NCBI RefSeq assembly: GCF_030406905.1
Contig: NZ_CP129137.1
Coordinates: forward strand, 7,223,501-7,287,500
DNA: 64,000 nucleotides
Direction: 5' to 3'
Origin: Streptomyces sp. HUAS CB01
GTDB lineage: Bacteria > Actinomycetota > Actinomycetes > Streptomycetales > Streptomycetaceae
Shown here one piece after another: positions 1 through 64,000 of the stretch. The number at the start of each line of letters is the position of its first letter. Within the stretch, counting starts at the first letter, position 1. A program made the translations under genes and the position numbers. Below the pieces are notes generated by a model, which saw only the letters and a list, made by a program, of their open reading frames with translations, made no database searches and was not told the DNA's origin.

Positions 1-474
1 TGATGGCATGGGTGCCGGCCTGGCGCCCGTTGGCCGGCGCGCACAGACAGCCGGCCAGGAAGTGGGCTTCCAGCTTCTCCGCATCCACCCGCAGGAGGTA
101 GAGCTGAGGGCCCAGGGCCATCGGCGGTCCTTCGTGGACCCACGCCTTGAAGGCGCGAGCCACTCCGGTGACCACGACGTCGCCCTCCTCGGCGATGGCC
201 GGGGCCGAGCCGGTGGGGACCACCCCGCTGGGAGTCCCGTTGTGCAGAAGGTCGGCGATGGTGAGCAACGGGACGGCGGCCCCGCGAGCCGCTGCGGCCG
301 ACTCCGGCGGCTGCTGGCCGGCGCGCAGTGTCAGTGCCCCGGCTTTGACGAGGTCCCCCACCGTCGTGGTGGTCTGTGAGGTCCCGGCCTCTCGAGTGCG
401 GACAGATGCCGCGCATGATCGGCCATGTCGGTCAGCAAGGACCCGAACTCGTCCCACTTGCCGATGAGTTCCCT
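1..474 (-). pseudogene. N-6 DNA methylase, C-terminal remnant (runs off the window)
   Basis: The minus strand reads TTTTVGDLVKAGALTLRAG, then VPLLTIADLLHNGTPSG, GDVVVTGVARAFKAWV and LEAHFLAGCLCAPANGRQAG. This is the specificity-like C-terminal part of the Streptomyces N-6 DNA methylases related to type I HsdM. The stretch before it (LIGKWDEFGSLLTDMADHAR, about 395-470) belongs to the same protein but lies in another frame, so there is a frameshift near 400. No N-terminal half with the NPPY methylase motif exists upstream, because the sequence joins an IS30 fragment at about 474. The gene continues leftward out of the window. The family assignment rests on recalled family patterns; the frame break is seen directly. 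Confidence 0.6.
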
Positions 475-640
475 ACGGGACGGTATTGGTGTTCTCGTTG
501 GTGTCACGCTGCCAGGGTGAGTGCGGGTCGCAGAAGTAGATCGTGAAGCCGGTCAGCTCTTCTATTTCCTCGTGGTGGTACAGCTCACGGCCCTGGTCCC
601 GGTGAGTGTGCGCCGCAGGGAGGCGGGCCATCCGGCGGTC
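473..640 (-). pseudogene. IS30-family transposase fragment
   Basis: On the minus strand the frame from about 631 reads [16 protein letters not shown], then [20 protein letters not shown] and [12 protein letters not shown], ending at TAG (473-475). The DQG and [16 protein letters not shown] motifs surround the last two acidic residues of the IS30 DDE catalytic core. The N-terminal helix-turn-helix, the first Asp and the C-terminal tail are missing, so only about 50 of roughly 350-400 residues remain. No terminal inverted repeats are visible. The fragment sits directly against the methylase remnant and is probably what truncated it. Confidence 0.75.
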
Positions 641-752
641 TGGGAAGCCCCGTACAACCGGGTCCGCAGCCGTCTACCCACTCCCTACCGCGAGCACGAC
701 GTACGGCCGTCGTTCCTGGTCAGCGGGCCATCCGCCCTGTCAGGCTGACACT

Positions 753-1022
753 GTGACCCACCATCAACTCACCGACGAGGCGAAGCCACCCCTCACTTCC
801 GTCCGCCAACTGACCCTGCGTTTCAGCAGCACGAGACGCGGCGCCCGCCTCGCCCGCCAGCTCGCCGCCCAGCAGTTCACGGAGTGGACGGGACTCTCGT
901 ACGACTGCGACCCTGCCAGTGCCGTCGCCCTGGTCACCGCCGACCGTTGGGGATGCGCCGTCCGCGACGCGCATACGAAGACGGTCTGGGCGGAGATGCC
1001 GCTCCGCACCACGGGCTCGTGA
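753..1022 (+). pseudogene. ATP-binding regulatory protein with internal in-frame deletion
   Basis: From GTG 753 the 89-residue product starts like the common Streptomyces anti-sigma-factor-like ATPases (SVRQLTLRFSSTRRGARLAR, then LAAQQFTEWTG). At ALVTA it jumps straight to the family's C-terminal segment, DRWGCAVRDAHTKTVWAEMP. The middle of the HATPase_c_2 fold, which normally carries the ELAANAVTHG N-box, the G1 box and about 60-70 residues, is absent, yet the frame stays open. It cannot bind ATP as its relatives do. Whether it is a dead gene or an unusual mini-protein cannot be told from the sequence. Confidence 0.65.
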
Positions 1023-1089
1023 GGCCGGCCCACCCCTCGTCCGGGACAGGCCCGGCGGAAGCCGCCGCGACGCCTACGAAGGCGACCCG

Positions 1090-1458
1090 TCAGTGACCGG
1101 CGTAGTGCTCCGCTAGCTTCTCGATCTCCCGGGTCCACAGCAGCAGGTTGTCCCCCGACCGCTTGTACGGTGCGCGCCGGGCCAGCTTGAAGAAGCCGCC
1201 GGACGGCCAGCCGCTGTCCTTCAGCACCACGAGCGCCGACAGCAGGGGTAGCGATCCGTCCGGGCTCTCCCGGACGGAGGCGTCCTCCAACAGGTAAGGC
1301 ATGGGGCCCTCGTAGGCGGGGACGTGATGACCGAGCCGCGTCAGTTCGCTGCTGAGATCACCGTACGGAATGGGCACCGCGCCCTGGCGTGCTCGTGAAC
1401 GCAGGATCTCGATCACGGCGTCCAGAGCCTGCTCGTACTCAGGCGTGCCCTTCTGCAT
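1090..1458 (-). CDS. conserved hypothetical protein, 122 aa
   Basis: The start is ATG 1458, preceded by GGGAGAGG at good spacing (MQKGTPEYEQALDAVIEILR). The reading frame stays open far upstream, but composition and the Shine-Dalgarno argue for this start. The product is soluble with no signal or membrane segment. It has two predicted helices at the N-terminus, a GDLSSELTRLGHHVPAYEG segment and a C-terminal SGWPSGGFFKLARRAPY block followed by WTREIEKLAEHYAGH. I do not recognise a characterised family. It is divergent from the next gene across a 513-bp gap. Confidence 0.7.
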   Translation of the reverse strand: MQKGTPEYEQALDAVIEILRSRARQGAVPIPYGDLSSELTRLGHHVPAYEGPMPYLLEDASVRESPDGSLPLLSALVVLKDSGWPSGGFFKLARRAPYKRSGDNLLLWTREIEKLAEHYAGH

Positions 1459-1971
1459 GTCCTCTCCCGACCTCGAATTCCGATGACTGTCGAACCTATG
1501 CCACCGGCGGTGCGAGCACGGCTCGAATGCGCGAAGTGCAGCATGCGGCCCTTGTGAACTGAGTGCATGGGTCCCATGCTGATGGCGATCGACCGCCGCC
1601 CACCCTCTCGGCGGGCAGGCGCGCGTGGCCGGGGGGAATGCGTGAACGGGTGGCGCGGCCTGGCAGCGTGTGCGCTTCCCCGCTCCGCAGCGATGGCACC
1701 GGCTGCCGGGCGCCACGGTGCGGCAGGCCAGGAAGTCGGGTCGGGCCCGAGTTGCGCCGGCCGACGACGCCCCGGCCCGAAGAGGTTCCGAACCATGAGG
1801 AACTGGTGTCTGCTTGGACCTCGACTCCACCTCGGCGAACGGGAAGCGTGCCCTGGCCCTGTCCGGGCCGGCACCTGACTCTCCCGCATCGGGAGACCTC
1901 GGCCGTGCCCGGCGATCGCCGCACGCACCCCGACCAACCACAACTGCGACAGGCGACTTCAGGAGCGGGCG
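1459..1971. other. 513-bp intergenic region between divergent genes
   Basis: Short open frames occur on both strands, but none has a credible Shine-Dalgarno, codon pattern or recognisable protein. The region should hold the promoters of both flanking genes. I could not pick out a clear -35/-10 pair. Confidence 0.5.
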
Positions 1972-3261
1972 ATGGACAACGAGATCCAGCTGGTCAGCGA
2001 CGATGACGGACTGATGGTCATCGGGAACGCGGCCGATGTCGACCGCTTCCTCATCTCGGAGGGGCTGTCGTCGTCGAAGGATCTCGGGCCGCAATGGCTC
2101 AGGTCCGTCTTCGGTGCCGGAGCCGCGGTCGCGCAGGCGGGTTCGGAGTTCGCCGCGGAATCCGGTCGCTGGGTGAAGCTGACTCCGAAGTCGGCACAGC
2201 TCGTCAAGAAGTACGGGCTGAGGGAAAGCGCGAAGACCGGCTTCGGTACGGGTGTGGTGAAGGGGCAGAAGGGCCAGATCAGAGGATTCGTGGAGTTCGT
2301 GAAGGGACCCCGATCGTTTCTGACCAACCCGGCGGCTCTCGCCAACGCCGCGAAGCTCATGTCGCAGGTTGCGATGCAACAGAGCATGGACGAGATCACC
2401 GACTATCTCGCCGCGATCGACGCGAAGGTCGAGGACGTGTTGCGCGCCCAGAAGGACACGGTGTTGTCCCGCATGATCGGAGTGGGCATCGTCATCGACG
2501 AGACCATGACCATCCGCGAGGTGAGGGGCAGGGTCGACGAGACCATGTGGTCGAAGGTGCAGGACGCGCCGACGTCGATCGCGGAGACCCAGGTGTACGC
2601 CTTGCGTCAACTCGACGCGATCGCGGAAAAGATGGAGCGGCAGTCCAAGATCGGTGGTCTCGCCGCGACGGTCAGGGAAGCCGAGTCCCCGGTTCGGGAG
2701 TGGCTCGTCGTTCTGGCTCGCTGCTTCCAACTGCAGGACGCGATCGCCGTGCTCGAACTCGACCGGGTGCTGGACGCCTCCCCGGAGGAGCTGGACGGTC
2801 ACCGCCTCGGACTGAAGGCCGCCCGGCAGGACCGGCAGGAACTCATCTCGCGGAGCACCGAGCGGCTGGTGGCGCGGATGGATGCGGTCGCCGGCACGGC
2901 CAACGCGAAGGTGCTTCTGCACCCGGCCAAGTCCCCGGCTGTGGTCCAGTCGAGCAACCATGTCTCGATCGGCGTCCATGACTTCCACGAGCGGCTCGGG
3001 ATCGAGTCCGGTCGCCGGTCGTCGGAGGCGAGACGATGGGTGGACGCGGCGGCCGAAATCAGGGACAAGGCGCTCGAGACAGGAGCGAGGGGTGTCGATG
3101 CCGCCAGAAGCCGCGGCAAGGTGACCCTCGACCGGGCCAACTCGGTCACGGGGCAGACTCGCCGGCGGGATCGCCGAGCGAGCGCGCCGTCGGCGCGGGG
3201 GCGAGGCGGACGGGGACGAGCAAGGCTGAGTGAGCGCCGCCCGACTCGTCGGGCGAGCTGA
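1972..3261 (+). CDS. conserved hypothetical protein, 429 aa
   Basis: The start is ATG 1972 with AGGAG about 9 nt upstream. The protein opens with MDNEIQLVSDDDGLMVIGNA. It is mostly alpha-helical, with a central segment (about residues 100-260) of amphipathic helices such as SMDEITDYLAAIDAKVEDVL, and has no convincing membrane span. The last 40 residues are a disordered Arg/Gly/Ser tail, RRRDRRASAPSARGRGGRGR. Similar proteins occur scattered in actinomycetes, but I know no function. The strongly basic tail suggests nucleic-acid or membrane-surface contact, which is inference only. Confidence 0.75.
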   Translation: MDNEIQLVSDDDGLMVIGNAADVDRFLISEGLSSSKDLGPQWLRSVFGAGAAVAQAGSEFAAESGRWVKLTPKSAQLVKKYGLRESAKTGFGTGVVKGQKGQIRGFVEFVKGPRSFLTNPAALANAAKLMSQVAMQQSMDEITDYLAAIDAKVEDVLRAQKDTVLSRMIGVGIVIDETMTIREVRGRVDETMWSKVQDAPTSIAETQVYALRQLDAIAEKMERQSKIGGLAATVREAESPVREWLVVLARCFQLQDAIAVLELDRVLDASPEELDGHRLGLKAARQDRQELISRSTERLVARMDAVAGTANAKVLLHPAKSPAVVQSSNHVSIGVHDFHERLGIESGRRSSEARRWVDAAAEIRDKALETGARGVDAARSRGKVTLDRANSVTGQTRRRDRRASAPSARGRGGRGRARLSERRPTRRAS

Positions 3262-3326
3262 CCTGCTGACCCTCGCGGTGCCGAAATCCCGTCGAGTTCC
3301 TCCCGGGCGGCGCGTACCCTGCCGAC

Positions 3327-3674
3327 ATGTCCCACGCGAAGACCTCGTACGTCTGCCTGCCCTGCCGGGCCTCGTACAAGCAGCCGTACGACCGTGACAG
3401 GGAGCGGATCTGCCCCCGCTGCACGAAGTCACTGATCCACGTGGGCTCCGCTTTCGCCGCGCCCCGCCGCCGGGACACCGCGGCCTGGCGGACGCTGTCG
3501 GTGCTGCTGCACGCCGGCGTCCGCTTCCACAAGAGTTGTTGCGGCGGTCCCGGCTACCGCCCCCGCACGGTGAGGGAGGTCCGCGAGCGGATGACGTACG
3601 CCCGGCGCAGCGGCGAGCCCTTCGCGCGGTCGCTCGTACGGTACGACGTGCCCTCATCCCCACCGCACAGTTGA
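3327..3674 (+). CDS. zinc-ribbon protein, 115 aa (often mislabelled DXP synthase)
   Basis: The product begins MSHAKTSYVCLPCRASYKQP and continues with ICPRCTKSLIHVG. The two CxxC pairs (residues 10-13 and 31-34) form a zinc ribbon. A second Cys pair follows in SCCGGPGYRPRT. Streptomyces relatives have often been annotated as deoxyxylulose-5-phosphate synthase, but 115 residues with no thiamine-diphosphate domain cannot be that enzyme. The start ATG lacks a Shine-Dalgarno but follows TACCCT (3315-3320) by 6 nt, so the mRNA may be leaderless. The real role is unknown; RNA or ribosome binding is a guess. Confidence 0.8.
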   Translation: MSHAKTSYVCLPCRASYKQPYDRDRERICPRCTKSLIHVGSAFAAPRRRDTAAWRTLSVLLHAGVRFHKSCCGGPGYRPRTVREVRERMTYARRSGEPFARSLVRYDVPSSPPHS

Positions 3675-4062
3675 GACGAGCAGGCGCGGGCGGGGACCGA
3701 GCCATGCGTGCGGAGGCTGGTTCTTCAACCGACCGGCACAGGGAGCGAGAAGGCGACCCTGTGGTCGAGCCCGCGGATCGTGGGCGGCGCCGTGAGCGGG
3801 CCGATTGACCGGATCAGCTTGTTCCGGGTTGCGGCGGCCGGCGCGTGCGGCAGGACCTCGTGATGGACAGTTGGGAAAGCGATTTGGCTGGACCGGAGGT
3901 CCTGGAGGCGATCCTTCTGGCAACGGACCGACCGTGCCCGCATCGGTCACGGAGCCGGTCCGCCGCAACACCCGGCGTCGGGCACCCCCGGCTCGGACCG
4001 CGCAGCCCGGTCGCCGAAGGAGCATCAGCCACGCTGGATCGAGGTGCGGCGTCACCCGGCGA
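3675..4062. other. 388-bp region without a supported gene
   Basis: This lies between the convergent zinc-ribbon and CGNR genes. A minus-strand frame (3725-3943) ends RNKLIRSIGPLTAPPTIRGL and reads a little like a protein C-terminus, but it has no start signal and no family I can name. It may be gene debris like its neighbours. Confidence 0.4.
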
Positions 4063-4644
4063 TCAGGACTGCTGCCTGCGACGGGCCCGAGAGGCGCGCA
4101 GATTGACGGCGTTGCCGCACACGCGTACGTCGTGCCAGACCCCGCTGTTGTTCCGCGAGCGGTCGAAGAAGGCAACGGCGCACTTCTCGTAACGGCAGGT
4201 CTTCAGCCGCTGCCAGGTGCCGTTGCGCTGCGCGTCGTACATCTCGCCCAGCAGGGCCGAGGCGACCCATCCGACGCCGCGCCCTTCCGGGTGCGCCTCG
4301 ATCCGGCCGTCGGAGCTCAGGCTGAGCCGCAGCGAACCGGTCGGCCCCGGGATCGGACCGGACGGGCCGTGGTGTTCCAGGATCCCGCGCAACCGGTCAC
4401 GGAGTGCGCGCAGCCGGGACAGGTCCCGCTCCGTGAGCGCGATGTCGTGCGGAGGACCGCTGCCGGTCGCCTTCGTCCACTGCTCCAGTGCGGCGTTCAG
4501 CCACTCCTGGGCGCACTCCACCTCCCCCAGCAGGTCCGGGTGGCTCGGCCCACCCACACCGATGGTGTTGAGCAGCTCCTGCACCAGGGCGAGCCCGTCG
4601 GGAGCGGGTTCCATGCCGAACCGTTCAGTGGCCGTGTAGGACAT
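4063..4644 (-). CDS. CGNR zinc-finger / ABATE-domain transcriptional regulator
   Basis: The 193-aa protein has the usual layout: an N-terminal ABATE stress-type domain (about 10-125; LALVQELLNTIGVGG and so on) and a C-terminal zinc finger with CRYEKCAVAFFDRSRNN, then VRVCGNAVNLRASRARRR. The hallmark CGNR reads CGNA here. ATG 4644 is chosen; a TTG two codons earlier is the alternative. The start codon overlaps one of two similar 22-bp sequences, so autoregulation is plausible. The next genes, a broken conserved gene and an SDR, lie divergently and may be its targets. Confidence 0.8.
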   Translation of the reverse strand: MSYTATERFGMEPAPDGLALVQELLNTIGVGGPSHPDLLGEVECAQEWLNAALEQWTKATGSGPPHDIALTERDLSRLRALRDRLRGILEHHGPSGPIPGPTGSLRLSLSSDGRIEAHPEGRGVGWVASALLGEMYDAQRNGTWQRLKTCRYEKCAVAFFDRSRNNSGVWHDVRVCGNAVNLRASRARRRQQS

Positions 4645-4706
4645 AGGCAAAGCCTAATCGGTTGCGTTGCACTTCACGTTGCATGACATAGGTAAAAGTC
4701 TTACGG
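4640..4706. promoter_or_regulatory. repeated 22-bp sites in the CGNR-gene control region
   Basis: GACATAGGCAAAGCC (from 4640) and GACATAGGTAAAAGTC (from 4685) are direct repeats spaced 45 bp apart. Both end in CGG, and about 17 of 22 positions agree if one gap on each side is allowed. Read on the minus strand the core is TTTRCCTATGTC. One copy covers the regulator's own start codon and the other lies in the divergent promoter region. A binding site for the CGNR protein is inferred. Confidence 0.4.
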
Positions 4707-4784
4707 TTATGTCGAGTGGGGAGGGGCGGAGCGGCAACGCCGCCGCTCCGGCCGACCGCATCCCGCCGAACGAACGGACACGTC

Positions 4785-5297
4785 ATGCCGGTACAGCCGC
4801 AGGATCCGCACGTCAGGCAGCTGCTGCGCGAGGTGCTCTCGGCGCACGGAGGGCTGGAACGCTGGAGCCAGGTGCGCACGGTGCGGGCCACCATCGTTAC
4901 CGGCGGCTCGCCGTGCGGGATGGAGGGCTTGATGCAGGACCGCGTCCGCGGGAGATGACGGTCTCCGCCCCCACCCAGCACGCCTCCGTGCACCCGTTCG
5001 GCGCGCCGGACCAGCGCACCGACTTCAGTCCGGGCCGCATCGCGATCGAGAAGCTGGACGGCAGGACCGTGGCGGAGCGCACCGACCCGAGGGCGTCCTT
5101 CGACGGCCATGGGATGCGCCGCCCTGGGACCCCCTGCACCGTGCCTACTTCAACGGATACGCGCTGTGGACCTGGCTGACCACGCCGTTCTTCCTGGCCA
5201 TGCCCGGCCGCCTACCTGGGCGACGCGAACGGATCACCCGTCCACACCGAACTGCTGGTCGCGATCGACATCGGCGACCTACAACTCGAAGGAGTGA
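4785..5297 (+). pseudogene. degraded conserved gene (three frame disruptions)
   Basis: An opening segment, MPVQPQDPHVRQLLREVLSA to about 4950, ends in a frame stop at 4958. The protein resumes in the next frame (REMTVSAPTQHASVHPFGAP, then RTDFSPGRIAIEKLDGRTVA) to about 5120, then in a third frame (WDPLHRAYFNGYALWTWLTT, PFFLAMPG) to about 5208. It finally continues as YLGDANGSPVHTELLVAIDI. Between the last two blocks relatives carry roughly 90 more residues, so a deletion is also present. In Streptomyces this family sits beside an SDR and a CGNR regulator, as here. The function of the intact family is unknown to me. Confidence 0.75.
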
Positions 5298-5306
5298 TAC
5301 AACCTC

Positions 5307-6113
5307 ATGAACACAACTCTGGGAACCGCTCTGATCACCGGCGCATCCTCCGGCATCGGCGCGGTGTACGCCGATCGCATGGCCCGGCGCGGACACGACC
5401 TGATCCTGGTGGCGCGCAACCGGGAGAGGCTGGAGGCAGTCGCTGAGCGGATCACACGCGAGACCGGCCGCTCGGTACAGGTGCTGACCGCGGACCTCGG
5501 CCGGGCCGAGGACCTGCGTCGCGTCGAGCAGGTGCTGCGTGAGAACGAGGACATCTCGGTGCTGGTGAACAACGCCGGGTTCGGCGCGGTGGCACCGCTC
5601 GTGGATTCGGACGCCGACTCCATGGAATCGATGATCGCCCTCAATGTGACCGCGCTGACGCGGCTCACCTACGCGTTCGCGCCCGCCGCGGCGTCCCGGG
5701 GCGGTGGCACCGTGATCAACATCGGCTCGATCGTCGCCGTCGTCCCCGAACTGCTCAACGGCGTCTACGGTGCCTCCAAGGCGTTCGTGCTCGCGCTCAG
5801 TCAGTCGCTGCACCACGAGCTCGGGGAGAAGGGGCTGAAGGTGCAGGTCGTGCTGCCCGGGGCCACCGCGACGGACTTCTGGGAGATCGCCGGCAACCCG
5901 GTGGAGAACCTGCCGAAGGAATGGGTAATGGATGCCGAAGACATGGTCGACGCCGCGCTGACCGGTCTGGACTTCGGCGAGTTGGTGACCATCCCGGGAC
6001 TGCCCGACGTGGCACTGTGGGACGCCTACCAGTCCGCACGACAGACGCTGAGCGGCAACCTCTCCAGCTCGCGGCCGGCGGAACGGTACCTGCGCACCCC
6101 CGCCGCGCACTGA
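5307..6113 (+). CDS. SDR family NAD(P)-dependent oxidoreductase
   Basis: This is a 268-aa classical short-chain dehydrogenase. The cofactor-binding TGASSGIG is at residues 10-18, NNAG near 88, and the catalytic Ser (NIGS) with YGASK near 155-160. There is no membrane segment. AAGGAG lies 13 nt before ATG 5307, inside the tail of the broken upstream gene, so the two were probably co-transcribed. The closest general match is the DltE/YqjQ-like type of SDR. The substrate cannot be predicted. Confidence 0.85.
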   Translation: MNTTLGTALITGASSGIGAVYADRMARRGHDLILVARNRERLEAVAERITRETGRSVQVLTADLGRAEDLRRVEQVLRENEDISVLVNNAGFGAVAPLVDSDADSMESMIALNVTALTRLTYAFAPAAASRGGGTVINIGSIVAVVPELLNGVYGASKAFVLALSQSLHHELGEKGLKVQVVLPGATATDFWEIAGNPVENLPKEWVMDAEDMVDAALTGLDFGELVTIPGLPDVALWDAYQSARQTLSGNLSSSRPAERYLRTPAAH

Positions 6114-6668
6114 GGCTCCCACCCGGTCCACCCCGGCTGCGGTGCAAGGACCCACATCTGGGTCGGCAGGGGCGGGTCGTCGCGCAGCAGGATCATCTGC
6201 TCGCGCGGCGCCACCTCCATGGTTTCCGCAGGTCAGAGCACTCCTCCAGCAAACGGTCAGCATCGGGGGCGGGAGTGTCCCAGCTCTGCCGACCTGGTGC
6301 CCTTCCGCTCCGGCCATCGCGGCCTCGCCCGCTCCGGGGGCCTTTTCGTCCGCTGCGGCGCCATGGGCGGCTTCGACACCGTCGTCATTCCAGACACGGA
6401 GACCGAAGCCGCAGCCGACTCACCCCGGCGGTGGCCCTCCGCGTGACCTGATGCGTCATGATCACCTGTGCCCGCGAGGCTGGTGGTGGTCGTGGGTCGG
6501 CAGGGTGGCCAGCTGCCCCGCCACCTGACGCTGCACGGGTAGGCCATGGTGCCCTGGGTGCCCTCTGGGGGAGATGGCCGAGGGATGGTCGGGCGGCGCC
6601 GGCCCGCACGTACGACAAGGAGCTCCGTATCCGCCATGCTGCTGCTTCCGAGCAGCGATACTGGATGC
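6114..6668. other. 555-bp region without a supported gene
   Basis: No frame on either strand has both a start signal and recognisable protein. A minus-strand frame beginning at 6220 (MEVAPREQMILLRDDPPLPT) looks protein-like for about 33 residues and then runs antisense into the SDR 3' end; it may be the head of a truncated gene. The right part should contain the promoter of the gene at 6669. Confidence 0.45.
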
Positions 6669-7028
6669 ATGGACACGACGTTCACGGACCGCTCCGAGGT
6701 GCTGCGGGACCGCTACCGCAGCCGCCTGCCCGAGCGCTTGCAGGAGCTGGCCGGGCCCGTCGAGGGCAACGTGGACCTGCCACTTCACATCGTCTGGTCC
6801 GGGCGGACGAGCTACAGCCTGGACCGTCCGAAGTCGCGGATGACGCTCCACCGCACCGTCCTCGCCGAAGGACTGGGTGAGGACCTGGTGGTTCTCCTGC
6901 ACCACCGGCTGCTCACCGAGCAGTGGGCCGTGCTGCGGCGCTTGATCAGTCCCTACATCCGCGAGGTCTGGGAGGACGCCTTTCCCGAGCTGCTCGGCAC
7001 CGCTCCGGCCGACACGACCGCCGCGTGA
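6669..7028 (+). CDS. conserved hypothetical protein upstream of AbiEii-like toxin
   Basis: The 119-aa product starts MDTTFTDRSEVLRDRYRSRL. It contains NVDLPLHIVWSGRTSYSLDR, a short beta-rich region, and a helical end (RLISPYIREVWEDAFPELL). Its stop overlaps the GTG start of the following nucleotidyltransferase-like gene by 4 nt (GTGA), so the two are translationally coupled as in a toxin-antitoxin pair. It lacks the winged helix of AbiEi antitoxins, so its role as a partner or antitoxin is inferred from position only. Longer upstream starts exist, but their codons look non-coding. Confidence 0.7.
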   Translation: MDTTFTDRSEVLRDRYRSRLPERLQELAGPVEGNVDLPLHIVWSGRTSYSLDRPKSRMTLHRTVLAEGLGEDLVVLLHHRLLTEQWAVLRRLISPYIREVWEDAFPELLGTAPADTTAA

Positions 7029-7682
7029 AGCTCACTCCGCTCCACGAGCGTCTCCTCGCCGACATCCTCGATCTCGGTTCCCCCTACCCTCTGGTCCTCA
7101 CCGGCGGATACGCCGTGCAGGCCCACGGCCTGGTTGAACGCTTCAGCCGCGCCTTCGACGTCGCCACTGAGAACCCCGCTCCGATGCAGGAGATCGTCGC
7201 CTCGCTCACAGCGGGTCTCAGCGCGCGCGGATGGCGGACCACGCACGTGCAGACCGATCCGCTCAGCGGCCGGTCCTCGTCACCGATCCGGGCACCGGCG
7301 AGGAGTGCGAGGTCGACGTCCTCAAGGAGGCGTTCTGGGCTCCGCCCGCCCAGACCCCCTACGGCCCCGTTCTTTCCCTCGACGACGTGATCGGCACCAA
7401 GGTCCGTGCCCTCGCCGACCGCGGCACCGTCCGCGACTTCATCGACGTCCAGGCCGCCTCCCGCCACCGCTCCACCGCCGACCTCGAATCCCTCGGGCGC
7501 CGTCGCGCCCACGACGAGTTCAGCCTCGAGACCTCCGGGACCGGCTCATCGGCGCCGACTGGTACGAGGATGAGGACTACGCCGCGTACGGGCTGACCTC
7601 CCGGCAGATCGAAGAACTCAAGGCGTGGGCGCTGGAGTGGGCGGAGGATCTGGGTGCGCGGATCCATGACGAGAACGCCTGA
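7025..7682 (+). pseudogene. AbiEii-type nucleotidyltransferase toxin, frameshifted
   Basis: GTG 7025 opens VKLTPLHERLLADILDLG and continues LVLTGGYAVQAHGLVERFSR. This is the start of a nucleotidyltransferase fold (GG motif followed by DxD). The protein continues as PVLVTDPGTGEECEVDVLKE from about 7270 in a second frame, and as DLRDRLIGADWYEDEDYAAY from about 7535 in a third. Each step fits the loss of one base. The first Asp of the expected DLD motif reads Ala (SRAFDVATE). The toxin is therefore inactivated more than once while its upstream partner is intact. Confidence 0.75.
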
Positions 7683-8056
7683 GAGGCGGTCACGCGTCCA
7701 TCCCGTCTACCGCCGTAGCAACGAGAGGATGCGGTGCAGCCGGCAGGCTGCAACCCGGAGCCGTCCACGGTGGTGGCTGCCCTGCACGGCGGATGTGTAG
7801 GTCGGGAGTTTCCGCAGGCCAGGGCCCTGATCGCCGCCTCCGGTGGAGCAAACGGTCTGCATCCGGCCGGACGGTGCGCGGCTTGCTGTTCTCCGCCGGG
7901 GCAGTGGCCTGCTTGGGGGCCCGGCGCCCTGCTCGGAAGGCTTGGTGCGGGGCACTGCTTGATCGACGGCATCGGCGCACCCGCAACGGAGTCGTGTGCC
8001 TGTTTCGCCCGGCTGCCGCACGAAGTCCGGCCCCTGTGAGCGGGGGAACACGGCCC
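7683..8056. other. intergenic region upstream of the SARP gene
   Basis: About 375 bp with no supported gene. The open frames here lack start signals and recognisable motifs. Its right end carries the SARP promoter. Confidence 0.5.
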
Positions 8057-8062
8057 TATACT
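8034..8062 (+). promoter_or_regulatory. predicted promoter, leaderless SARP transcript
   Basis: CTGTGA (8034-8039) and TATACT (8057-8062) are separated by 17 bp. TATACT ends 7 nt before the GTG start at 8070, and no Shine-Dalgarno is present, which fits a leaderless mRNA. Confidence 0.5.
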
Positions 8063-8069
8063 CCCCACC

Positions 8070-10985
8070 GTGCCATCCATCGGGGACTTGTCGACGCACG
8101 GCACTCCGCTCCGGTTCGCCGTGCTCGGTCCGCTCCAGGCCTGGCGCGGCGACGTGCGGCTGGACCTCGGTCCGGTACGCCAACAGGCCTTGCTGACGGC
8201 GCTGCTGCTGCGGCTGGGCACCACCGTCAGCCGGCAGCAGCTGCTCGACGGTGTATGGGGCCCGGAGCCGCCGGGCACCGGGGCCAAGGTCATCCCGGTC
8301 TATGTGCACCAGCTGCGCCGGCGTCTGGCCCCGGAAGCAGGGAGTACCTCCGGGTCCGTGATCGTGACCGACCGGGGTGGCTACCGCTTGGATGCGCGCA
8401 GCGTCCGGACGGACGTGGCCCGACTGAGGGAGATCGTCGAAGAGGCCCACAGCGCGAGGGATTCCGGTGATCCGGCCGCCGCGGTGACTGCGTGGTCCGC
8501 CGCTTTGAACCTGTTCCACGGTGAACCCCTGGCGGCGCTCCCCGGGCCGTTCGCCGAGGCGGAGCGTCTACGGCTGTCGGAGTACAGGCTCGTGCTGGTG
8601 CGGGACAAGGTGGAGTGCCAGCTGCGGCTGGGCCGGCACTCCGAGGTCGTCGCGGAGCTCTTCGCTCTGTCCGCGACGCACCCCCACAACGAGTCTGTGG
8701 CCGCCCTGTTGATGCGCGCCCTCTACGCCGCCAACCGGCAAGCCGATGCGCTCTCCGTCTTCGCCAGGGTGCGCCGCCGTCTGGTGGAGGAACAGGGGGC
8801 GGAGCCGGGCGGTGAACTGCGGCGGGTGCACGAGGCAGTGCTGCGCGCTGACGAAGTCCTCCTCGTCGGCGCACCCCCGCCGGCAAGCCGATCGACGGAC
8901 CGGCGGCCGCCGGCCGCGCGCCCCCGTCGGCGCATGCGGGACGAACTACCGGTCGACGTCGGAGGTTTTACCGGACGCAACCACGAGCTGGACGCGCTCC
9001 TCGCGCCGATGGACGAGCAGGCGGTGACAGTCCGTGCGGTGGACGGCATGGCCGGAGTCGGCAAGACCGCGCTCGTGGTGCGCGCCGCGCGGGCGGTACG
9101 CGACCGGTTCCCGGACGGCTGCTTGTTCGTCGACCTCAACGGTCACCGGCCGGGACGGGAACCAGCTGTGCCGGAGCGCGTGCTGCGCCGATTGCTGCGG
9201 GCGGTCGGCGACCTCACGGAGGGCGACGACGATCCTTCGGGGGACGTCGAGGGCCTGGCGACGTCCTGGAGAGCGGCCACCGCCTTCCTCCGGCTCATCG
9301 TGGTGGTCGATGACGCACGCGCCGCACAACAGGTGCGCCCACTGCTGCCCGCCGGTCCGGGCAGCCTCGTGCTGGTGACCAGCCGCCGGCGGCTGACCGG
9401 GCTCGACGTCGATCGCAGGATTTCGCTGGCGCCGCTGGAGACGGACGAGGCGGAGGCCTTGCTGACCGGTGTCGTCGGCGGCACGGCGTCCGATCCGGAG
9501 CGTGCCGCGGTGCGCGAACTGGCCCGCCTGTGCGACCGGCTGCCGCTGGCTCTGCGGGTCGTCGGAGCCCGGATGCAGAGTCGCCCGGTGTCGGCGCTGG
9601 AGCGCATGGTGGTCCGGCTGACCGACGACGAGCACCGTCTCGCCGAACTCGCGGTCGAGGACCGCAGTGTGGAGGCGGCCTTCCAGGTCTCCTACGATCA
9701 GCTTCCCGACGTGCAGGGTCGGGCGTTTCGTGTACTGGGCCTCTCGCCCACCGTGAGTTTCGACCGGCTGACCCTGGCCGCCCTGCTCAGCCTCACCCCG
9801 TCCGCCGCCGAGCGCGTCCTGGAGAGCCTGGTCGAGGCGAGTCTCGTCCAGGAGGCCGTCACGGGACGCTACCGCCTGCACGACCTGGTCGCGGTCTACG
9901 CCCGGCGCGTAGCCGCCGCGCACCCCGCAGAAGTCGCCGCGGCGCGGGCCGGGGTCTTCCGGCTCTACGTGGCCGCCGCCCGCCGTGCGAGCGACTGGGG
10001 CCCCGTCGCGTTCCCCACCGGCCCGAGGGCCGACACGGCGCCCTTCGCCCACGGGGAGGAGGCGACGGAATGGCTGGATGCGGCGGGCGGCGAACTGGTC
10101 GACGTGGTCGCCCAGGCGGCGGCCGTGGGCCACGTGGACGACGCCGGCCGGCTCGCCGAGGGATTGTGCGACTACTTCACCCGGCAGGGCCGGTACCACG
10201 AGTGCCGGGCCGCCGTCGAGATCGTGCTGCCTCTCACGGAGCAGCTCACCGACCAGCGCATGGTCTCCCAACTGCGCACCTGCATGGGCATCGCGTACGG
10301 GCTGCAGGGGCACTACGGGCAGGCGCGCCGCTGGCTGGGCGAAGCGCTTCGGATCAGCCGCCGCACCGGGGACGTCCTCGAGCAGGCACGGGCTCTGGGT
10401 TCCCTCGGCATTTTCGCGAACGCGGCAGGGGAGCCGGCCGAGGCCGTTGCGCTCCTGGCCGAGTCCGCTGACCTGACCCGGGCGGTGGAGGACGACTGGC
10501 TCGCCGTGATGTACCTGGCCAATGTGGGCGCCGTCCACCACCAGGTGGGAGAGACGGACAAGGCACAGGAGTGCTACGCGGCAGCGGTCGGTCTCGCCGA
10601 GAGGATCGGCAGGCCCCGGATCCTGAGCAAGACGCTCTTCCGTATGGGGACGCTCCAGCTGGACCGCGGGCACCACGTGCAGGCCGCCGACGCTCTGACC
10701 AGGGCAGCCGAACTCGCCGAGCGCGTGGGGGACACCCCCCTCTTCGCTGCGGTCCTCGGCAGACTCGCCGCCGCAGAGGAGTGCCTGGGCAACCCGGCCG
10801 GAGCGGCCCACTTCCACGCCGAGGCACGCGCGGCGGTCGGCGGACGGCCCGGCGCCGGGCTGAAGGCCGAGATCCGTAACCGGTTGGGCTGGCACCAGGC
10901 CGCGACGGAGGACCTCCTCCAGGCGCGCGACCGGTTCGAACGGGCCGTCGCCCGCTCCCGCACCGCATCCGGTGAACTCGCGTAG
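8070..10985 (+). CDS. AfsR/SARP-family transcriptional regulator with NB-ARC and TPR
   Basis: The 971-aa protein has three parts. Residues 14-100 are the OmpR-like winged helix of SARPs (LRFAVLGPLQAWRGDVRLDL, TTVSRQQLLDGVWG). Residues 105-255 are the bacterial transcriptional activation domain. Residues 295-600 are an NB-ARC STAND ATPase with Walker A GMAGVGKTAL near 325 and VVVDDAR near 412. TPR-like helical repeats (about 660-960) follow. Such proteins activate secondary-metabolite genes from direct-repeat sites. It is transcribed toward the RiPP genes 160 nt downstream and is a candidate for controlling them. The family is certain; the target is inferred. Confidence 0.93.
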   Translation: MPSIGDLSTHGTPLRFAVLGPLQAWRGDVRLDLGPVRQQALLTALLLRLGTTVSRQQLLDGVWGPEPPGTGAKVIPVYVHQLRRRLAPEAGSTSGSVIVTDRGGYRLDARSVRTDVARLREIVEEAHSARDSGDPAAAVTAWSAALNLFHGEPLAALPGPFAEAERLRLSEYRLVLVRDKVECQLRLGRHSEVVAELFALSATHPHNESVAALLMRALYAANRQADALSVFARVRRRLVEEQGAEPGGELRRVHEAVLRADEVLLVGAPPPASRSTDRRPPAARPRRRMRDELPVDVGGFTGRNHELDALLAPMDEQAVTVRAVDGMAGVGKTALVVRAARAVRDRFPDGCLFVDLNGHRPGREPAVPERVLRRLLRAVGDLTEGDDDPSGDVEGLATSWRAATAFLRLIVVVDDARAAQQVRPLLPAGPGSLVLVTSRRRLTGLDVDRRISLAPLETDEAEALLTGVVGGTASDPERAAVRELARLCDRLPLALRVVGARMQSRPVSALERMVVRLTDDEHRLAELAVEDRSVEAAFQVSYDQLPDVQGRAFRVLGLSPTVSFDRLTLAALLSLTPSAAERVLESLVEASLVQEAVTGRYRLHDLVAVYARRVAAAHPAEVAAARAGVFRLYVAAARRASDWGPVAFPTGPRADTAPFAHGEEATEWLDAAGGELVDVVAQAAAVGHVDDAGRLAEGLCDYFTRQGRYHECRAAVEIVLPLTEQLTDQRMVSQLRTCMGIAYGLQGHYGQARRWLGEALRISRRTGDVLEQARALGSLGIFANAAGEPAEAVALLAESADLTRAVEDDWLAVMYLANVGAVHHQVGETDKAQECYAAAVGLAERIGRPRILSKTLFRMGTLQLDRGHHVQAADALTRAAELAERVGDTPLFAAVLGRLAAAEECLGNPAGAAHFHAEARAAVGGRPGAGLKAEIRNRLGWHQAATEDLLQARDRFERAVARSRTASGELA

Positions 10986-11147
10986 GACCGCATCCGTCAC
11001 AGACGGCTGTTCCTCATCGCCCCGCCGCACCGCTGCCCTCGCATCCGGCCGATGAACCGGATTTCATCCGTATTTCAACGCCCCTGGCCAGCATGGACTC
11101 ATCGCTCATCGTGTGAGCCGCGCCTGCATCCACAACGAAGAGGACAC

Positions 11148-11390
11148 ATGGGGCTGTTACATGCCTTGCGTATGCAGAAACTCGTTTCGGACGCCCGAAC
11201 CGCCTATGGCAGAGGCGACGCGCTTTTCGTCGCCGGGTTCGACATCGACAGCCGGGCCAGGGTGTCCATGAAGGCGATCCGCAAGGAGATCAACAAGATC
11301 ATCGCGGCCGTGGAGCCGATCGGCTGGGAGTGCGTCAGCGTACAGCCGTTCCTCGCGTCGGTTGAGATCGACTTCATGCGCCGAGAGTGA
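11148..11390 (+). CDS. small conserved protein upstream of the graspetide precursor
   Basis: The 80-aa product starts MGLLHALRMQKLVSDARTAY and ends CVSVQPFLASVEIDFMRRE. ATG 11148 has GAGG about 5 nt upstream; an earlier in-frame ATG (11052) gives an implausible extension. It is a soluble alpha/beta protein with a basic centre (VSMKAIRKEINKIIAAVEPI). Its stop is 70 nt before the RiPP precursor on the same strand, so it may be in that operon. I do not know its function, and it is not one of the standard graspetide genes. Confidence 0.75.
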   Translation: MGLLHALRMQKLVSDARTAYGRGDALFVAGFDIDSRARVSMKAIRKEINKIIAAVEPIGWECVSVQPFLASVEIDFMRRE

Positions 11391-11460
11391 GCACGAACCC
11401 GGAGACCTCCCCTACGGAGGAAGCGAGCCCCCGAACAGTAGGAAGCGAAGGAGACGAACG

Positions 11461-11706
11461 ATGACAACGCGAGACGCCGGCGCACCCTGGGGCATCACCC
11501 GCATGGCACCGTATGCCGAGACGCGGCCGGTTCCCCCGTGCACCGCGGTGATCGACCCGGAGACCCAGATCGCCGTCGTGATCGACGAACACGGCCAGGC
11601 GGTCGAGCTCCACCACCAAACGGGCAGCGGCACGTCGAGCTCCACGAGCACCGGCTTCGCCGACAGCTATGACTCGGACAGCTCGTCGGACTCCGACCAC
11701 GACTGA
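11461..11706 (+). CDS. tgmA: ATP-grasp-modified RiPP (graspetide) precursor peptide
   Basis: This is an 81-aa precursor with GAAGGAG before ATG 11461. The leader PWGITRMAPYAETRPVPP, followed by TAVIDPETQIAVVID, is the conserved recognition part of putative ATP-grasp target peptides (TIGR04186 type). The C-terminal 27 residues form a Thr/Ser-rich then Asp-rich core (TGSGTSSSTSTG, then SYDSDSSSDSDHD) with six Asp in the last 15 residues. The maturase is expected to join Thr/Ser hydroxyls to Asp carboxylates as side-chain esters. The stop overlaps the next start by 1 nt (TGATG). The gene symbol follows the tgm naming for this family. Confidence 0.85.
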   Translation: MTTRDAGAPWGITRMAPYAETRPVPPCTAVIDPETQIAVVIDEHGQAVELHHQTGSGTSSSTSTGFADSYDSDSSSDSDHD

Positions 11707-12821
11707 TGACGACACGCCCGCTCGGGCCGGTGCTGGTACTGACCAGCCTCCACGACGTGACCGCAGACGTGGTCCTGCGCATCCTCGCGGAACAGCAGGT
11801 CCCGGTGGTCCGTCTCGACCCCGGCACAGACCTGCACACAGGTGCCGCGCTCACCGCCACGTACCGTACTGGTGATCAACGCGGCACCTTGCGCACGCCG
11901 ACCCGCGAGCTCGACCTCACCGAGGTGCGCTCCGTCTGGACGCGGCGTCCCTCCCCCTACGAGGGGCCGCCCGACCTGGGCGGCCAGGAGCGCCGGTTCG
12001 CTGCCTCCCAGTCCCTGTGGGGCGTCGGCGGCATCCTGGCGTCGCTTCCCGGAGCCCACTACGTCAACCACCCGTGGAGCAACCGGGCGGCCGAGTACAA
12101 GCCGGCCCAGCTGGCCACAGCACAGCGCAGCGGCCTGTCCGTCCCGTCCACACTGATCACCAACGACCATGAACGTGCCCGTGAGTTCGCCGCCCAGCAC
12201 TCCGGTGCCGTGGTCTACAAGCCGTTGTGGAACACGCCCTGTGCGATCGACGGCAGGGCACAACAGGTGTGGGTTCGCGAAGTGCGCCCGCACGAGATCA
12301 CGCGCGCCGTGGCCGTCTGCCCGCATCTGTTCCAGGCCAAGGTGGAGAAGGCGTTCGACGTACGCATCACAGCTGTCGGCAGCCGGGTGTTCGCGGTCCG
12401 CATCGACAGTCCGGACCTTGACTGGCGGCAACGGCAGTCCCTCATGGAGTGCACGCCGATCGCCGTCCCCGCCCGGATCGCGCGCTCGGTGTCCGCGTAC
12501 CTCAACACCTTCCGGCTGGTCTTCGGCGCCTTCGACTTCGCCGTCACGCCCGCCGGCGACTGGTACTTCCTCGAGTGCAACCCCAACGGACAGTGGGCGT
12601 GGCAACCCACTCCGGTGACCGACTCGATCGGCCGTGCCATCGCCGACGAACTGCAAAGGGCCTTGGAGCATGAGCCGGCCCGTGCCGACAACGGTGCGGA
12701 GGCGCGCCCCCGGCGGCCAGGGTCGCTCCCGCCGTATACGTCGAGCGGTGATCAGCCACCGGTCACCGTGCAGGAGTACGGCGACGTTCCGGAGCCGCTG
12801 TGGCCTTCGACGTTCATGTAG
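11706..12821 (+). CDS. tgmB: ATP-grasp ribosomal peptide maturase (SAV_5884 family)
   Basis: The 371-aa protein has an N-terminal pre-ATP-grasp domain (VLVLTSLHDVTADVVLRILA, VWTRRPSPYE, then HYVNHPWSNRAAEYKPAQL). The ATP-grasp core follows: VVYKPL with the ATP-binding Lys, VCPHLFQAKVEKAFDVRITA, FGAFDFAV, and the Mg-binding end WYFLECNPNGQW. It matches the SAV_5884-type graspetide ligases that form omega-ester rings in the adjacent precursor, and it is translationally coupled to that precursor. The PIMT-like methyltransferase (tgmC) that usually completes such loci is absent on either side. Confidence 0.9.
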   Translation: MTTRPLGPVLVLTSLHDVTADVVLRILAEQQVPVVRLDPGTDLHTGAALTATYRTGDQRGTLRTPTRELDLTEVRSVWTRRPSPYEGPPDLGGQERRFAASQSLWGVGGILASLPGAHYVNHPWSNRAAEYKPAQLATAQRSGLSVPSTLITNDHERAREFAAQHSGAVVYKPLWNTPCAIDGRAQQVWVREVRPHEITRAVAVCPHLFQAKVEKAFDVRITAVGSRVFAVRIDSPDLDWRQRQSLMECTPIAVPARIARSVSAYLNTFRLVFGAFDFAVTPAGDWYFLECNPNGQWAWQPTPVTDSIGRAIADELQRALEHEPARADNGAEARPRRPGSLPPYTSSGDQPPVTVQEYGDVPEPLWPSTFM

Positions 12822-12824
12822 TGG

Positions 12825-12997
12825 GTGCCCGTTCCGCCCGCCGTTCCCCGGCCCAAGAACACCAACGCTCCCTTCCGCGGCCTCGGCACCAGCAAGGACA
12901 CCTCCCGCACGGCGCCGGCGGCAAGTCCCGAAAGGCCGGCGAGGCCCGCAAGCTCGCCGAGGCCCGCAAGGCCGCCCTCGTGCGTCGCAACGGCTGA
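12825..12997 (+). pseudogene. possible small basic protein, frameshifted
   Basis: From GTG 12825 one frame reads PRPKNTNAPFRGLGTSKDTS. The adjacent frame gives GGKSRKAGEARKLAEARKAA ending LVRRNG and a stop at 12997. Together they would make a plausible small, highly basic protein of about 56 residues, if a single base was lost near 12912. Either half alone looks incomplete. It directly follows the maturase. A chance overlap remains possible. Confidence 0.35.
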
Positions 12998-13206
12998 GAG
13001 TCGTTGCCCTGTCAGCGAATCTCCTGGTCACGGGACCGACAGCCCCCGGCCCGGCCCGAAGCCCGTCCTGTGCCCCCACTACGCAGCGAACGCCCTCGGC
13101 CGCGAGAGGGACACCCGCCGAACGGAGCAGGATGATGTTGCCGGCACCCGCACTGTGCCCGGCATGACAAGCTGTGCTGGCCCACCCCCGAACCCAGGAG
13201 GTCCCC

Positions 13207-13449
13207 ATGACCGCAGAGCCCGTAACGACGGAAGGTTCGGAGCCGGCTGCCCCCGAGACGTCCTCTCTGGCGCCGGACAGCGACGGCAACTACGACCTCA
13301 AGCGCAAGTTCCGCGAAGCCCTGGCCCGCAAGCGCGGTGCGCAGGCGGACGCGGCCGATGTTGCCGCCAACCCGGATGCGTCGAAGGTGCGCGCGGCGCA
13401 CGGCCCCGCTGCGAGCCAGCGGTCGTTCAGGCGTAAGAGCGGCGGCTGA
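13207..13449 (+). CDS. DUF5302 family protein
   Basis: The 80-aa product starts MTAEPVTTEGSEPAAPE after a strong AGGAGG. The C-terminal half, YDLKRKFREALARKRG then QRSFRRKSGG, is the signature of the DUF5302 proteins found throughout Streptomyces. The N-terminus is acidic and probably disordered, and the C-terminus is strongly basic. The function is unknown. It forms a single-gene unit between the RiPP locus and panD. Confidence 0.85.
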   Translation: MTAEPVTTEGSEPAAPETSSLAPDSDGNYDLKRKFREALARKRGAQADAADVAANPDASKVRAAHGPAASQRSFRRKSGG

Positions 13450-13846
13450 GTCGATCGGTCCCGCGGTCCGCCGCTTTACCGGCACTGTGCGCGCTGTCCA
13501 CCGCGTGCCCGGTGCCGTGGCCCGCAACGTGCGCGTGTCCGTGTGCGCGTTGCGGGCGAGGCGTAGCCGGCGGTCTCGCCTGTGGGAGGGCCCCGACTGC
13601 GGCCGGCGCGGGTCGGTGGCGCCGCCGCACTGGCATCCCGGCCAGGACGTCCGGCCGCCGACGTCTCCTGTCCCACCCGCAGCCGGCGCAGCCCGCCTGA
13701 TGACTCGTCACGAAAGTCAGCACTGGGTCAGTGTGAGAACTGAAACACGTTGGGACAGCTGACCGGGCATGCGAATCGTTGTAATCTCCGGAGACCGCCC
13801 TTGACCTGCAGAAGCAGGCAGGGAGCAGACAACTCGGGAGTTCTCC
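13450..13846. other. 397-bp region upstream of panD
   Basis: No supported gene. Short frames on both strands lack start signals. Near the right end CTGACC (13759-13764) and TAATCT (13782-13787) are 17 bp apart and make a reasonable sigma-HrdB-like promoter for panD with a leader of about 55 nt. Confidence 0.4.
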
Positions 13847-14281
13847 GTGATTCGAACCATGTTCAAGTCCAAGATCCACCGGGCCACCGTGACCCAGGCC
13901 GACCTGCACTACGTCGGTTCCGTCACCGTCGACGCCGACCTGATGGAAGCGGCCGATCTTCTTCCCGGTGAGCTCGTGCACATCGTCGACATCGACAACG
14001 GCGCCCGACTCGAGACGTACGTGATCGAAGGGGAGCGCGGCTCGGGCGTCATCGGCATCAACGGCGCCGCCGCTCATCTCGTGCACCCGGGTGACCTGGT
14101 CATCCTCATCAGCTACGCACAGGTCGACGACGCCGAGGCCCGCGCGCTCGTGCCCCGTGTCGTCCACGTCGACGGCCGGAACCGCATCGTCGAGCTGGGC
14201 TCGGACCCGTCCCGGCCCGTACCCGGGAGCGACACGGAGAGCAGCCCGCACGCCGTGCCGGCTCCAGCGGCCCGATACTGA
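13847..14281 (+). CDS. panD: aspartate 1-decarboxylase
   Basis: This is a pyruvoyl enzyme that makes beta-alanine for pantothenate and CoA. The 144-aa proenzyme reads [20 protein letters not shown]. Self-cleavage occurs between Gly24 and Ser25, and GTG 13847 gives exactly that numbering, which supports this start over ATG 13859. Lys9, Thr57-region NGAR and [19 protein letters not shown] are all present. The last 20 residues are a species-variable tail. GGGAG lies upstream. Confidence 0.95.
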
Positions 14282-14320
14282 ACCGACCCGCCGGCAAGAC
14301 CGCTGACCGAGGAGAGCACG

Positions 14321-14662
14321 ATGGCTGACCACGAACTCCGTGACGATCGTGAGAAGGGCCGGCTGGAGGCGTACGAGGACGGCGAGTTCGTCGGCCACAT
14401 CGCGTACTTCACGCTGGTCTTCGACCCCGCCGCACTGGTTCCCGTGCACACGATCGTCGAGCCGGCGCACGAGGGCAAGGGCATCGGAAGCACCCTGGTG
14501 CGGGAGTTCTACGCGATGGCCGCCCGGGAGGGAGTGCCGGTCGTGCCGCTCTGCCCGTACGCCGCGAAGTGGGCGCAGCGGCACCCGGACGAGGCTCCCG
14601 TGCCGTCCGCCGAACTGGTCAAGGAGGCCGAGCGGCAGGCGAAGGAGCACCCGGGGCTGTGA
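14321..14662 (+). CDS. GNAT family N-acetyltransferase (YjdJ-like)
   Basis: The 113-aa protein belongs to the small GNAT type with acetyl-CoA loop AHEGKGIGSTLVREF (about residues 49-63), preceded by ALVPVHTIVEP and followed by PLCPYAAKWAQRHPD. GGAG precedes ATG 14321. Its stop overlaps the GTG of the next gene by 4 nt, so the pair is coupled. Such mini-GNATs are of unknown substrate, with protein lysine or small-amine acetylation as options. Confidence 0.88.
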   Translation: MADHELRDDREKGRLEAYEDGEFVGHIAYFTLVFDPAALVPVHTIVEPAHEGKGIGSTLVREFYAMAAREGVPVVPLCPYAAKWAQRHPDEAPVPSAELVKEAERQAKEHPGL

Positions 14663-15504
14663 CGGACCTGCCGCCGCGGGCCGACCGCTCGCACAGGGCC
14701 GGCCTCGGGCCGGCGGACCGCTCGCCCGAGGCCGGTCCGCCGGGGGCAGCAGGGCCCGTGCTGGCCCTGCTGCACACCTCCCCGGTGCACGTACCGGTCT
14801 TCGACGCGCTGCGCGACCACCACCACCACCCGGGCCTGCGACTGCGGCACACCGTCGACGAGGAACTGCTGGCCCGGGCCAGGTCGCACGGCCCGGAAGC
14901 GGTGACCGGCGCCGTACGCGCTGCGCTGGCCGAGGCCCTGTCCGGGGGAGCGGGCGCGGTCCTGTGCACCTGTTCCACCATCGGTGCGGTGGCGGAGCGG
15001 TTGGCGGCGGACGTCGGCGCACCCGTGCTCCGGGTGGACCGTCCCATGGCCGCGGCCGCTGCCGCCCACCGGCGGATCGCGGTCGTCGCGACGGTCGAGA
15101 GCACCCTGGCGCCCACGGTCGCGCTGATCGGGGAGGAACTGGCGCGCGAGGAACCCGAAGACGGTGGGCGGACGGGGGAGCGCACGGCGTCGAACGGCTC
15201 CGGAAGGATTCGCACCCACCTCGCCGAGGGGGCCTGGGAACGCTTCGCTTCCGGTGACCACGACGGCTACCTGGACGCGATCGCCGCCGCGGTGGACGCC
15301 GTCCGCGACGCCGATGTGATCGTCCTGGCCCAGGTGTCCATGGCCGCCGCGGCCGCCCGTGCCACTACCTCCGTGCCCGTGCTCTCCAGCCCACGCCCCG
15401 GCCTCGCGGCGGCGGCGCGGGTGGTGGAGGGAGGGGCGGTGGAGACCGAGGGCGAGGCGCCGCCGGTGGCGCGGGCCCTGGTACCGGGGGCGGCAGGCCG
15501 CTGA
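14659..15504 (+). CDS. aspartate/glutamate racemase family protein
   Basis: From GTG 14659 (281 aa) the protein shows LALLHTSPVHVPVFDAL, AVLCTCSTIGAVAE, VLRVDRPMAAAAAAH, RIAVVATVESTLAPTVALIG and DADVIVLAQVSMAAAAAR. This fits the Asp/Glu/hydantoin racemase fold (PF01177). The first catalytic Cys (CTCST) is present. The second position, normally a Cys before the last helix, is AQVS, so ordinary two-base racemisation is doubtful. The start is chosen for the GTGA overlap with the GNAT gene. An insertion of charged residues (EEPEDGGRTGE) interrupts the middle. Confidence 0.75.
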   Translation: MTDLPPRADRSHRAGLGPADRSPEAGPPGAAGPVLALLHTSPVHVPVFDALRDHHHHPGLRLRHTVDEELLARARSHGPEAVTGAVRAALAEALSGGAGAVLCTCSTIGAVAERLAADVGAPVLRVDRPMAAAAAAHRRIAVVATVESTLAPTVALIGEELAREEPEDGGRTGERTASNGSGRIRTHLAEGAWERFASGDHDGYLDAIAAAVDAVRDADVIVLAQVSMAAAAARATTSVPVLSSPRPGLAAAARVVEGGAVETEGEAPPVARALVPGAAGR

Positions 15505-15587
15505 GCAGCGCCGTGAGCACCGCCGGAGGGCGCAACACTCGTGCGTCCTTGACCGGGCCGCGGACCAGGGGCTCGACCTCCGGCCCC

Positions 15588-15769
15588 CCCGCCCCGGGCC
15601 CGCGGTCACCAGGACCCTCGGTCGGCGCAAGCGCCTGACCTCCTCGGCGGGCGCGGGCCCTGCGGTCCGAAGGGCCTGGCCGTGTGTCCCGCCCCGGGTC
15701 CCCGCCCCGGGCCCGCGGTCACCAGGACCCTCGGTCGGCGCAAGCGCCTGACCTCCTCGGCGGGCGCGG
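15588..15769. repeat. two perfect 69-bp direct repeats
   Basis: The segment 15588-15656 recurs exactly at 15701-15769, period 113 bp, with 44 unrelated bases between. It begins CCCGCCCCGGGCCCGCGGTC and ends CGGGCGCGG. No gene is evident in the surrounding 440-bp gap (15505-15946). Recent duplication is likely. Confidence 0.9.
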
Positions 15770-15946
15770 AGCCCGCGGCCAGGGGCCGAGCCGGTGGATC
15801 CGCCGGCGGTCCGTTCCTCCTCAACCCTTCGCGCGTACGTGCCGATGACTGGACCGGGCGCGGGTGGGAAGCCGCATGCATGGAACCCGAAACGCGCCGT
15901 CCGGCCGATCCGACGCCCGGCCGACCGAACCCCCGGGGAGACCGTC

Positions 15947-16276
15947 ATGACACAACCGCCGCCCGACCCGGCACCCCCCACGCCGCCGCCCGACCCCGTA
16001 CCCCCGGACCCCGTACCCCCGACGCCGCCACCGGACCCCGTGCCACCGGCTCCCACGCCGCCGCCCGACCCCGTACCCCCGACGCCGCCACCGGACCCCG
16101 TGCCCCCGGCTCCCACGCCGCCGCCCGGGCCCGGTCCCGGGCCGGCCCCGGGGCCTCCGCCCGGGCCCGTACCCCCACCGCAGCCGCCGCCCGGCCCCGC
16201 GCCGGACCCGATCCCGAAACCGCCGGGACCGGATCCCGTGCCCGGACCGGACCCCCAGCCCGGCCCGCTGAGCTGA
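15947..16276 (+). CDS. proline-rich low-complexity protein, 109 aa
   Basis: ATG 15947 follows GGGGAG. The product is nearly all Pro, Asp, Val, Gly and Ala, with repeats of PPDPVPPTPPPDPVPPAPTP, then GPGPGPAPGPPPG. There is no signal peptide, no membrane segment and no Cys. Such a chain would be extended (polyproline II) and would depend on EF-P for translation. The function is unknown. It could be non-coding GC-rich repeat DNA, but the Shine-Dalgarno and the terminator just after it favour a gene. Confidence 0.55.
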   Translation: MTQPPPDPAPPTPPPDPVPPDPVPPTPPPDPVPPAPTPPPDPVPPTPPPDPVPPAPTPPPGPGPGPAPGPPPGPVPPPQPPPGPAPDPIPKPPGPDPVPGPDPQPGPLS

Positions 16277-16311
16277 CGCCGTACGGCCCGGCTCGACGCC
16301 CGCGCCACGGA

Positions 16312-16347
16312 ACGCGGCGCGACACCACGTGACGTGTCGCGCCGCGT
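16312..16347. terminator. hairpin between convergent genes
   Basis: A perfect 14-bp stem (ACGCGGCGCGACAC paired with GTGTCGCGCCGCGT) closes an 8-nt loop. It lies 36 bp after the proline-rich gene and 12 bp after the gnd stop, so it probably serves both strands. Confidence 0.75.
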
Positions 16348-16358
16348 CCGGCGCGGGT

Positions 16359-17801
16359 TCAGCCGGTGCTCACCTCCGACCGGTCGCCGCCCCAGAGGGT
16401 GTGGAACGACCCCTCCCGGTCCGTGCGCCGGTAGGTGTGGGCGCCGAAGAAGTCCCGCTGGGCCTGGGTGAGCGCCGCCGGGAGCCGGCGTGCGCGCAGC
16501 GCGTCGTAGTACGCGAGCGCCGCGGAGAAGCCCGGCGTCGGCACGCCCTGGCGTGCCGCGGTGGCCACCACGGCACGCCAGTCGTCCTGGGCCGCGCCGA
16601 TCTCCTCGGCGAACTGCTTGTCCGACAGCAGGCTCGGCAGGTCGGGCTGGGTGTCGAACGCCGTCCGGATCCGGTCCAGGAAGGCCGCGCGGATGATGCA
16701 CCCGGCCCGCCAGATCGCCGCCACCGCACCCAGGTCGATGTTCCAGTCGTAGGTGTCGCTGCCGGCCTGGATCTGGTGGAAGCCCTGGGTGTACGACACG
16801 ATCTTCGACGCGTAGAGGGCATGCTCGACCTGTGCGGCGAAGCGGGCGGCGTCCGCCTCGCCCAGCGGTTGCGGCGTCGGTCCCGGCAGCGACTGCGACG
16901 CCTCGCGCAGACCGACGTGCCCGGACAGCGAGCGGGCGAAGACGGCCTCCGCGATGCCGGACACCGGCACGCCCAGGTCGAGGGCGATCTGCACGGTCCA
17001 GCGGCCCGTGCCCTTCTGCTCGGCCCGGTCGGCGACCACGTCCACGAACGGCTTCCCGGTCACCGGGTCCGTGTGGGCCAGCACCTCGGCGGTGATCTCG
17101 ATCAGGTACGAGTCGAGCCGGCCCGTGTTCCACTCGCGGAAGGTCTCGGCGATCTTCTCCGGTGAGTACCCGGCGACCGAGCGCAGCAGATGGTACGCCT
17201 CGGCGATCAGCTGCATGTCGGCGTACTCGATGCCGTTGTGCACCATCTTCACGAAGTGGCCCGCCCCGTCGGGGCCGATGTGCGTGGTGCAGGGCGTGCC
17301 GTCCGGGGCCTTCGCGGCGATCTTCTCCAGCATCGGACCGAGCGTGTCGTAGGACTCGCGGGAGCCGCCCGGCATGATGCTCGGGCCGTGCAGCGCGCCC
17401 TCCTCACCGCCCGACACGCCCACGCCGACGAAGTGGATGCCGCGCTCGCGCAGTTCGCGCTCACGGCGGCGGGTGTCGTCGAAGTGCGCGTTGCCGCCGT
17501 CGATGATCTGGTCGCCGGGCTCCAGCAGCGGCGCGAACTCCTCGATCACCGCGTCCGTCGGGGCTCCGGCCTTGACCATGATCATGAGACGGCGGGGGCG
17601 CTCCAGCGCGGCGACGAACTCCTCGGCGGACTCGGTGGGGACGAAGTCCCCTTCGTCGCCGAAGGACTCGACGAGTTCGCGGGTGCGGGCGGTGGTCCGG
17701 TTGTGCAGGGCGACCGTGTAGCCGTTGCGCGCGAAGTTGCGGGCGAGATTGCGGCCCATCACCGCGAGCCCGGTGACGCCGATCTGGGCGGTACCACTCA
17801 T
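16359..17801 (-). CDS. gnd: NADP-dependent 6-phosphogluconate dehydrogenase, decarboxylating
   Basis: The full-length 480-aa enzyme of the oxidative pentose phosphate pathway converts 6-phosphogluconate to ribulose 5-phosphate with NADPH. The Rossmann motif GVTGLAVMGRNLARNF is at residues 8-23. The substrate loop GVSGGEEGALHGPSIMPGG is near 128-146, and the catalytic Lys is in HFVKMVHNGIEYADMQ near 180. The C-terminal dimer tail YRRTDREGSFHTLWGG is intact. It is divergent from the Rpf-like gene, with a 247-bp shared promoter region. Confidence 0.97.
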   Translation of the reverse strand: MSGTAQIGVTGLAVMGRNLARNFARNGYTVALHNRTTARTRELVESFGDEGDFVPTESAEEFVAALERPRRLMIMVKAGAPTDAVIEEFAPLLEPGDQIIDGGNAHFDDTRRRERELRERGIHFVGVGVSGGEEGALHGPSIMPGGSRESYDTLGPMLEKIAAKAPDGTPCTTHIGPDGAGHFVKMVHNGIEYADMQLIAEAYHLLRSVAGYSPEKIAETFREWNTGRLDSYLIEITAEVLAHTDPVTGKPFVDVVADRAEQKGTGRWTVQIALDLGVPVSGIAEAVFARSLSGHVGLREASQSLPGPTPQPLGEADAARFAAQVEHALYASKIVSYTQGFHQIQAGSDTYDWNIDLGAVAAIWRAGCIIRAAFLDRIRTAFDTQPDLPSLLSDKQFAEEIGAAQDDWRAVVATAARQGVPTPGFSAALAYYDALRARRLPAALTQAQRDFFGAHTYRRTDREGSFHTLWGGDRSEVSTG

Positions 17802-18030
17802 ACGTGTGCTCCTGGAATCCGTCGACTGCGTGCGGTCATGCGGAAGTGCGCCTCCCCGTGGCCAGTATGAATACGCGTCACCGGTGTGCGGCGTTCATGG
17901 GACGTCGAGTCGCGCGAGGGGCGCATCGTCCACCGATTTCCCCCGTACGGCGGTGCACCTTGCGCCGGGGCGCCCGCACGCACCCCCTTGTCATGTCTTG
18001 TGGCGAGCCAATAGCTTTGGCGGCTGCTGA

Positions 18031-20391
<2,361 letters not shown>

Positions 20392-20601
20392 GGGCCCAAC
20401 GATCTCCCTCGCGGGCACCTCCCGTCGTCGTTCTCGAGCAGGCACTCGCGCGTACTACCGGAGGAGTAGGGGAGTACGGGACCACACGGCCGGCGGCGCC
20501 GTCCGGCAGCCGCCGTATGCTGCATCCACGGCAGACACCGGGCGCGCGGGCACTCAGTCCCGGGGCGTTGCGGGACGACGGAGCGAGACCGGGCGGGGCA
20601 C

Positions 20602-21291
20602 GTGGAGCGGACGGAGACGGAGTCGATCGGCGGCTTCTTCGCGACCCGGACCGGCGAGCCCGGCCCCGGCCATCTGCCGCTGTCCCGGCTCCACGCCGGT
20701 GAACTCGCGCCCCTCACCGCCCGCGTCGACCGCGTCGCGGCCCGGCTGCGTACCCCGGAACGCCGGGTCGCCGCCTCCATCGCCCACCTCGGGCTCGCCG
20801 CCCGTCTCTGGTCCACGGCGCTCGGGCCCGCCGCGCTGCACGGCGAGTTCCCCGACCCGGCCGCCGCAGGGCTCCACTGGGACCCGGAGCTCACCTCGCC
20901 CGACGACCTGTGCTGGACCCGGCCCGGGACGCTCCCCGGCACCGTCGACAGCATCCGGGAAGCCGTCCAGTTCGGCCACCTCGTCCCGCTCGCCGAGGCC
21001 CTGCGGAGCGAGGTCCGCATCTCGCACCGGCTGCTGTGGGGCAACGCCGGTTCCGCGCTCGCCGGAGCCCTGCGCGAGATCCACCGCTGGGCGCGGGAAC
21101 GCGACCGCCCCGATGTGGCCGAGCGCGCCACGGCGCTCGCCACGGGCCTGCTGGACCACCCGGACCTGAGCGGTACCGTGCGCGGAGCGGCGCTGCGCCG
21201 CACCAGCTGCTGCCTCTACTACCGCTGCCCGGGCGGCGGTCTGTGCGGCGACTGCGTCTTCGACCGCGCGCCCCGCCGGCAGCGGCCGTAG
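20602..21291 (+). CDS. FhuF-like (2Fe-2S)-binding protein
   Basis: The 229-aa protein (GTG 20602) ends with RRTSCCLYYRCPGGGLCGDC. This has the C-C-x10-C-x2-C cluster-binding pattern of FhuF-type ferric-siderophore reductases. The body is the usual Streptomyces FhuF-like fold, with LGLAARLWSTALGPAALHGE near 65 and HRLLWGNAGSALAGALREI near 145. A role in releasing iron from ferric siderophores in the cytoplasm is inferred from the family. No iron-box operator is obvious upstream, and no siderophore genes are adjacent. Confidence 0.85.
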   Translation: MERTETESIGGFFATRTGEPGPGHLPLSRLHAGELAPLTARVDRVAARLRTPERRVAASIAHLGLAARLWSTALGPAALHGEFPDPAAAGLHWDPELTSPDDLCWTRPGTLPGTVDSIREAVQFGHLVPLAEALRSEVRISHRLLWGNAGSALAGALREIHRWARERDRPDVAERATALATGLLDHPDLSGTVRGAALRRTSCCLYYRCPGGGLCGDCVFDRAPRRQRP

Positions 21292-21480
21292 CGGACACCG
21301 CCGACGGCCCCCGGCAAGCACCGGAGACGGCCCCCACCACGGCCCCGCAGCGGCCGTACCCTCCGCCGGCCCTGGTGTGCGCCGACCCCGGTATGCGCGG
21401 GCCCGGCACGCGTCGGCACCGCCACCGCACCCGGCGGCCACGACCGTGACCCCTGCCGGCACCGCCCGCAGCACCCGCCC

Positions 21481-21555
21481 GCAACACCCCTGCCCCCACC
21501 GCGGATCCCGCCCCCGCCCGCAACACCCCTGCCCCCACCGCGGATCCCGCCCCGC
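21481..21555. repeat. 39-bp tandem repeat upstream of glgA
   Basis: GCAACACCCCTGCCCCCACC begins two nearly identical units at 21481 and 21520. The repeat lies in a 310-bp gap between the FhuF-like gene and glgA that shows no gene. It may separate glgA from read-through transcription. Confidence 0.8.
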
Positions 21556-21601
21556 CCGCAGCGGTCTTCCGCCGCGGCCCCGTCTGGGTGACCATCGACG
21601 T

Positions 21602-22774
21602 ATGAGGGTGGGACTGCTCACACGCGAGTATCCGCCGGACGTCTACGGCGGGGCCGGGGTCCATGTGGAGTTCCTCGCCCGGGAGTTACGGGCGCTGACG
21701 GAACTCGACGTGCACTGCTGGGGCGAGGCGGGCACGGTGGACGGGGTCGTGCGGCACGCCGCCCTCGCCGGGCTCGACGGCGCCAACGACGCCCTGCGCA
21801 CCTTCTCCGTCGACCTGTCGATGGCCGCGGCGCTGGCGGACCGCGATCTCGTCCACTCCCACACCTGGTACGCCAATCTCGCCGGCCATCTCGCCAAACT
21901 GCTCCACGGCGTCCCGCACGTGGTCACCTCCCACTCGCTGGAGCCCCTGCGGCCCTGGAAGGCCGAGCAGCTCGGCGGCGGTTACGCCCTCTCGGGCTGG
22001 GCCGAACGGACCGCGATCGAGGCCGCCGACGCCGTGATCGCGGTGTCCCACGGCATGCGCACGGACATCCTGGGCTGCTACCCGGCGCTCGACCCGGCCA
22101 GGGTGCACGTCGTCCACAACGGCATCGACACCCGTCTCTACCGGCCCGACCACGGAACGGACGTGCTGCGCGGCCTCGGTATCGACCCCGGCCGGCCGTA
22201 CGTGCTCTTCGTCGGCCGCATCACCCGGCAGAAGGGCGTCCCGCATCTGCTGCGCGCTGCGCGCGCCCTCGATCCCGGTGCCCAGCTCGTGCTCTGCGCG
22301 GGAGCGCCCGACACCCCCGAGATCGGTGCCGAGTTCCGTGACCTCGTCGACGAACTGGGCCGCGCGCGCGACGGGGTGCACTGGATCCCGGAGATGCTCC
22401 CACGCCCGGCCGTCGTCCAACTCCTCACCCATGCGGCCGTGTTCGTCTGCCCGTCCGTGTACGAGCCGCTGGGCATCGTGAACCTGGAGGCCATGGCCTG
22501 CGGCACGGCGGTCGTCGCGTCGGCGGTAGGCGGCATCCCGGAGGTCGTCGACGACGGGCGGACCGGGCTGCTCGTCCCGTACGACGCCGAGCACCCCGAG
22601 GAGTTCGGGACGGCACTGACGGCAGCGCTCAACCGGGTGCTCGACGATCCCGGCACGGCCCGGCGGATGGGCGAGGCCGGGCGGGAGCGTGCCGTCCGGG
22701 AGTTCGGCTGGGACCAGGTGGCCCGCCGCACGCACGAGCTGTACGAGGAGACGCTCCACCGGGCAGTCCGGTGA
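21602..22774 (+). CDS. glgA: glycogen synthase / alpha-maltose-1-phosphate synthase
   Basis: The 390-aa GT4 glycosyltransferase starts MRVGLLTREYPPDVYGGAGV. It has the GT-B features HSHTWYANLAG, the hinge VLFVGRITRQKGVPHLLRAA near 200-220, and the donor-site motif CPSVYEPLGIVNLEAMACGT near 290. Actinobacterial enzymes of this length are equivalent to mycobacterial GlgM, which joins ADP-glucose and glucose 1-phosphate to maltose 1-phosphate for GlgE. They are commonly labelled GlgA. It sits 82 bp before glgC, which supplies ADP-glucose. No Shine-Dalgarno is apparent. Confidence 0.88.
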   Translation: MRVGLLTREYPPDVYGGAGVHVEFLARELRALTELDVHCWGEAGTVDGVVRHAALAGLDGANDALRTFSVDLSMAAALADRDLVHSHTWYANLAGHLAKLLHGVPHVVTSHSLEPLRPWKAEQLGGGYALSGWAERTAIEAADAVIAVSHGMRTDILGCYPALDPARVHVVHNGIDTRLYRPDHGTDVLRGLGIDPGRPYVLFVGRITRQKGVPHLLRAARALDPGAQLVLCAGAPDTPEIGAEFRDLVDELGRARDGVHWIPEMLPRPAVVQLLTHAAVFVCPSVYEPLGIVNLEAMACGTAVVASAVGGIPEVVDDGRTGLLVPYDAEHPEEFGTALTAALNRVLDDPGTARRMGEAGRERAVREFGWDQVARRTHELYEETLHRAVR

Positions 22775-22856
22775 CCCGGCGGCCCGGCAGGCCGGTAGTC
22801 CGGAACGGTGCGACCACAGGATCAGACGGCGCGAGCCGACGGCGTGAGGGGGCGCG

Positions 22857-24074
22857 ATGCGCGGTGGACCTTCGGTGCTCGGGATCGTCCTGGCGGGCGG
22901 GGAGGGCAAAAGGCTGATGCCGCTGACCGCCGACCGCGCCAAACCGGCGGTCACCTTCGGCGGCACCTACCGGCTCGTGGACTTCGTCCTGTCCAACCTG
23001 GTCAACGGGGGCATCCTGCGGATCTGCGTCCTCACCCAGTACAAGTCGCACTCCCTGGACCGCCATGTCACCACCACGTGGCGCATGTCGAGCCTCCTGG
23101 GCAACTACGTCACCCCGGTGCCCGCGCAGCAGCGGCTCGGGCCGCGCTGGTACCTGGGCAGCGCCGACGCCATCCTCCAGTCCCTCAATCTGGTGCACGA
23201 CGAACAGCCCGACCACATCGCCGTGTTCGGCGCCGACCACGTCTACCGGATGGATCCGCGCCACATGCTCGAGCAGCACGTCGAGAGCGGCGCCGGGGTC
23301 ACCGTGGCCGGGATCAGGGTGCCGCGCTCCGAGGCGTCGTCCTTCGGGGTGATCAGCGCCGCCGCCGACGGCACCCGCGTGGAGCGGTTCCTGGAGAAGC
23401 CCACCGACCCGCCCGGTCTCCGGGGCGACCCCGAGCGGGTGTTCGCCTCCATGGGCAACTACGTCTTCACCACGAAGGTGCTGATCGACGCCCTGCACCG
23501 GGACGCCGAGGATCCCCGGTCCGTGCACGACATGGGCGGATCCATCCTCCCGATGCTCACCGAGCGGGGAGTCGCCCAGCTCTACGACTTCGACGGCAAC
23601 CACGTGCCCGGGGAGAGCGCGCTCGAGCACGGCTACTGGCGGGACGTGGGGACCCTCGACTCGTACTACGAGGCCCATATGGACCTGATCGCCGAACGGC
23701 CGGTGTTCAGCCTGGAGAACCGCCGCTGGCCCATCTACACCCACTCCGGTCAGCTGCCGCCCGCCCGGTTCTGCGCGGGCGGGATCGCGAGCGAGTCGGT
23801 GGTCAGCCCCGGCTGCGAGATCCGGGGCCAGGTCACCCGCTCCGTGCTGTCCCCGGGCGTGGCGGTGGGGCAGGGGGCCGTCGTGCAGGGTTCCGTCCTC
23901 CACGACAACGTCCGCGTCGGACGTGGCGCCGTGGTGCGCGGGGCGGTACTCGACAAGAACGTCGACGTCCCGCCCGGCGCCACGATCGGCGTCAATCCGG
24001 AACGGGACCGGGAGCTGTACACGGTCTCCGAGGGCGGGGTGATCGCGCTCGGCAAGGGGCAGCGGGTGCTGTGA
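22857..24074 (+). CDS. glgC: glucose-1-phosphate adenylyltransferase
   Basis: The 405-aa enzyme makes ADP-glucose from ATP and glucose 1-phosphate, the first committed step of glycogen synthesis. The N-terminal nucleotidyltransferase has [20 protein letters not shown] (residues 11-30) with [10 protein letters not shown] near 124. The substrate loops [12 protein letters not shown] and [20 protein letters not shown] follow. A C-terminal left-handed beta helix (about 300-400) with hexapeptide repeats ([20 protein letters not shown]) provides allosteric control. It directly follows glgA on the same strand. Confidence 0.96.
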
Positions 24075-24234
24075 CGTCCGCCGCCCGTTTCCCACGGTGA
24101 CGCTCCGCTCGCGGAGGGTCGTCGCGCCGGGGCCTCCCTCCGAACGGTTTGGCCCGCACGCCCGCCTCTGAAGTAAAGTTCCGCTTTTGGAATCCCCAAG
24201 CGGCACGCGAAGAACACAGGGAACGGCAGCGGCG

Positions 24235-25698
24235 ATGACGGTGACAGACGACAGCCTGGACTTCGGCCCCGGCATCGACCCCGAGCGACTGGCCGTCTGC
24301 CTGGGCGTTCTCGAGGAGCTCGACCGGCTGGAGGTCGACCACCCGGACGCGGTCACGGTCCGCAGGGCCACCGCCGGGATCTACCGCACGGTGAAGCAGC
24401 GCCGCCGACAGGAGCGCCGGGCCGCCAAGACCGCCCACGACAAGGCGGTCACCGAGGCCACGGCGACCGGCTCCGCGGAGCGCATCGACGACGAGACCCA
24501 GGGGCTGCTGCCGTCCTCCTCGGTGACCGGGGAGATCGCGGGCATACTCCAGCGCCCCCGTTCCTGCTACATCTGCAAGACCCGCTACGTCGAGGTCGAC
24601 GCCTTCTACCACCAGCTGTGCCAGAAGTGCGCGGCCGAGAACCGGGCCCGCCGCGACGCGCGCACCGATCTGACCGGGCGGCGCGCGCTGCTCACCGGCG
24701 GCCGCGCCAAGATCGGCATGTACATCGCGCTGCGACTGCTCCGGGACGGCGCCCACACCACCATCACCACCCGCTTCCCCAACGACGCGATCCGCCGCTT
24801 CAAGGCCATGCCGGACAGCGACGAGTGGATCCACCGTCTGAAGATCGTCGGCATCGACCTCCGCGACCCGGCGCAGGTCGTCGCGCTCGCCGACTCGGTC
24901 GCCGCCGAGGGGCCGCTGGACATCCTGATCAACAACGCCGCGCAGACCGTGCGCCGCTCCCCGCAGGCGTACAGCGAACTCGTCGTGGCCGAAGGCGCCC
25001 CGCTGCCCGCGGGAGAGCTGCCCGCCGCCGAGGTGATCGGCACCTTCGGCAGCGGCGGGGTGGACCGGGTCGCGGCCCTGCCCGGGCCCCGGTCGGAAGG
25101 GCTGAGCGCCCAGGACGTCACCGATCTCGCCCTCGTCTCGGGTTCGGCGTCCCTCGCGCGGATCGAGGCGGGCACCGCGATCGACGCGGGCGGGCTCGTC
25201 CCCGACCTGCACGACACCAACAGCTGGATCCAGACCGTCTCCGAGGTCGACCCGGTCGAACTCCTCGAAGTGCAGCTGTGCAACTCGACCGCGCCGTTCA
25301 TCCTGATCAGCCGGCTCCGCGCGGCCATGGCCGCCTCCCCGGCCAGGCGCAAGTACGTCGTGAACGTCTCCGCCATGGAGGGCGTCTTCAGCCGCGGCTA
25401 CAAGGGCGCGGGCCATCCGCACACCAACATGGCCAAGGCGGCCCTGAACATGCTGACGCGCACCAGCGCCCAGGAGATGTTCGAGGCCGACGGCATCCTG
25501 ATGACCGCCGTCGACACCGGCTGGATCACCGACGAGCGTCCGCACCCGGACAAGGTGCGCCTGGCGGCCGAGGGCTTCCACGCCCCGCTCGACCTCGTCG
25601 ACGGCGCGGCGCGGGTGTACGACCCGATCGTGCGCGGCGAGGCCGGCGAGGACCTGTTCGGCTGCTTCCTGAAGGACTACGACCGCGCGAACTGGTGA
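24235..25698 (+). CDS. SDR family oxidoreductase with N-terminal zinc knuckle
   Basis: This is a 487-aa protein, much longer than a normal SDR (about 250). Residues 1-100 are helical and charged. A Cys4 knuckle (CYICKTRYVEVDAFYHQLC, then QKC) lies at about 104-125. The Rossmann domain starts at ALLTGGRAKIGMYIALRLLR near 145, with ILINNAAQTV near 228. The catalytic region is replaced or extended around VNVSAMEGVFSRGYKGAGHP, where HTNMAKAALNML gives the Lys in place of YxxxK. The start is MTVTDD; a TTG 48 nt earlier is possible. Similar long SDRs occur in many Streptomyces; their substrate is unknown to me. Confidence 0.8.
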   Translation: MTVTDDSLDFGPGIDPERLAVCLGVLEELDRLEVDHPDAVTVRRATAGIYRTVKQRRRQERRAAKTAHDKAVTEATATGSAERIDDETQGLLPSSSVTGEIAGILQRPRSCYICKTRYVEVDAFYHQLCQKCAAENRARRDARTDLTGRRALLTGGRAKIGMYIALRLLRDGAHTTITTRFPNDAIRRFKAMPDSDEWIHRLKIVGIDLRDPAQVVALADSVAAEGPLDILINNAAQTVRRSPQAYSELVVAEGAPLPAGELPAAEVIGTFGSGGVDRVAALPGPRSEGLSAQDVTDLALVSGSASLARIEAGTAIDAGGLVPDLHDTNSWIQTVSEVDPVELLEVQLCNSTAPFILISRLRAAMAASPARRKYVVNVSAMEGVFSRGYKGAGHPHTNMAKAALNMLTRTSAQEMFEADGILMTAVDTGWITDERPHPDKVRLAAEGFHAPLDLVDGAARVYDPIVRGEAGEDLFGCFLKDYDRANW

Positions 25699-25725
25699 GT
25701 CGCGACGTAACCCGAACGGCGGATT

Positions 25726-25753
25726 CCCCCGGGCGAGCAGGACTCCCCGGGGG
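25726..25753 (+). terminator. hairpin after the long SDR gene
   Basis: CCCCCGGG (25726-25733) pairs with CCCGGGGG (25746-25753) across a 12-nt loop and is followed by TTTCCTG. It lies 28 bp after the SDR stop. Confidence 0.6.
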
Positions 25754-26006
25754 TTTCCTGTACCCGATGGGCCGTCACCTTGGGGCGTTTTCCCGTAAAG
25801 AAACGCCCAATGTGACGTAATCCATCGAGCGCAGCCGCGCTCATTTGGTTAGTCTGGAGCCAACGGACGGTCGGCAAGGGGGCCACGAAACCCCCCGAGA
25901 CCGCCCCGGGACAGGTCCGCACCCTCGGCCGCGATCCCGCCAGAAGAACGGCGCCACCGCGACCGGACCGCCCTTGTCCCTGTGACGCGACACTAAGGAG
26001 TGCGCG

Positions 26007-26174
26007 GTGACGACTGAAACGAAGAAGACCAAGCCCTCGGCGGAACCCGGCGAACGACCCGGGCGGCCGGACGAGCTCGGAAGCCTCGAGGTCTGGGCGC
26101 GTTCCGCGCCGATCAGACTGGCCGGCTACGAGGACGACCTCGCCGAGCCGCACATCCTGCAGGGCATCGACTGA
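26007..26174 (+). CDS. conserved 55-aa acidic peptide
   Basis: GTG 26007 follows AAGGAG by 7 nt. The product begins VTTETKKTKPSAEPGERPGR and ends with LEVWARSAPIRLAGYEDD then LAEPHILQGID. The last 28 residues look like a conserved motif, while the first half is Lys/Pro/Glu-rich and variable. There is no signal or membrane span and no Cys. A strong terminator follows immediately. Size and layout recall RiPP precursors or small regulatory peptides, but no modifying enzyme is adjacent. I do not know its function. Confidence 0.65.
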   Translation: MTTETKKTKPSAEPGERPGRPDELGSLEVWARSAPIRLAGYEDDLAEPHILQGID

Positions 26175-26197
26175 TCTCGCGCCCCACGGCTGTCACC

Positions 26198-26224
26198 ACC
26201 CCCGGTCCCCTTCGGACCGGGGGT
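26198..26224. terminator. strong bidirectional hairpin
   Basis: ACCCCCGGTCC (26198-26208) pairs perfectly with GGACCGGGGGT (26214-26224) across a 5-nt CCTTC loop. It lies between the 55-aa peptide gene and the convergent lipase maturation factor gene and can end both transcripts. Confidence 0.8.
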
Positions 26225-26297
26225 CCGTGCGTCCCGTCCCGGTCCGTGCCCCGTTACCCGGACCCACGCGCGGGACGGACGGTGCCGGCGGGCCGGC

Positions 26298-27731
26298 TCA
26301 GACCCGCTCCGTCGGGACGTCCGTGGTGGCCAGCCGGGTCGGCGGCAGATACTCGCGCAGGCAGCGCCGCTGCCACCACGCGCCCGTGGAGCGCAGTTGT
26401 CGCCAGTCCGAGAACGTGTAGTGGTACAGCCGGGCCCTGACGTAGGTCGGCGGCGCGTCCGGGAACGGATTGCGGCGCAGCAGCTTCAGCGTGTCCCGGT
26501 CGTTCTCCAGCAGCCGCTCCACGAAGCCGCCGAACCAGGACCGGGCGTACGCGGGGGAGAGGGCGGCGAACCACATCAGCCAGTCGAGGCGCAGATGGTA
26601 CGGGGCGTACTGCCGGGGCAGCCTCCGGACGTCCCCGGGCTTTCCCTTGAACTCGTACTCCCGCCACACGGTGCCTGGGCGCGGGACCGGCTCGTCCGTG
26701 CCCTCGATGACGACCTCGTGCCGGACCCTCCCCACGGTGCCGAACGCGCCGTAGGTGTTGACCAGGTGGAACGGGTCGAAGGAGCGGTTCATCGCCTGCC
26801 GCCGGGAGATCAGGTTGCGCACCGGGTGGTAGCTCAGGGCGAGGACGAGGACGGTCGCCGCGATCACCAGGACCTCGTACCAGAGCGGCGGGGCGGGGAG
26901 CGGGTGCGGCGCGGTGAACGCGGAGAGGTCGAGCGCGGACAGCGCGAGCGCGATCGTCAGCCAGTTGAGCCAGGCGAAATTGCCGGACAGCACCAGCCAC
27001 AGCTGGGTGACGACGATCAGCCCGGCCGCCGCGGAGGCCAGGGGCTGGGGAGTGAACAGGAGTACCGGCACCAGGAGTTGGGTCACGTGGTTGGCGGCCG
27101 CCTCCACCCGGTGCAGCGGTCCCGGCAGACGGTGGAAGAACCAGCTGAGCGGTCCCGGCATCGGCTGGGTCTCGTGGTGGTAGTACAGGCACGTCAGCCG
27201 GCGCCAGCACTCGTCACCGCGGATCTTTATCAGCCCGGCGCCGAACTCCACCCGGAAGAGCAGCCAGCGCAGCAGCCACAGCACGAGCACCGGGGGCGCG
27301 GCGCGCTCGTTCCCGAGGAAGACCGCGAGGAACCCGGTCTCCAGCAGCAGCGACTCCCAGCCGAACGCGTACCAGGTCTGCCCGACATTGACGATCGAGA
27401 GGTACAGCGCCCACAGCACCGCCCACCAGAGCATCGCCGTCCACAGCGGGAGGTGGTCGGCCGCGCCCCCGAGCAGCGCGGCCGAGAGCACCGCCCCCGC
27501 CCAGGCGCAGCAGGCGAAGAACCGGTCCGAGTAGTGCAGTTGGAAGATGCTCGGGGCCCGCCGCATCGGGGCGTACCGGAGGTAGTCGGGCACCGGGAGC
27601 ATGCCGCGCTCGCCGATCAGGGCGCGGAACTGGAGGGCCGCCCCGACGAAGGCCGCCAGGTACAGGGCGGCCAGCGCCCGCTGGAAGACGAGTCTGCTCA
27701 GCCAGTAGTCGGGTGCCGAGAACCACTCCAT
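26298..27731 (-). CDS. lipase maturation factor family membrane protein
   Basis: The 477-aa protein starts MEWFSAPDYWLSRLVFQRAL. It has several membrane helices in residues 15-300, the signature GWESLLLETGFLAVFLGNER near 150, and WLLFRVEFGAGLIKIRGDEC near 180, followed by LTCLYYHHETQPMP. The soluble end EYEFKGKPGDVRRLPRQYAP, HLRLDWLMWFAA is typical of LMF1/LMF2 homologues. In animals LMF1 is an ER chaperone for dimeric lipases; the bacterial role is unknown. The start overlaps the DUF1990 gene by 34 nt, making it the third gene of one operon. Confidence 0.9.
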   Translation of the reverse strand: MEWFSAPDYWLSRLVFQRALAALYLAAFVGAALQFRALIGERGMLPVPDYLRYAPMRRAPSIFQLHYSDRFFACCAWAGAVLSAALLGGAADHLPLWTAMLWWAVLWALYLSIVNVGQTWYAFGWESLLLETGFLAVFLGNERAAPPVLVLWLLRWLLFRVEFGAGLIKIRGDECWRRLTCLYYHHETQPMPGPLSWFFHRLPGPLHRVEAAANHVTQLLVPVLLFTPQPLASAAAGLIVVTQLWLVLSGNFAWLNWLTIALALSALDLSAFTAPHPLPAPPLWYEVLVIAATVLVLALSYHPVRNLISRRQAMNRSFDPFHLVNTYGAFGTVGRVRHEVVIEGTDEPVPRPGTVWREYEFKGKPGDVRRLPRQYAPYHLRLDWLMWFAALSPAYARSWFGGFVERLLENDRDTLKLLRRNPFPDAPPTYVRARLYHYTFSDWRQLRSTGAWWQRRCLREYLPPTRLATTDVPTERV

Positions 27732-28339
27732 CGCGGACCTCCCGTACCCCCAGTATCCGCCCGGGCCGCCAGTCGCCGCAGGGTGGCGCCCAGCCGTCGC
27801 GCGTACATCCGCTGCAGCACCGGGACGAGCGGCCCGGCGAGCCGCGAGTACCAGCGGGCGGGCCTGCTGAAGGCCGTCACCGTGAACCACACGGAGCCGT
27901 CCTCCGCCAGGTCCGCGACGAAGCTCTCCTCACCGCACTCGGGATGGCCGGTCAGCGTGCCGTAGGCGAAGCCGACGCGGTCGGGTCCGTACGCGGTCCA
28001 GATCACCCGGCAGGGGGCCCGGAACCGCAGCGGGCCCACCCCGAGCGAGACCTCGACCGAGGCGCCGGGTTCGGCGCGGGCGGCGGAGGCGGTCACCCGG
28101 GCGCCCGACGCGCGGTGCATCTCCCAGCGCGTGATGGCGGCGCCCGCGGTCTCGAGGGCGGCGCGGCCGTGGCCCACCGGCACGCGGACGTGGAGGTGGT
28201 GGTAGCCCGCCGGGAGGGGGCGCAGGCGGGTGGCGCCGGCCTCGGGGTAGTTGAGTCCGTCGGCGAGGGGCACGCGGTCGTCCTTCCCGGTCCTGTCGGT
28301 CCCGCTTGTGCGGTCGTGATCCGGTCGCGGTCCGTTCAT
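27698..28339 (-). CDS. DUF1990 family protein
   Basis: The 213-aa protein shows LNYPEAGATRLRPLPAGYHH, WEMHRASGARV, RFRAPCRVIWTAYGPDRVGF, AYGTLTGHPECGEESFVADL and VWFTVTAFSRPARWYSRLAG. This matches DUF1990 (found with YndJ in Bacillus), which has a START/Bet v1-like fold that may bind a lipid. ATG 28339 overlaps the YndJ stop as ATGA. It is the middle gene of the yndJ - DUF1990 - LMF operon. Confidence 0.9.
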   Translation of the reverse strand: MNGPRPDHDRTSGTDRTGKDDRVPLADGLNYPEAGATRLRPLPAGYHHLHVRVPVGHGRAALETAGAAITRWEMHRASGARVTASAARAEPGASVEVSLGVGPLRFRAPCRVIWTAYGPDRVGFAYGTLTGHPECGEESFVADLAEDGSVWFTVTAFSRPARWYSRLAGPLVPVLQRMYARRLGATLRRLAARADTGGTGGPRWSGSRHPTTG

Positions 28340-29154
28340 GCGGTGGTCTCCTTCAGTCGCCGCCAGGCCAGGAGCGAGCACAGGGCGAAGCCCAGGGCGT
28401 TGCCGAGGCCATGGGTGGCCGCCATCCAGGTGAGGTCGGGGTGCGGCAGACCGGTGGCCTCGCCGAGGGCCCAGCTCAGGGCGAGGAGCATGGTCGCCAC
28501 CAGAACGGCCGTCGAGACCCCGAAAAGCTTGCGAATCAGCCGTTCGGCTCTGCTCGTGCGTACATCGCGCCAGGTCAGCAGGGCGATGGCCCACATTCCC
28601 GCGGTCAGCACCACCGCCCCGGCCAGTTCGAGCCAGTCGCCCGTGAAGTAGCCGGCGAGCACCAGCAGGGTCCCCGTCGGCACGCTGACGGCCGCGAACC
28701 GGCCGGCCGGTCCGCCGGCCGAGCGGCAGACCAGGCCCGCGACCAGCGCCGCGGCGAAGCCCGCGAAGTGGAAGTGCGGCACGGTCAGGGCCAGGATCTC
28801 CAGGTCGAATCCGAGCAGTTCACGGCCGGCGCGCTCGGCCACCAGGGCGACTCCGGCGACGGACGGGGAGACCAGGGCCGTGAGGACGGCGATCTCCGCG
28901 GGTGCGAGCGAGCGGGTCCGCCGCAGCCGGGCCGGGGCGTGCAGTGCGAGGGCGAAAGCGGCGAGGGCGTATGCCGAGGCCAGGGCTGTGGCGAGGGGGC
29001 CCCGGGGCAGCCACGGGCTGACGGCGCCGGGCAGGGCGAGCAGGGGCCAGAGCCGGTGGACGAGGCTCGGTTCCGGGCCAGGCACCAGCCGCAGCCCCAG
29101 CGGAACGATCACCAGCATGCCGAGCACCACGATCGCGTTGACCAGCGAGGTCAT
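28336..29154 (-). CDS. YndJ family membrane protein
   Basis: The 272-aa protein starts MTSLVNAIVVLGMLVIVPLG. It has about eight to nine membrane helices. The conserved block LTVPHFHFAGFAAALVAGLV (near 155) with its two His, and WMAATHGLGNALGFALCSLL near the C-terminus, identify the YndJ family. The function is unknown. It is the first gene of a three-gene operon whose promoter carries two palindromic operators. Confidence 0.88.
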   Translation of the reverse strand: MTSLVNAIVVLGMLVIVPLGLRLVPGPEPSLVHRLWPLLALPGAVSPWLPRGPLATALASAYALAAFALALHAPARLRRTRSLAPAEIAVLTALVSPSVAGVALVAERAGRELLGFDLEILALTVPHFHFAGFAAALVAGLVCRSAGGPAGRFAAVSVPTGTLLVLAGYFTGDWLELAGAVVLTAGMWAIALLTWRDVRTSRAERLIRKLFGVSTAVLVATMLLALSWALGEATGLPHPDLTWMAATHGLGNALGFALCSLLAWRRLKETTA

Positions 29155-29168
29155 CGCGCCACCCCCAG

Positions 29169-29224
29169 CTTGAACGCGTTCAGTTCCGGGGGTGAGCCTA
29201 GGGCGATTCTTGAACGTGTTCAAG
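29169..29224 (-). promoter_or_regulatory. YndJ operon promoter with two TTGAAC-N2-GTTCA operators
   Basis: On the minus strand TTGAAC (29218-29223) and TAGGCT (29195-29200) are separated by exactly 17 bp, a good -35/-10 pair. The -35 lies within CTTGAACGTGTTCAAG (29209-29224), a palindrome apart from its two central bases. A second copy, CTTGAACGCGTTCAG (29169-29183), lies between the -10 and the gene start. This arrangement is typical of repression by a TetR-like dimer, possibly a regulator outside the window. Confidence 0.7.
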
Positions 29225-29304
29225 TCGCGGTTCCCGGAGACGTGGGGCAAGACAGGGAGTGATCACTCCGGGTACACCACACAAGAGGCGGGAGATGGCG
29301 GGGC

Positions 29305-30576
29305 ATGTTCGTGCGCTCACCGATGTATCGCCGGCACGCCGGGCTGGCGACGTTGTCGGCCGGCCTGTCGGCCGCACTGCTGGTCACGGGTTGCAGCAGT
29401 CTGACGGATCAGGGGCAGTCGGGCTCGACCCCCTCGCAGGAGGTCCGTCTGCAGCCGGCCGCGGAGCCCGGCCCCGATCCGTTCACCCCCTCCACGGCCA
29501 CCGCGACGGCCGTGTCCCGTCAGCTGCCGGCGCCGCGCGCCTCCGCCTCCGGGGCGAAGGACGTCGACGTGCGGTCCATCCGTACGGTGCTGGGCTCCAC
29601 GCCCGGACTGTACGGCGGCACCCGGTCCGTCGCGAGCTGCGACGTGGAGCAGCAGATCCGCCTCCTGGTCGCCGACCAGGGCAAGGCGCAGGCCTTCACC
29701 GAAGGTGTCGGCGTCGGCCAGGAGGACATGCCGGGGTTCCTGCGGGGGCTCACTCCCGTCGTGCTGCGGGCCGACGCCCGCGTCACCAACCACGGCTACC
29801 GCGACGGCGTCGCCCAGCGCCACCAGGTGGTCCTCCAGGCAGGGACCGCCGTGCTCGTCGACGAGCACGGCTCGCCCCGGGTCCGCTGCGCGTCCGGGAG
29901 CCCGCTCGCCTCGCCGGTGGTGACCGCCGGGCCGGTGAACGAGCAGGGCAAGGCCTGGCAGGGGTACGACCGCGACCGCGTGGTCGTGATCACCAGGGCC
30001 GCCCACGTGATCGACACCCTGGTGCTCGTCGACATCGCCGCCAACACGTGGATGGAGCGCCGGAGCGGGTCGGACGGCGAGGCGGACCAGAACCCGAAGG
30101 TGCCGCCCGCGTACGACCCGGGGCTCCACGTCGCCGACGCGCCCCAGGGGCCCCAGCCGGCCGGACCCGGGGTGCCGAGCGACCCGCCGCCGCCGAGCCC
30201 CGACGCCTCCGGTTCGCAGTCAGCGTCCCCGGGTGCGGTCCGACCCGGTGTCCCGAGCGCGCCGAGCCGCGGCCCGGACGGTCCGCCGCCGATCCTGCCC
30301 GACGCGCCGCTGCCCGACGGGGCCGGTCAGGGCATCGGTGGGCCGGACGCGGGCGGTCAGGGCGGGTTCGACCAGGGCGGCGCGGGTCAGGGCGACGGCG
30401 ACATCCTGATCTCGCCGGACTCCGGCGGCGGCATGGATCAGGGCTCGGGCGCCGTCGGCGGCGCCGGCGAACCCCAGGGCGGGCCCGGCGTCATCCTTCC
30501 GGACGCGCCGCTTCCGGGCGGTGCCGGAACCGGTGCCGACGTGCCCGCCGGCGGCGGCGGGAGCATCCCGGGCTGA
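29305..30576 (+). CDS. secreted lipoprotein, DUF6777-like
   Basis: The 423-aa protein has a lipoprotein signal with lipobox LLVTGC near residue 30. A folded domain (about 85-270) begins VDVRSIRTVLGSTPGLYGGT and includes CDVEQQIRLLVADQGKAQAF, VVLRADARVTNHGYRDG and NTWMERRSGSDG. These features match the DUF6777 lipoproteins of Streptomyces. The last 150 residues are Pro/Gly-rich and contain two copies of a GGPGVILPDAPLPGG-like motif (IL..DAPLP). The role is unknown. It is divergent from the YndJ operon. Confidence 0.8.
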   Translation: MFVRSPMYRRHAGLATLSAGLSAALLVTGCSSLTDQGQSGSTPSQEVRLQPAAEPGPDPFTPSTATATAVSRQLPAPRASASGAKDVDVRSIRTVLGSTPGLYGGTRSVASCDVEQQIRLLVADQGKAQAFTEGVGVGQEDMPGFLRGLTPVVLRADARVTNHGYRDGVAQRHQVVLQAGTAVLVDEHGSPRVRCASGSPLASPVVTAGPVNEQGKAWQGYDRDRVVVITRAAHVIDTLVLVDIAANTWMERRSGSDGEADQNPKVPPAYDPGLHVADAPQGPQPAGPGVPSDPPPPSPDASGSQSASPGAVRPGVPSAPSRGPDGPPPILPDAPLPDGAGQGIGGPDAGGQGGFDQGGAGQGDGDILISPDSGGGMDQGSGAVGGAGEPQGGPGVILPDAPLPGGAGTGADVPAGGGGSIPG

Positions 30577-30629
30577 GGCGGCGGCCCCGCTCGCTCGATA
30601 AATCGGACAAATGATGGCAGAGTGTCACC

Positions 30630-32702
30630 ATGGCTGATCGGGCAGCGGGGGCCCTGTCGCTTCCCGACGACTGGCCCGCCAACCCGGATCTGAGCCTGGC
30701 CCTCAACCGCATGGGCAGCTTCGACTGGGACCTCGACAGCGGGCTGATGCATCTGGATCAGCCCGCTCTCGACGTGTTCGACACGCCCGCCGACCAGTAC
30801 GACGGCCGTCCCGAGACCCTGGCCCGGCGCTTCCCGCGCGGCGAGGCGGCCCGGCTGGACGAGTTGGTCTCGCAGGCGCTGAAGAACGGCAGCGCCCACT
30901 ACGGTGCGTACTTCCGCATCCGCCGCCGCAACGGCACCCTGCGCTGGACGCACACCCAGGGATCGGTGCTCCGTGACGCGACGGGCCGGCCCCATCGCAT
31001 CATCGGCATCGTCCGCGACGCCACCCAGGAGCTCGCCGAGTCCTCCGCCCGCGTCGAGCTCGACGCGGAGCGCCGCCGCCAGACCAGCGTCGTGGAGAGC
31101 ACCACGGCGGCCCTCGCCCACGCCAGGACCGTCAAGGACGTCATCGACGTGCTCAAGGACTCGCACGGGCTGGAACACCTCGGCGCCACCAGCCTGGTCA
31201 TGGGGCTCCTGGAGTCCGGCCGCATCCATCTCGTCGCGGAGGGGCCCGAGGGCTCCTTCGTCCCCGGCACCCGCTTCACCCGGGTCGACGAGCAGTACCC
31301 GATGAGCGAGGTCATCCGCACCCTGGTGCCCCGGTTCATCGAGTCCAAGGAGGACTTCGCCGGCTCGTACCCGCGGCTGTGGCCGCACATCAGCGGACTC
31401 GGCATCACCTCCGCGGCCTACATGCCGCTGATCGCCCAGGCCCGGCCGATCGGCGCGCTCGGCCTGCTCTACCGGGAGAAGACCGGTTTCACGACCGAGG
31501 AGCGCAATCTGCTCGTGGCGCTGAGCAGCAGCATCGCGCAGAGCCTGCAGCGGGCCATGCTCTTCGAGCAGGAGCACGACCTGGCCGAAGGGCTGCAGCA
31601 GGCGATGCTTCCCCGCCGCATCCCGTCGGTGCCCGGGGCCCGGATCGCGGTGCGCTACCGCTCGGCCCGTCTCGGCCGTGACATCGGCGGCGACTGGTAC
31701 GACGTGATCCCCCTGCCCGGCGGCCGGGTCGGCGCGGTCATCGGCGACGTACAGGGCCATGACACCCATGCCGCGGCCGTCATGGGGCAACTGCGCATCG
31801 TGCTGCGCGCGTACGCGGCCGAAGGGCACACCCCCGCGACGGTGATGGCCCGCGCCTCGGTCTTCCTCCACGAGCTCGACACCGACCGCTTCGCGACGTG
31901 CATCTACGCGGAGGCCGATCTCACCACGGGAGTGGTGCAGATGGTCCGCGCCGGCCATGTCGACCCGCTGCTCCTCGACTCCGACGGGGAGGGCCGCCGG
32001 GTCCCGGTGGAGGGCGGGCTGCCACTGGGGCTGTCCGCCGAGTTCGGCCGGCTCGAGTACCCGGTCGCCACCGTGGAACTCGACCCCGGGCAGACCCTGT
32101 TGCTCTACACCGACGGACTCGTCGAGCAGCCGGGCGCCGACCTCGACGACGGCCTGCGGCAGCTCACGGCCATGATCCGGGACGGCTCCAAGAACCTCCA
32201 GCTGCTGGCGGACCAGCTCTGCGAGGAGGTCGACGAGCGGGGCGGCGACGACGACGTCGCCCTGCTGCTGCTCCAGCGCATCGGCGCGTACGCCCCGCGC
32301 ACCGGCGGGCGGCTCCAGCAGCACGTCGCCCAGAACGACCCCGACGCCCTCAGCTCCGCCCGGCACATGATCCGGGCGGCCGTACGGGCCTGGGGAGCGG
32401 CGGACCGCTCGGACGAGATCGAGCTCGCGGCCGACGAACTGATCACCAACGCGCTGATGCACACCGACGGCGGGGCGATCGTGACCGTGCGCGTGCTGAC
32501 GGGGTCCGAGCGGCGCCTGCGGGCCGAGGTCGAGGACTCCTCCAGCGCCCTGCCCCGGCGGCGGGAGGCGGGGGACGCCGGGGTCTCCGGCCGGGGGCTG
32601 ATGCTCGTGGACCGGCTTGCGGACGTCTGGGGTGTGGAGTCGCGCGGTACCGGCAAATGCGTGTGGTGCGAGTTCAGCATGCCCGACCGGCCGGCGACCT
32701 GA
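30630..32702 (+). CDS. PAS-GAF-SpoIIE (PP2C) phosphatase with anti-sigma ATPase domain
   Basis: The 690-aa multidomain regulator has a PAS domain (about 25-135; GSFDWDLDSGLMHLDQPAL), GAF (about 145-310), PP2C/SpoIIE (about 325-545; RDIGGDWYDVIPLPGGRVGA near 350 and TLLLYTDGLVE near 490) and a HATPase_c_2 (about 560-685; ELAADELITNALMHTDGG). The two C-terminal domains would dephosphorylate an anti-anti-sigma factor and phosphorylate it or bind a sigma factor. PAS and GAF provide ligand sensing. No sigma or STAS gene is adjacent. It is probably cytoplasmic. Confidence 0.93.
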   Translation: MADRAAGALSLPDDWPANPDLSLALNRMGSFDWDLDSGLMHLDQPALDVFDTPADQYDGRPETLARRFPRGEAARLDELVSQALKNGSAHYGAYFRIRRRNGTLRWTHTQGSVLRDATGRPHRIIGIVRDATQELAESSARVELDAERRRQTSVVESTTAALAHARTVKDVIDVLKDSHGLEHLGATSLVMGLLESGRIHLVAEGPEGSFVPGTRFTRVDEQYPMSEVIRTLVPRFIESKEDFAGSYPRLWPHISGLGITSAAYMPLIAQARPIGALGLLYREKTGFTTEERNLLVALSSSIAQSLQRAMLFEQEHDLAEGLQQAMLPRRIPSVPGARIAVRYRSARLGRDIGGDWYDVIPLPGGRVGAVIGDVQGHDTHAAAVMGQLRIVLRAYAAEGHTPATVMARASVFLHELDTDRFATCIYAEADLTTGVVQMVRAGHVDPLLLDSDGEGRRVPVEGGLPLGLSAEFGRLEYPVATVELDPGQTLLLYTDGLVEQPGADLDDGLRQLTAMIRDGSKNLQLLADQLCEEVDERGGDDDVALLLLQRIGAYAPRTGGRLQQHVAQNDPDALSSARHMIRAAVRAWGAADRSDEIELAADELITNALMHTDGGAIVTVRVLTGSERRLRAEVEDSSSALPRRREAGDAGVSGRGLMLVDRLADVWGVESRGTGKCVWCEFSMPDRPAT

Positions 32703-32800
32703 AGACTACCCGACGGTAACCCTATGTAACCTGATTGCACTTGACCGTAACCGACCGCAGGCGATTGACTGCTGATTCCTGTGTTCCGGCCTCCTAGGAC

Positions 32801-34210
32801 ATGAGGACCCCCTTGAGCACCGAGCTGCTGGCACCTCTGGATCTGGCCTTCTGGCACCTCGAGTCCGCCGACCACCCGATGCACCTCGGCGCGCTCGCCC
32901 ACTTCGCCCCGCCCGCGTCCGGGGACGCGGCCACGCCCGCGTGCGGCAGCGAGGAGATCCTCGCCCTGCTCGCCTCCCGTGCCTCGGCGATCCCCCGGCT
33001 GCGCATGCGCGTCCGCGACGTCCTGCTGCCCGTGGGCGGTGCCGCCTGGACGGCCGACAAGGACTTCGACGTGCGGCGCCATCTGCGTCAGGTCCGGCTG
33101 CCGGCGGGCGACTTCGCGGTGTCGGCGGCGACGCTCGCCGGGGAGCTGATGGAGCGCCCGCTCGAACGGGGGCTGCCGCCCTGGGAGATGTACCTGCTCA
33201 CCGGAGGCCCAGGGGACCCGTTCGCCGTCCTCGTCAAACTGCACCACGCCCTCGCCGACGGCATGCGGGCCGTCGCCATCGGCGCCGGCATCTTCGACGA
33301 GATCGCCGGACCGCTCGCCGCCCGCGCGCGCAAGCACGGCCACAGGTCCGGCCGGAGCCCGGCCGCCGTACCGCCCCGCTCCTGGCTGCCCGGTCCCTGG
33401 CAGGTCGCCGGGATGGCCCGCGGCCGCATGGAGGAGCTGGGCCGGGCCTTCGGCGTCGGTGCCTCCCTCGTGGGCGCCTCGCTCGCCCGGGCGGGCCGCC
33501 TCGACCCGCGCGGCGCCGCGGCCCTCAGCGCCGGTTCCAGCGGCACCCGCAGGCTCGCCACCTCGGTGCTCGACCTGGACGAGGTGCACGAGGTCCGCCG
33601 GGTCGCCGGCGGCACCGCCAACGACGTCCTCCTCGCCACCGTCGCCGGCGCGCTGCGCCGCTGGATGACCGAGCGGGGCGACGCCCTGCCTCCCGCCGAC
33701 CCCAGTGCCCTCGTCCCCGTGTCCAGGCGCCGGCCGGGCGGTCCGCCCGGCTCCGGCAACAAGCTGTCCGCGTACCTGCTCGACCTGCCCGTCACCGAGC
33801 CCGACCCCTGGGCCCGGCTCTACGCGGTCCGCGACCGCATGGACCGGAACAAGGCGGCGGGTCCGCTGCGCGGCGCCGGAGCGGTCGCCGTCCTCGCCGA
33901 CCAACTGCCGCCGCTCGCACACCGGTTCGGCGCACCCCTGGCCGGGAACGCCGCACGGATGCTGTTCGACCTGCTCGCGACCAGCGTGCCGCTGCCCCGC
34001 TCCGCACTCTCGCTCGGCGGCTGCCCGCTGCGCGAGATCTACCCGATGGCACCACTCGCACGTGGACAGTCCCTGGCGGTGGCGATGTCCACGTACGGCG
34101 GCCGCGTGCACTTCGGCCTGGTCGCGGACGGGAAGGCCCTGCCCGACGTGGACCGGCTGGCCCGCGCGGTCGAGGAGGAACTGGCCGCGCTGCTGGAGCT
34201 CGTCCGCTGA
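32801..34210 (+). CDS. wax ester synthase / diacylglycerol acyltransferase (WS/DGAT)
   Basis: The 469-aa protein starts MRTPLSTELLAPLDLAFWHL. The active-site motif HHALADG (HHxxxDG) is near residue 148. The family markers NDVLLATVAGALRRWM (near 272) and VPVSRR, and a C-terminal ALSLGGCPLREIYPMAPLAR, are present. It transfers acyl-CoA to diacylglycerol or fatty alcohol and makes storage lipid, triacylglycerol in Streptomyces. It stands alone between the PP2C gene and the glycosylase gene. Confidence 0.9.
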   Translation: MRTPLSTELLAPLDLAFWHLESADHPMHLGALAHFAPPASGDAATPACGSEEILALLASRASAIPRLRMRVRDVLLPVGGAAWTADKDFDVRRHLRQVRLPAGDFAVSAATLAGELMERPLERGLPPWEMYLLTGGPGDPFAVLVKLHHALADGMRAVAIGAGIFDEIAGPLAARARKHGHRSGRSPAAVPPRSWLPGPWQVAGMARGRMEELGRAFGVGASLVGASLARAGRLDPRGAAALSAGSSGTRRLATSVLDLDEVHEVRRVAGGTANDVLLATVAGALRRWMTERGDALPPADPSALVPVSRRRPGGPPGSGNKLSAYLLDLPVTEPDPWARLYAVRDRMDRNKAAGPLRGAGAVAVLADQLPPLAHRFGAPLAGNAARMLFDLLATSVPLPRSALSLGGCPLREIYPMAPLARGQSLAVAMSTYGGRVHFGLVADGKALPDVDRLARAVEEELAALLELVR

Positions 34211-34264
34211 CGGAGCCGCCCGGCCGGGTCTGCGCGAACGGGCCCGGTACGGCAGGCTGGAGCC

Positions 34265-35128
34265 ATGCCGGAACTGCCCGAGGTGGAAGCGCTCAGGGAC
34301 TTCCTCGACGAGAACCTGGTCGGCAAGGAGATCGCCCGGGTGATGCCCGTGGCGATCAGCGTGCTCAAGACGTACGACCCTCCGCTCGGCGCCCTCGACG
34401 GGAGCGAGGTCACCTCCGTACGGCGCCACGGCAAGTTCCTCGACATCGGCACCGGCGGCGGACTGCACCTCCTCTTCCACCTCGCCCGGGCGGGGTGGCT
34501 GCACTGGAAGGACGTCCTGCCGTCGGTAGTGCCCCGTCCGGGCAAGGGCCCCCTGGCCCTGCGCGCCGCGCTCACCGGCGGGGACGGCTTCGACCTGACC
34601 GAGGCGGGCACGACGAAGCGGCTCGCCGTCCATCTCGTGCACGACCCGGCCGAGGTCGCCGGTGTCGCCCGGCTCGGACCCGACCCGCTCGCCGACGACT
34701 TCGACCGCGACGCCTTCGCCGCGCTCCTCACCGGGGAGCGCCGGCAGATCAAGGGGGCGCTGCGCGACCAGAGCCTCATCGCCGGAATCGGCAACGCCTA
34801 CAGCGACGAGATCCTGCACGCCGCGAGGATGTCGCCGTACAAGCTCGCCTCCCGTCTCGGGGAGGAAGAGATCACCGGCCTGTACGAGGCGATGCGCACG
34901 ACGCTCAGGGACGCCGTCGAGCGCTCGCGGGGCCTGGCCGCGGGCCGGCTGAAAGCCGAGAAGAAGAGCGGGCTGAGGGTGCACGGCCGCACCGGTCTGC
35001 CCTGCCCGGTGTGCGGCGACACCATCCGCGAGGTGTCGTTCCACGACTCGTCGCTGCAGTACTGCCCCACGTGCCAGACCGGCGGCAAACCGCTCGCCGA
35101 CCGGAGGCTGTCTCGGCTGCTCAAGTGA
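34265..35128 (+). CDS. Fpg/Nei family DNA glycosylase
   Basis: The 287-aa bifunctional glycosylase/AP lyase starts MPELPEVEALRDFLDENLVG, with the catalytic Pro1 and Glu2 after Met removal. The helix-two-turn-helix is QIKGALRDQSLIAGIGNAYS near 162-180. The zinc finger is CPVC (near 244) paired with CPTCQTGG near 267. It removes oxidised bases. The finger loop SFHDSSLQYC differs from classical Fpg (RGTHFCPxCQ), so the substrate range may be Nei-like. The short gap to the upstream gene suggests possible read-through. Confidence 0.93.
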   Translation: MPELPEVEALRDFLDENLVGKEIARVMPVAISVLKTYDPPLGALDGSEVTSVRRHGKFLDIGTGGGLHLLFHLARAGWLHWKDVLPSVVPRPGKGPLALRAALTGGDGFDLTEAGTTKRLAVHLVHDPAEVAGVARLGPDPLADDFDRDAFAALLTGERRQIKGALRDQSLIAGIGNAYSDEILHAARMSPYKLASRLGEEEITGLYEAMRTTLRDAVERSRGLAAGRLKAEKKSGLRVHGRTGLPCPVCGDTIREVSFHDSSLQYCPTCQTGGKPLADRRLSRLLK

Positions 35129-35147
35129 CGGCCGCGCGGGTGGGCGT

Positions 35148-35170
35148 GCGCCGGGAGGGACGTCCGGCGC
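35148..35170. terminator. short hairpin between convergent genes
   Basis: GCGCCGG (35148-35154) pairs with CCGGCGC (35164-35170) across a 9-nt loop, between the glycosylase stop and the anti-sigma stop. Confidence 0.4.
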
Positions 35171-35176
35171 CGGCGG

Positions 35177-35857
35177 TCAGCGGTCCAGCGAGACCAGGTG
35201 CTCGCCGCTGTCGGTACGCACCTCGAAGTGGCCAATCTCGTCACGCTGCAGGGCCGTCCCCACCTCCATGTCCAGCTCCTCCTCCGCCCCCGGGGTGTCC
35301 GTGCCGTAACCGGCCGCGGGCACCGACCAGCTGGTGACGTCGTACTCCCTGCCGTCCCTGGCGACGGCGACCAGCCGGCAGGTCCGGGGGCCGGACAGCT
35401 TCGCCATGCGCAGGGCCACGGCCGTGCCCCAGCCCTTGGTCCGCAGATCGACCGCGCCGTACACACCGGTGGCGCCGTCCGTGGCCGTGATCCGCTCGTC
35501 GGGGCCGCCCGCGACCGGGCCGTCCTGCCCACGGGACAGGCCCGCCGCCACCGCGGGCAGCGCCACGATCAGCGCGGCCGCGGCCGCCACCAGCCGCAGC
35601 CTCCGCCGCGAACTGCGCCGGCGCAGCGCCGCGACCTCGCCGAGCAGACGCTCCAGCAGCCGCGGCGCCGGGGGTTCGTCGGCCCGGCCGGGCCCGGCGA
35701 GAGAACCCAGCGCGGACGCGACCGGGGCGAAGTCGGAGAGCCGCAGGGCGCACAGGCCGCATTCCGACAGGTGCTCCTCGAAGCGGAAGGCGTCCGCGGG
35801 GTCGAGGACGCCCAACGCGTAGGCGGCCACATCCCGGTGCTGCTCCCGCAGATTCAT
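35177..35857 (-). CDS. zinc-finger anti-sigma factor, membrane anchored
   Basis: The 226-aa protein has an N-terminal anti-sigma domain with HLSECGLC (H-x3-C-x2-C, near 29-36) and an upstream His (HRDVAAYALG). One membrane helix follows at about 88-108 (LRLVAAAAALIVALPAVAAG). An extracellular domain (about 115-226) is close to the anti-sigma-K/RskA C-terminal type (VYGAVDLRTKGWGTAVALRM). It should hold an ECF sigma factor and release it upon proteolysis. No sigma gene is adjacent; the nearest is the ECF gene at 43114. Confidence 0.85.
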   Translation of the reverse strand: MNLREQHRDVAAYALGVLDPADAFRFEEHLSECGLCALRLSDFAPVASALGSLAGPGRADEPPAPRLLERLLGEVAALRRRSSRRRLRLVAAAAALIVALPAVAAGLSRGQDGPVAGGPDERITATDGATGVYGAVDLRTKGWGTAVALRMAKLSGPRTCRLVAVARDGREYDVTSWSVPAAGYGTDTPGAEEELDMEVGTALQRDEIGHFEVRTDSGEHLVSLDR

Positions 35858-36039
35858 GGACCAATCCTTCGGCTCGTCGGCTACGAACGGTCCATACGCG
35901 TCGTACGCACCGTGGGTGTCGCCCTGGAATACGCAGCGGAGCCGTGCCGTGCTCAGCGGCGGAGGGGGAAAGTGCGACCGGGTCGTGCAGTGGTGCGACC
36001 GTGGCGCGGAGTTGTGGAGAACACCGGCAGAATGGGTGG

Positions 36040-36354
36040 GTGAACGGTGGAAACTCGGGCGTCCGTATGACCGGGCGCCCTCCCGGCAGCCCTCATGTGG
36101 AGCCGCTGCTCGGCGCGTATGTCCTCGGCGTGCTCGTCCCCGCGGAGGAGGCCCGGGTGGCCGGGCACCTCACCCATTGCGGCCGGTGCCGTGCGACCTA
36201 CCTCGGCATGGCCGACGCCCAGGCGCTGCGGGCGGCGTGTGCGCGGGGGGACGCCTTCGGCGACGGAGCCGGAGCCGGGGGCGGGGGGCGCGGAGAGTAC
36301 GGCGGGACCGGCGGCCACGGGGGCGCAGGCGGGCGGGGCGGGCGCGCGCGGTAG
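36040..36354 (+). CDS. small zinc-finger (zf-HC2) anti-sigma-like protein
   Basis: From GTG 36040 (or ATG 36067) the roughly 104-aa product contains HVEPLLGAYVLGVLVPAEEA followed by HLTHCGRCRATYLGM. This is the H-x3-C-x2-C finger of zf-HC2 anti-sigma factors. The rest is a Gly-rich, Arg-ending tail with no membrane helix, so it would be a soluble anti-sigma factor or sensor. It sits between the membrane anti-sigma gene (divergent) and the LytTR regulator (28 nt downstream, same strand). The start is uncertain because no good Shine-Dalgarno is present. Confidence 0.65.
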   Translation: MNGGNSGVRMTGRPPGSPHVEPLLGAYVLGVLVPAEEARVAGHLTHCGRCRATYLGMADAQALRAACARGDAFGDGAGAGGGGRGEYGGTGGHGGAGGRGGRAR

Positions 36355-36368
36355 ACGCGGCCCGTGCC

Positions 36369-36374
36369 TAAAAT
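36369..36374 (+). promoter_or_regulatory. -10 element TAAAAT, leaderless LytTR gene
   Basis: TAAAAT ends 7 nt before ATG 36382, and there is no Shine-Dalgarno. No clear -35 is visible in the GC-rich sequence upstream. Confidence 0.4.
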
Positions 36375-36381
36375 CCGCAGC

Positions 36382-37242
36382 ATGCTGCGCGTACTTGCGG
36401 TCGACGACGAGAAGCCGGCGCTCGGGGAACTGCTCTACCTCCTGCGCTCCGACCCCCGGGTGCGCAGCGCGGACGGCGCCACCGACGCCACCGAGGCGCT
36501 GCGCCGCATCAGCCGGGCGCTCGACGCGGGACCGGACGGGGAGGAGGGCATCGACGTCGTCTTCCTCGACATCCACATGGCCGGGCTCACCGGACTCGAC
36601 GTGGCCCGGCTGCTCGCGGAGTTCGCCCGGCCGCCGCTGATCGTGTTCGTCACGGCCCATGAGGGCTTCGCCGTGCAGGCGTTCGACCTGAAGGCCGTCG
36701 ACTACGTCCTCAAACCGGTGCGCAGGGAACGTCTCGCCGAAGCCGTACGCCGGGTCAGCGATCTGACCGCCGCCGCACGGGGGGCCCGGCAGCCGACGCC
36801 GGCGACCGGTGCCGACCCGGGGCAGGGGGCAGGCGGGGCGGCCCCGGAGCGGACCGGCTCCGCCGCCGCCGGCCCGCTGGTCACCGGGTCCACCGCACCC
36901 GGCACCGCGCCCGAGCAGATCCCCGTGGAGCTCGGCGGCGTGACCCGCTTCGTCCCGATCGACGAGATCACGTACGTCGAGGCCCAGGGCGACTACGCGC
37001 GCCTGCACACCGCCGAGGGCAGCCATCTCGTCCGTATCCCGCTGTCCACGCTGGAGGAGCGGTGGGCGTCCCGAGGTTTCGTGCGGATACACCGGAGCCA
37101 TCTCGTGGCCCTCGGCCGGATCGACGAACTCCGGCTGGACGGGGGCGCCACGACCGTCCGCGTGGGCACGGCGGAGCTCGCCGTGAGCCGTCGCCACGCC
37201 CGTCAGCTGCGGGATCTGCTGATGCGCCACGCCCGGGGCTGA
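36382..37242 (+). CDS. LytTR family response regulator
   Basis: The 286-aa protein begins MLRVLAVDDEKPALGELLYL. The receiver domain has the acidic pair DDE and the phospho-acceptor Asp in VVFLDIHMAGLTG (near 62), with Thr (FVTAHE) and Lys (VLKPV) following. A Pro/Gly-rich linker leads to a LytTR DNA-binding domain (about 185-285; ITYVEAQGDYARLHTAEG, FVRIHRSHLVALGRIDEL). It pairs with the LytS-type kinase at 40847 and should control the transporter between them. GTG 36364 is an alternative start. Confidence 0.92.
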   Translation: MLRVLAVDDEKPALGELLYLLRSDPRVRSADGATDATEALRRISRALDAGPDGEEGIDVVFLDIHMAGLTGLDVARLLAEFARPPLIVFVTAHEGFAVQAFDLKAVDYVLKPVRRERLAEAVRRVSDLTAAARGARQPTPATGADPGQGAGGAAPERTGSAAAGPLVTGSTAPGTAPEQIPVELGGVTRFVPIDEITYVEAQGDYARLHTAEGSHLVRIPLSTLEERWASRGFVRIHRSHLVALGRIDELRLDGGATTVRVGTAELAVSRRHARQLRDLLMRHARG

Positions 37243-37471
37243 CCGCCCGTTCCTCCGTCGGGGAACCGACGCGCCAACGATGCGAAGGTCTCCGGGACGG
37301 ACGCCCGCCGCAGACTGGAAGGACCCGGTTCGGCCGAACAGAGCCTGTCCCGCTCCGGCGGGTCCGTGGTGCCGAGGCAGGGCCGGGCCGGAGAGCCGCT
37401 GCCGGCCGCCTCACGCGCCGGGGAGGCCGGCGGTCCGGCGCTCCCGCAGCCGCGAGTGACGGGAGAGAACG

Positions 37472-37651
37472 ATGGCGGAACGACGCGTACCCCCGCAGGA
37501 GACGCCGCCGGCGGAGGCGTCCATCGCCGAGGCACACCAGGAACGTCCGGACGGCGGGCTCTGGGAGCACCCCGTGGTGATCCTTTCGCTGATCGTCGCG
37601 TGCTGCGTGGTCTTCGCGGCCCTGTTCATCGGATGGACGTTCACGCTCTGA
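37472..37651 (+). CDS. 59-aa single-pass membrane peptide
   Basis: GGGAGAG precedes ATG 37472. The product begins MAERRVPPQETPPAEASIAE with a hydrophilic N-terminal half. It ends in one helix (HPVVILSLIVACCVVFAALF, then IGWTFTL), giving an N-in topology. It lies between the LytTR regulator and the symporter genes on the same strand. Small subunits of this kind accompany some SSS symporters, so an accessory role in transport or sensing is plausible but unproven. Confidence 0.7.
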   Translation: MAERRVPPQETPPAEASIAEAHQERPDGGLWEHPVVILSLIVACCVVFAALFIGWTFTL

Positions 37652-38039
37652 CCGGCGCGCACCCCCCTCGCCGTGGGTCAACCGGAACTCCGGGACGGGG
37701 CTCGCAGGTCCGTGACCGTGACCGTGACCGTGACCGCGGGGCCGAGCGCCGCCCGGCGCCGCCGGCCGTAGCACGCGGTGCACGGCCCGGTCGTCGCTCG
37801 CGCTCCACCGGGCCGTGGACGCGGCCCCGCGCGAGGAGGGCGGGCCCCGGCCGCCCGCCGCGCGGCGCACCGGCGTCGCCCGGCCGCTCGCCGGGCCCGG
37901 TTGCCGGGCGCCAGTACGCGGACGGAACACGAGGCTTGCCGGTGGACGGACCGGACGAGAGGACCGGCTTCCCCGCGCATCGGATGCGCCACCCGGGGTA
38001 ACCGGTGGTTCCTGTCACCGTCGCCCCGGAGGCCGTGTC
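37652..38039. other. gap with hexanucleotide repeat
   Basis: The 388-bp stretch has no supported gene. It contains four tandem CGTGAC units (37711-37734), a simple-sequence tract that could vary by slippage upstream of the small peptide and symporter genes. Confidence 0.6.
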
Positions 38040-38126
38040 GTGATAGCCGCGTTCCTGCTCTGGCCCCTCGCCCTCTACCAGCACGCGTCCCATGCCGTAC
38101 GGAAGCTCGCCGCCCCCCAGCCCTGA
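38040..38126 (+). CDS. possible 28-aa membrane peptide
   Basis: GTG 38040 is preceded by GGAGG at exactly 7 nt, the best Shine-Dalgarno in this region. The product begins VIAAFLLWPLALYQHASHAV and ends RKLAAPQP: a short hydrophobic helix followed by a basic tail. It is same-strand with the symporter unit. At this length chance cannot be excluded, but the ribosome-binding site and the amphipathic composition make it worth listing. Confidence 0.45.
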   Translation: MIAAFLLWPLALYQHASHAVRKLAAPQP

Positions 38127-38300
38127 GAGCGGACGCGGCCGCCGCGCGGGCGACCGCTCGGCGCTCCCGTGGCGCCGTTCGTCGCCCTCCGCCCTCCGTA
38201 CGGCGACGGTCCGACCCCGCTGACCGAGCCGCACCCCGGACCGGCACCCGCGTGCCGCGGCCCCGGCCTACGCTCGACCGGGAAACGGGGAAGGGGCCTG

Positions 38301-38576
38301 ATGTCCGACATCGAAGCGCTGCTCACGGAGCTCAGCGCGTTGCGGGCCGTCCGGCCCACCGGTCCGGACGGCGTCGAGGCGCTCCTCACCAGGGCCAGGA
38401 GCGCCGCCGGCCGCTGGGCCGACGTGCTGTACGACATCCGGTGCTCGGCGCAGGGGCAGGTCGGGCCCCGCGCGGACGCGGCGCTGGAGGTGGCGTTCCG
38501 CCGTGCCGAGGAGTCGTACGTCGAACTGGAGATCGCCCTGGCGGACTGCTCGCACGGGCGGACCGGCGGCCGGTGA
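38301..38576 (+). CDS. hypothetical protein, 91 aa
   Basis: ATG 38301 follows AAGGGG. The product MSDIEALLTELSALRAVRPT continues as a helical protein (ALLTRARSAAGRWADVLYDI, AALEVAFRRAEESYVELEIA) with two Cys and no membrane span. A helical bundle or coiled coil is likely. It lies upstream of the DUF485 and symporter genes. I do not recognise the family. Confidence 0.65.
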   Translation: MSDIEALLTELSALRAVRPTGPDGVEALLTRARSAAGRWADVLYDIRCSAQGQVGPRADAALEVAFRRAEESYVELEIALADCSHGRTGGR

Positions 38577-38713
38577 GACCGCGTCGAGGTTACCGGCGCC
38601 TGTACCTGCCCGCCCCACCTGCGTAGACTCCATGAACCCCAGCGGGCGGGCCGCCCGCCGCAGCGTGCGGCCGTCCGCACGAAACGCCGAGCCGACGCCG
38701 GGAGCGGACACCG

Positions 38714-39094
38714 ATGTCTGCAGCACAGCCACCCCGCCGTGAAGTCGTCACGGGTGTGCCCCGCGGCGCCCGCCGCCGCCCCGGCCACGCCCCCGCGCGC
38801 TCCGAGATCAGCGAGCAGACCACCCTCGGCACGGTCTACGTGCGCTCCCTGATGCGCAGTCAACTCCGCGCCGCCCTGTACGCCCTGGGCACGCTCGCGC
38901 TCCTCGTCGGCACCCTCCCGCTGCTCTTCGCCTTCCCCGTGGCCGTCCTCGGCTCGTTCTCCTCGCCCGAGCCGTACGTGTGGGTGGTGCTCGGCGTCGG
39001 CGTCTATCCCCTGATGTGGCTGATCGCCCGCTGGTACGTACGCCGCGCCGAGCGCAACGAAGAGGACTTCACCGGGCTCGTCGAAGGCCGCTGA
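38714..39094 (+). CDS. DUF485 domain membrane protein
   Basis: The 126-aa protein (GGGAG before ATG 38714) has a hydrophilic basic N-terminus. Residues from about 45 show the DUF485 pattern LMRSQLRAALYALGTLALLV, a second helix PYVWVVLGVGVYPLMWLIAR and the end RRAERNEEDFTGLVEGR. DUF485 proteins (YjcH type) are encoded immediately before acetate-type SSS symporters and are thought to be their partners. The symporter starts 22 nt downstream. Confidence 0.88.
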   Translation: MSAAQPPRREVVTGVPRGARRRPGHAPARSEISEQTTLGTVYVRSLMRSQLRAALYALGTLALLVGTLPLLFAFPVAVLGSFSSPEPYVWVVLGVGVYPLMWLIARWYVRRAERNEEDFTGLVEGR

Positions 39095-39116
39095 GACCGC
39101 CGGTGGGGGACGACCT

Positions 39117-40850
39117 GTGAACCAGACCTATGCGGTGACGGCCGTGACCTTCGTCGTTCTGGCGACGGTCCTCATCGGCGCCCTGGGCCTGCGCATCTCC
39201 CGGACGACCTCGGACTTCTACGTCGCCTCGCGCACCGTCAACCCCGGGCTGAACGCCGCCGCCATCAGCGGCGAGTACCTCTCCGCCGCCTCCTTCCTCG
39301 GCATCGCGGGCCTGGTGCTCCTGCAGGGCCCGGACATGCTCTGGTACCCGGTCGGCTACACCGCCGGCTATCTCGTGCTGCTCGTCCTCGTCGCCGCGCC
39401 GCTGCGGCGCTCGGGCGCGTACACGCTCTCCGACTTCGCCGAGGCACGGCTCGAGTCGTCCGCGGTACGACGACTCGCCAGCCTGTTCGTCGTCGGCATC
39501 GCCTGGCTCTATCTGCTGCCCCAGCTCCAGGGCGCGGGGCTCACCCTGGAGATCCTCACCGGTGCGCCCGACTGGTTCGGCGGACTCCTCGTCGCCGTCG
39601 TCGTCACGGGCGCCGTCGCCGCGGGCGGCATGCGCTCCATCACGTTCGTGCAGGCGTTCCAGTACTGGCTGAAGCTCACCGCCCTGCTGGTTCCCGCCCT
39701 GTTCCTCGTCGCCGCCTGGGCGGGCGACGACGCGCCCCGTGCGCGCTTCGACGCGCCCGCCGTCCTGCGCGAGCACACGGCGGTCCGGATCGACGACACC
39801 GTACGGATCGAACTCGACACCCCGTTGTCCGTCGGGGTGGCCGGCACGGTCGACGGCACCCGGCACGAGGGGCGGCAGATCATCCTCGACGAGGGCACCC
39901 ACCGCGTCGAGTCGGGCACCACGCTCACCTTCCCCCCGGGCACGGACATACCCGAACGGGCGTCCACCGGCGCCGACCCCGCCAGCTGGTCCCAGCCGCT
40001 CGCGGGCGGACGCGACGGGTACCAGCTGTACGCCACCTACGGGCTGATCCTCGCCACGTTCCTCGGCACCATGGGCCTGCCGCACGTCGCCGTCCGCTTC
40101 TACACGAGCCCCAACGGCCGCGCGGCGCGCCGCACCACGCTCGTCGTCCTCGGCCTGATCGGCGCGTTCTACCTGCTCCCTCCCGTGTACGGGGCCCTCG
40201 GCCGGATCTACGCCCCCGAACTCGCCCTGACCGGCGACGCCGACGCCGCCGTGCTCGTCCTGCCGGAGCGGATGGTCGGCGGACTCGCGGGCGACCTGCT
40301 CGGCGCGCTCCTCGCCGGCGGTGCGTTCGCCGCCTTCCTGTCCACCGCGTCCGGGCTCACCATGTCCGTCGCCGGAGTCCTCAGCCAGGACGTCCTCCCC
40401 TCGCGCGGCGTACGGCACTTCCGGCTCGCGACCGTCCTCGCCATGGCGGTGCCGCTCGCCGTCAGCGTCGTCGCCACGAACGTGCCGGTCGCCGACGCCG
40501 TCGGACTGGCCTTCGCCGTATCCGCCTCCTCCTTCTGCCCGCTGCTCGTCCTCGGCATCTGGTGGCGCGGACTCACCCCGCCCGGCGCCGCGGCCGGACT
40601 GGTCGCCGGCGGCGGCGCCGCGCTGACCGCCGTCATGGCCACCCGCGCGGGACTCGCCCCCGAGGGCTGGCCCCACACCCTCATGGCCTGGCCCGCCGTC
40701 TGGTCCGTACCGCTCGGCTTCCTCACCATGATCCTGGTGTCGCTCGCGACGCCCCGCCACGTACCCTCCGGCGCCGCCGCGATCCTCGCGCGCCTCCATC
40801 TGCCGGAAGACCTCGTCGGACGGCCGCAGAACGAAGGGGTACAGCGATGA
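39117..40850 (+). CDS. sodium/solute symporter, acetate/pyruvate (ActP/MctC) type
   Basis: The 577-aa SSS-family protein (GTG 39117) has about 13 helices. The family pattern includes SDFYVASRTVNPGLNAAAIS, GEYLSAASFLGIAGLVLLQG and GTMGLPHVAVRFYTSPNGRA. ActP/MctC-type symporters take up acetate, pyruvate or propionate with Na+ or H+. A hydrophilic loop of about 100 residues (about 205-300; RFDAPAVLREHTAVRIDD and so on) between helices 6 and 7 is longer than in E. coli ActP. The stop overlaps the kinase start (ATGA). The DUF485 partner is just upstream. Confidence 0.9.
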   Translation: MNQTYAVTAVTFVVLATVLIGALGLRISRTTSDFYVASRTVNPGLNAAAISGEYLSAASFLGIAGLVLLQGPDMLWYPVGYTAGYLVLLVLVAAPLRRSGAYTLSDFAEARLESSAVRRLASLFVVGIAWLYLLPQLQGAGLTLEILTGAPDWFGGLLVAVVVTGAVAAGGMRSITFVQAFQYWLKLTALLVPALFLVAAWAGDDAPRARFDAPAVLREHTAVRIDDTVRIELDTPLSVGVAGTVDGTRHEGRQIILDEGTHRVESGTTLTFPPGTDIPERASTGADPASWSQPLAGGRDGYQLYATYGLILATFLGTMGLPHVAVRFYTSPNGRAARRTTLVVLGLIGAFYLLPPVYGALGRIYAPELALTGDADAAVLVLPERMVGGLAGDLLGALLAGGAFAAFLSTASGLTMSVAGVLSQDVLPSRGVRHFRLATVLAMAVPLAVSVVATNVPVADAVGLAFAVSASSFCPLLVLGIWWRGLTPPGAAAGLVAGGGAALTAVMATRAGLAPEGWPHTLMAWPAVWSVPLGFLTMILVSLATPRHVPSGAAAILARLHLPEDLVGRPQNEGVQR

Positions 40851-42058
40851 CCGGGACGGCGCTGGCGGCACTCGCCGCGGCCGCGGCCGTGCTGCTCGCC
40901 GCCGGTTTCGCCCTCGGCCGGGTCACGGCACGCCGCGGCGCCGGAACCGGACCCGACCTCGGCACGCCGGTCGAACGGGCCACCTTCCACACCCTGCACA
41001 CCGCCTCCCTCGCCGCGCCGCCGCTGCGCGCCGGGCTCACCGAGGACACCGCCCGCAAGGCGGCCCGCCGGCTGCGCTCACTGCTCGGCACCCAGGCGCT
41101 GTGCCTCACCGACCGGGAGACGGTCCTCGCCTGGGACGGGATCGGCGCGGACCACCACCAGGAGCGCGTGATGCACCGCGTCGGCGACGTGCTCGAATCG
41201 GGTCGCAGCCAGAGTGTCCGCACCGGCTGCGACGACGTGGAGTGCCCGCTCCGCTGGGCCGTGATCGCCCCCCTGACCGGGGAGGAGGGCGTCCTCGGCG
41301 CGCTCGTCGCCTACGGCTCGGGGGAGTCGGCCGTCCTCGTACGAGCCGCCACGGAGGTCGCCCGCTGGGTCTCCGTGCAACTGGAACTCGCCGAGCTCGA
41401 CCGTTCCCGCACCAGGCTCATCGAGGCCGAGATCCGGGCACTGCGGGCACAGATCTCGCCGCACTTCATCTTCAACTCCCTCGCGGCCATCGCGTCCTTC
41501 GTCCGCACCGACCCGGAGCGGGCGCGGGAACTGCTCCTGGAATTCGCCGACTTCACCCGCTACTCCTTCCGGCGGCACGGCGACTTCACCCACCTCGCCG
41601 ACGAACTGCGCTGTATCGAGCAGTATCTGGCCCTCGCCGGGGCCCGCTTCGGCGACCGGCTGAAGGTGACGCTCCAGATCGCGCCCGAGGTCCTCCCGGT
41701 CGCCCTGCCGTTCCTCTGCCTCCAGCCGCTCGTGGAGAACGCGGTGAAGCACGGGCTGGAGGACGCCGGGCGGACCTGCCGGATCTCCCTCTCCGCCCAG
41801 GACGCGGGATCGGAGGCCGTGGTCACGATCGAGGACGACGGCGTCGGGATGGACCCGGCCGAACTGCGCCGGATCCTCGCGCGGGAGGCGGACGGCTCCT
41901 CCGGCATCGGTCTCTCCAACGTCGACGAGCGGCTGCGGCAGGTGTACGGCGACGACCACGGCCTGGTCATCGAGACGGGGGTCGGGGCCGGGATGAAGAT
42001 CACCGTACGGGTCCCCAAGTACCGCGCGGGCGTGCACAAGACCGCCGGGGGAGCCTGA
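40847..42058 (+). CDS. LytS-type sensor histidine kinase
   Basis: The 403-aa kinase has one N-terminal membrane helix (ALAALAAAAAVLLAAGFALG), a GAF-like sensing domain (about 60-180), and the His_kinase box QISPHFIFNSLAAIASFVRT near 200 with the phospho-acceptor His. N-box PLVENAVKHGLED (about 290), G-boxes DDGVGMDPAE and GIGLSNVDERL follow. It overlaps the symporter gene and pairs with the LytTR regulator at 36382. This resembles the BtsS/BtsR and YpdA/YpdB systems that sense pyruvate. Two Cys in GCDDVEC could be redox- or metal-sensitive. Confidence 0.92.
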   Translation: MTGTALAALAAAAAVLLAAGFALGRVTARRGAGTGPDLGTPVERATFHTLHTASLAAPPLRAGLTEDTARKAARRLRSLLGTQALCLTDRETVLAWDGIGADHHQERVMHRVGDVLESGRSQSVRTGCDDVECPLRWAVIAPLTGEEGVLGALVAYGSGESAVLVRAATEVARWVSVQLELAELDRSRTRLIEAEIRALRAQISPHFIFNSLAAIASFVRTDPERARELLLEFADFTRYSFRRHGDFTHLADELRCIEQYLALAGARFGDRLKVTLQIAPEVLPVALPFLCLQPLVENAVKHGLEDAGRTCRISLSAQDAGSEAVVTIEDDGVGMDPAELRRILAREADGSSGIGLSNVDERLRQVYGDDHGLVIETGVGAGMKITVRVPKYRAGVHKTAGGA

Positions 42059-42087
42059 GCGGACAGGGCGGGCCCGCCGGCACCCGG

Positions 42088-42609
42088 TCAGTACAGATGG
42101 ATGGCCAGATGGCCCAGCGGAAGTCCCAGTCGCCAGGCAGGTGTCCAGATCTGGGCGTGCTCCCCGGCGGCCGGGTCCACCGGAAGGGCCGGGTGCCACG
42201 GGTCGGTGCCGTCCCCGAGGTCGGCGGCGAGGAGTTCGGTCCGCTCCAGCCATCCCCATGCGTCCCGAGCCAGGTCGAGATCGGGGTCCGTGCCGGAGAC
42301 GTCCCGGTCGAACGCCTCCCGCTCGGCCATGCGGTCGCGCACCCACTCGTGCCACGGATGCCCGTAGGCCGTGACGGACAGCCACTCGTCCAGCCGTGAG
42401 GCGGTGGGGACACCGGCCGGGCCGTCCTCGGCGCCGCACAGGTAGACCGTGAGTGCCAGTGTCTCCCGGCCGGCTCTGTACTCCAGCGATCCCGGCTCCA
42501 CCAGACCGCCGGTGCGCAGCACCTCGTCGGCCAGGAACTCGGCGCACAGCCATGCCATGGGGACCGCCAGGCCGCCTCCGCTGGTGCCGTTCGTACTCTC
42601 GGGCCGCAC
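42088..42609 (-). CDS. conserved hypothetical protein, about 173 aa
   Basis: The chosen start is GTG 42609, with AAGG about 8 nt upstream; the frame is open to 42666. The protein reads LAVPMAWLCAEFLADEVLRT, ETLALTVYLCGAEDG, EWLSVTAYGHPWHEWVRDRM and ends AWRLGLPLGHLAIHLY. It is rich in Trp and acidic residues and has no signal peptide. I do not recognise the family. It is convergent with the kinase gene, 29 bp apart. Confidence 0.7.
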   Translation of the reverse strand: MRPESTNGTSGGGLAVPMAWLCAEFLADEVLRTGGLVEPGSLEYRAGRETLALTVYLCGAEDGPAGVPTASRLDEWLSVTAYGHPWHEWVRDRMAEREAFDRDVSGTDPDLDLARDAWGWLERTELLAADLGDGTDPWHPALPVDPAAGEHAQIWTPAWRLGLPLGHLAIHLY

Positions 42610-42864
42610 TCTCTCCACCTTCTCCCGGGACGTGTTCGGGCACGGGTCTCGACGACGAGCCTCCACCTGAAGACACGTGTCACGGTTCCTCTTTACTCAA
42701 CTCGAGCGGGTGGTTTCGAATCCGGTCGCCCGAGAACGTGGCCCCAGGGAGAGCAGGTGCCCTCTGGGAATCCGGAGACGGAAGTGACACGGCCGCACCC
42801 GGTGGTGTGCGCGCCCGCGCGCCTCCTGTTCGGCACCCGTGCCGCGCCCGCGGGCAGAGGTCCA

Positions 42865-42990
42865 CGACGCACGCCCGGAACGACGCACGCCCGGAACGAC
42901 GCACGGCCGGAACGAGGAACGCCCGGAACGACGCGCGGCCGGAACGAGAACGCCCGGAACGACGCACGCCCGGAACGAGGAACGCCCGGA
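42865..42990. repeat. eight 16-bp tandem repeats
   Basis: The unit CGACGCACGCCCGGAA is repeated eight times (starts at 42865, 42881, 42897, 42913, 42929, 42945, 42960 and 42976). One unit is 15 bp and some carry AGGA or GGCC variants. Two ACGGTCGC words follow. The array lies in the 504-bp gap downstream of the ECF sigma gene and upstream of the unknown minus-strand gene. No gene is evident in that gap. It is not a CRISPR, because there are no spacers. Confidence 0.85.
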
Positions 42991-43113
42991 TCGGCGAACG
43001 GTCGCGTGGCACGGCGAACGGTCGCCCGCGCCCCCGCAAGGGCCGTCCCCGGCCGGCATCCGGGGCGTGCATCGGCCGGCGTCGCTCCGGGGCGTACCTG
43101 CGGACGCTGCGGC

Positions 43114-43656
43114 TCACGCCGCGGAGGCGAGCGGCCTCCTGCTGTAGCCGGGCAGACTGCGGGCCATGGCGCGCAGCGCGTGGTGCGAACGGGACTTGAC
43201 GGTGCCCTGCGGGATGCCGAGCGCCCGGGCGGCCTCGGCGACACTGCGGCCCTGGAAGTAGATCTGCACCAGCACGGCACGGTGCTCGGGGCTCAGCGTC
43301 CTGACCGCGGCCCGCACGTCGAGCGCGGCGACCGCGCGGTCCGTCACGTCGGAGGGGTCCGGTGTCGCGGCCAGGACGCCGTCCCCGATCTCGGCCGGCC
43401 GCGCGAGCCGCGACCGGCGCGCGTCGATGGCGAGGCGCCGGCCGACGGTGAAGAGCCACGGCCGCATCGACTCGTAGGGCGCGTCGAACGCCTCGGGGTG
43501 CTGCCAGGCCCGCAGCAGGGTCTCCTGCAGCAGGTCCTCCGCGCGCTGCCGGTCCCCGTACGTCAGGCCGACGAGGAAGCTCAGCAGGGCGGGACCGTGT
43601 TCGCGCTGCAGCTTCGCCAGGGCCCGCTCGTCGGTCGTCGCCGTCGCCGTCGTCAT
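43114..43656 (-). CDS. ECF RNA polymerase sigma factor
   Basis: The 180-aa protein starts MTTATATTDERALAKLQREH (ATG 43656, AAGGGAG upstream). Region 2 includes YGDRQRAEDLLQETLLRAWQ and WLFTVGRRLAIDARRSR. Region 4 includes LSPEHRAVLVQIYFQGRSVA and ALGIPQGTVKSRSHHALRAM. It lacks regions 1 and 3. No anti-sigma gene is adjacent, but two zinc-finger anti-sigma-like genes lie 7-8 kb away (35177 and 36040). Its target promoters are unknown. Confidence 0.93.
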   Translation of the reverse strand: MTTATATTDERALAKLQREHGPALLSFLVGLTYGDRQRAEDLLQETLLRAWQHPEAFDAPYESMRPWLFTVGRRLAIDARRSRLARPAEIGDGVLAATPDPSDVTDRAVAALDVRAAVRTLSPEHRAVLVQIYFQGRSVAEAARALGIPQGTVKSRSHHALRAMARSLPGYSRRPLASAA

Positions 43657-43910
43657 CGTCGGCTCCCTTCCCGCTGGATCTTCCGAGAGTTCGGTGCTCC
43701 GAGTGCTTCGTGGCGTATACGAACGCATCGGCGGGCGGAGGGACAGGCGTCACACACAGGTGTGCGATGAGCGGTCGCACCGAGCGGCGAATGGTGCGGC
43801 GAACGGTCGGCCGGATCCGCTGACGGCGACCGCTCACCCGCCGGGAGGGTGCCGGACACCCGGCACGAGGGACGCCCACCCGCCGGGGACGGGGACGACG
43901 GCACGCGTCC

Positions 43911-43941
43911 CGTCCCGTCCCGGACGGTCCGGGACGGGACG
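43911..43941 (-). terminator. hairpin after the APC permease gene
   Basis: CGTCCCGTCCCGGAC pairs with GTCCGGGACGGGACG, 15 bp with a minimal loop, starting 8 bp beyond the permease stop. Confidence 0.7.
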
Positions 43942-43948
43942 CGCAGGA

Positions 43949-45385
43949 TCACCCGTTCGGCTCCGCCGGGCGGGCGGCCTGCTCCTCCGCGAGATTCGAG
44001 TTCCGGTACGAGTAGGCGAAGTAGATGATCAGTCCGATGACGAGCCACACCCCGAACCGGACCCAGGTCTGCCAGTCCAGGAACGTGATCAGCCACAGCG
44101 AGAACACGACACCGATCGCCGGTACGAACGGCATGCCGGGGCAGCGGAACGTCCGCGGCAGGTCGGGCTGCCGGTAGCGCAGCACGATCACGGCGACGCA
44201 CACCACGACGAAGGCCAGCAGGATGCCGATGTTCGTCAGCTCGGCCGCCTCGCCGATCGGCAGGAAGCCGGCGATCAGCGCGGAGCCGACACCGACGATC
44301 CACGTCACCCGGACGGGCACGTGCCGCGTGGGGTGCGTCTTGGCGAACCAGTGCGGCAGCAGCCCGTCACGGCTCATCGAGAACCACACCCGGGTCACGC
44401 CCAGCATGAAGGTGAACATCACGGTCAGGATGCCGATGATGGCGCCGATCGCGATGACGTTCGCCAGACCTTCCAGCCCCACCGCCTTGAAGGCCGTCGA
44501 GAAGCCGCTCTCCGGGTCGATCTCCGTGTAGTTCTGCATGCCCGTCAGCACCAGGCAGGCCAGCACGTACAGCACCATCGAGATCGCCAGCGAGTAGATG
44601 ATCGCCTTGGGCATGTGCCGCTGTGCGTCCTTGGACTCCTCAGCGGCCGTGGACATGGCGTCGTAGCCGAACACCGCGAAGAACACGGTCGCCGCCCCCG
44701 TGAACGCCCCGCTGACGCCGAACGGGAAGAAGGGGTTGTAGTTCGCCGTGTCGATGTGGAAGAAGCCGACCGCGATCACCAGCAGGACGACCAGGACCTT
44801 CAGCACCACCACGACCGTCTCGAAACGGGCCGCGTTCTTGATCCCCAGCGTCAGCAGATAGGCGGTGAACAGGCACAGGATCATCGCGAAGAGATCGACC
44901 TGGTGGCCGGGACCCGTGCCCGGCGCGCCCAGCATCCACGCGGGCAGATCGAGCCCCAGCTGGCCCAGGAGGAAGCCGAAGTAGCCCGAGATCCCGATGG
45001 CGACCACCGCCACGATCGCCGTGTACTCCAGCAGCAGGTCCCAGCCGATGAACCAGCCCGCCAGCTCGCCGAGCACCGCGTACCCGTAGGTGTACGCCGA
45101 GCCCGCCTTCGGGATCAGACCGGCGAACTCCGCGTACGAGAAGGCCGCGGCGGCGCTCGCCACACCCGCGATCAGGAACGACACGACCACCGCCGGGCCG
45201 GCCCTGTCGTGCGCCACCGCGCCCGCGAGGGCGAAGATGCCGGCGCCGATGATGCCTCCGACGCCGATCGCGGTGAGCTGCCAGAGGCCGAGCGTTCTGG
45301 TGAGCTGCTCGCTCGGAGCGCCTTCTTGGATCTGTTCGATGGGCTTGCGGCGCAGTACGCCCTGTCCCATCCGGAGCCCTGCCAT
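43949..45385 (-). CDS. APC family amino acid permease
   Basis: The 478-aa protein has 12 helices. The APC N-terminus is LGLWQLTAIGVGGIIGAGIF (near 33) with EFAGLIPKAGSAYTYGYAVL, and FFAVFGYDAMSTAAEESKDA is near 235. It belongs to the cationic amino acid transporter (YfnA/CAT) type, which imports basic or branched amino acids. The C-terminus is short. It lies 110 bp downstream of the universal stress gene on the same strand. Confidence 0.92.
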   Translation of the reverse strand: MAGLRMGQGVLRRKPIEQIQEGAPSEQLTRTLGLWQLTAIGVGGIIGAGIFALAGAVAHDRAGPAVVVSFLIAGVASAAAAFSYAEFAGLIPKAGSAYTYGYAVLGELAGWFIGWDLLLEYTAIVAVVAIGISGYFGFLLGQLGLDLPAWMLGAPGTGPGHQVDLFAMILCLFTAYLLTLGIKNAARFETVVVVLKVLVVLLVIAVGFFHIDTANYNPFFPFGVSGAFTGAATVFFAVFGYDAMSTAAEESKDAQRHMPKAIIYSLAISMVLYVLACLVLTGMQNYTEIDPESGFSTAFKAVGLEGLANVIAIGAIIGILTVMFTFMLGVTRVWFSMSRDGLLPHWFAKTHPTRHVPVRVTWIVGVGSALIAGFLPIGEAAELTNIGILLAFVVVCVAVIVLRYRQPDLPRTFRCPGMPFVPAIGVVFSLWLITFLDWQTWVRFGVWLVIGLIIYFAYSYRNSNLAEEQAARPAEPNG

Positions 45386-45495
45386 GACACACCTCTTCGC
45401 AGACTGCGGTCGGCCGATGGCGGCTCATGATGGCCCAGGCGGGGCAGGGGTGGAAGACGACATGCGGTGTCGTGGAGGTGAGGGTTCAGGTCGGG

Positions 45496-45954
45496 TTACG
45501 GGACGACGGTCACGGGCCACCGCCCGGCCTTCACCAGCCGTACGGCCACCGAGCCGACGATCCGGTGCCCCGCCGACTCCGACGCGCCCACCACCACGGC
45601 GTCCGCCTTGAGCTCGTCTGCGGCGGCCACCAGCCCGTTGTAGGGGTCCCCTCGGAAGGTGTGGAACTCCCAGCGCACCTCCCAGATGCCCCGCACCCGC
45701 TCGGCCGCCTCGCGGATCTCCGCGACCAGACCCTCCGCTATCTCCTCGGTGGTGTCCGCGACCGGGACGCCGAAGGCCGCGCCCGCCGTCATCAGCGGCT
45801 GCACGTAGACGAGCGCGAGCAGCGCGTTCTGCCGCCGCGCCAGACCGCTCGCGTACGACGCCGCCCGCAGGGACGACTCCGAACCGTCCACACCCGCGAC
45901 GATCACCTTCGGGCCGTCCGTACCGCGCTCGAACCCCTGGGGCTGTCCACTCAC
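45496..45954 (-). CDS. universal stress protein (UspA family)
   Basis: The 152-aa single-domain protein starts MSGQPQGFERGTDGPKVIVA, then GVDGSESSLRAASYASGLA. The ATP-binding loop G-x2-G-x9-G-S appears as GASESAGHRIVGSVAVRL near 128-145, so it is of the ATP-binding class. Cytoplasmic. It is probably co-transcribed with the permease. A MITE-like element begins 17 bp upstream of its start codon. Confidence 0.9.
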   Translation of the reverse strand: MSGQPQGFERGTDGPKVIVAGVDGSESSLRAASYASGLARRQNALLALVYVQPLMTAGAAFGVPVADTTEEIAEGLVAEIREAAERVRGIWEVRWEFHTFRGDPYNGLVAAADELKADAVVVGASESAGHRIVGSVAVRLVKAGRWPVTVVP

Positions 45955-45970
45955 ACCACGAGGCTAAGGG

Positions 45971-46136
45971 GTGTGGCGAAAGTAGCTCCGTCCGCCCGGA
46001 GGGCGGGGCCTCGGCGTCCGGTGCGTGCGAGCGCACGGCGGAGGATCATCCTCGTACCGGACGAACCTGGATGACTCCGACAACGCAGCGAGCGTGCGTG
46101 CCAGGCGTCGCGGGTCAGGAGGGACTTTCGCCACAC
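45971..46136. mobile_element. 166-bp MITE-like inverted-repeat element
   Basis: The ends GTGTGGCGAAAGTAGCTCC and GGAGGGACTTTCGCCACAC are inverted repeats (GTGTGGCGAAAGT perfect). The interior has a second palindromic section and no gene. A shorter relative lies at 58415. No transposase is present and no certain target duplication is visible. I recall similar sequences dispersed through many Streptomyces genomes. It fills most of the USP-lysX intergenic space and may carry or alter promoters. Confidence 0.75.
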
Positions 46137-46226
46137 GGCCTACGGGGTGTCTTGTGGATCTTGCCAGGGCCCGTGCCCCGTGGACCACCCCGGCCAGCCC
46201 GACAGGCGGCCCGGCGACGCCCTCCC

Positions 46227-46232
46227 TAGAGT
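46227..46232 (+). promoter_or_regulatory. -10 element TAGAGT, leaderless lysX
   Basis: TAGAGT ends 7 nt before ATG 46240 with no Shine-Dalgarno between. The -35 region is not clear. Confidence 0.4.
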
Positions 46233-46239
46233 GCGGAAC

Positions 46240-49200
46240 ATGAGCGTCAGCGTGGCGGAGCGTGCGACCGCCGCCCGGAGCGGCCTCTCGGCCAGGGTGC
46301 CGGGCGCCTTCGCGATGTTCTTCGCCCTGCTCGGGGTGTACTGCGCGGTGATCGCGCTCATCGCCCCCCTGCGCCGAGTGCTGAGCCCTGTCTCCGCGTT
46401 CCTCGACCTGGTCGCCGTGCCCGTCAGCGCCAACCTGGCGTACGCCGTCTTCCTGCTCCTGCTGGCCGCCGCGATCGGTGCCCGCAAGAAGGCCGCCTGG
46501 TGGCTCGTCGTCGTCTACCTCTCCCTGCTCGTCCTCACCGACGTGCTCAGCCTGGCCCTGCTGCGGGACTGGTCCTGGATCCCCAACCTGGTCCTGTGCC
46601 TGCTCGCCCTCGGTGTGCTGTTCGCCGCCCGGGGCGAGTTCTACGCCCTGACCCGCCGCGGCGCACTGCGGCACGCCCTTCTCGTGCTCGTCCTCGGGCT
46701 CGCCCTGGCCGTCCTCGTCGGCTGGGGGCTCGTCGAGCTCTTCCCCAACGACCTGCCGCGCGAGCAGCGGCTGCTGTGGGCCGCCAACCGGGTCCTCGGC
46801 GGGCTCGTCTCCAACGCCCAGTTCGACGGCACCCCGCCCCGCGCCCTGTACTTCCTCCTCGGCCTCTTCGGCGCGCTCGCGCTGCTCAACTCCGCCCGGA
46901 CCCTGTTCCGCTCGCAGCGGATGGAGGCCGCCCTGCACGGGGACGAGGAGCCGCGCATCCGCGCCCTGCTCGGCGCCTACGGCTCCCAGGACTCCCTCGG
47001 CTACTTCGCCACCCGTCGCGACAAGGCCGTCGTCTTCTCACCCAACGGCAAGGCCGCCGTGACCTACCGCGTCGAGGCGGGCGTGGCCCTCGCCAGCGGG
47101 GACCCGGTCGGGGACACCGAGGCGTGGACCCCCGCGATCGAGGCCTGGCTGGACGTCGCCCGCCGCTACGCGTGGGCGCCCGCCGTGATGGGCGCGTCCG
47201 AGGACGGCGCCCGTGCCTACGCCCGCTCGGGCCTCGGCGCCATCCAGCTCGGGGACGAGGCGATCCTGCACGTCGACCGCTTCGATCTGAACGGCCGGGA
47301 CATGCGCGTCACCCGGCAGGCCGTCGGCCGGGTCCGCAGACTCGGGGCGACGACCCGCATCCGCCGTCACTCCGCCCTCGGCGCCGACGAGATGAAACAG
47401 ATCATCGACCGGGCGGATGCCTGGCGCGACACGGAGACCGAGCGCGGGTTCTCCATGGCCCTGGACCGCCTCGGCGACCCCGAGGACGGCGACTGCCTGC
47501 TGGTCGAGGCCCTCGACGCCGAGGGGAACCTCGTCGCCCTGCTCTCCTTCGTCCCCTGGGGACGCGACGGCATCTCCCTCGACGTGATGCGCCGGGACCG
47601 CGACCACGCGCCCAACGGGATCATGGAGTTCATGGTCGCGGAGCTGTGCGCGGAGGCCCCGCAGCTCGGCGTGCGCCTGATCTCCCTCAACTTCGCCGTC
47701 TTCCGGTCCGTGTTCGAGGAAGGCGCCAGGATCGGCGCGGGACCCGTCCTCCGGCTCTGGCGCAGGCTGCTGCTGTTCTTCTCCAGGTGGTGGCAGCTGG
47801 AGGCGCTGTACCGCTCGAACGTCAAGTACCGGCCCGCCTGGTACCCGCGCTTCCTCTGCTACGGCGACGCCGGAGCCCTCGCCCGTATCGGCCTCGCCTC
47901 CGCGATCGCCGAGGGATTCGTCTCCGTGCCCCGGCTGCGCAAACGCTGGGGCAACGGCCGGACGCGCGGGATCGTCGCCGGGCCGGTCGCGGGCACCAAG
48001 GACCTCCCGCCCCTCGACACGCTCGAACTCGCCGGGCCCGACACCGTACGGCCCATGGGGGAGCGCCGGATGCCCGAACAGGTGCGCATCCGCCACCGGA
48101 AGCTGGAGCGCCTGCGCGCACAGGGCGTCGACCCGTACCCGGTCGGGGTCGCCGCCCGAACCGACCCGCTGGCCGCCGTACGCGCCGCACACCCGGAGGT
48201 GCCGGCCGGGGCCCGCACCGGCGAACGGGCCACGGTCGCCGGGCGGGTCATGGCCGTGCGCGACTTCGGCGGGGTCCTCTTCGCCGTGCTGCGCGACTGG
48301 TCCGGGGACCTCCAGATCGCCCTGACCCGCGACGGGTCCGGCCCCGCCGTGCTCACCGCGTTCTCCGCTGACGTCGACCTCGGGGACCACGTCACCGCCA
48401 CCGGCGAGATCGGCGCCAGCGACCGCGGCGAGCTCACCGTCTTCGCCGACGCCTGGCAGCTCACCGCCAAGTGCCTGCGCCCGCTGCCGGACAAGCGCCG
48501 CGGACTGGCCGACCCCGAGGCACGGGTGCGCCGCCGCTATCTCGACCTGGTCACCAGCCCGGACGCCCGGAGCGTGGTGCGGGCCCGGTCCACCGCGGTC
48601 CAGGCGCTGCGGCAGGGGCTGCTCGACCGCGGCTACCTCGAGGTCGAGACACCGATGCTCCAGCAGATCCACGGCGGCGCCAACGCCCGCCCGTTCACGA
48701 CCCACATCAACGCCTACGACATGGACCTGTACCTGCGGATCGCACCCGAACTGTTCCTCAAGAGGCTGTGCGTGGGCGGCATGGAGAAGGTCTTCGAGAT
48801 GGGCCGGACCTTCCGCAACGAGGGCGTGTCCTACAAGCACAACCCCGAGTTCACGATGCTGGAGGCGTACCAGGCGTTCGCCGACTACGACGTGATGCTC
48901 GACCTGACCCGCGAGCTCATCCAGGGCGCCGCCACCGCCGCGTTCGGCGCTCCCGTCGCCCACAAGAAGGGCCCCGACGGGGGGCTCGTCGTCCACGACA
49001 TCTCCGGCGCCTGGCCGGTCAAGTCCCTGTACGGAGCGGTGTCCGAGGCGCTCGGGGAGGAGGTCGACGCGGACACCGACGAGGAGCGGCTGCGAAGGCT
49101 CTGCGACCTGGCGGGAGTACCCCACGGCCCCGACGACACCCGCGGCGACGTGGTGCTGGAGATGTACGAACGGCTGGTGGAGGAGAAGACCAAGCTGCCC

Positions 49201-49551
49201 ACCTTCTACAAGGACTTCCCCACCGAGGTGTCCCCGCTGACCCGCCAGCACCGCCGTGACCCGCGTCTCGCGGAGCGCTGGGACCTCGTCGCCTTCGGCA
49301 CCGAACTGGGCACGGCCTACTCGGAGTTGACCGACCCGGTGGAACAGCGGCGACGGCTCACGGCGCAGTCCCTGCTCGCGGCCGGTGGCGACCCCGAGGC
49401 CATGGAGCTCGACGAGGACTTCCTCGACGCCCTGGAGTACGCGATGCCCCCGACCGGAGGGCTCGGCATCGGCGTGGACCGGCTGGTGATGTTCCTGACG
49501 GGGCTGACCATCCGCGAGACCCTGCCGTTCCCCCTGGTGCGCCGGCACTGA
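46240..49551 (+). CDS. lysX: bifunctional lysylphosphatidylglycerol synthetase / lysyl-tRNA synthetase
   Basis: The 1103-aa fusion has an N-terminal MprF-like membrane part (about 1-240, six or more helices) and a DUF2156/GNAT-like lysyl transferase (about 265-560; [26 protein letters not shown]). A complete LysRS follows: an OB fold ([14 protein letters not shown] near 665), motif 2 [20 protein letters not shown] near 850, and motif 3 [13 protein letters not shown] near 1072. It charges tRNA-Lys and moves Lys to phosphatidylglycerol, which reduces sensitivity to cationic peptides, as in mycobacterial LysX. The start is chosen at the TAGAGT-linked ATG. Confidence 0.95.
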
Positions 49552-49767
49552 ACGGCCGCCGAGCCGCTGAAGTCCCCGGGCGTGGCCGGGTTCCGGCGGG
49601 CGCCGACCGGGTTCACCGCCCGACCGCCTCTCCGTGGGATCCGCCTCGTCCCGTGTACGGCCGTCGGCGCCGCCCGGCCAGCCGGGACGGCGGCGTGCCC
49701 GGACGGCCGGATCACGCCCGGCGCCGGACGGACCGCTCGCGGCGGGCCGTCCGGCGGGGGAGGGGCG

Positions 49768-50430
49768 TCAGCGCGTGGCGACCATGCGGGCGAAGACGAC
49801 GACGTTCCCGTCGTAGCCGGTGCCGCGCGAGTAGCCGCCGCCACAGGTGATCACCCGCAGCTCGGGGCTGCCGGTGTCGCCGTAGACCCGGGCGCCCGGG
49901 AAGCTGTTCTTCGAGAACACCTCGACGCCGTACACCTCGAAGACCGCCACACGGCCGTCGTAGCGGGTCACCTCGACGTGCTGGCCCTTCTGCATCGAGC
50001 CGAGCCCGTAGAACACTGCGGGCCCGCCGGCGTTGTCGACATGGCCGACGACCACCGCGGTGCCCTGCTGGCCGGGGGCGATGCCGTTCTGGTACCAGCC
50101 CGCGAGGTTGGGGTCCTGCGCCGGCGGGGCCTCGATCCAGCCGTTGGCGTCGAGCCCCACGTCCACGATGGGCGCGTCGACACCGACGGCGCGGATGGCG
50201 ATCCGCGAGGCCGGGGCGTACGGCAGCGGCTCGACGGTGCCGGGCAGAGGAATGGAGTCCTGGTTGGCGCGGACGTCGTCCAGAGCGGCCGCCACGGCGG
50301 GCTGCGGCGGCCCCATACCCACGTCGACGCCGTTCCGCACCAGGGCGAGTCCTGTGAGCATGACAAGGGCCAGTACGCCCCACGGGGAGCGTCTCCTCGA
50401 ATCCGACCCTGTGAACTCCTGCCGGCGCAT
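49768..50430 (-). CDS. class F sortase
   Basis: The 220-aa membrane-anchored transpeptidase has a basic N-terminus and a membrane helix (WGVLALVMLTGLALV). The extracellular sortase domain (about 70-220) has the catalytic His in VVVGHVDN (near 137) and Cys in LRVITCGGGY (near 197), with an Arg shortly after. Class F sortases are the predicted housekeeping-like type in actinomycetes. Neither neighbour has an obvious LPXTG. It is divergent from the repeat-containing secreted protein gene. Confidence 0.93.
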   Translation of the reverse strand: MRRQEFTGSDSRRRSPWGVLALVMLTGLALVRNGVDVGMGPPQPAVAAALDDVRANQDSIPLPGTVEPLPYAPASRIAIRAVGVDAPIVDVGLDANGWIEAPPAQDPNLAGWYQNGIAPGQQGTAVVVGHVDNAGGPAVFYGLGSMQKGQHVEVTRYDGRVAVFEVYGVEVFSKNSFPGARVYGDTGSPELRVITCGGGYSRGTGYDGNVVVFARMVATR

Positions 50431-50741
50431 GGTTCTCCCATCTCATCGTCTGCCCGCACGCTAAGCAGGTGGGGGAGAAGCCGCGACCTGAGAGGGGCGA
50501 ACGGGTGGTACGGCCAGTCGGGGTGACCCATACGAGTAGACAGTCGGGCAAATTCTCTGACGGTCCGTGACCTGCGGCTCCGTCAGATGCGGGCTGCTCG
50601 CCACGGCGTGTCGCTCACCGGGGTGGCCGAGTCCCGAAATGCGACGGATGTGCAACGCGGTGAGGGTTCGTTCATGGAGGGCGTTCTCGTCGAAATCTCC
50701 GGAGCACCGTTCCGGGGCGCACCTCCGATGGAGGTTCAACC
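50431..50741. other. divergent promoter region, sortase / repeat protein
   Basis: The 311-bp gap holds a perfect 8-bp inverted repeat, TCTGACGG ... CCGTCAGA (50556-50587), with a 16-nt spacer. It could be an operator or hairpin. No gene is supported. Confidence 0.45.
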
Positions 50742-51854
50742 ATGCGTGCTTCACGCGCTGTCGCGGTGGCGATCACCGCGTGTGCGGCCATGGGCGCCAC
50801 TTCTCCCGTGGTCGCCGCCACCGCCACCGGAGGTGGCAACGGTCCGGCCAACGTCCGTCTCTCCCCGTCCGAGGTCCACCAGGGCTCGATCATCACGATC
50901 CTGGTCGACGGCTGCCACCGCGGCGGCACGGTGTCGTCCAACGCCTTCCCCGCCGCCAACCTCAGCGCCGACCGCGGCGGGTTCTACGGCCCGAGCGGCA
51001 AGCGGGCGGGAGAAGAGGGCAACCCGGACGCGAATGCCAACGGCAACGGGAACGGGAACGGGAACGGCAACGGGAACGCGAACGCGAACGGCTTCGGTCA
51101 GGACCAGGGCGGGGGCGGCAACGGCTTCGGTCAGAGCCAGAACCAGAACCAGAACGGGAACGGCAACGGCAACGGCCAGGACCAGGGTGGGAACAACAAC
51201 GGCCGCCATGACCAGGGTGGGAACAACAACGGCCGCCATGATCAGGGTGGGAACAACAACGGCCGTAACGATCAGGGCGGGAACAACAACGGCCGCAATG
51301 ACCAGGGTGGGAACAACAACGGCCGCAATGACCAGGGTGGGAACAACAACGGCCGCAACGATCAGGGCGGGAACAACAACGGCCGCAATGACCAGGGCGG
51401 CAACAACAACGGCCGCAATGACCAGGGCGGCAACAACAACGGCCGTGGCAACGAGGGCCGCAACGACAACCGCGGCAACAACAACGGTCGCGGCAACGAA
51501 GGCCGCAACGACAACCGTCGCAACGACAACCACAACGACAACCGTCGCAACGACCGGGACCGTTTCGACAACTTCCGGGGCGGGGAGGGCGTCGCCGTCG
51601 CCACGGCCCGCATCTTCGACCGTGCCACCCCGGGGCAGTACAACCTGGCCGTCCGGTGCCACGACAGCAACCGGATCGCGACGCGGACCTTCATCGTGCT
51701 CTCGGGTCGCGGCGCCCAGGGTGGTCTCGGTGGTTCGCAGGGACCTTCCGGTACCGAGATGGCCGTGGGCGGCGGTCTCGTCGCCACGGCGGCCGTCGGT
51801 GGCGCCCTCTACCTCCTCCGGCGCCGCCGGAGCATCAGCGGCGGAGAGGCCTGA
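50742..51854 (+). CDS. secreted repeat protein with C-terminal membrane anchor
   Basis: The 370-aa protein has a signal peptide (MRASRAVAVAITACAAMGAT, cleavage near VVAAT). An N-terminal beta domain (VRLSPSEVHQGSIITILVDG, one Cys near 58) and a C-terminal half (ATARIFDRATPGQYNLAVRC) together resemble one Ig-like fold split by an insert. The insert (about residues 92-270) is Asn/Gly/Gln/Arg-rich with nine DQGGNNNGRN-type units. A helix (AVGGGLVATAAVGGALYLL) then RRRR ends the chain, a sortase-like anchor without a recognisable LPXTG. Confidence 0.82.
   Translation: MRASRAVAVAITACAAMGATSPVVAATATGGGNGPANVRLSPSEVHQGSIITILVDGCHRGGTVSSNAFPAANLSADRGGFYGPSGKRAGEEGNPDANANGNGNGNGNGNGNANANGFGQDQGGGGNGFGQSQNQNQNGNGNGNGQDQGGNNNGRHDQGGNNNGRHDQGGNNNGRNDQGGNNNGRNDQGGNNNGRNDQGGNNNGRNDQGGNNNGRNDQGGNNNGRNDQGGNNNGRGNEGRNDNRGNNNGRGNEGRNDNRRNDNHNDNRRNDRDRFDNFRGGEGVAVATARIFDRATPGQYNLAVRCHDSNRIATRTFIVLSGRGAQGGLGGSQGPSGTEMAVGGGLVATAAVGGALYLLRRRRSISGGEA
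51180..51449 (+). repeat. nine 30-bp coding repeats (DQGGNNNGRN)
   Basis: Nine consecutive 30-bp units (GACCAGGGTGGGAACAACAA...) encode DQGGNNNGR followed by H, H, N (six times) and G. Differences are almost all synonymous, so the array is young or kept uniform by recombination. Confidence 0.95.
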
Positions 51855-51879
51855 CCGGCCGAACCTCCCGGTCGGCCTT

Positions 51880-51930
51880 CACCGCCCGTCGCCCCGAGTC
51901 CTGAACCAGGACTCGGGGCGACGGGCGGTG
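51880..51930. terminator. strong bidirectional hairpin
   Basis: A perfect 23-bp stem closes a 5-nt GAACC loop (arms 51880-51902 and 51908-51930). It separates the convergent secreted-protein genes. Confidence 0.9.
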
Positions 51931-51966
51931 CGGGCACGAAAGGCGAGGAGGCCGCAACCGGGAAGG

Positions 51967-52527
51967 TCAGTGCAGCCGGCTGCCCGAGCGGCGGCGCACC
52001 ACGTAGACGATGCCACCGGACGCCGCCAGGACGAGCACGGCACCCGCCGCGATCTCCACGGCGTTCATGCCGCCGATGCTGCCGCCCAGACCGCCCTTGA
52101 CGCCCTGGGGCTGGGGCTGGGGCGCGGCCGTGCTGGTGGAGCGGATGGTCGGTGTGGCCGCCGCGCCACTGCCGCCGGAGATGGTCAGGTCCGTGGTGCC
52201 GGTCTGGTTGTTGCACGTGAACTGGACCGAGTACACGGCGCCGCGCCGCGCGTCCAGGTCGACCCTCGCCGTGCCGGTCTGGCGCGGCGGGATGGTCACG
52301 GTGTCGAACACTCCCGACGAGGCCGTGGCCGTGGTGCTGCAGCCGGACACGCCCAGCGTGACCGTGCCGCCGGGGGCGACGGTCGAGGGGGTGACGGCGA
52401 ACGAGAACGGCTGCTTGCGGACGCTGCCGCCGGCGCCGTCGGCGGTGTCAGCCGCCGCCGTGGGAAGGGTCAGAGCGAGGGCGGCCGCTCCCATGAGAGC
52501 GGCGGACGCGACGGGTATCGCGCGCAT
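51967..52527 (-). CDS. secreted protein with C-terminal membrane anchor
   Basis: The 186-aa protein starts MRAIPVASAALMGAAALALT (GGAGG upstream), with cleavage near AAADT. The mature domain has VTPSTVAPGGTVTLGVSGCS and FTCNNQTGTTDLTISGG, with two Cys that could pair. A short Thr/Pro/Gln linker follows, then a helix (AVEIAAGAVLVLAASGGIVY) and RRRSGSRLH. Its architecture matches the convergent gene at 50742, so the two probably share an Ig-like domain and anchoring. It may be handled by the nearby sortase, but no sorting motif is clear. Confidence 0.82.
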   Translation of the reverse strand: MRAIPVASAALMGAAALALTLPTAAADTADGAGGSVRKQPFSFAVTPSTVAPGGTVTLGVSGCSTTATASSGVFDTVTIPPRQTGTARVDLDARRGAVYSVQFTCNNQTGTTDLTISGGSGAAATPTIRSTSTAAPQPQPQGVKGGLGGSIGGMNAVEIAAGAVLVLAASGGIVYVVRRRSGSRLH

Positions 52528-52718
52528 GGCAATCCTCCGTGTCCCCGAGGAGCAGTTGCGGAAGGGTTTTCCACAAGGGCAGGGAATGCACCTCGATGAC
52601 CGAAACGCTAGAAGTGCGGATTCACCCCCGCGATCGCAGACGGACGAATGGGGCACGCTTGTCCCCCGGGTGGCGCACCGGCGGTCTCCCCGGCTTGCGC
52701 CGCCCGGAGATGTCGTGT

Positions 52719-53483
52719 TCAGCCGAGGACGTGCGGGAAGAGTTCCGTGAAGGGCCCTGGGGTGGCCGAGACGCCGCGCCCGAACGGCGCGTCGAAATCC
52801 CAGATCAGGAAGAGCAGGAAGGCGATCAGCGCACTGAAGAGGCCGGCCAGCAGCAACTCCCGGAAGGTCCGGCGGATCTGCAGCGTGAAGATCAGGCCGA
52901 CGGTGACCACCGCGCCCGTGACCAGGCCGAACCACACCACCCCGGGCATCGTCGCCTCGGCGCCCTGTCCCCGGGCCCCCCGGGCGTCGTCGACCGCCGC
53001 CACCTGGTCGACGAGCGGCTGGTACGCCTGCCCCTCGTGGTCGTTCTTCGGCACGTAGTCCGTCACGTCCCTGCGCATCTGTTCGAGCAGCCGGGTCCCT
53101 TCCCCGGTCAGCTCGCCCTTCTCGACCATGTGGCGCCACTCGGTGTTTACGACGTGCGCGACGTACGCGTCCACGCTGTCGCGGATCCGGGTGCGCGCCT
53201 CGGCCGGATAGACCTCGGCGCGCGCTCTCACCTCGTGGAGTGCCTGGGCCTCGTGACGTACCGAGTCCTCCGCCGCGCCACGGGCCTCCCAGACGCCCGC
53301 GATGGCCAGGCCCAGCACGATCGCGTAGACCACGCCGATCATCATCGTCATGTACTCGATGACGTCGGGCGTCTCCGACGGGTCGTCGTCGTCGCCGACC
53401 CGTCGTTGGTTGATGACGGTGATGGCGAGGACGACCGCACACGCCGCGGCCATGGCGAGGGACAGTACGACCCACTCCGACAA
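52719..53483 (-). CDS. DUF4239 family membrane protein
   Basis: The 254-aa protein has helices at residues 4-24, 44-66, 180-200 and 210-230. A charged, helical cytoplasmic or external section lies between helices 2 and 3 (HEAQALHEVRARAEVYPAEA). This layout, with DDDDPSETPDVIEYMTMMIG, matches DUF4239 (bestrophin-like) proteins. The function is unknown. It is 15 bp downstream of the polyproline protein gene, probably in one transcript. Confidence 0.85.
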   Translation of the reverse strand: MSEWVVLSLAMAAACAVVLAITVINQRRVGDDDDPSETPDVIEYMTMMIGVVYAIVLGLAIAGVWEARGAAEDSVRHEAQALHEVRARAEVYPAEARTRIRDSVDAYVAHVVNTEWRHMVEKGELTGEGTRLLEQMRRDVTDYVPKNDHEGQAYQPLVDQVAAVDDARGARGQGAEATMPGVVWFGLVTGAVVTVGLIFTLQIRRTFRELLLAGLFSALIAFLLFLIWDFDAPFGRGVSATPGPFTELFPHVLG

Positions 53484-53498
53484 GTGAACCTCCGGGAG

Positions 53499-54041
53499 CT
53501 AGCGGGATCGGGGACGCAGGAAGGCCGCGGCGAGCACGGCGGGCGCGGTCACCAGGAGCGTGAGCGAGACCAGGGAGGGTCCGCCCCGTGGTTCCTCGCG
53601 CTGGGGCGTGCGGTAGTGGGGGAGCGCGACCGGGGTGGGCCGCGGTGGTGCGGGGCGCGCCCTCGGGGACGGCGGTGGCGGTGGCGGTGGCGGCGCCGGG
53701 TCGATGCGGAGCGGCGCGGGCGGAGGCGGTGGTGGCGGAGGGGGTGGTGGCGGAGGTGGCGGAGGGGGTGGGGGTGGAGGCGGAGGTGGAGGCGGTGGAG
53801 GCGGCTCCGGCGGCGGGGGCGGCGGGGGCGGCGGAGGTTCGGGGACGGGAACCGGGCCCGCCGTGCAGTGGGCGCCGCCGGCGATCGCCACGGAGGAGTC
53901 CGGCCCGTTCGGCCCACCGGGGCCGATCGAGGCGTACGAGCAGGAGTCGGCGGCGGCGGGCAGCGGGGCCGTCAGCAGCCAGGTGAGTGCGGCGGCCGAC
54001 AGCAGCCGCGCGACGAGCGATCCGTACACGCCGGGGAGCAT
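53499..54041 (-). CDS. polyproline membrane protein
   Basis: From ATG 54041 (180 aa) the protein has a signal-like helix (LVARLLSAAALTWLLTAPLP) and a small domain (DSCSYASIGPGGPNGPDSSV) with two Cys. More than 40 Pro with only isolated Glu follow (about residues 70-110). After RIDP come further Pro blocks and a C-terminal helix (VSLTLLVTAPAVLAAAFLRP). The start is uncertain; the frame is open to 54155 and no Shine-Dalgarno is clear. A cell-wall-spanning rod is a reasonable guess. Translation would need EF-P. Confidence 0.65.
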   Translation of the reverse strand: MLPGVYGSLVARLLSAAALTWLLTAPLPAAADSCSYASIGPGGPNGPDSSVAIAGGAHCTAGPVPVPEPPPPPPPPPPEPPPPPPPPPPPPPPPPPPPPPPPPPPPPPAPLRIDPAPPPPPPPPSPRARPAPPRPTPVALPHYRTPQREEPRGGPSLVSLTLLVTAPAVLAAAFLRPRSR

Positions 54042-54235
54042 GATCCACGAAAGGGCCGGCCACGCCCGCACGGAGGGGGATTCGCCTGATGGAGGGGATG
54101 TCGGGGGATCGTGTTTGGGATGCCGCGGAGATTTTTTCCGCCCCCCGTTGAACACACCCCGCCTCCCCGCGCGTACCTAGGGCCATGAACGGCGCACGAA
54201 GGCGCCACAACGGACACCGGGCTACTGGAGTTGAC

Positions 54236-55204
54236 ATGAAGACCTGGCGGAACGCCTCGCTCGCGGTGACTGCGGCGGCCGTACTCGCGCTGACGACGGC
54301 GTGCGGTCAGGAGACGGAACCGCAGCCGAACGGCCAGGCCGTCGGTGCGGTCAACCCCGCCGGACAACCGGCCGCCAACAGCGGCTACGGATCCGGTTAC
54401 GGTGCCGGTGCGGGTGCCGGTGCGGCGGACGCCAAGCCGAGGACGGCGGGCCAACTCGCCGTGTGGGAGAGCAAGAAGCTCGGCAAGGTGCTCACCGACA
54501 GCGAGGGCCTGACCCTGTACCGCTTCGACAAGGACTCCGTCGACCCGGTGACGTCGAACTGCAACGGCGACTGCGCCAAGGCCTGGCCGGTGGTGGCCGC
54601 GGGAGATGTGACGCCGGCGCCCGGCACCGACGCCTCGCTGATCGGTTCGGTCACCCGTGCCGACGGCACGAAGCAGCTCACCGTCGGCGGCTGGCCGATG
54701 TACCGCTACGCGAAGGACACCAAGCCCGGCGACGCCAACGGCCAGGGAGTGGGCGGCACCTGGTTCGCCTCGGCGCCCGACGGAAAGAAGGCAGCGCTCG
54801 GCGGAAGCGGCGGCGAGGAGGCCGGCGGCGAGTCCGCGGACCTCGCCGGCCTTTCCGTCCGCAAGGACCCGAAGCTCGGCGAGATCGTCGTCGACAAAAA
54901 CGGAATGACTGTCTACCGCTTCATGAAGGACTCGGCCTGGCCGATGAAGACCGCGTGCACGGGCGCGTGCCTGGAGAAGTGGCCGGTCGTGGCTCCCGTC
55001 GACAAGAACGACACCGAAGGCATTCTGAAGAAGGGCTTCGTCACGTTCGACCGCCCCGACGGAATCAAGCAGCAGACGATCGACTGCTGGCCGATCTACA
55101 CCTTCGCGGGCGACAAGAAGCCCGGGGACACCAACGGTCAGGGAGTGGGCGGTACCTGGTTCGCCGTGTCGCCCCAGGGCAAGCCGGTCGGAGCGCCCAA
55201 GTAG
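54236..55204 (+). CDS. SCO0930 family lipoprotein
   Basis: The 322-aa lipoprotein has lipobox LALTTAC (Cys near 23) and a Gly-rich linker. Two tandem copies of the Lipoprotein_15-type repeat follow (about 85-175 and 205-310). Each has TLYRFDKD or TVYRFMKD, a CNGDCAKAWPVV or CTGACLEKWPVV motif, and GGTWFA. The paired Cys suggest metal, haem or redox binding. GGAG precedes ATG 54236. It is followed by the methyltransferase and rmdA-like genes, the same order I recall in S. coelicolor. Confidence 0.88.
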   Translation: MKTWRNASLAVTAAAVLALTTACGQETEPQPNGQAVGAVNPAGQPAANSGYGSGYGAGAGAGAADAKPRTAGQLAVWESKKLGKVLTDSEGLTLYRFDKDSVDPVTSNCNGDCAKAWPVVAAGDVTPAPGTDASLIGSVTRADGTKQLTVGGWPMYRYAKDTKPGDANGQGVGGTWFASAPDGKKAALGGSGGEEAGGESADLAGLSVRKDPKLGEIVVDKNGMTVYRFMKDSAWPMKTACTGACLEKWPVVAPVDKNDTEGILKKGFVTFDRPDGIKQQTIDCWPIYTFAGDKKPGDTNGQGVGGTWFAVSPQGKPVGAPK

Positions 55205-55431
55205 GTCCCCACGCAGCGCCTCCGGCCACCGGCCCGCCGTCACGCCCCCCGCGTGCGGCGGGCCGGCTGTTTGCGGTGGTTCCGGCCAGCACGTGCCGGT
55301 GGCGTGTGACCAAGAACGGACCGTTAATTTCCGTTTCTGCTCGCTCTCTTGGCGGGCGATCAGTAGCCTCGGCTCGAACACCGGCCGCGAGAACGGCCGT
55401 TAATCCCCGTGGCGACTTGTTGGAGACATCA

Positions 55432-56244
55432 ATGGAGCGTCCCGCCTGGGCCCCGCCGGGCATCGACATCTCGGTGCCGAGCGTGTCCCGCATTTACGAC
55501 TACTACCTGGGCGGCTCGCACAACTTCGAGGTCGATCGTGAAGCCGCCCGGAAAGCGATGCAGTTCCTGCCCGGCCTCCCCAAGATCATGCAGGCGAACC
55601 GGGCCTTCATGCGCCGCGCCGTACGTTACGCCGTGAGCGAGGGCGTCAACCAGTTCCTGGACATCGGCTCCGGCATACCGACGTTCGGCAACGCCCACGA
55701 GGTCGCGCAGAAGGCCGACCCGGGGGCGCGGGTCGTGTACGTCGACCACGACCCGGTCGCCGTCGCCCACAGCCAGGCCGTGCTCGAGGGGAACGACGGG
55801 GCGGGGATCGTGCAGGCGGATCTGCGCAAGCCGGCCGACATCCTCGCGGACCTCGAGACCACCCGGCTCCTGGACCTCGAACGGCCCGTGGCGCTGCTGC
55901 TCGTCGCCGTGCTCCACTTCCTGGAGGACTCCGACGACCCCCAGCGGTCCGTCGCCGAGCTGCGCGACGCGCTGGCGCCCGGCAGCCTCGTCATCGTCAC
56001 CCACGCCTCGTACGAGGGCATCCCGCTGCCCAAGGAGCAGGCCGGCGGTGCCGTCGGCGTCTACAAGGACATCCGCAACCCGCTCGTGATGCGGTCACGG
56101 GAGGAGATCGCCCGGTTCTTCGACGGGTTCGAGATGGTCGAGCCCGGACTGGTGTCGATGCCGGACTGGCGGCCCGAGACACCCCTCGGGCAGGAGGATC
56201 CATACGCGTTCTCCGGGTTCGCAGGGGTGGGGCGCAAGGCGTGA
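55432..56244 (+). CDS. SAM-dependent methyltransferase (PF04672/DUF574 type)
   Basis: The 270-aa protein starts MERPAWAPPGIDISVPSVSR, followed by IYDYYLGGSHNFEVDREAAR, the signature of the Streptomyces DUF574 methyltransferases. SAM-binding motif I is FLDIGSGIPTFGNAHEVAQ (near 76), then VVYVDHDPVAVAHSQAVLEG. The substrate is unknown. GGAG precedes ATG. The stop overlaps the following GGDEF-EAL gene by 4 nt, so the two are translated together. Confidence 0.9.
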   Translation: MERPAWAPPGIDISVPSVSRIYDYYLGGSHNFEVDREAARKAMQFLPGLPKIMQANRAFMRRAVRYAVSEGVNQFLDIGSGIPTFGNAHEVAQKADPGARVVYVDHDPVAVAHSQAVLEGNDGAGIVQADLRKPADILADLETTRLLDLERPVALLLVAVLHFLEDSDDPQRSVAELRDALAPGSLVIVTHASYEGIPLPKEQAGGAVGVYKDIRNPLVMRSREEIARFFDGFEMVEPGLVSMPDWRPETPLGQEDPYAFSGFAGVGRKA

Positions 56245-58415
56245 TGACGCCGTCGCAGGCAGCGGGCTCGGCGGCGGGCCCGGACGACCTGGAGGACAGA
56301 CTCAGACGGTTCGCGACCATCTGGAGCCGGGCGATCTTCCCGGTCACGGCCACGTCGCTGACCCGCCCCGAGTTCGAGCGGCATCTGCTCCCGCTGGCAC
56401 GGCAGTTGAGCGAGGCGCTGCACACGCGCCCGTTCGACTCCGCGGCCGCCCAGCGGGTCGGCGCGGCCCTCGTCGACGCCCACTGCACGGACCCGGACGC
56501 CCTCAGCCGCACGCTCGGCGTCGTCGACGCCTACCTGGTCCTGTACTGCGGGAACGACCAGGAGTCCGCCGAGGACAGCCGGGCCCGCTGCGCCCGGCTG
56601 CAGCACGCGCTCGCCGCCGGGTACGCCCTCGCGCTGCGCGAGCGCACCCTCACCGAGCAGGAGGCCATCGCCCGGTCCGCGCTGGCGGCGCGCAGCGTGG
56701 CGATGGAGGCCCTGCACGCCACCGAGACGCGCTTCCGCGCCGTGTTCGAGGACGCGGCGATCGGCATCGGCATCGCCGATCTCGACGGCAACGTCCTGGA
56801 GGTCAACGACACGCTGACCCGGATGTTCGGCGGACTGGAGCACCACGTCCGCGGCCGCAAGGTCAACGAGTGGGCCCACCCGGAGGACCGCCCGCAGACC
56901 TGGAACATGTACGAGGAGCTCGTACGCGGCGAGCGCGAGCACTACCGGGTCGAGAAGCCCTTCTACCGCAACGACGGCACGGTGCTCTGGACCAATCTCA
57001 CCGTCTCGCTGCTGCGCGACGCCGACGGGATGCCCCAGTACCAGCTGGCGTTGATGGAGGACACCACCGAACGGCGGCTGCTCAACCTCCGGCTGCGCTA
57101 CGAGGCGACGCACGACGCGCTCACCGGGCTGCCCAACCGGACCCTGTTCTTCGAGCGTCTGGAGAAGGCGCTGGCGGCCGGCGAAGGTGCCCGGTTCGGG
57201 CTCTGCTACCTGGACCTCGACGGGTTCAAGGCCATCAACGACAGCCTCGGCCACTCGGCCGGGGACCGGCTGCTCGTCGAGGTGGCCGACCGGCTGCAGA
57301 GCTGCGCCACCGCCCCCGGTGAGATGGTTGCCCGGCTCGGCGGCGACGAGTTCGTGGCGCTGACGACCGGCCGGGAGACCCAGCGCGAGGTGGGCGAACT
57401 CGCCACCCGGATCCTCGCCGCGCTGGCCGCGCCCGTCACCCTCGACGGCCGGGAGATCAGCGTCCGGGGCAGCATCGGGATCGTCGAAGGGCCGGCGGCC
57501 GGGGAGCGGACCTCGGCGGAGGTCCTGCGCAGCGCGGACATCACCATGTACCGGGCCAAGTCCGCGGGCGGGAACCGCTACGAGCTCGCCGACCCGGAGG
57601 CGGACGCCCGCGCGATCACCCGGCACGGGCTGACCACGGCGCTCCCGGCGGCTCTGGAGCGGGGCGAGTTCTTCATCGAGTACCAGCCCCTCGTGCACCT
57701 CGGCGACGGCCGGGTGCACGGCGCGGAGGCGCTCGTGCGCTGGTCGCACCCGCAGCACGGGATCCTCGGGCCGGACCACTTCATCCCGCTCGCCGAGCAC
57801 ACCGGGCTGATCGTGCCGCTCGGTCGCTGGGTCCTCCAGGAGGCCGTGCGGCAGGCGCGCTCCTGGCACGAGCAGGCCGAGCCGGGCGGGTCCGCGCCGC
57901 CGCTGCGGATCAACGTCAACCTGTCCCCGACCCAGCTGCACCACCCCGGTCTGGTCGCCGACACCGTGGACGTGCTGGAGCGCTCGGGCCTTCCGCCCGG
58001 TGCGCTGTGCCTGGAGGTCACCGAGTCCGCGCTGATCGGAGCGGACGAGGACCTGCTCAAACCGCTGCGGCAACTCGCCGAGATGGGCGTCGACATCGCG
58101 CTCGACGACTTCGGCACGGGCTACTCGAACCTGGCCAATCTGCGGCGGCTCCCGGTGAGCGTGCTCAAGCTGGACCGCTCCTTCACCCAGGGCATGCAGC
58201 AGCACCCGGCGGATCCGGTGGACCGGAAGATCGTCGAAGGGATCGTCTCGCTGGCCCACAGCCTGGAGCTGGCGGTGACGGTCGAGGGCGTGGAGACCGG
58301 CGTCCAGGCCGAGCAACTGCGCGAACTGGGCTGCGACACGGCACAGGGCTGGTACTACGCCCGGCCGGGCCCGCCGGACCGCCTCCACACGCTGTCGCTC
58401 GCGGACGCGGTGTAG
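56241..58415 (+). CDS. rmdA: PAS-GGDEF-EAL c-di-GMP enzyme, RmdA-like
   Basis: The 724-aa protein has an N-terminal helical domain (about 20-150) and PAS/PAC (about 155-280; FRAVFEDAAIGIGIADLDGN). Its diguanylate cyclase domain carries the intact active site ARLGGDEFVAL near 364, and its EAL phosphodiesterase domain has HGAEALVRW near 492 and IALDDFGTGYSNLANLRRLP near 620. Both sites look complete. S. coelicolor RmdA (SCO0928) has this architecture and this neighbourhood and lowers c-di-GMP to promote aerial growth. The start (GTG 56241 or ATG 56244) overlaps the methyltransferase gene. Its TAG stop touches a MITE-like element. Confidence 0.85.
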   Translation: MMTPSQAAGSAAGPDDLEDRLRRFATIWSRAIFPVTATSLTRPEFERHLLPLARQLSEALHTRPFDSAAAQRVGAALVDAHCTDPDALSRTLGVVDAYLVLYCGNDQESAEDSRARCARLQHALAAGYALALRERTLTEQEAIARSALAARSVAMEALHATETRFRAVFEDAAIGIGIADLDGNVLEVNDTLTRMFGGLEHHVRGRKVNEWAHPEDRPQTWNMYEELVRGEREHYRVEKPFYRNDGTVLWTNLTVSLLRDADGMPQYQLALMEDTTERRLLNLRLRYEATHDALTGLPNRTLFFERLEKALAAGEGARFGLCYLDLDGFKAINDSLGHSAGDRLLVEVADRLQSCATAPGEMVARLGGDEFVALTTGRETQREVGELATRILAALAAPVTLDGREISVRGSIGIVEGPAAGERTSAEVLRSADITMYRAKSAGGNRYELADPEADARAITRHGLTTALPAALERGEFFIEYQPLVHLGDGRVHGAEALVRWSHPQHGILGPDHFIPLAEHTGLIVPLGRWVLQEAVRQARSWHEQAEPGGSAPPLRINVNLSPTQLHHPGLVADTVDVLERSGLPPGALCLEVTESALIGADEDLLKPLRQLAEMGVDIALDDFGTGYSNLANLRRLPVSVLKLDRSFTQGMQQHPADPVDRKIVEGIVSLAHSLELAVTVEGVETGVQAEQLRELGCDTAQGWYYARPGPPDRLHTLSLADAV

Positions 58416-58478
58416 GGCGTGTGGCGGAAGTCCCTCCTCGCCCCGCGGGCCGACGGAGCTACTTCCGCCACATGCCCT
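58415..58478. mobile_element. 64-bp MITE-like element, short relative of 45971 element
   Basis: AGGGCGTGTGGCGGAAGT and ACTTCCGCCACATGCCCT are 18-bp terminal inverted repeats with one mismatch. The interior CCCTCCTCGCCCCGCGGGCC then GACGGAGCT matches the two ends of the 45971 element read in the opposite orientation, with its central 100 bp removed. It begins in the rmdA-like stop codon and can form a terminator-like hairpin. Confidence 0.75.
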
Positions 58479-58701
58479 GGCCGGGCCGACGCCGTCTCGG
58501 AGCACGGACGGAGCCCCTGCCGGACACCGGTGGGGGCGGGGGCCGCGGGGGGCCCGCCGAGGGACGCGACCGCCGCTGTCCCTGGCGAGGGTCGCCCGGG
58601 GCGCCCCCGTGCCGCCGGCCTCGGCGCCGGGGGACGTACCCGGACGACCGGCCGGGATCGACGCCGCCGCGGTGATCGACCGACGGGCAGGTCCCCGCGC
58701 C

Positions 58702-59616
58702 TCAGGCGTCGGCGCCCGGCTTCCGCGGAGCCGACGTGCGCGTCTGCAGCAGCAGGCGCTGGAGTTCGCGGGCCGCCCGCGGCGGGGCCACATCGCTGCG
58801 GTGGGCCAGGGCGATCGTGCGGCGCAGGCCGGGGCGGGCGAGGGCGGTGACCCGGAGGTCGCGGCCCGCGCGGGCGGCGGCGACCATGCGGGGCACGACC
58901 GCCACACCGAGGCCCGCCCGCACGAAACCGAGCACCGCGTCCATCTCTCCGCCCTCCACCGTGAACGACGGTTCGAAGCCCTCCGCACGGCACGCGGCGA
59001 CCGTGAGTTCCCGGAGGTCGTACCCGTGCCGGAACATCACCAGCGGCTCGCCCTGGAGATCCGCGATCCGCACCGGCCGGCGCGGCGCGGGGGACGCCGC
59101 CGAGGAGACCACCACCAGGTCCTCCTGGAGCAGCTCCACCGTCGTCAGTGCCGGTGACGGCGTCGGCAGGGGCAGCACCACCAGGGCGAGGTCGAGCGCC
59201 CCGCGGGCCAGCTGCCGTACGAGATCGTGCGAGCCGCCCTCCTCGATCAAAAGTTCGATCCCTGGGTGGAGATCGTGGAAGGCGCGCAGCACGTCCGGCA
59301 GCAGGCCCGTGCACAGGCTCGGGGTCGCCCCCAGCCGCACCCGTCCCCTCCGCAGCTGTGCCAGCTCCTGCACCTCGTGCCGGGCGGTGTCGGCGTCGGC
59401 GAGGATCCGCCGGGCCAGCGGGAGCAGCGCCTCACCCGCGTCGGTGAGGGCGATGTTGCCGCGCGCACGGCTGAACAGCTCCGCGCCCAGCTCCTTCTCC
59501 AGCGCCCGGATCTGCTGCGACAGCGAGGGCTGGGAGACGTGCACCCGTTCCGCCGCCCGGGTGAAGTGCCGGGTCTCGGCGACGGCCACGAAGTACTGGA
59601 GCTGCTGGAACTGCAT
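58702..59616 (-). CDS. LysR family transcriptional regulator
   Basis: The 304-aa protein starts MQFQQLQYFVAVAETRHFTR. The winged helix-turn-helix includes ERVHVSQPSLSQQIRALEKE (about 22-42), and the effector domain (about 90-290) has LRLGATPSLCTGLLPDVLRA-type sequence. It is divergent from sdhCAB with an ATAG-N7-CTAT palindrome between, so it probably regulates sdh and itself. S. coelicolor has a LysR gene at the same place. GTG 59625 is an alternative start. Confidence 0.9.
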   Translation of the reverse strand: MQFQQLQYFVAVAETRHFTRAAERVHVSQPSLSQQIRALEKELGAELFSRARGNIALTDAGEALLPLARRILADADTARHEVQELAQLRRGRVRLGATPSLCTGLLPDVLRAFHDLHPGIELLIEEGGSHDLVRQLARGALDLALVVLPLPTPSPALTTVELLQEDLVVVSSAASPAPRRPVRIADLQGEPLVMFRHGYDLRELTVAACRAEGFEPSFTVEGGEMDAVLGFVRAGLGVAVVPRMVAAARAGRDLRVTALARPGLRRTIALAHRSDVAPPRAARELQRLLLQTRTSAPRKPGADA

Positions 59617-59626
59617 ACCTCCCACG

Positions 59627-59693
59627 ATAGACCCCGCCTATTGAGATCAGCCGGATCATGTCTTGGACCTCTCGGTGCCTTCCCGCCTAGCGT
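59627..59693 (+). promoter_or_regulatory. sdhC promoter with LysR-type box
   Basis: ATAG-ACCCCGC-CTAT (59627-59641) is a T-N11-A LysR box. TTGGAC (59663-59668) and TAGCGT (59688-59693), 19 bp apart, form the promoter. The -10 ends 8 nt before ATG 59702, with no Shine-Dalgarno, so sdhC may be leaderless. The box sits just upstream of the -35, an activator position. Confidence 0.55.
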
Positions 59694-59701
59694 CTGTGTC
59701 C

Positions 59702-60406
59702 ATGGCTCTCGCAACGCGGACGGGCCGACGGCCGTCCATGACGCGCACGCTCTGGCAGTCGACCGTCGGCAAGAAGACGGTCATGGCCGTGACCGGCCTG
59801 ATCATGCTCGGCTACCTGGTCGTCCACATGCTGGGCAACCTCAAGATCTTCTTCGGCTCCGACGAGTTCAACGGCTACGCCCACTGGCTGCGCACGCTCG
59901 GTGAGCCGTTCCTCCACTACGAGTGGGCGCTCTGGATCGTCCGCCTCGTGCTCCTCGCGGCCGTCGTACTGCACGGCGTGTCGGCGTACCAGCTCAGCCG
60001 GCGGGACATCCGCGCCCGCCCGAGCAAGTACGTCCACAAGCGCCGGCGCGCGAGCTACGCCACCCGCACCATGCGCTGGGGCGGCATCATCCTCGGGCTG
60101 TTCATCGTCTGGCACCTGCTGGACCTGACCACGCTCACCGTCAACGAGAACGCCCAGCCCGGCAGGCCGTACGAGAACGTCGTCGCGACCTTCTCCACCC
60201 CCTACGGCAACGCCGTCTACCTCACCGCGATGCTCGCCCTCGGACTGCACATCCGCCACGGGTTCTGGAGCGCCGCCCAGACCCTCGGCGCGGGCAGCGT
60301 ACGCCGCGACCGCGCCCTCAGGACCGCCGCCAACGGCCTCGCGCTGGTGCTGACGGTGGGCTTCATCTCGGTACCCGTCGCCGTCATGACCGGAGTCGTG
60401 AGCTGA
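59702..60406 (+). CDS. sdhC: succinate dehydrogenase cytochrome b subunit
   Basis: The 234-aa membrane subunit has five helices, beginning [20 protein letters not shown] near 25. The haem-ligand His candidates are in [38 protein letters not shown] and [13 protein letters not shown] single five-helix subunit with no separate SdhD is the type B quinone reductase arrangement, as in Bacillus. It is 1 bp before sdhA. ATG 59702 is used; a second Met (59738) would trim a basic N-terminus. Confidence 0.93.
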
Positions 60407-60407
60407 C

Positions 60408-62350
<1,943 letters not shown>

Positions 62351-62354
<4 letters not shown>

Positions 62355-63097
62355 AGCTCAGACTGCGCGTCTGGCGCCAGAAGAACGCCGACGCACCCGG
62401 CGCCATGGCCACCTACGAGGTCGACGGCATCTCCGAGGACATGTCGTTCCTGGAGATGCTCGACACCCTCAACGAGGAACTCATCCTGCGCGGGGAGGAG
62501 CCGGTCGCCTTCGACCACGACTGCCGCGAGGGCATCTGCGGCGCCTGTTCGCTGGTCATCAACGGCGACGCGCACGGCCCGGAGCGCACCACCACGTGCC
62601 AGCTCCACATGCGTTCCTTCGAGGACGGCGACACGATCGACGTCGAGCCGTGGCGTGCCTCCGCGTTCCCGGTGGTGAAGGACCTGGTCGTGGACCGCTC
62701 GGCGTTCGACCGGATCATCCAGGCGGGCGGCTACGTCTCCGTCCCGACCGGCTCCGCTCCGGAGGCACACGCCACACCGGTCCCCAAGGCCGACGCCGAC
62801 TCCGCCTTCGAACACGCCGAATGCATCGGCTGCGGGGCGTGCGTCGCAGCCTGCCCCAACGGCTCGGCGATGCTCTTCACCTCGGCGAAGGTCAACCACC
62901 TCAACGTGCTCCCGCAGGGCGCGCCCGAGCGCGAGACGCGGGTGCTCGACATGGTCGCCGCCATGGACGAGGAGGGCTTCGGCGGCTGCACCCTCACCGG
63001 CGAGTGCGCGACGGCCTGCCCGAAGGGCATTCCGCTCCCGTCCATCACGGCGATGAACCGCGAGTGGCTGCGTGCCACGCGGAAGGTCAAGCGGTAG
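62351..63097 (+). CDS. sdhB: succinate dehydrogenase iron-sulfur subunit
   Basis: The 248-aa protein carries the three cluster sites. The 2Fe-2S ligands are in [20 protein letters not shown] and TTTCQL (about 56-82). The 4Fe-4S is [14 protein letters not shown] (about 158-171), and the third site is [16 protein letters not shown] (about 217-232). It passes electrons from FAD to quinone in SdhC. It is the last gene of sdhCAB; the hairpin at 63160 lies 62 bp beyond its stop. Confidence 0.97.
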
Positions 63098-63159
63098 GCC
63101 GCGTCCGGCACATCCCGCACGGCGGTCGGACACGGCCCAGCCGCACCCCACGACGGGGG

Positions 63160-63207
63160 AGCGGGCCGCCACGGGTCGTCAGTCCGTGAAGGACCCGTGG
63201 CGGCCCG
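63160..63207. terminator. long hairpin at the convergent sdhB / enoyl-CoA hydratase ends
   Basis: Arms 63160-63176 and 63191-63207 pair perfectly over 17 bp (GCGGGCCGCCACGGGTC and its complement) with a 14-nt loop. The hairpin includes the hydratase stop codon and can serve both strands. Confidence 0.85.
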
Positions 63208-63958
63208 CGCCACCCGTGAAGCGGTCCGCGCCCGACTGCGTCTCGCCGGCGGACAGGGGCACGAGACCGTGCCGGTACTCGCCCGCGAGCGCCTCGGGTT
63301 CGGGCAGGCCGTGCTGTTCGCGTACGGAGAGCCGGTCGTGGCGCAGGCACAGCCGGGGGAACGCGGCGATCTCGTGGGCGAGCGCTTCGGCCGCGCGCCG
63401 GGACTCCCCGGGCGGGACGAGCCGGTTGGCGAGCCCGATCCCGTAGGCTTCGGCGGCCGGTACGGGGCGGCCGGTGAGGATCAGGTCCATGGCGCGGCTC
63501 TCGCCGATGAGCCGCGGGAGCCGCACCGTGCCGCCGTCGATCAGCGGGACGCCCCAGCGGCGGCAGAACACCCCGAAGACCGCGTCCTGTTCGGCGACCC
63601 GCAGATCGCACCAGAGGGCGAGCTCCAGGCCGCCCGCCACGGCGTGGCCGGAGACCGCGGCGATCACGGGCTTGCTCAGCCGCATCCGGGTCGGGCCCAT
63701 CGGGCCGTCGCCGTCCGCGGTGACCGTGTTGCCGCGCCCGGTGCCGACGGCCTTGAGATCGGCGCCGGCGCAGAACGTGCCGCCCTCGCCCCACAGCACG
63801 GCGACGGCGGCGTCCTCGTCCGCCTCGAACCGACGGAAGGCGTCGGCCAGCAGTGCCGCCGTCGGGCCGTCCACCGCGTTGCGCACCTCGGGGCGGCTGA
63901 GGACGACGGTGAGGACGGGGCCGTCGCGCTCGATCCGTACGGCCGGGGTGTCACCCAT
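63179..63958 (-). CDS. enoyl-CoA hydratase/isomerase (crotonase) family protein
   Basis: The 259-aa protein starts MGDTPAVRIERDGPVLTVVL. The first oxyanion-hole motif is GEGGTFCAGADLKAVGTG near 58-75, and the second is SGHAVAGGLELALWCDLRVA near 102-122. At the usual first catalytic Glu the sequence is AVFGVFCRRWGVPLIDGG, lacking it, so classical hydration chemistry is uncertain. It acts on acyl-CoA thioesters in fatty acid or aromatic metabolism. It stands convergent to sdhB, and nothing more of its operon is in the window. Confidence 0.9.
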   Translation of the reverse strand: MGDTPAVRIERDGPVLTVVLSRPEVRNAVDGPTAALLADAFRRFEADEDAAVAVLWGEGGTFCAGADLKAVGTGRGNTVTADGDGPMGPTRMRLSKPVIAAVSGHAVAGGLELALWCDLRVAEQDAVFGVFCRRWGVPLIDGGTVRLPRLIGESRAMDLILTGRPVPAAEAYGIGLANRLVPPGESRRAAEALAHEIAAFPRLCLRHDRLSVREQHGLPEPEALAGEYRHGLVPLSAGETQSGADRFTGGAGRHGSFTD

Positions 63959-64000
63959 CGTTCGTCCTCCCGCTGATGCGCCTGCCAGGTCCGGTCGAGG

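Follow-up and report, generated by a model that had tools for sequence, protein, structure and literature searches.

The closest described systems are the graspimiditides. The four that have been characterised are Thr-Asp stem-loops in which an Asp of the loop, itself followed by Gly, is methylated (PMC13001092); the same source calls the role of the aspartimide enigmatic and lists Ser among the residues predicted to follow the Asp, at position n+1. Amycolimiditide, a group 13 graspimiditide of Amycolatopsis, is generated from a precursor by an ATP-grasp ligase and a methyltransferase (PIMT), and contains four nested esters and a 10-residue loop with an aspartimide at an Asp followed by Gly (PMC12291112, PMC13003496). 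Its esters are set beginning at the loop and proceeding outwards (PMC13003496). In fuscimiditide, esters join Thr3 to Asp22 and Thr7 to Asp18 (PMC12291112), such that this peptide obeys a constant-sum rule; pre-fuscimiditide, the product of ThfB prior to the action of the methyltransferase ThfM, presents these two mirror esters and a 10-residue loop without an aspartimide. SsfA(BM), a group 13 graspetide of Streptomyces sp. F-3, is described as containing five linkages, one of them postulated to involve the C-terminus, together with isoAsp introduced by SsfM (PMC10787088, PMC13001092). Finally, rosaritide, of group 21, is produced by a TIGR04187 synthetase that requires an additional, strictly co-occurring protein, MirC, and its rings interlock (PMC13097080). 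Carter et al. state that group 13 is 'almost always' found with a PIMT (PMC13097080), wording which implies that exceptions exist.

The locus of Streptomyces sp. HUAS CB01 considered here resembles that of amycolimiditide in encoding a precursor and an ATP-grasp ligase, as well as in the four nested stem-loop esters predicted below, yet differs in having no PIMT, no Asp-Gly and a predicted loop of only six residues. As such, it has the look of a graspimiditide pathway halted ahead of methylation, and its product would end where pre-fuscimiditide stands, with four predicted esters rather than two. With SsfA(BM) it shares an origin in Streptomyces group 13 and a predicted multiplicity of esters, and with rosaritide a TIGR04187 synthetase next to a further co-encoded protein, although this protein is not strictly conserved, unlike MirC. 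No account of this methyltransferase-free branch was found in the literature searched, a scope outside which lie the main 2021 and 2023 group surveys and the amycolimiditide paper; within that scope, the proposal of the first-pass annotation that the locus is a candidate for an undescribed product stands.

A graspetide locus without an adjacent methyltransferase

The window, namely the whole stretch of 64,000 bp that was analysed, corresponds to C1:7,223,501-7,287,500 of the 8.1-Mb genome (G000), and the features discussed are listed in Table 1. The precursor matches TIGR04186 (E 4.6e-21; 74.7 bits, cut-off 25) and PF14408 (53.7 bits, cut-off 25), while the maturase matches TIGR04187 (E 4.1e-122; 407.3 bits, cut-off 350); the precursor stop and the maturase start have one base in common. 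Judged by its genes, this is a graspetide locus. The nearest relatives of the maturase are found in other Streptomyces loci, and a sequence search of the PDB returned 9bou as top match, then AMdnB (7m4s), with CdnC (7mgv) also being matched. When the precursor and two sister precursors were searched in the same way, nothing useful was matched. If, as seems likely, the border between leader and core lies at about T54, the core contains 4 Thr, 11 Ser and 6 Asp (D68, D71, D73, D77, D79 and D81). The first-pass annotation had described a compact locus in which a precursor with about four Thr, many Ser and six Asp in its core is coupled to an ATP-grasp maturase, with an 80-aa gene just upstream, a large SARP regulator preceding that gene and no methyltransferase alongside, all of which was borne out.

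Table 1. Positions, in the window, of the genes, predicted regulatory elements and predicted core segments.
Feature	Position	Strand	Basis or remark
AfsR-like large SARP (BTAD, NB-ARC, TPR), 971 aa	8070..10985	+	Pfam, NCBIfam
Putative SARP box TTTCATC / TTTCAAC, repeat starts 11 bp apart	11062..11079	+	Just after the SARP gene
Candidate -10-like CAGCAT	11089..11094	+	9 bp after the second heptamer; assigned from spacing
80-aa accessory gene	11148..11390	+	Predicted fold alpha-beta-alpha-beta-beta; 17 homologues
Graspetide precursor, 81 aa	11461..11706	+	TIGR04186 and PF14408; leader with PWGITRM and VIDPETQIAVVIDEHG
Donor arm T54, T58, T62, T64 (predicted)	11620..11652	+	Thr spacing 4-4-2; each Thr with a mirror Asp
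Predicted loop, residues 65-70 (GFADSY)	11653..11670	+	Without Asp-Gly
Acceptor arm D71, D73, D77, D81 (predicted acceptors; D79 spare)	11671..11703	+	Mirror register, position sum 135
ATP-grasp graspetide maturase, 371 aa	11706..12821	+	TIGR04187

Downstream of the maturase gene lie genes for a DUF5302 protein, an aspartate decarboxylase and a GNAT-like protein. Just 3' of the maturase, at positions 12800-13001, what appears to be a single short gene is split over two frames, as might follow from a frameshift or from the decay of a small gene. Across the 13 methyltransferase-free loci described below, no tailoring gene recurred (at least three loci, E 1e-10) besides those for the SARP, the precursor and the maturase and their other-frame shadow ORFs, as judged with a filter (60 aa, high GC3) that was itself incomplete, having missed the 80-aa gene and clustered the precursor and maturase in 10 loci only. 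The genome contains a second graspetide locus some 49 kb upstream, outside the window (L011:6165-7370; C1:7,186,164-7,187,369), with the core TTTSTAGSKTHFDD, a TIGR04187 maturase scoring 369.9 bits and no TIGR04188 match beside it.

At the study locus, no PIMT-type gene was detected near the maturase, either with the TIGR04188 profile or by tblastn, and the whole genome contains no methyltransferase above the TIGR04188 cut-off. The best TIGR04188-like gene scores 272 bits (cut-off 380) and lies at C1:2,719,647, about 4.5 Mb away. A protein search with this gene gave matches in 47 of 61 Streptomyces genomes, its own included (E<=1e-60), 46 of them at identities of at least 60%; the gene is widespread in the genus. 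When places over the TIGR04187 cut-off in the 61 genomes were paired with TIGR04188 genes (E<=1e-90) within 5 kb, 42 of 84 places had such a gene and 42 had none, the latter count being possibly inflated by contig ends, weaker methyltransferases and the 5-kb limit (in G399, one lies ~5.5 kb off). The absence of the methyltransferase, which the annotation had presented as unusual, is thus common, though it looks derived in this particular lineage. Nor was a methyltransferase of the family consistently paired, from elsewhere in the genome, with the methyltransferase-free locus in the five such genomes checked, the arrangement that the annotation had named as counting against its proposal: no methyltransferase over the cut-off is encoded in G000 or G266, and each of the four that reach it in G128, G221 and G374 directly adjoins a different maturase.

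Methyltransferase-free maturases form one clade

When 84,980 species genomes were scanned with six exact maturase peptides, 55 loci (L022-L076) were obtained, a sample that favours close relatives and is not complete. A PIMT-type match (tblastn, E<=1e-3) directly follows the maturase in 43 of these, with none being seen in the remaining 12 (L022-L033). A tree of 54 maturases was assembled from 13 methyltransferase-free rows (the study locus included), 40 methyltransferase-bearing rows and, as outgroup, the genome's own paralogue; L074, L075 and L076 were left out for want of an extractable maturase, and L066 was entered truncated. The 13 methyltransferase-free maturases form a single clade (support 97/100) nested among the 40 others, and methyltransferase presence or absence maps onto the tree as one change, as in 98% of 200 bootstrap trees. 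Because methyltransferase-bearing rows occupy the successive outer branches, the simplest reading is that the clade is an offshoot of methyltransferase-bearing group 13 that lost the enzyme, with the long branches of the outgroup and of L072 leaving the root not beyond doubt.

Remnants of a methyltransferase gene were sought in the methyltransferase-free loci. The initial queries were the methyltransferase ORFs of L034, L036, L045, L049 and L053 (none from L056), each over-extended at the N-terminus and used at E<=1. Most matches fell at or just beyond the 3' end of the maturase gene, mainly to the over-extension, an out-of-frame reading of the maturase gene; a further three comprised two in L032 (E 0.73 and 0.25) and one in L027 (E 0.39). 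Since two matches of the over-extension kind ran past the maturase stop, the search was redone with 34 methyltransferases cut to begin at that stop, yielding 25 matches at E<=1. The best was in L031, where about 10 residues following the maturase resemble the start of a methyltransferase and contain a stop (E 0.001, 34 queries); a weaker match of this sort was found in L028 (E 0.92), and one in L022 was antisense (18-31 residues, E 0.002-0.004). A profile search gave a best E of 0.96, as compared to 0.015 in the reversed-sequence control. The study locus gave no match in the initial search or in its repeat. With the profile faring no better than its control, no remnant in these loci was considered convincing; a very short vestige may follow the L031 maturase.

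Absence of Asp-Gly and a predicted ladder of esters

Asp-Gly is found inside the core ladder of 39 of 40 methyltransferase-bearing cores and of 0 of 13 methyltransferase-free cores, a comparison that omits L072, L074 and L076, from which no precursor could be extracted, and that counts the truncated L028 among the 13. On the tree, the absence of the methyltransferase and that of Asp-Gly amount to one evolutionary event, not 13, and do not replicate each other. The sole methyltransferase-bearing core without Asp-Gly, that of L067 (4447-8066), contains Asp-Ser instead; this graspimiditide-like locus also presents a second PIMT match, upstream and on the opposite strand. With the maturase falling among PIMT-bearing maturases and with the PIMT and the loop Asp-Gly both missing, the study locus was filed as a methyltransferase-free variant of group 13 and not as a graspimiditide.

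The arrangement of possible esters was addressed by counting the Thr-Asp pairs whose positions add up to one and the same value, as expected of a hairpin in matched register. The study core offers four such mirror pairs, T54-D81, T58-D77, T62-D73 and T64-D71, leaving over D68 and D79, and four rungs were reached in a fraction of 0.017 of 1000 arm shuffles. The corresponding fractions were 0.014-0.015 in L022-L024, 0.057 in L033 and 0.076 in L029; support was weak (0.12-0.32) in L025, L026, L027 and L030, as those cores are rich in Thr and Asp. Five rungs were found in L031, from Kitasatospora griseola (0.014), and six in L032, from Streptacidiphilus melanogenes (0.001), the latter being the strongest single case for a predicted ladder, with gaps of four that match between the two arms. 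The truncated core of L028 allows one rung. This precursor of Streptomyces oryzae (L028:5737-5922) is 61 aa long and stops soon after the second core Thr, reflecting a broken gene or a sequencing error; an S. echinatus record (P0036; 59 aa) is short at the opposite end.

Among methyltransferase-bearing rows (L056 and L070, which were misread, excepted), 21 of 23 amycolimiditide-like cores reach four rungs (shuffle fractions 0.006-0.061). Of 15 fuscimiditide-like cores, 13 reach three rungs, no better than shuffles (0.12-0.92), and two reach four, such that the rung count has little power on cores of this kind. Across 26 precursor homologues, several of which correspond to sampled loci, four rungs were counted in 18, five in six, three in one and none in one (truncated), these being raw counts with no shuffle control. 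In the 24 with at least four rungs, the loop spans six residues in 21 and seven in three, and its acid is conserved as Asp (21/24) or Glu (3/24). When arms were swapped, methyltransferase-free donor arms dropped from 4-6 to three rungs on methyltransferase-bearing acceptor arms, while methyltransferase-bearing donor arms still made 3-5 rungs when given the SD-rich acceptors, in which alternate residues are Asp and many spacings can therefore be matched.

Statistical support for the mirror ladder is moderate. The product of the locus is probably a small peptide hairpin containing four side-chain ester bonds and, given the order reported for amycolimiditide, these would be expected to form from the loop outwards. 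The annotation had judged the ring topology not obvious and perhaps new; the mirror spacing instead predicts four nested esters of the known stem-loop type in shortened form, a topology that is not obviously new.

A SARP and its putative target promoter

The SARP contains BTAD (125 bits), NB-ARC (41 bits) and TPR matches in Pfam and scores 494 bits against NCBIfam AfsR, below the equivalog cut-off of 1430. A homologue of its first 300 residues is encoded upstream, at 79-92% identity, in 7 of the 12 methyltransferase-free relatives. The motif of the putative SARP box is matched only once in the window; a slightly altered form of it, searched with up to three mismatches, is likewise matched once in the 8.1-Mb genome. 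The box lies upstream in all eight loci with a close SARP (the study locus, L022-L027 and L029) and in none of the five without, a pattern possibly due in part to plain relatedness; two of the loci without the box, L030 and L032, gave only distant SARP matches, elsewhere. SARP promoters are described as having direct repeats 11 or 22 bp apart, the 3' repeat being 8 bp from the -10 element (PMC10936776), against which the repeats here are 11 bp apart and the -10-like hexamer lies 9 rather than 8 bp away. A consensus scan of the locus found no sigma-70 promoter and no terminator, a result that says little in Streptomyces. The 11-bp direct-repeat box fits SARP control, with this SARP as the likely regulator.

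The 80-aa gene does not strictly accompany the graspetide genes

With 17 homologues and, in an alignment of 21 sequences (some near-identical), 31 invariant columns, the 80-aa ORF is by these signs a real gene. Its product has no match in Pfam and only an insignificant one in NCBIfam (E 0.02). An AF2 model (mean pLDDT 92.2) returned no Foldseek match in the PDB at E<=0.001; the best TM-scores, to the IF3 C-terminal domain and an IF3 model (0.71 and 0.74), were not read as homology. Codon 4 of the gene (11157-11159) is TTA, as in L024 and L025 but not in L022, L026 or L029; this codon is rare in Streptomyces and is linked to bldA.

The annotation had suggested checking whether this gene co-occurs with the graspetide genes. 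It is intact in five of the 12 methyltransferase-free relatives (L022, L024, L025, L026 and L029), L027 retains a 39-residue match, and tblastn detected no match in the other six, nor in any of the 43 methyltransferase-bearing loci. In one of those six, L023, the gene is deleted between conserved flanks; in both L023 and L027, the precursor and maturase genes remain open. A survey of 394 genomes found 16 copies of the family in 15 genomes. Five adjoin graspetide genes (the study locus, L078, L079, L080 and the remnant L089), whereas 11 have no graspetide gene within ~1.5 kb, two of these (L090 and L091) being weak matches close to an opposite-strand SARP-like gene; the same held for all four of the 11 that were checked over ~3.6-7.5 kb on each side. 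In L083 (G144) and L092 (G255), the family forms the N-terminal part of frames of 265-281 aa, about 60% identical to the study protein. Given the patchy presence and the copies outside graspetide loci, the gene is better seen as a neighbour that joined, or stayed with, part of the clade than as a required partner.

Discussion

Taken together, the locus is read as a SARP-controlled, methyltransferase-free offshoot of group 13 that makes a mirror stem-loop with four esters, a reading to which we assign a probability of roughly 0.7. The SARP would activate one promoter, at ~11062-11094, driving transcription of the 80-aa, precursor and maturase genes together. The maturase would bind the PWGITRM-type leader and join T64 to D71, T62 to D73, T58 to D77 and T54 to D81, probably in that order, giving a stem-loop with a six-residue loop at a loss of 72 Da, and an unlinked protease would presumably remove the leader. 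The ancestor would have carried a PIMT making an aspartimide at a loop Asp-Gly, with the lineage subsequently losing both enzyme and site as the loop shortened. More tentatively, the lineage may have dropped aspartimidylation once and then built longer ladders, extending its mirror Thr-Asp rungs around a fixed short loop from four to five (L031) and six (L032).

The most serious competitor, in our view still unlikely, is a product other than a mirror hairpin, in which D68 or D79 serve as acceptors, Ser residues serve as donors or the rings cross. Six Asp and eleven Ser are on offer, the mirror statistic is no more than moderate, and it has been suggested that the maturases in this branch accept a variety of cores (PMC8939145). 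Yet every one of the four Thr in the study core has a mirror Asp, L031 and L032 combine more Thr with matching ladders of five and six, and the four characterised graspimiditides are stem-loops (PMC13001092). We consider it distinctly less probable that the maturase is inactive without the 80-aa protein, as is the rosaritide synthetase without MirC: the gene has been deleted or reduced next to open precursor and maturase genes in L023 and L027, is without a tblastn match in five further methyltransferase-free loci and mostly occurs away from graspetide genes, even if it comes first in the presumed transcript, is intact in 5 of 12 relatives and has a precedent in partner-dependent graspetides (PMC13097080).

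Least probable of all is that the product is aspartimidylated in trans, at D68-Ser69 of the loop, by the unlinked PIMT-like enzyme encoded at C1:2.72 Mb. That gene falls below the family cut-off, has close matches across most of the Streptomyces genomes searched and sits between what we take to be genes for an FHA-domain protein and a globin, while the over-cut-off methyltransferases of G128, G221 and G374 serve as neighbours to other maturases. The gene is nonetheless present, the loop acid is conserved, L067 combines Asp-Ser with a PIMT and Ser is among the predicted n+1 residues; in all four characterised graspimiditides, however, it is Gly that follows the Asp (PMC13001092).

If the preferred reading of a methyltransferase-free, four-ester stem-loop holds, then a sister clade that has neither enzyme nor site, and no long loop, would serve as a natural control for the effect of the aspartimide on activity. 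Likewise, ring topology could be predicted from sequence by the mirror-spacing rule, with cores of four, five and six rungs allowing a direct test, and the six rungs of L032, if true, would outnumber SsfA's five reported linkages. The single SARP box, moreover, would provide a simple handle with which to try switching on the locus in its host.
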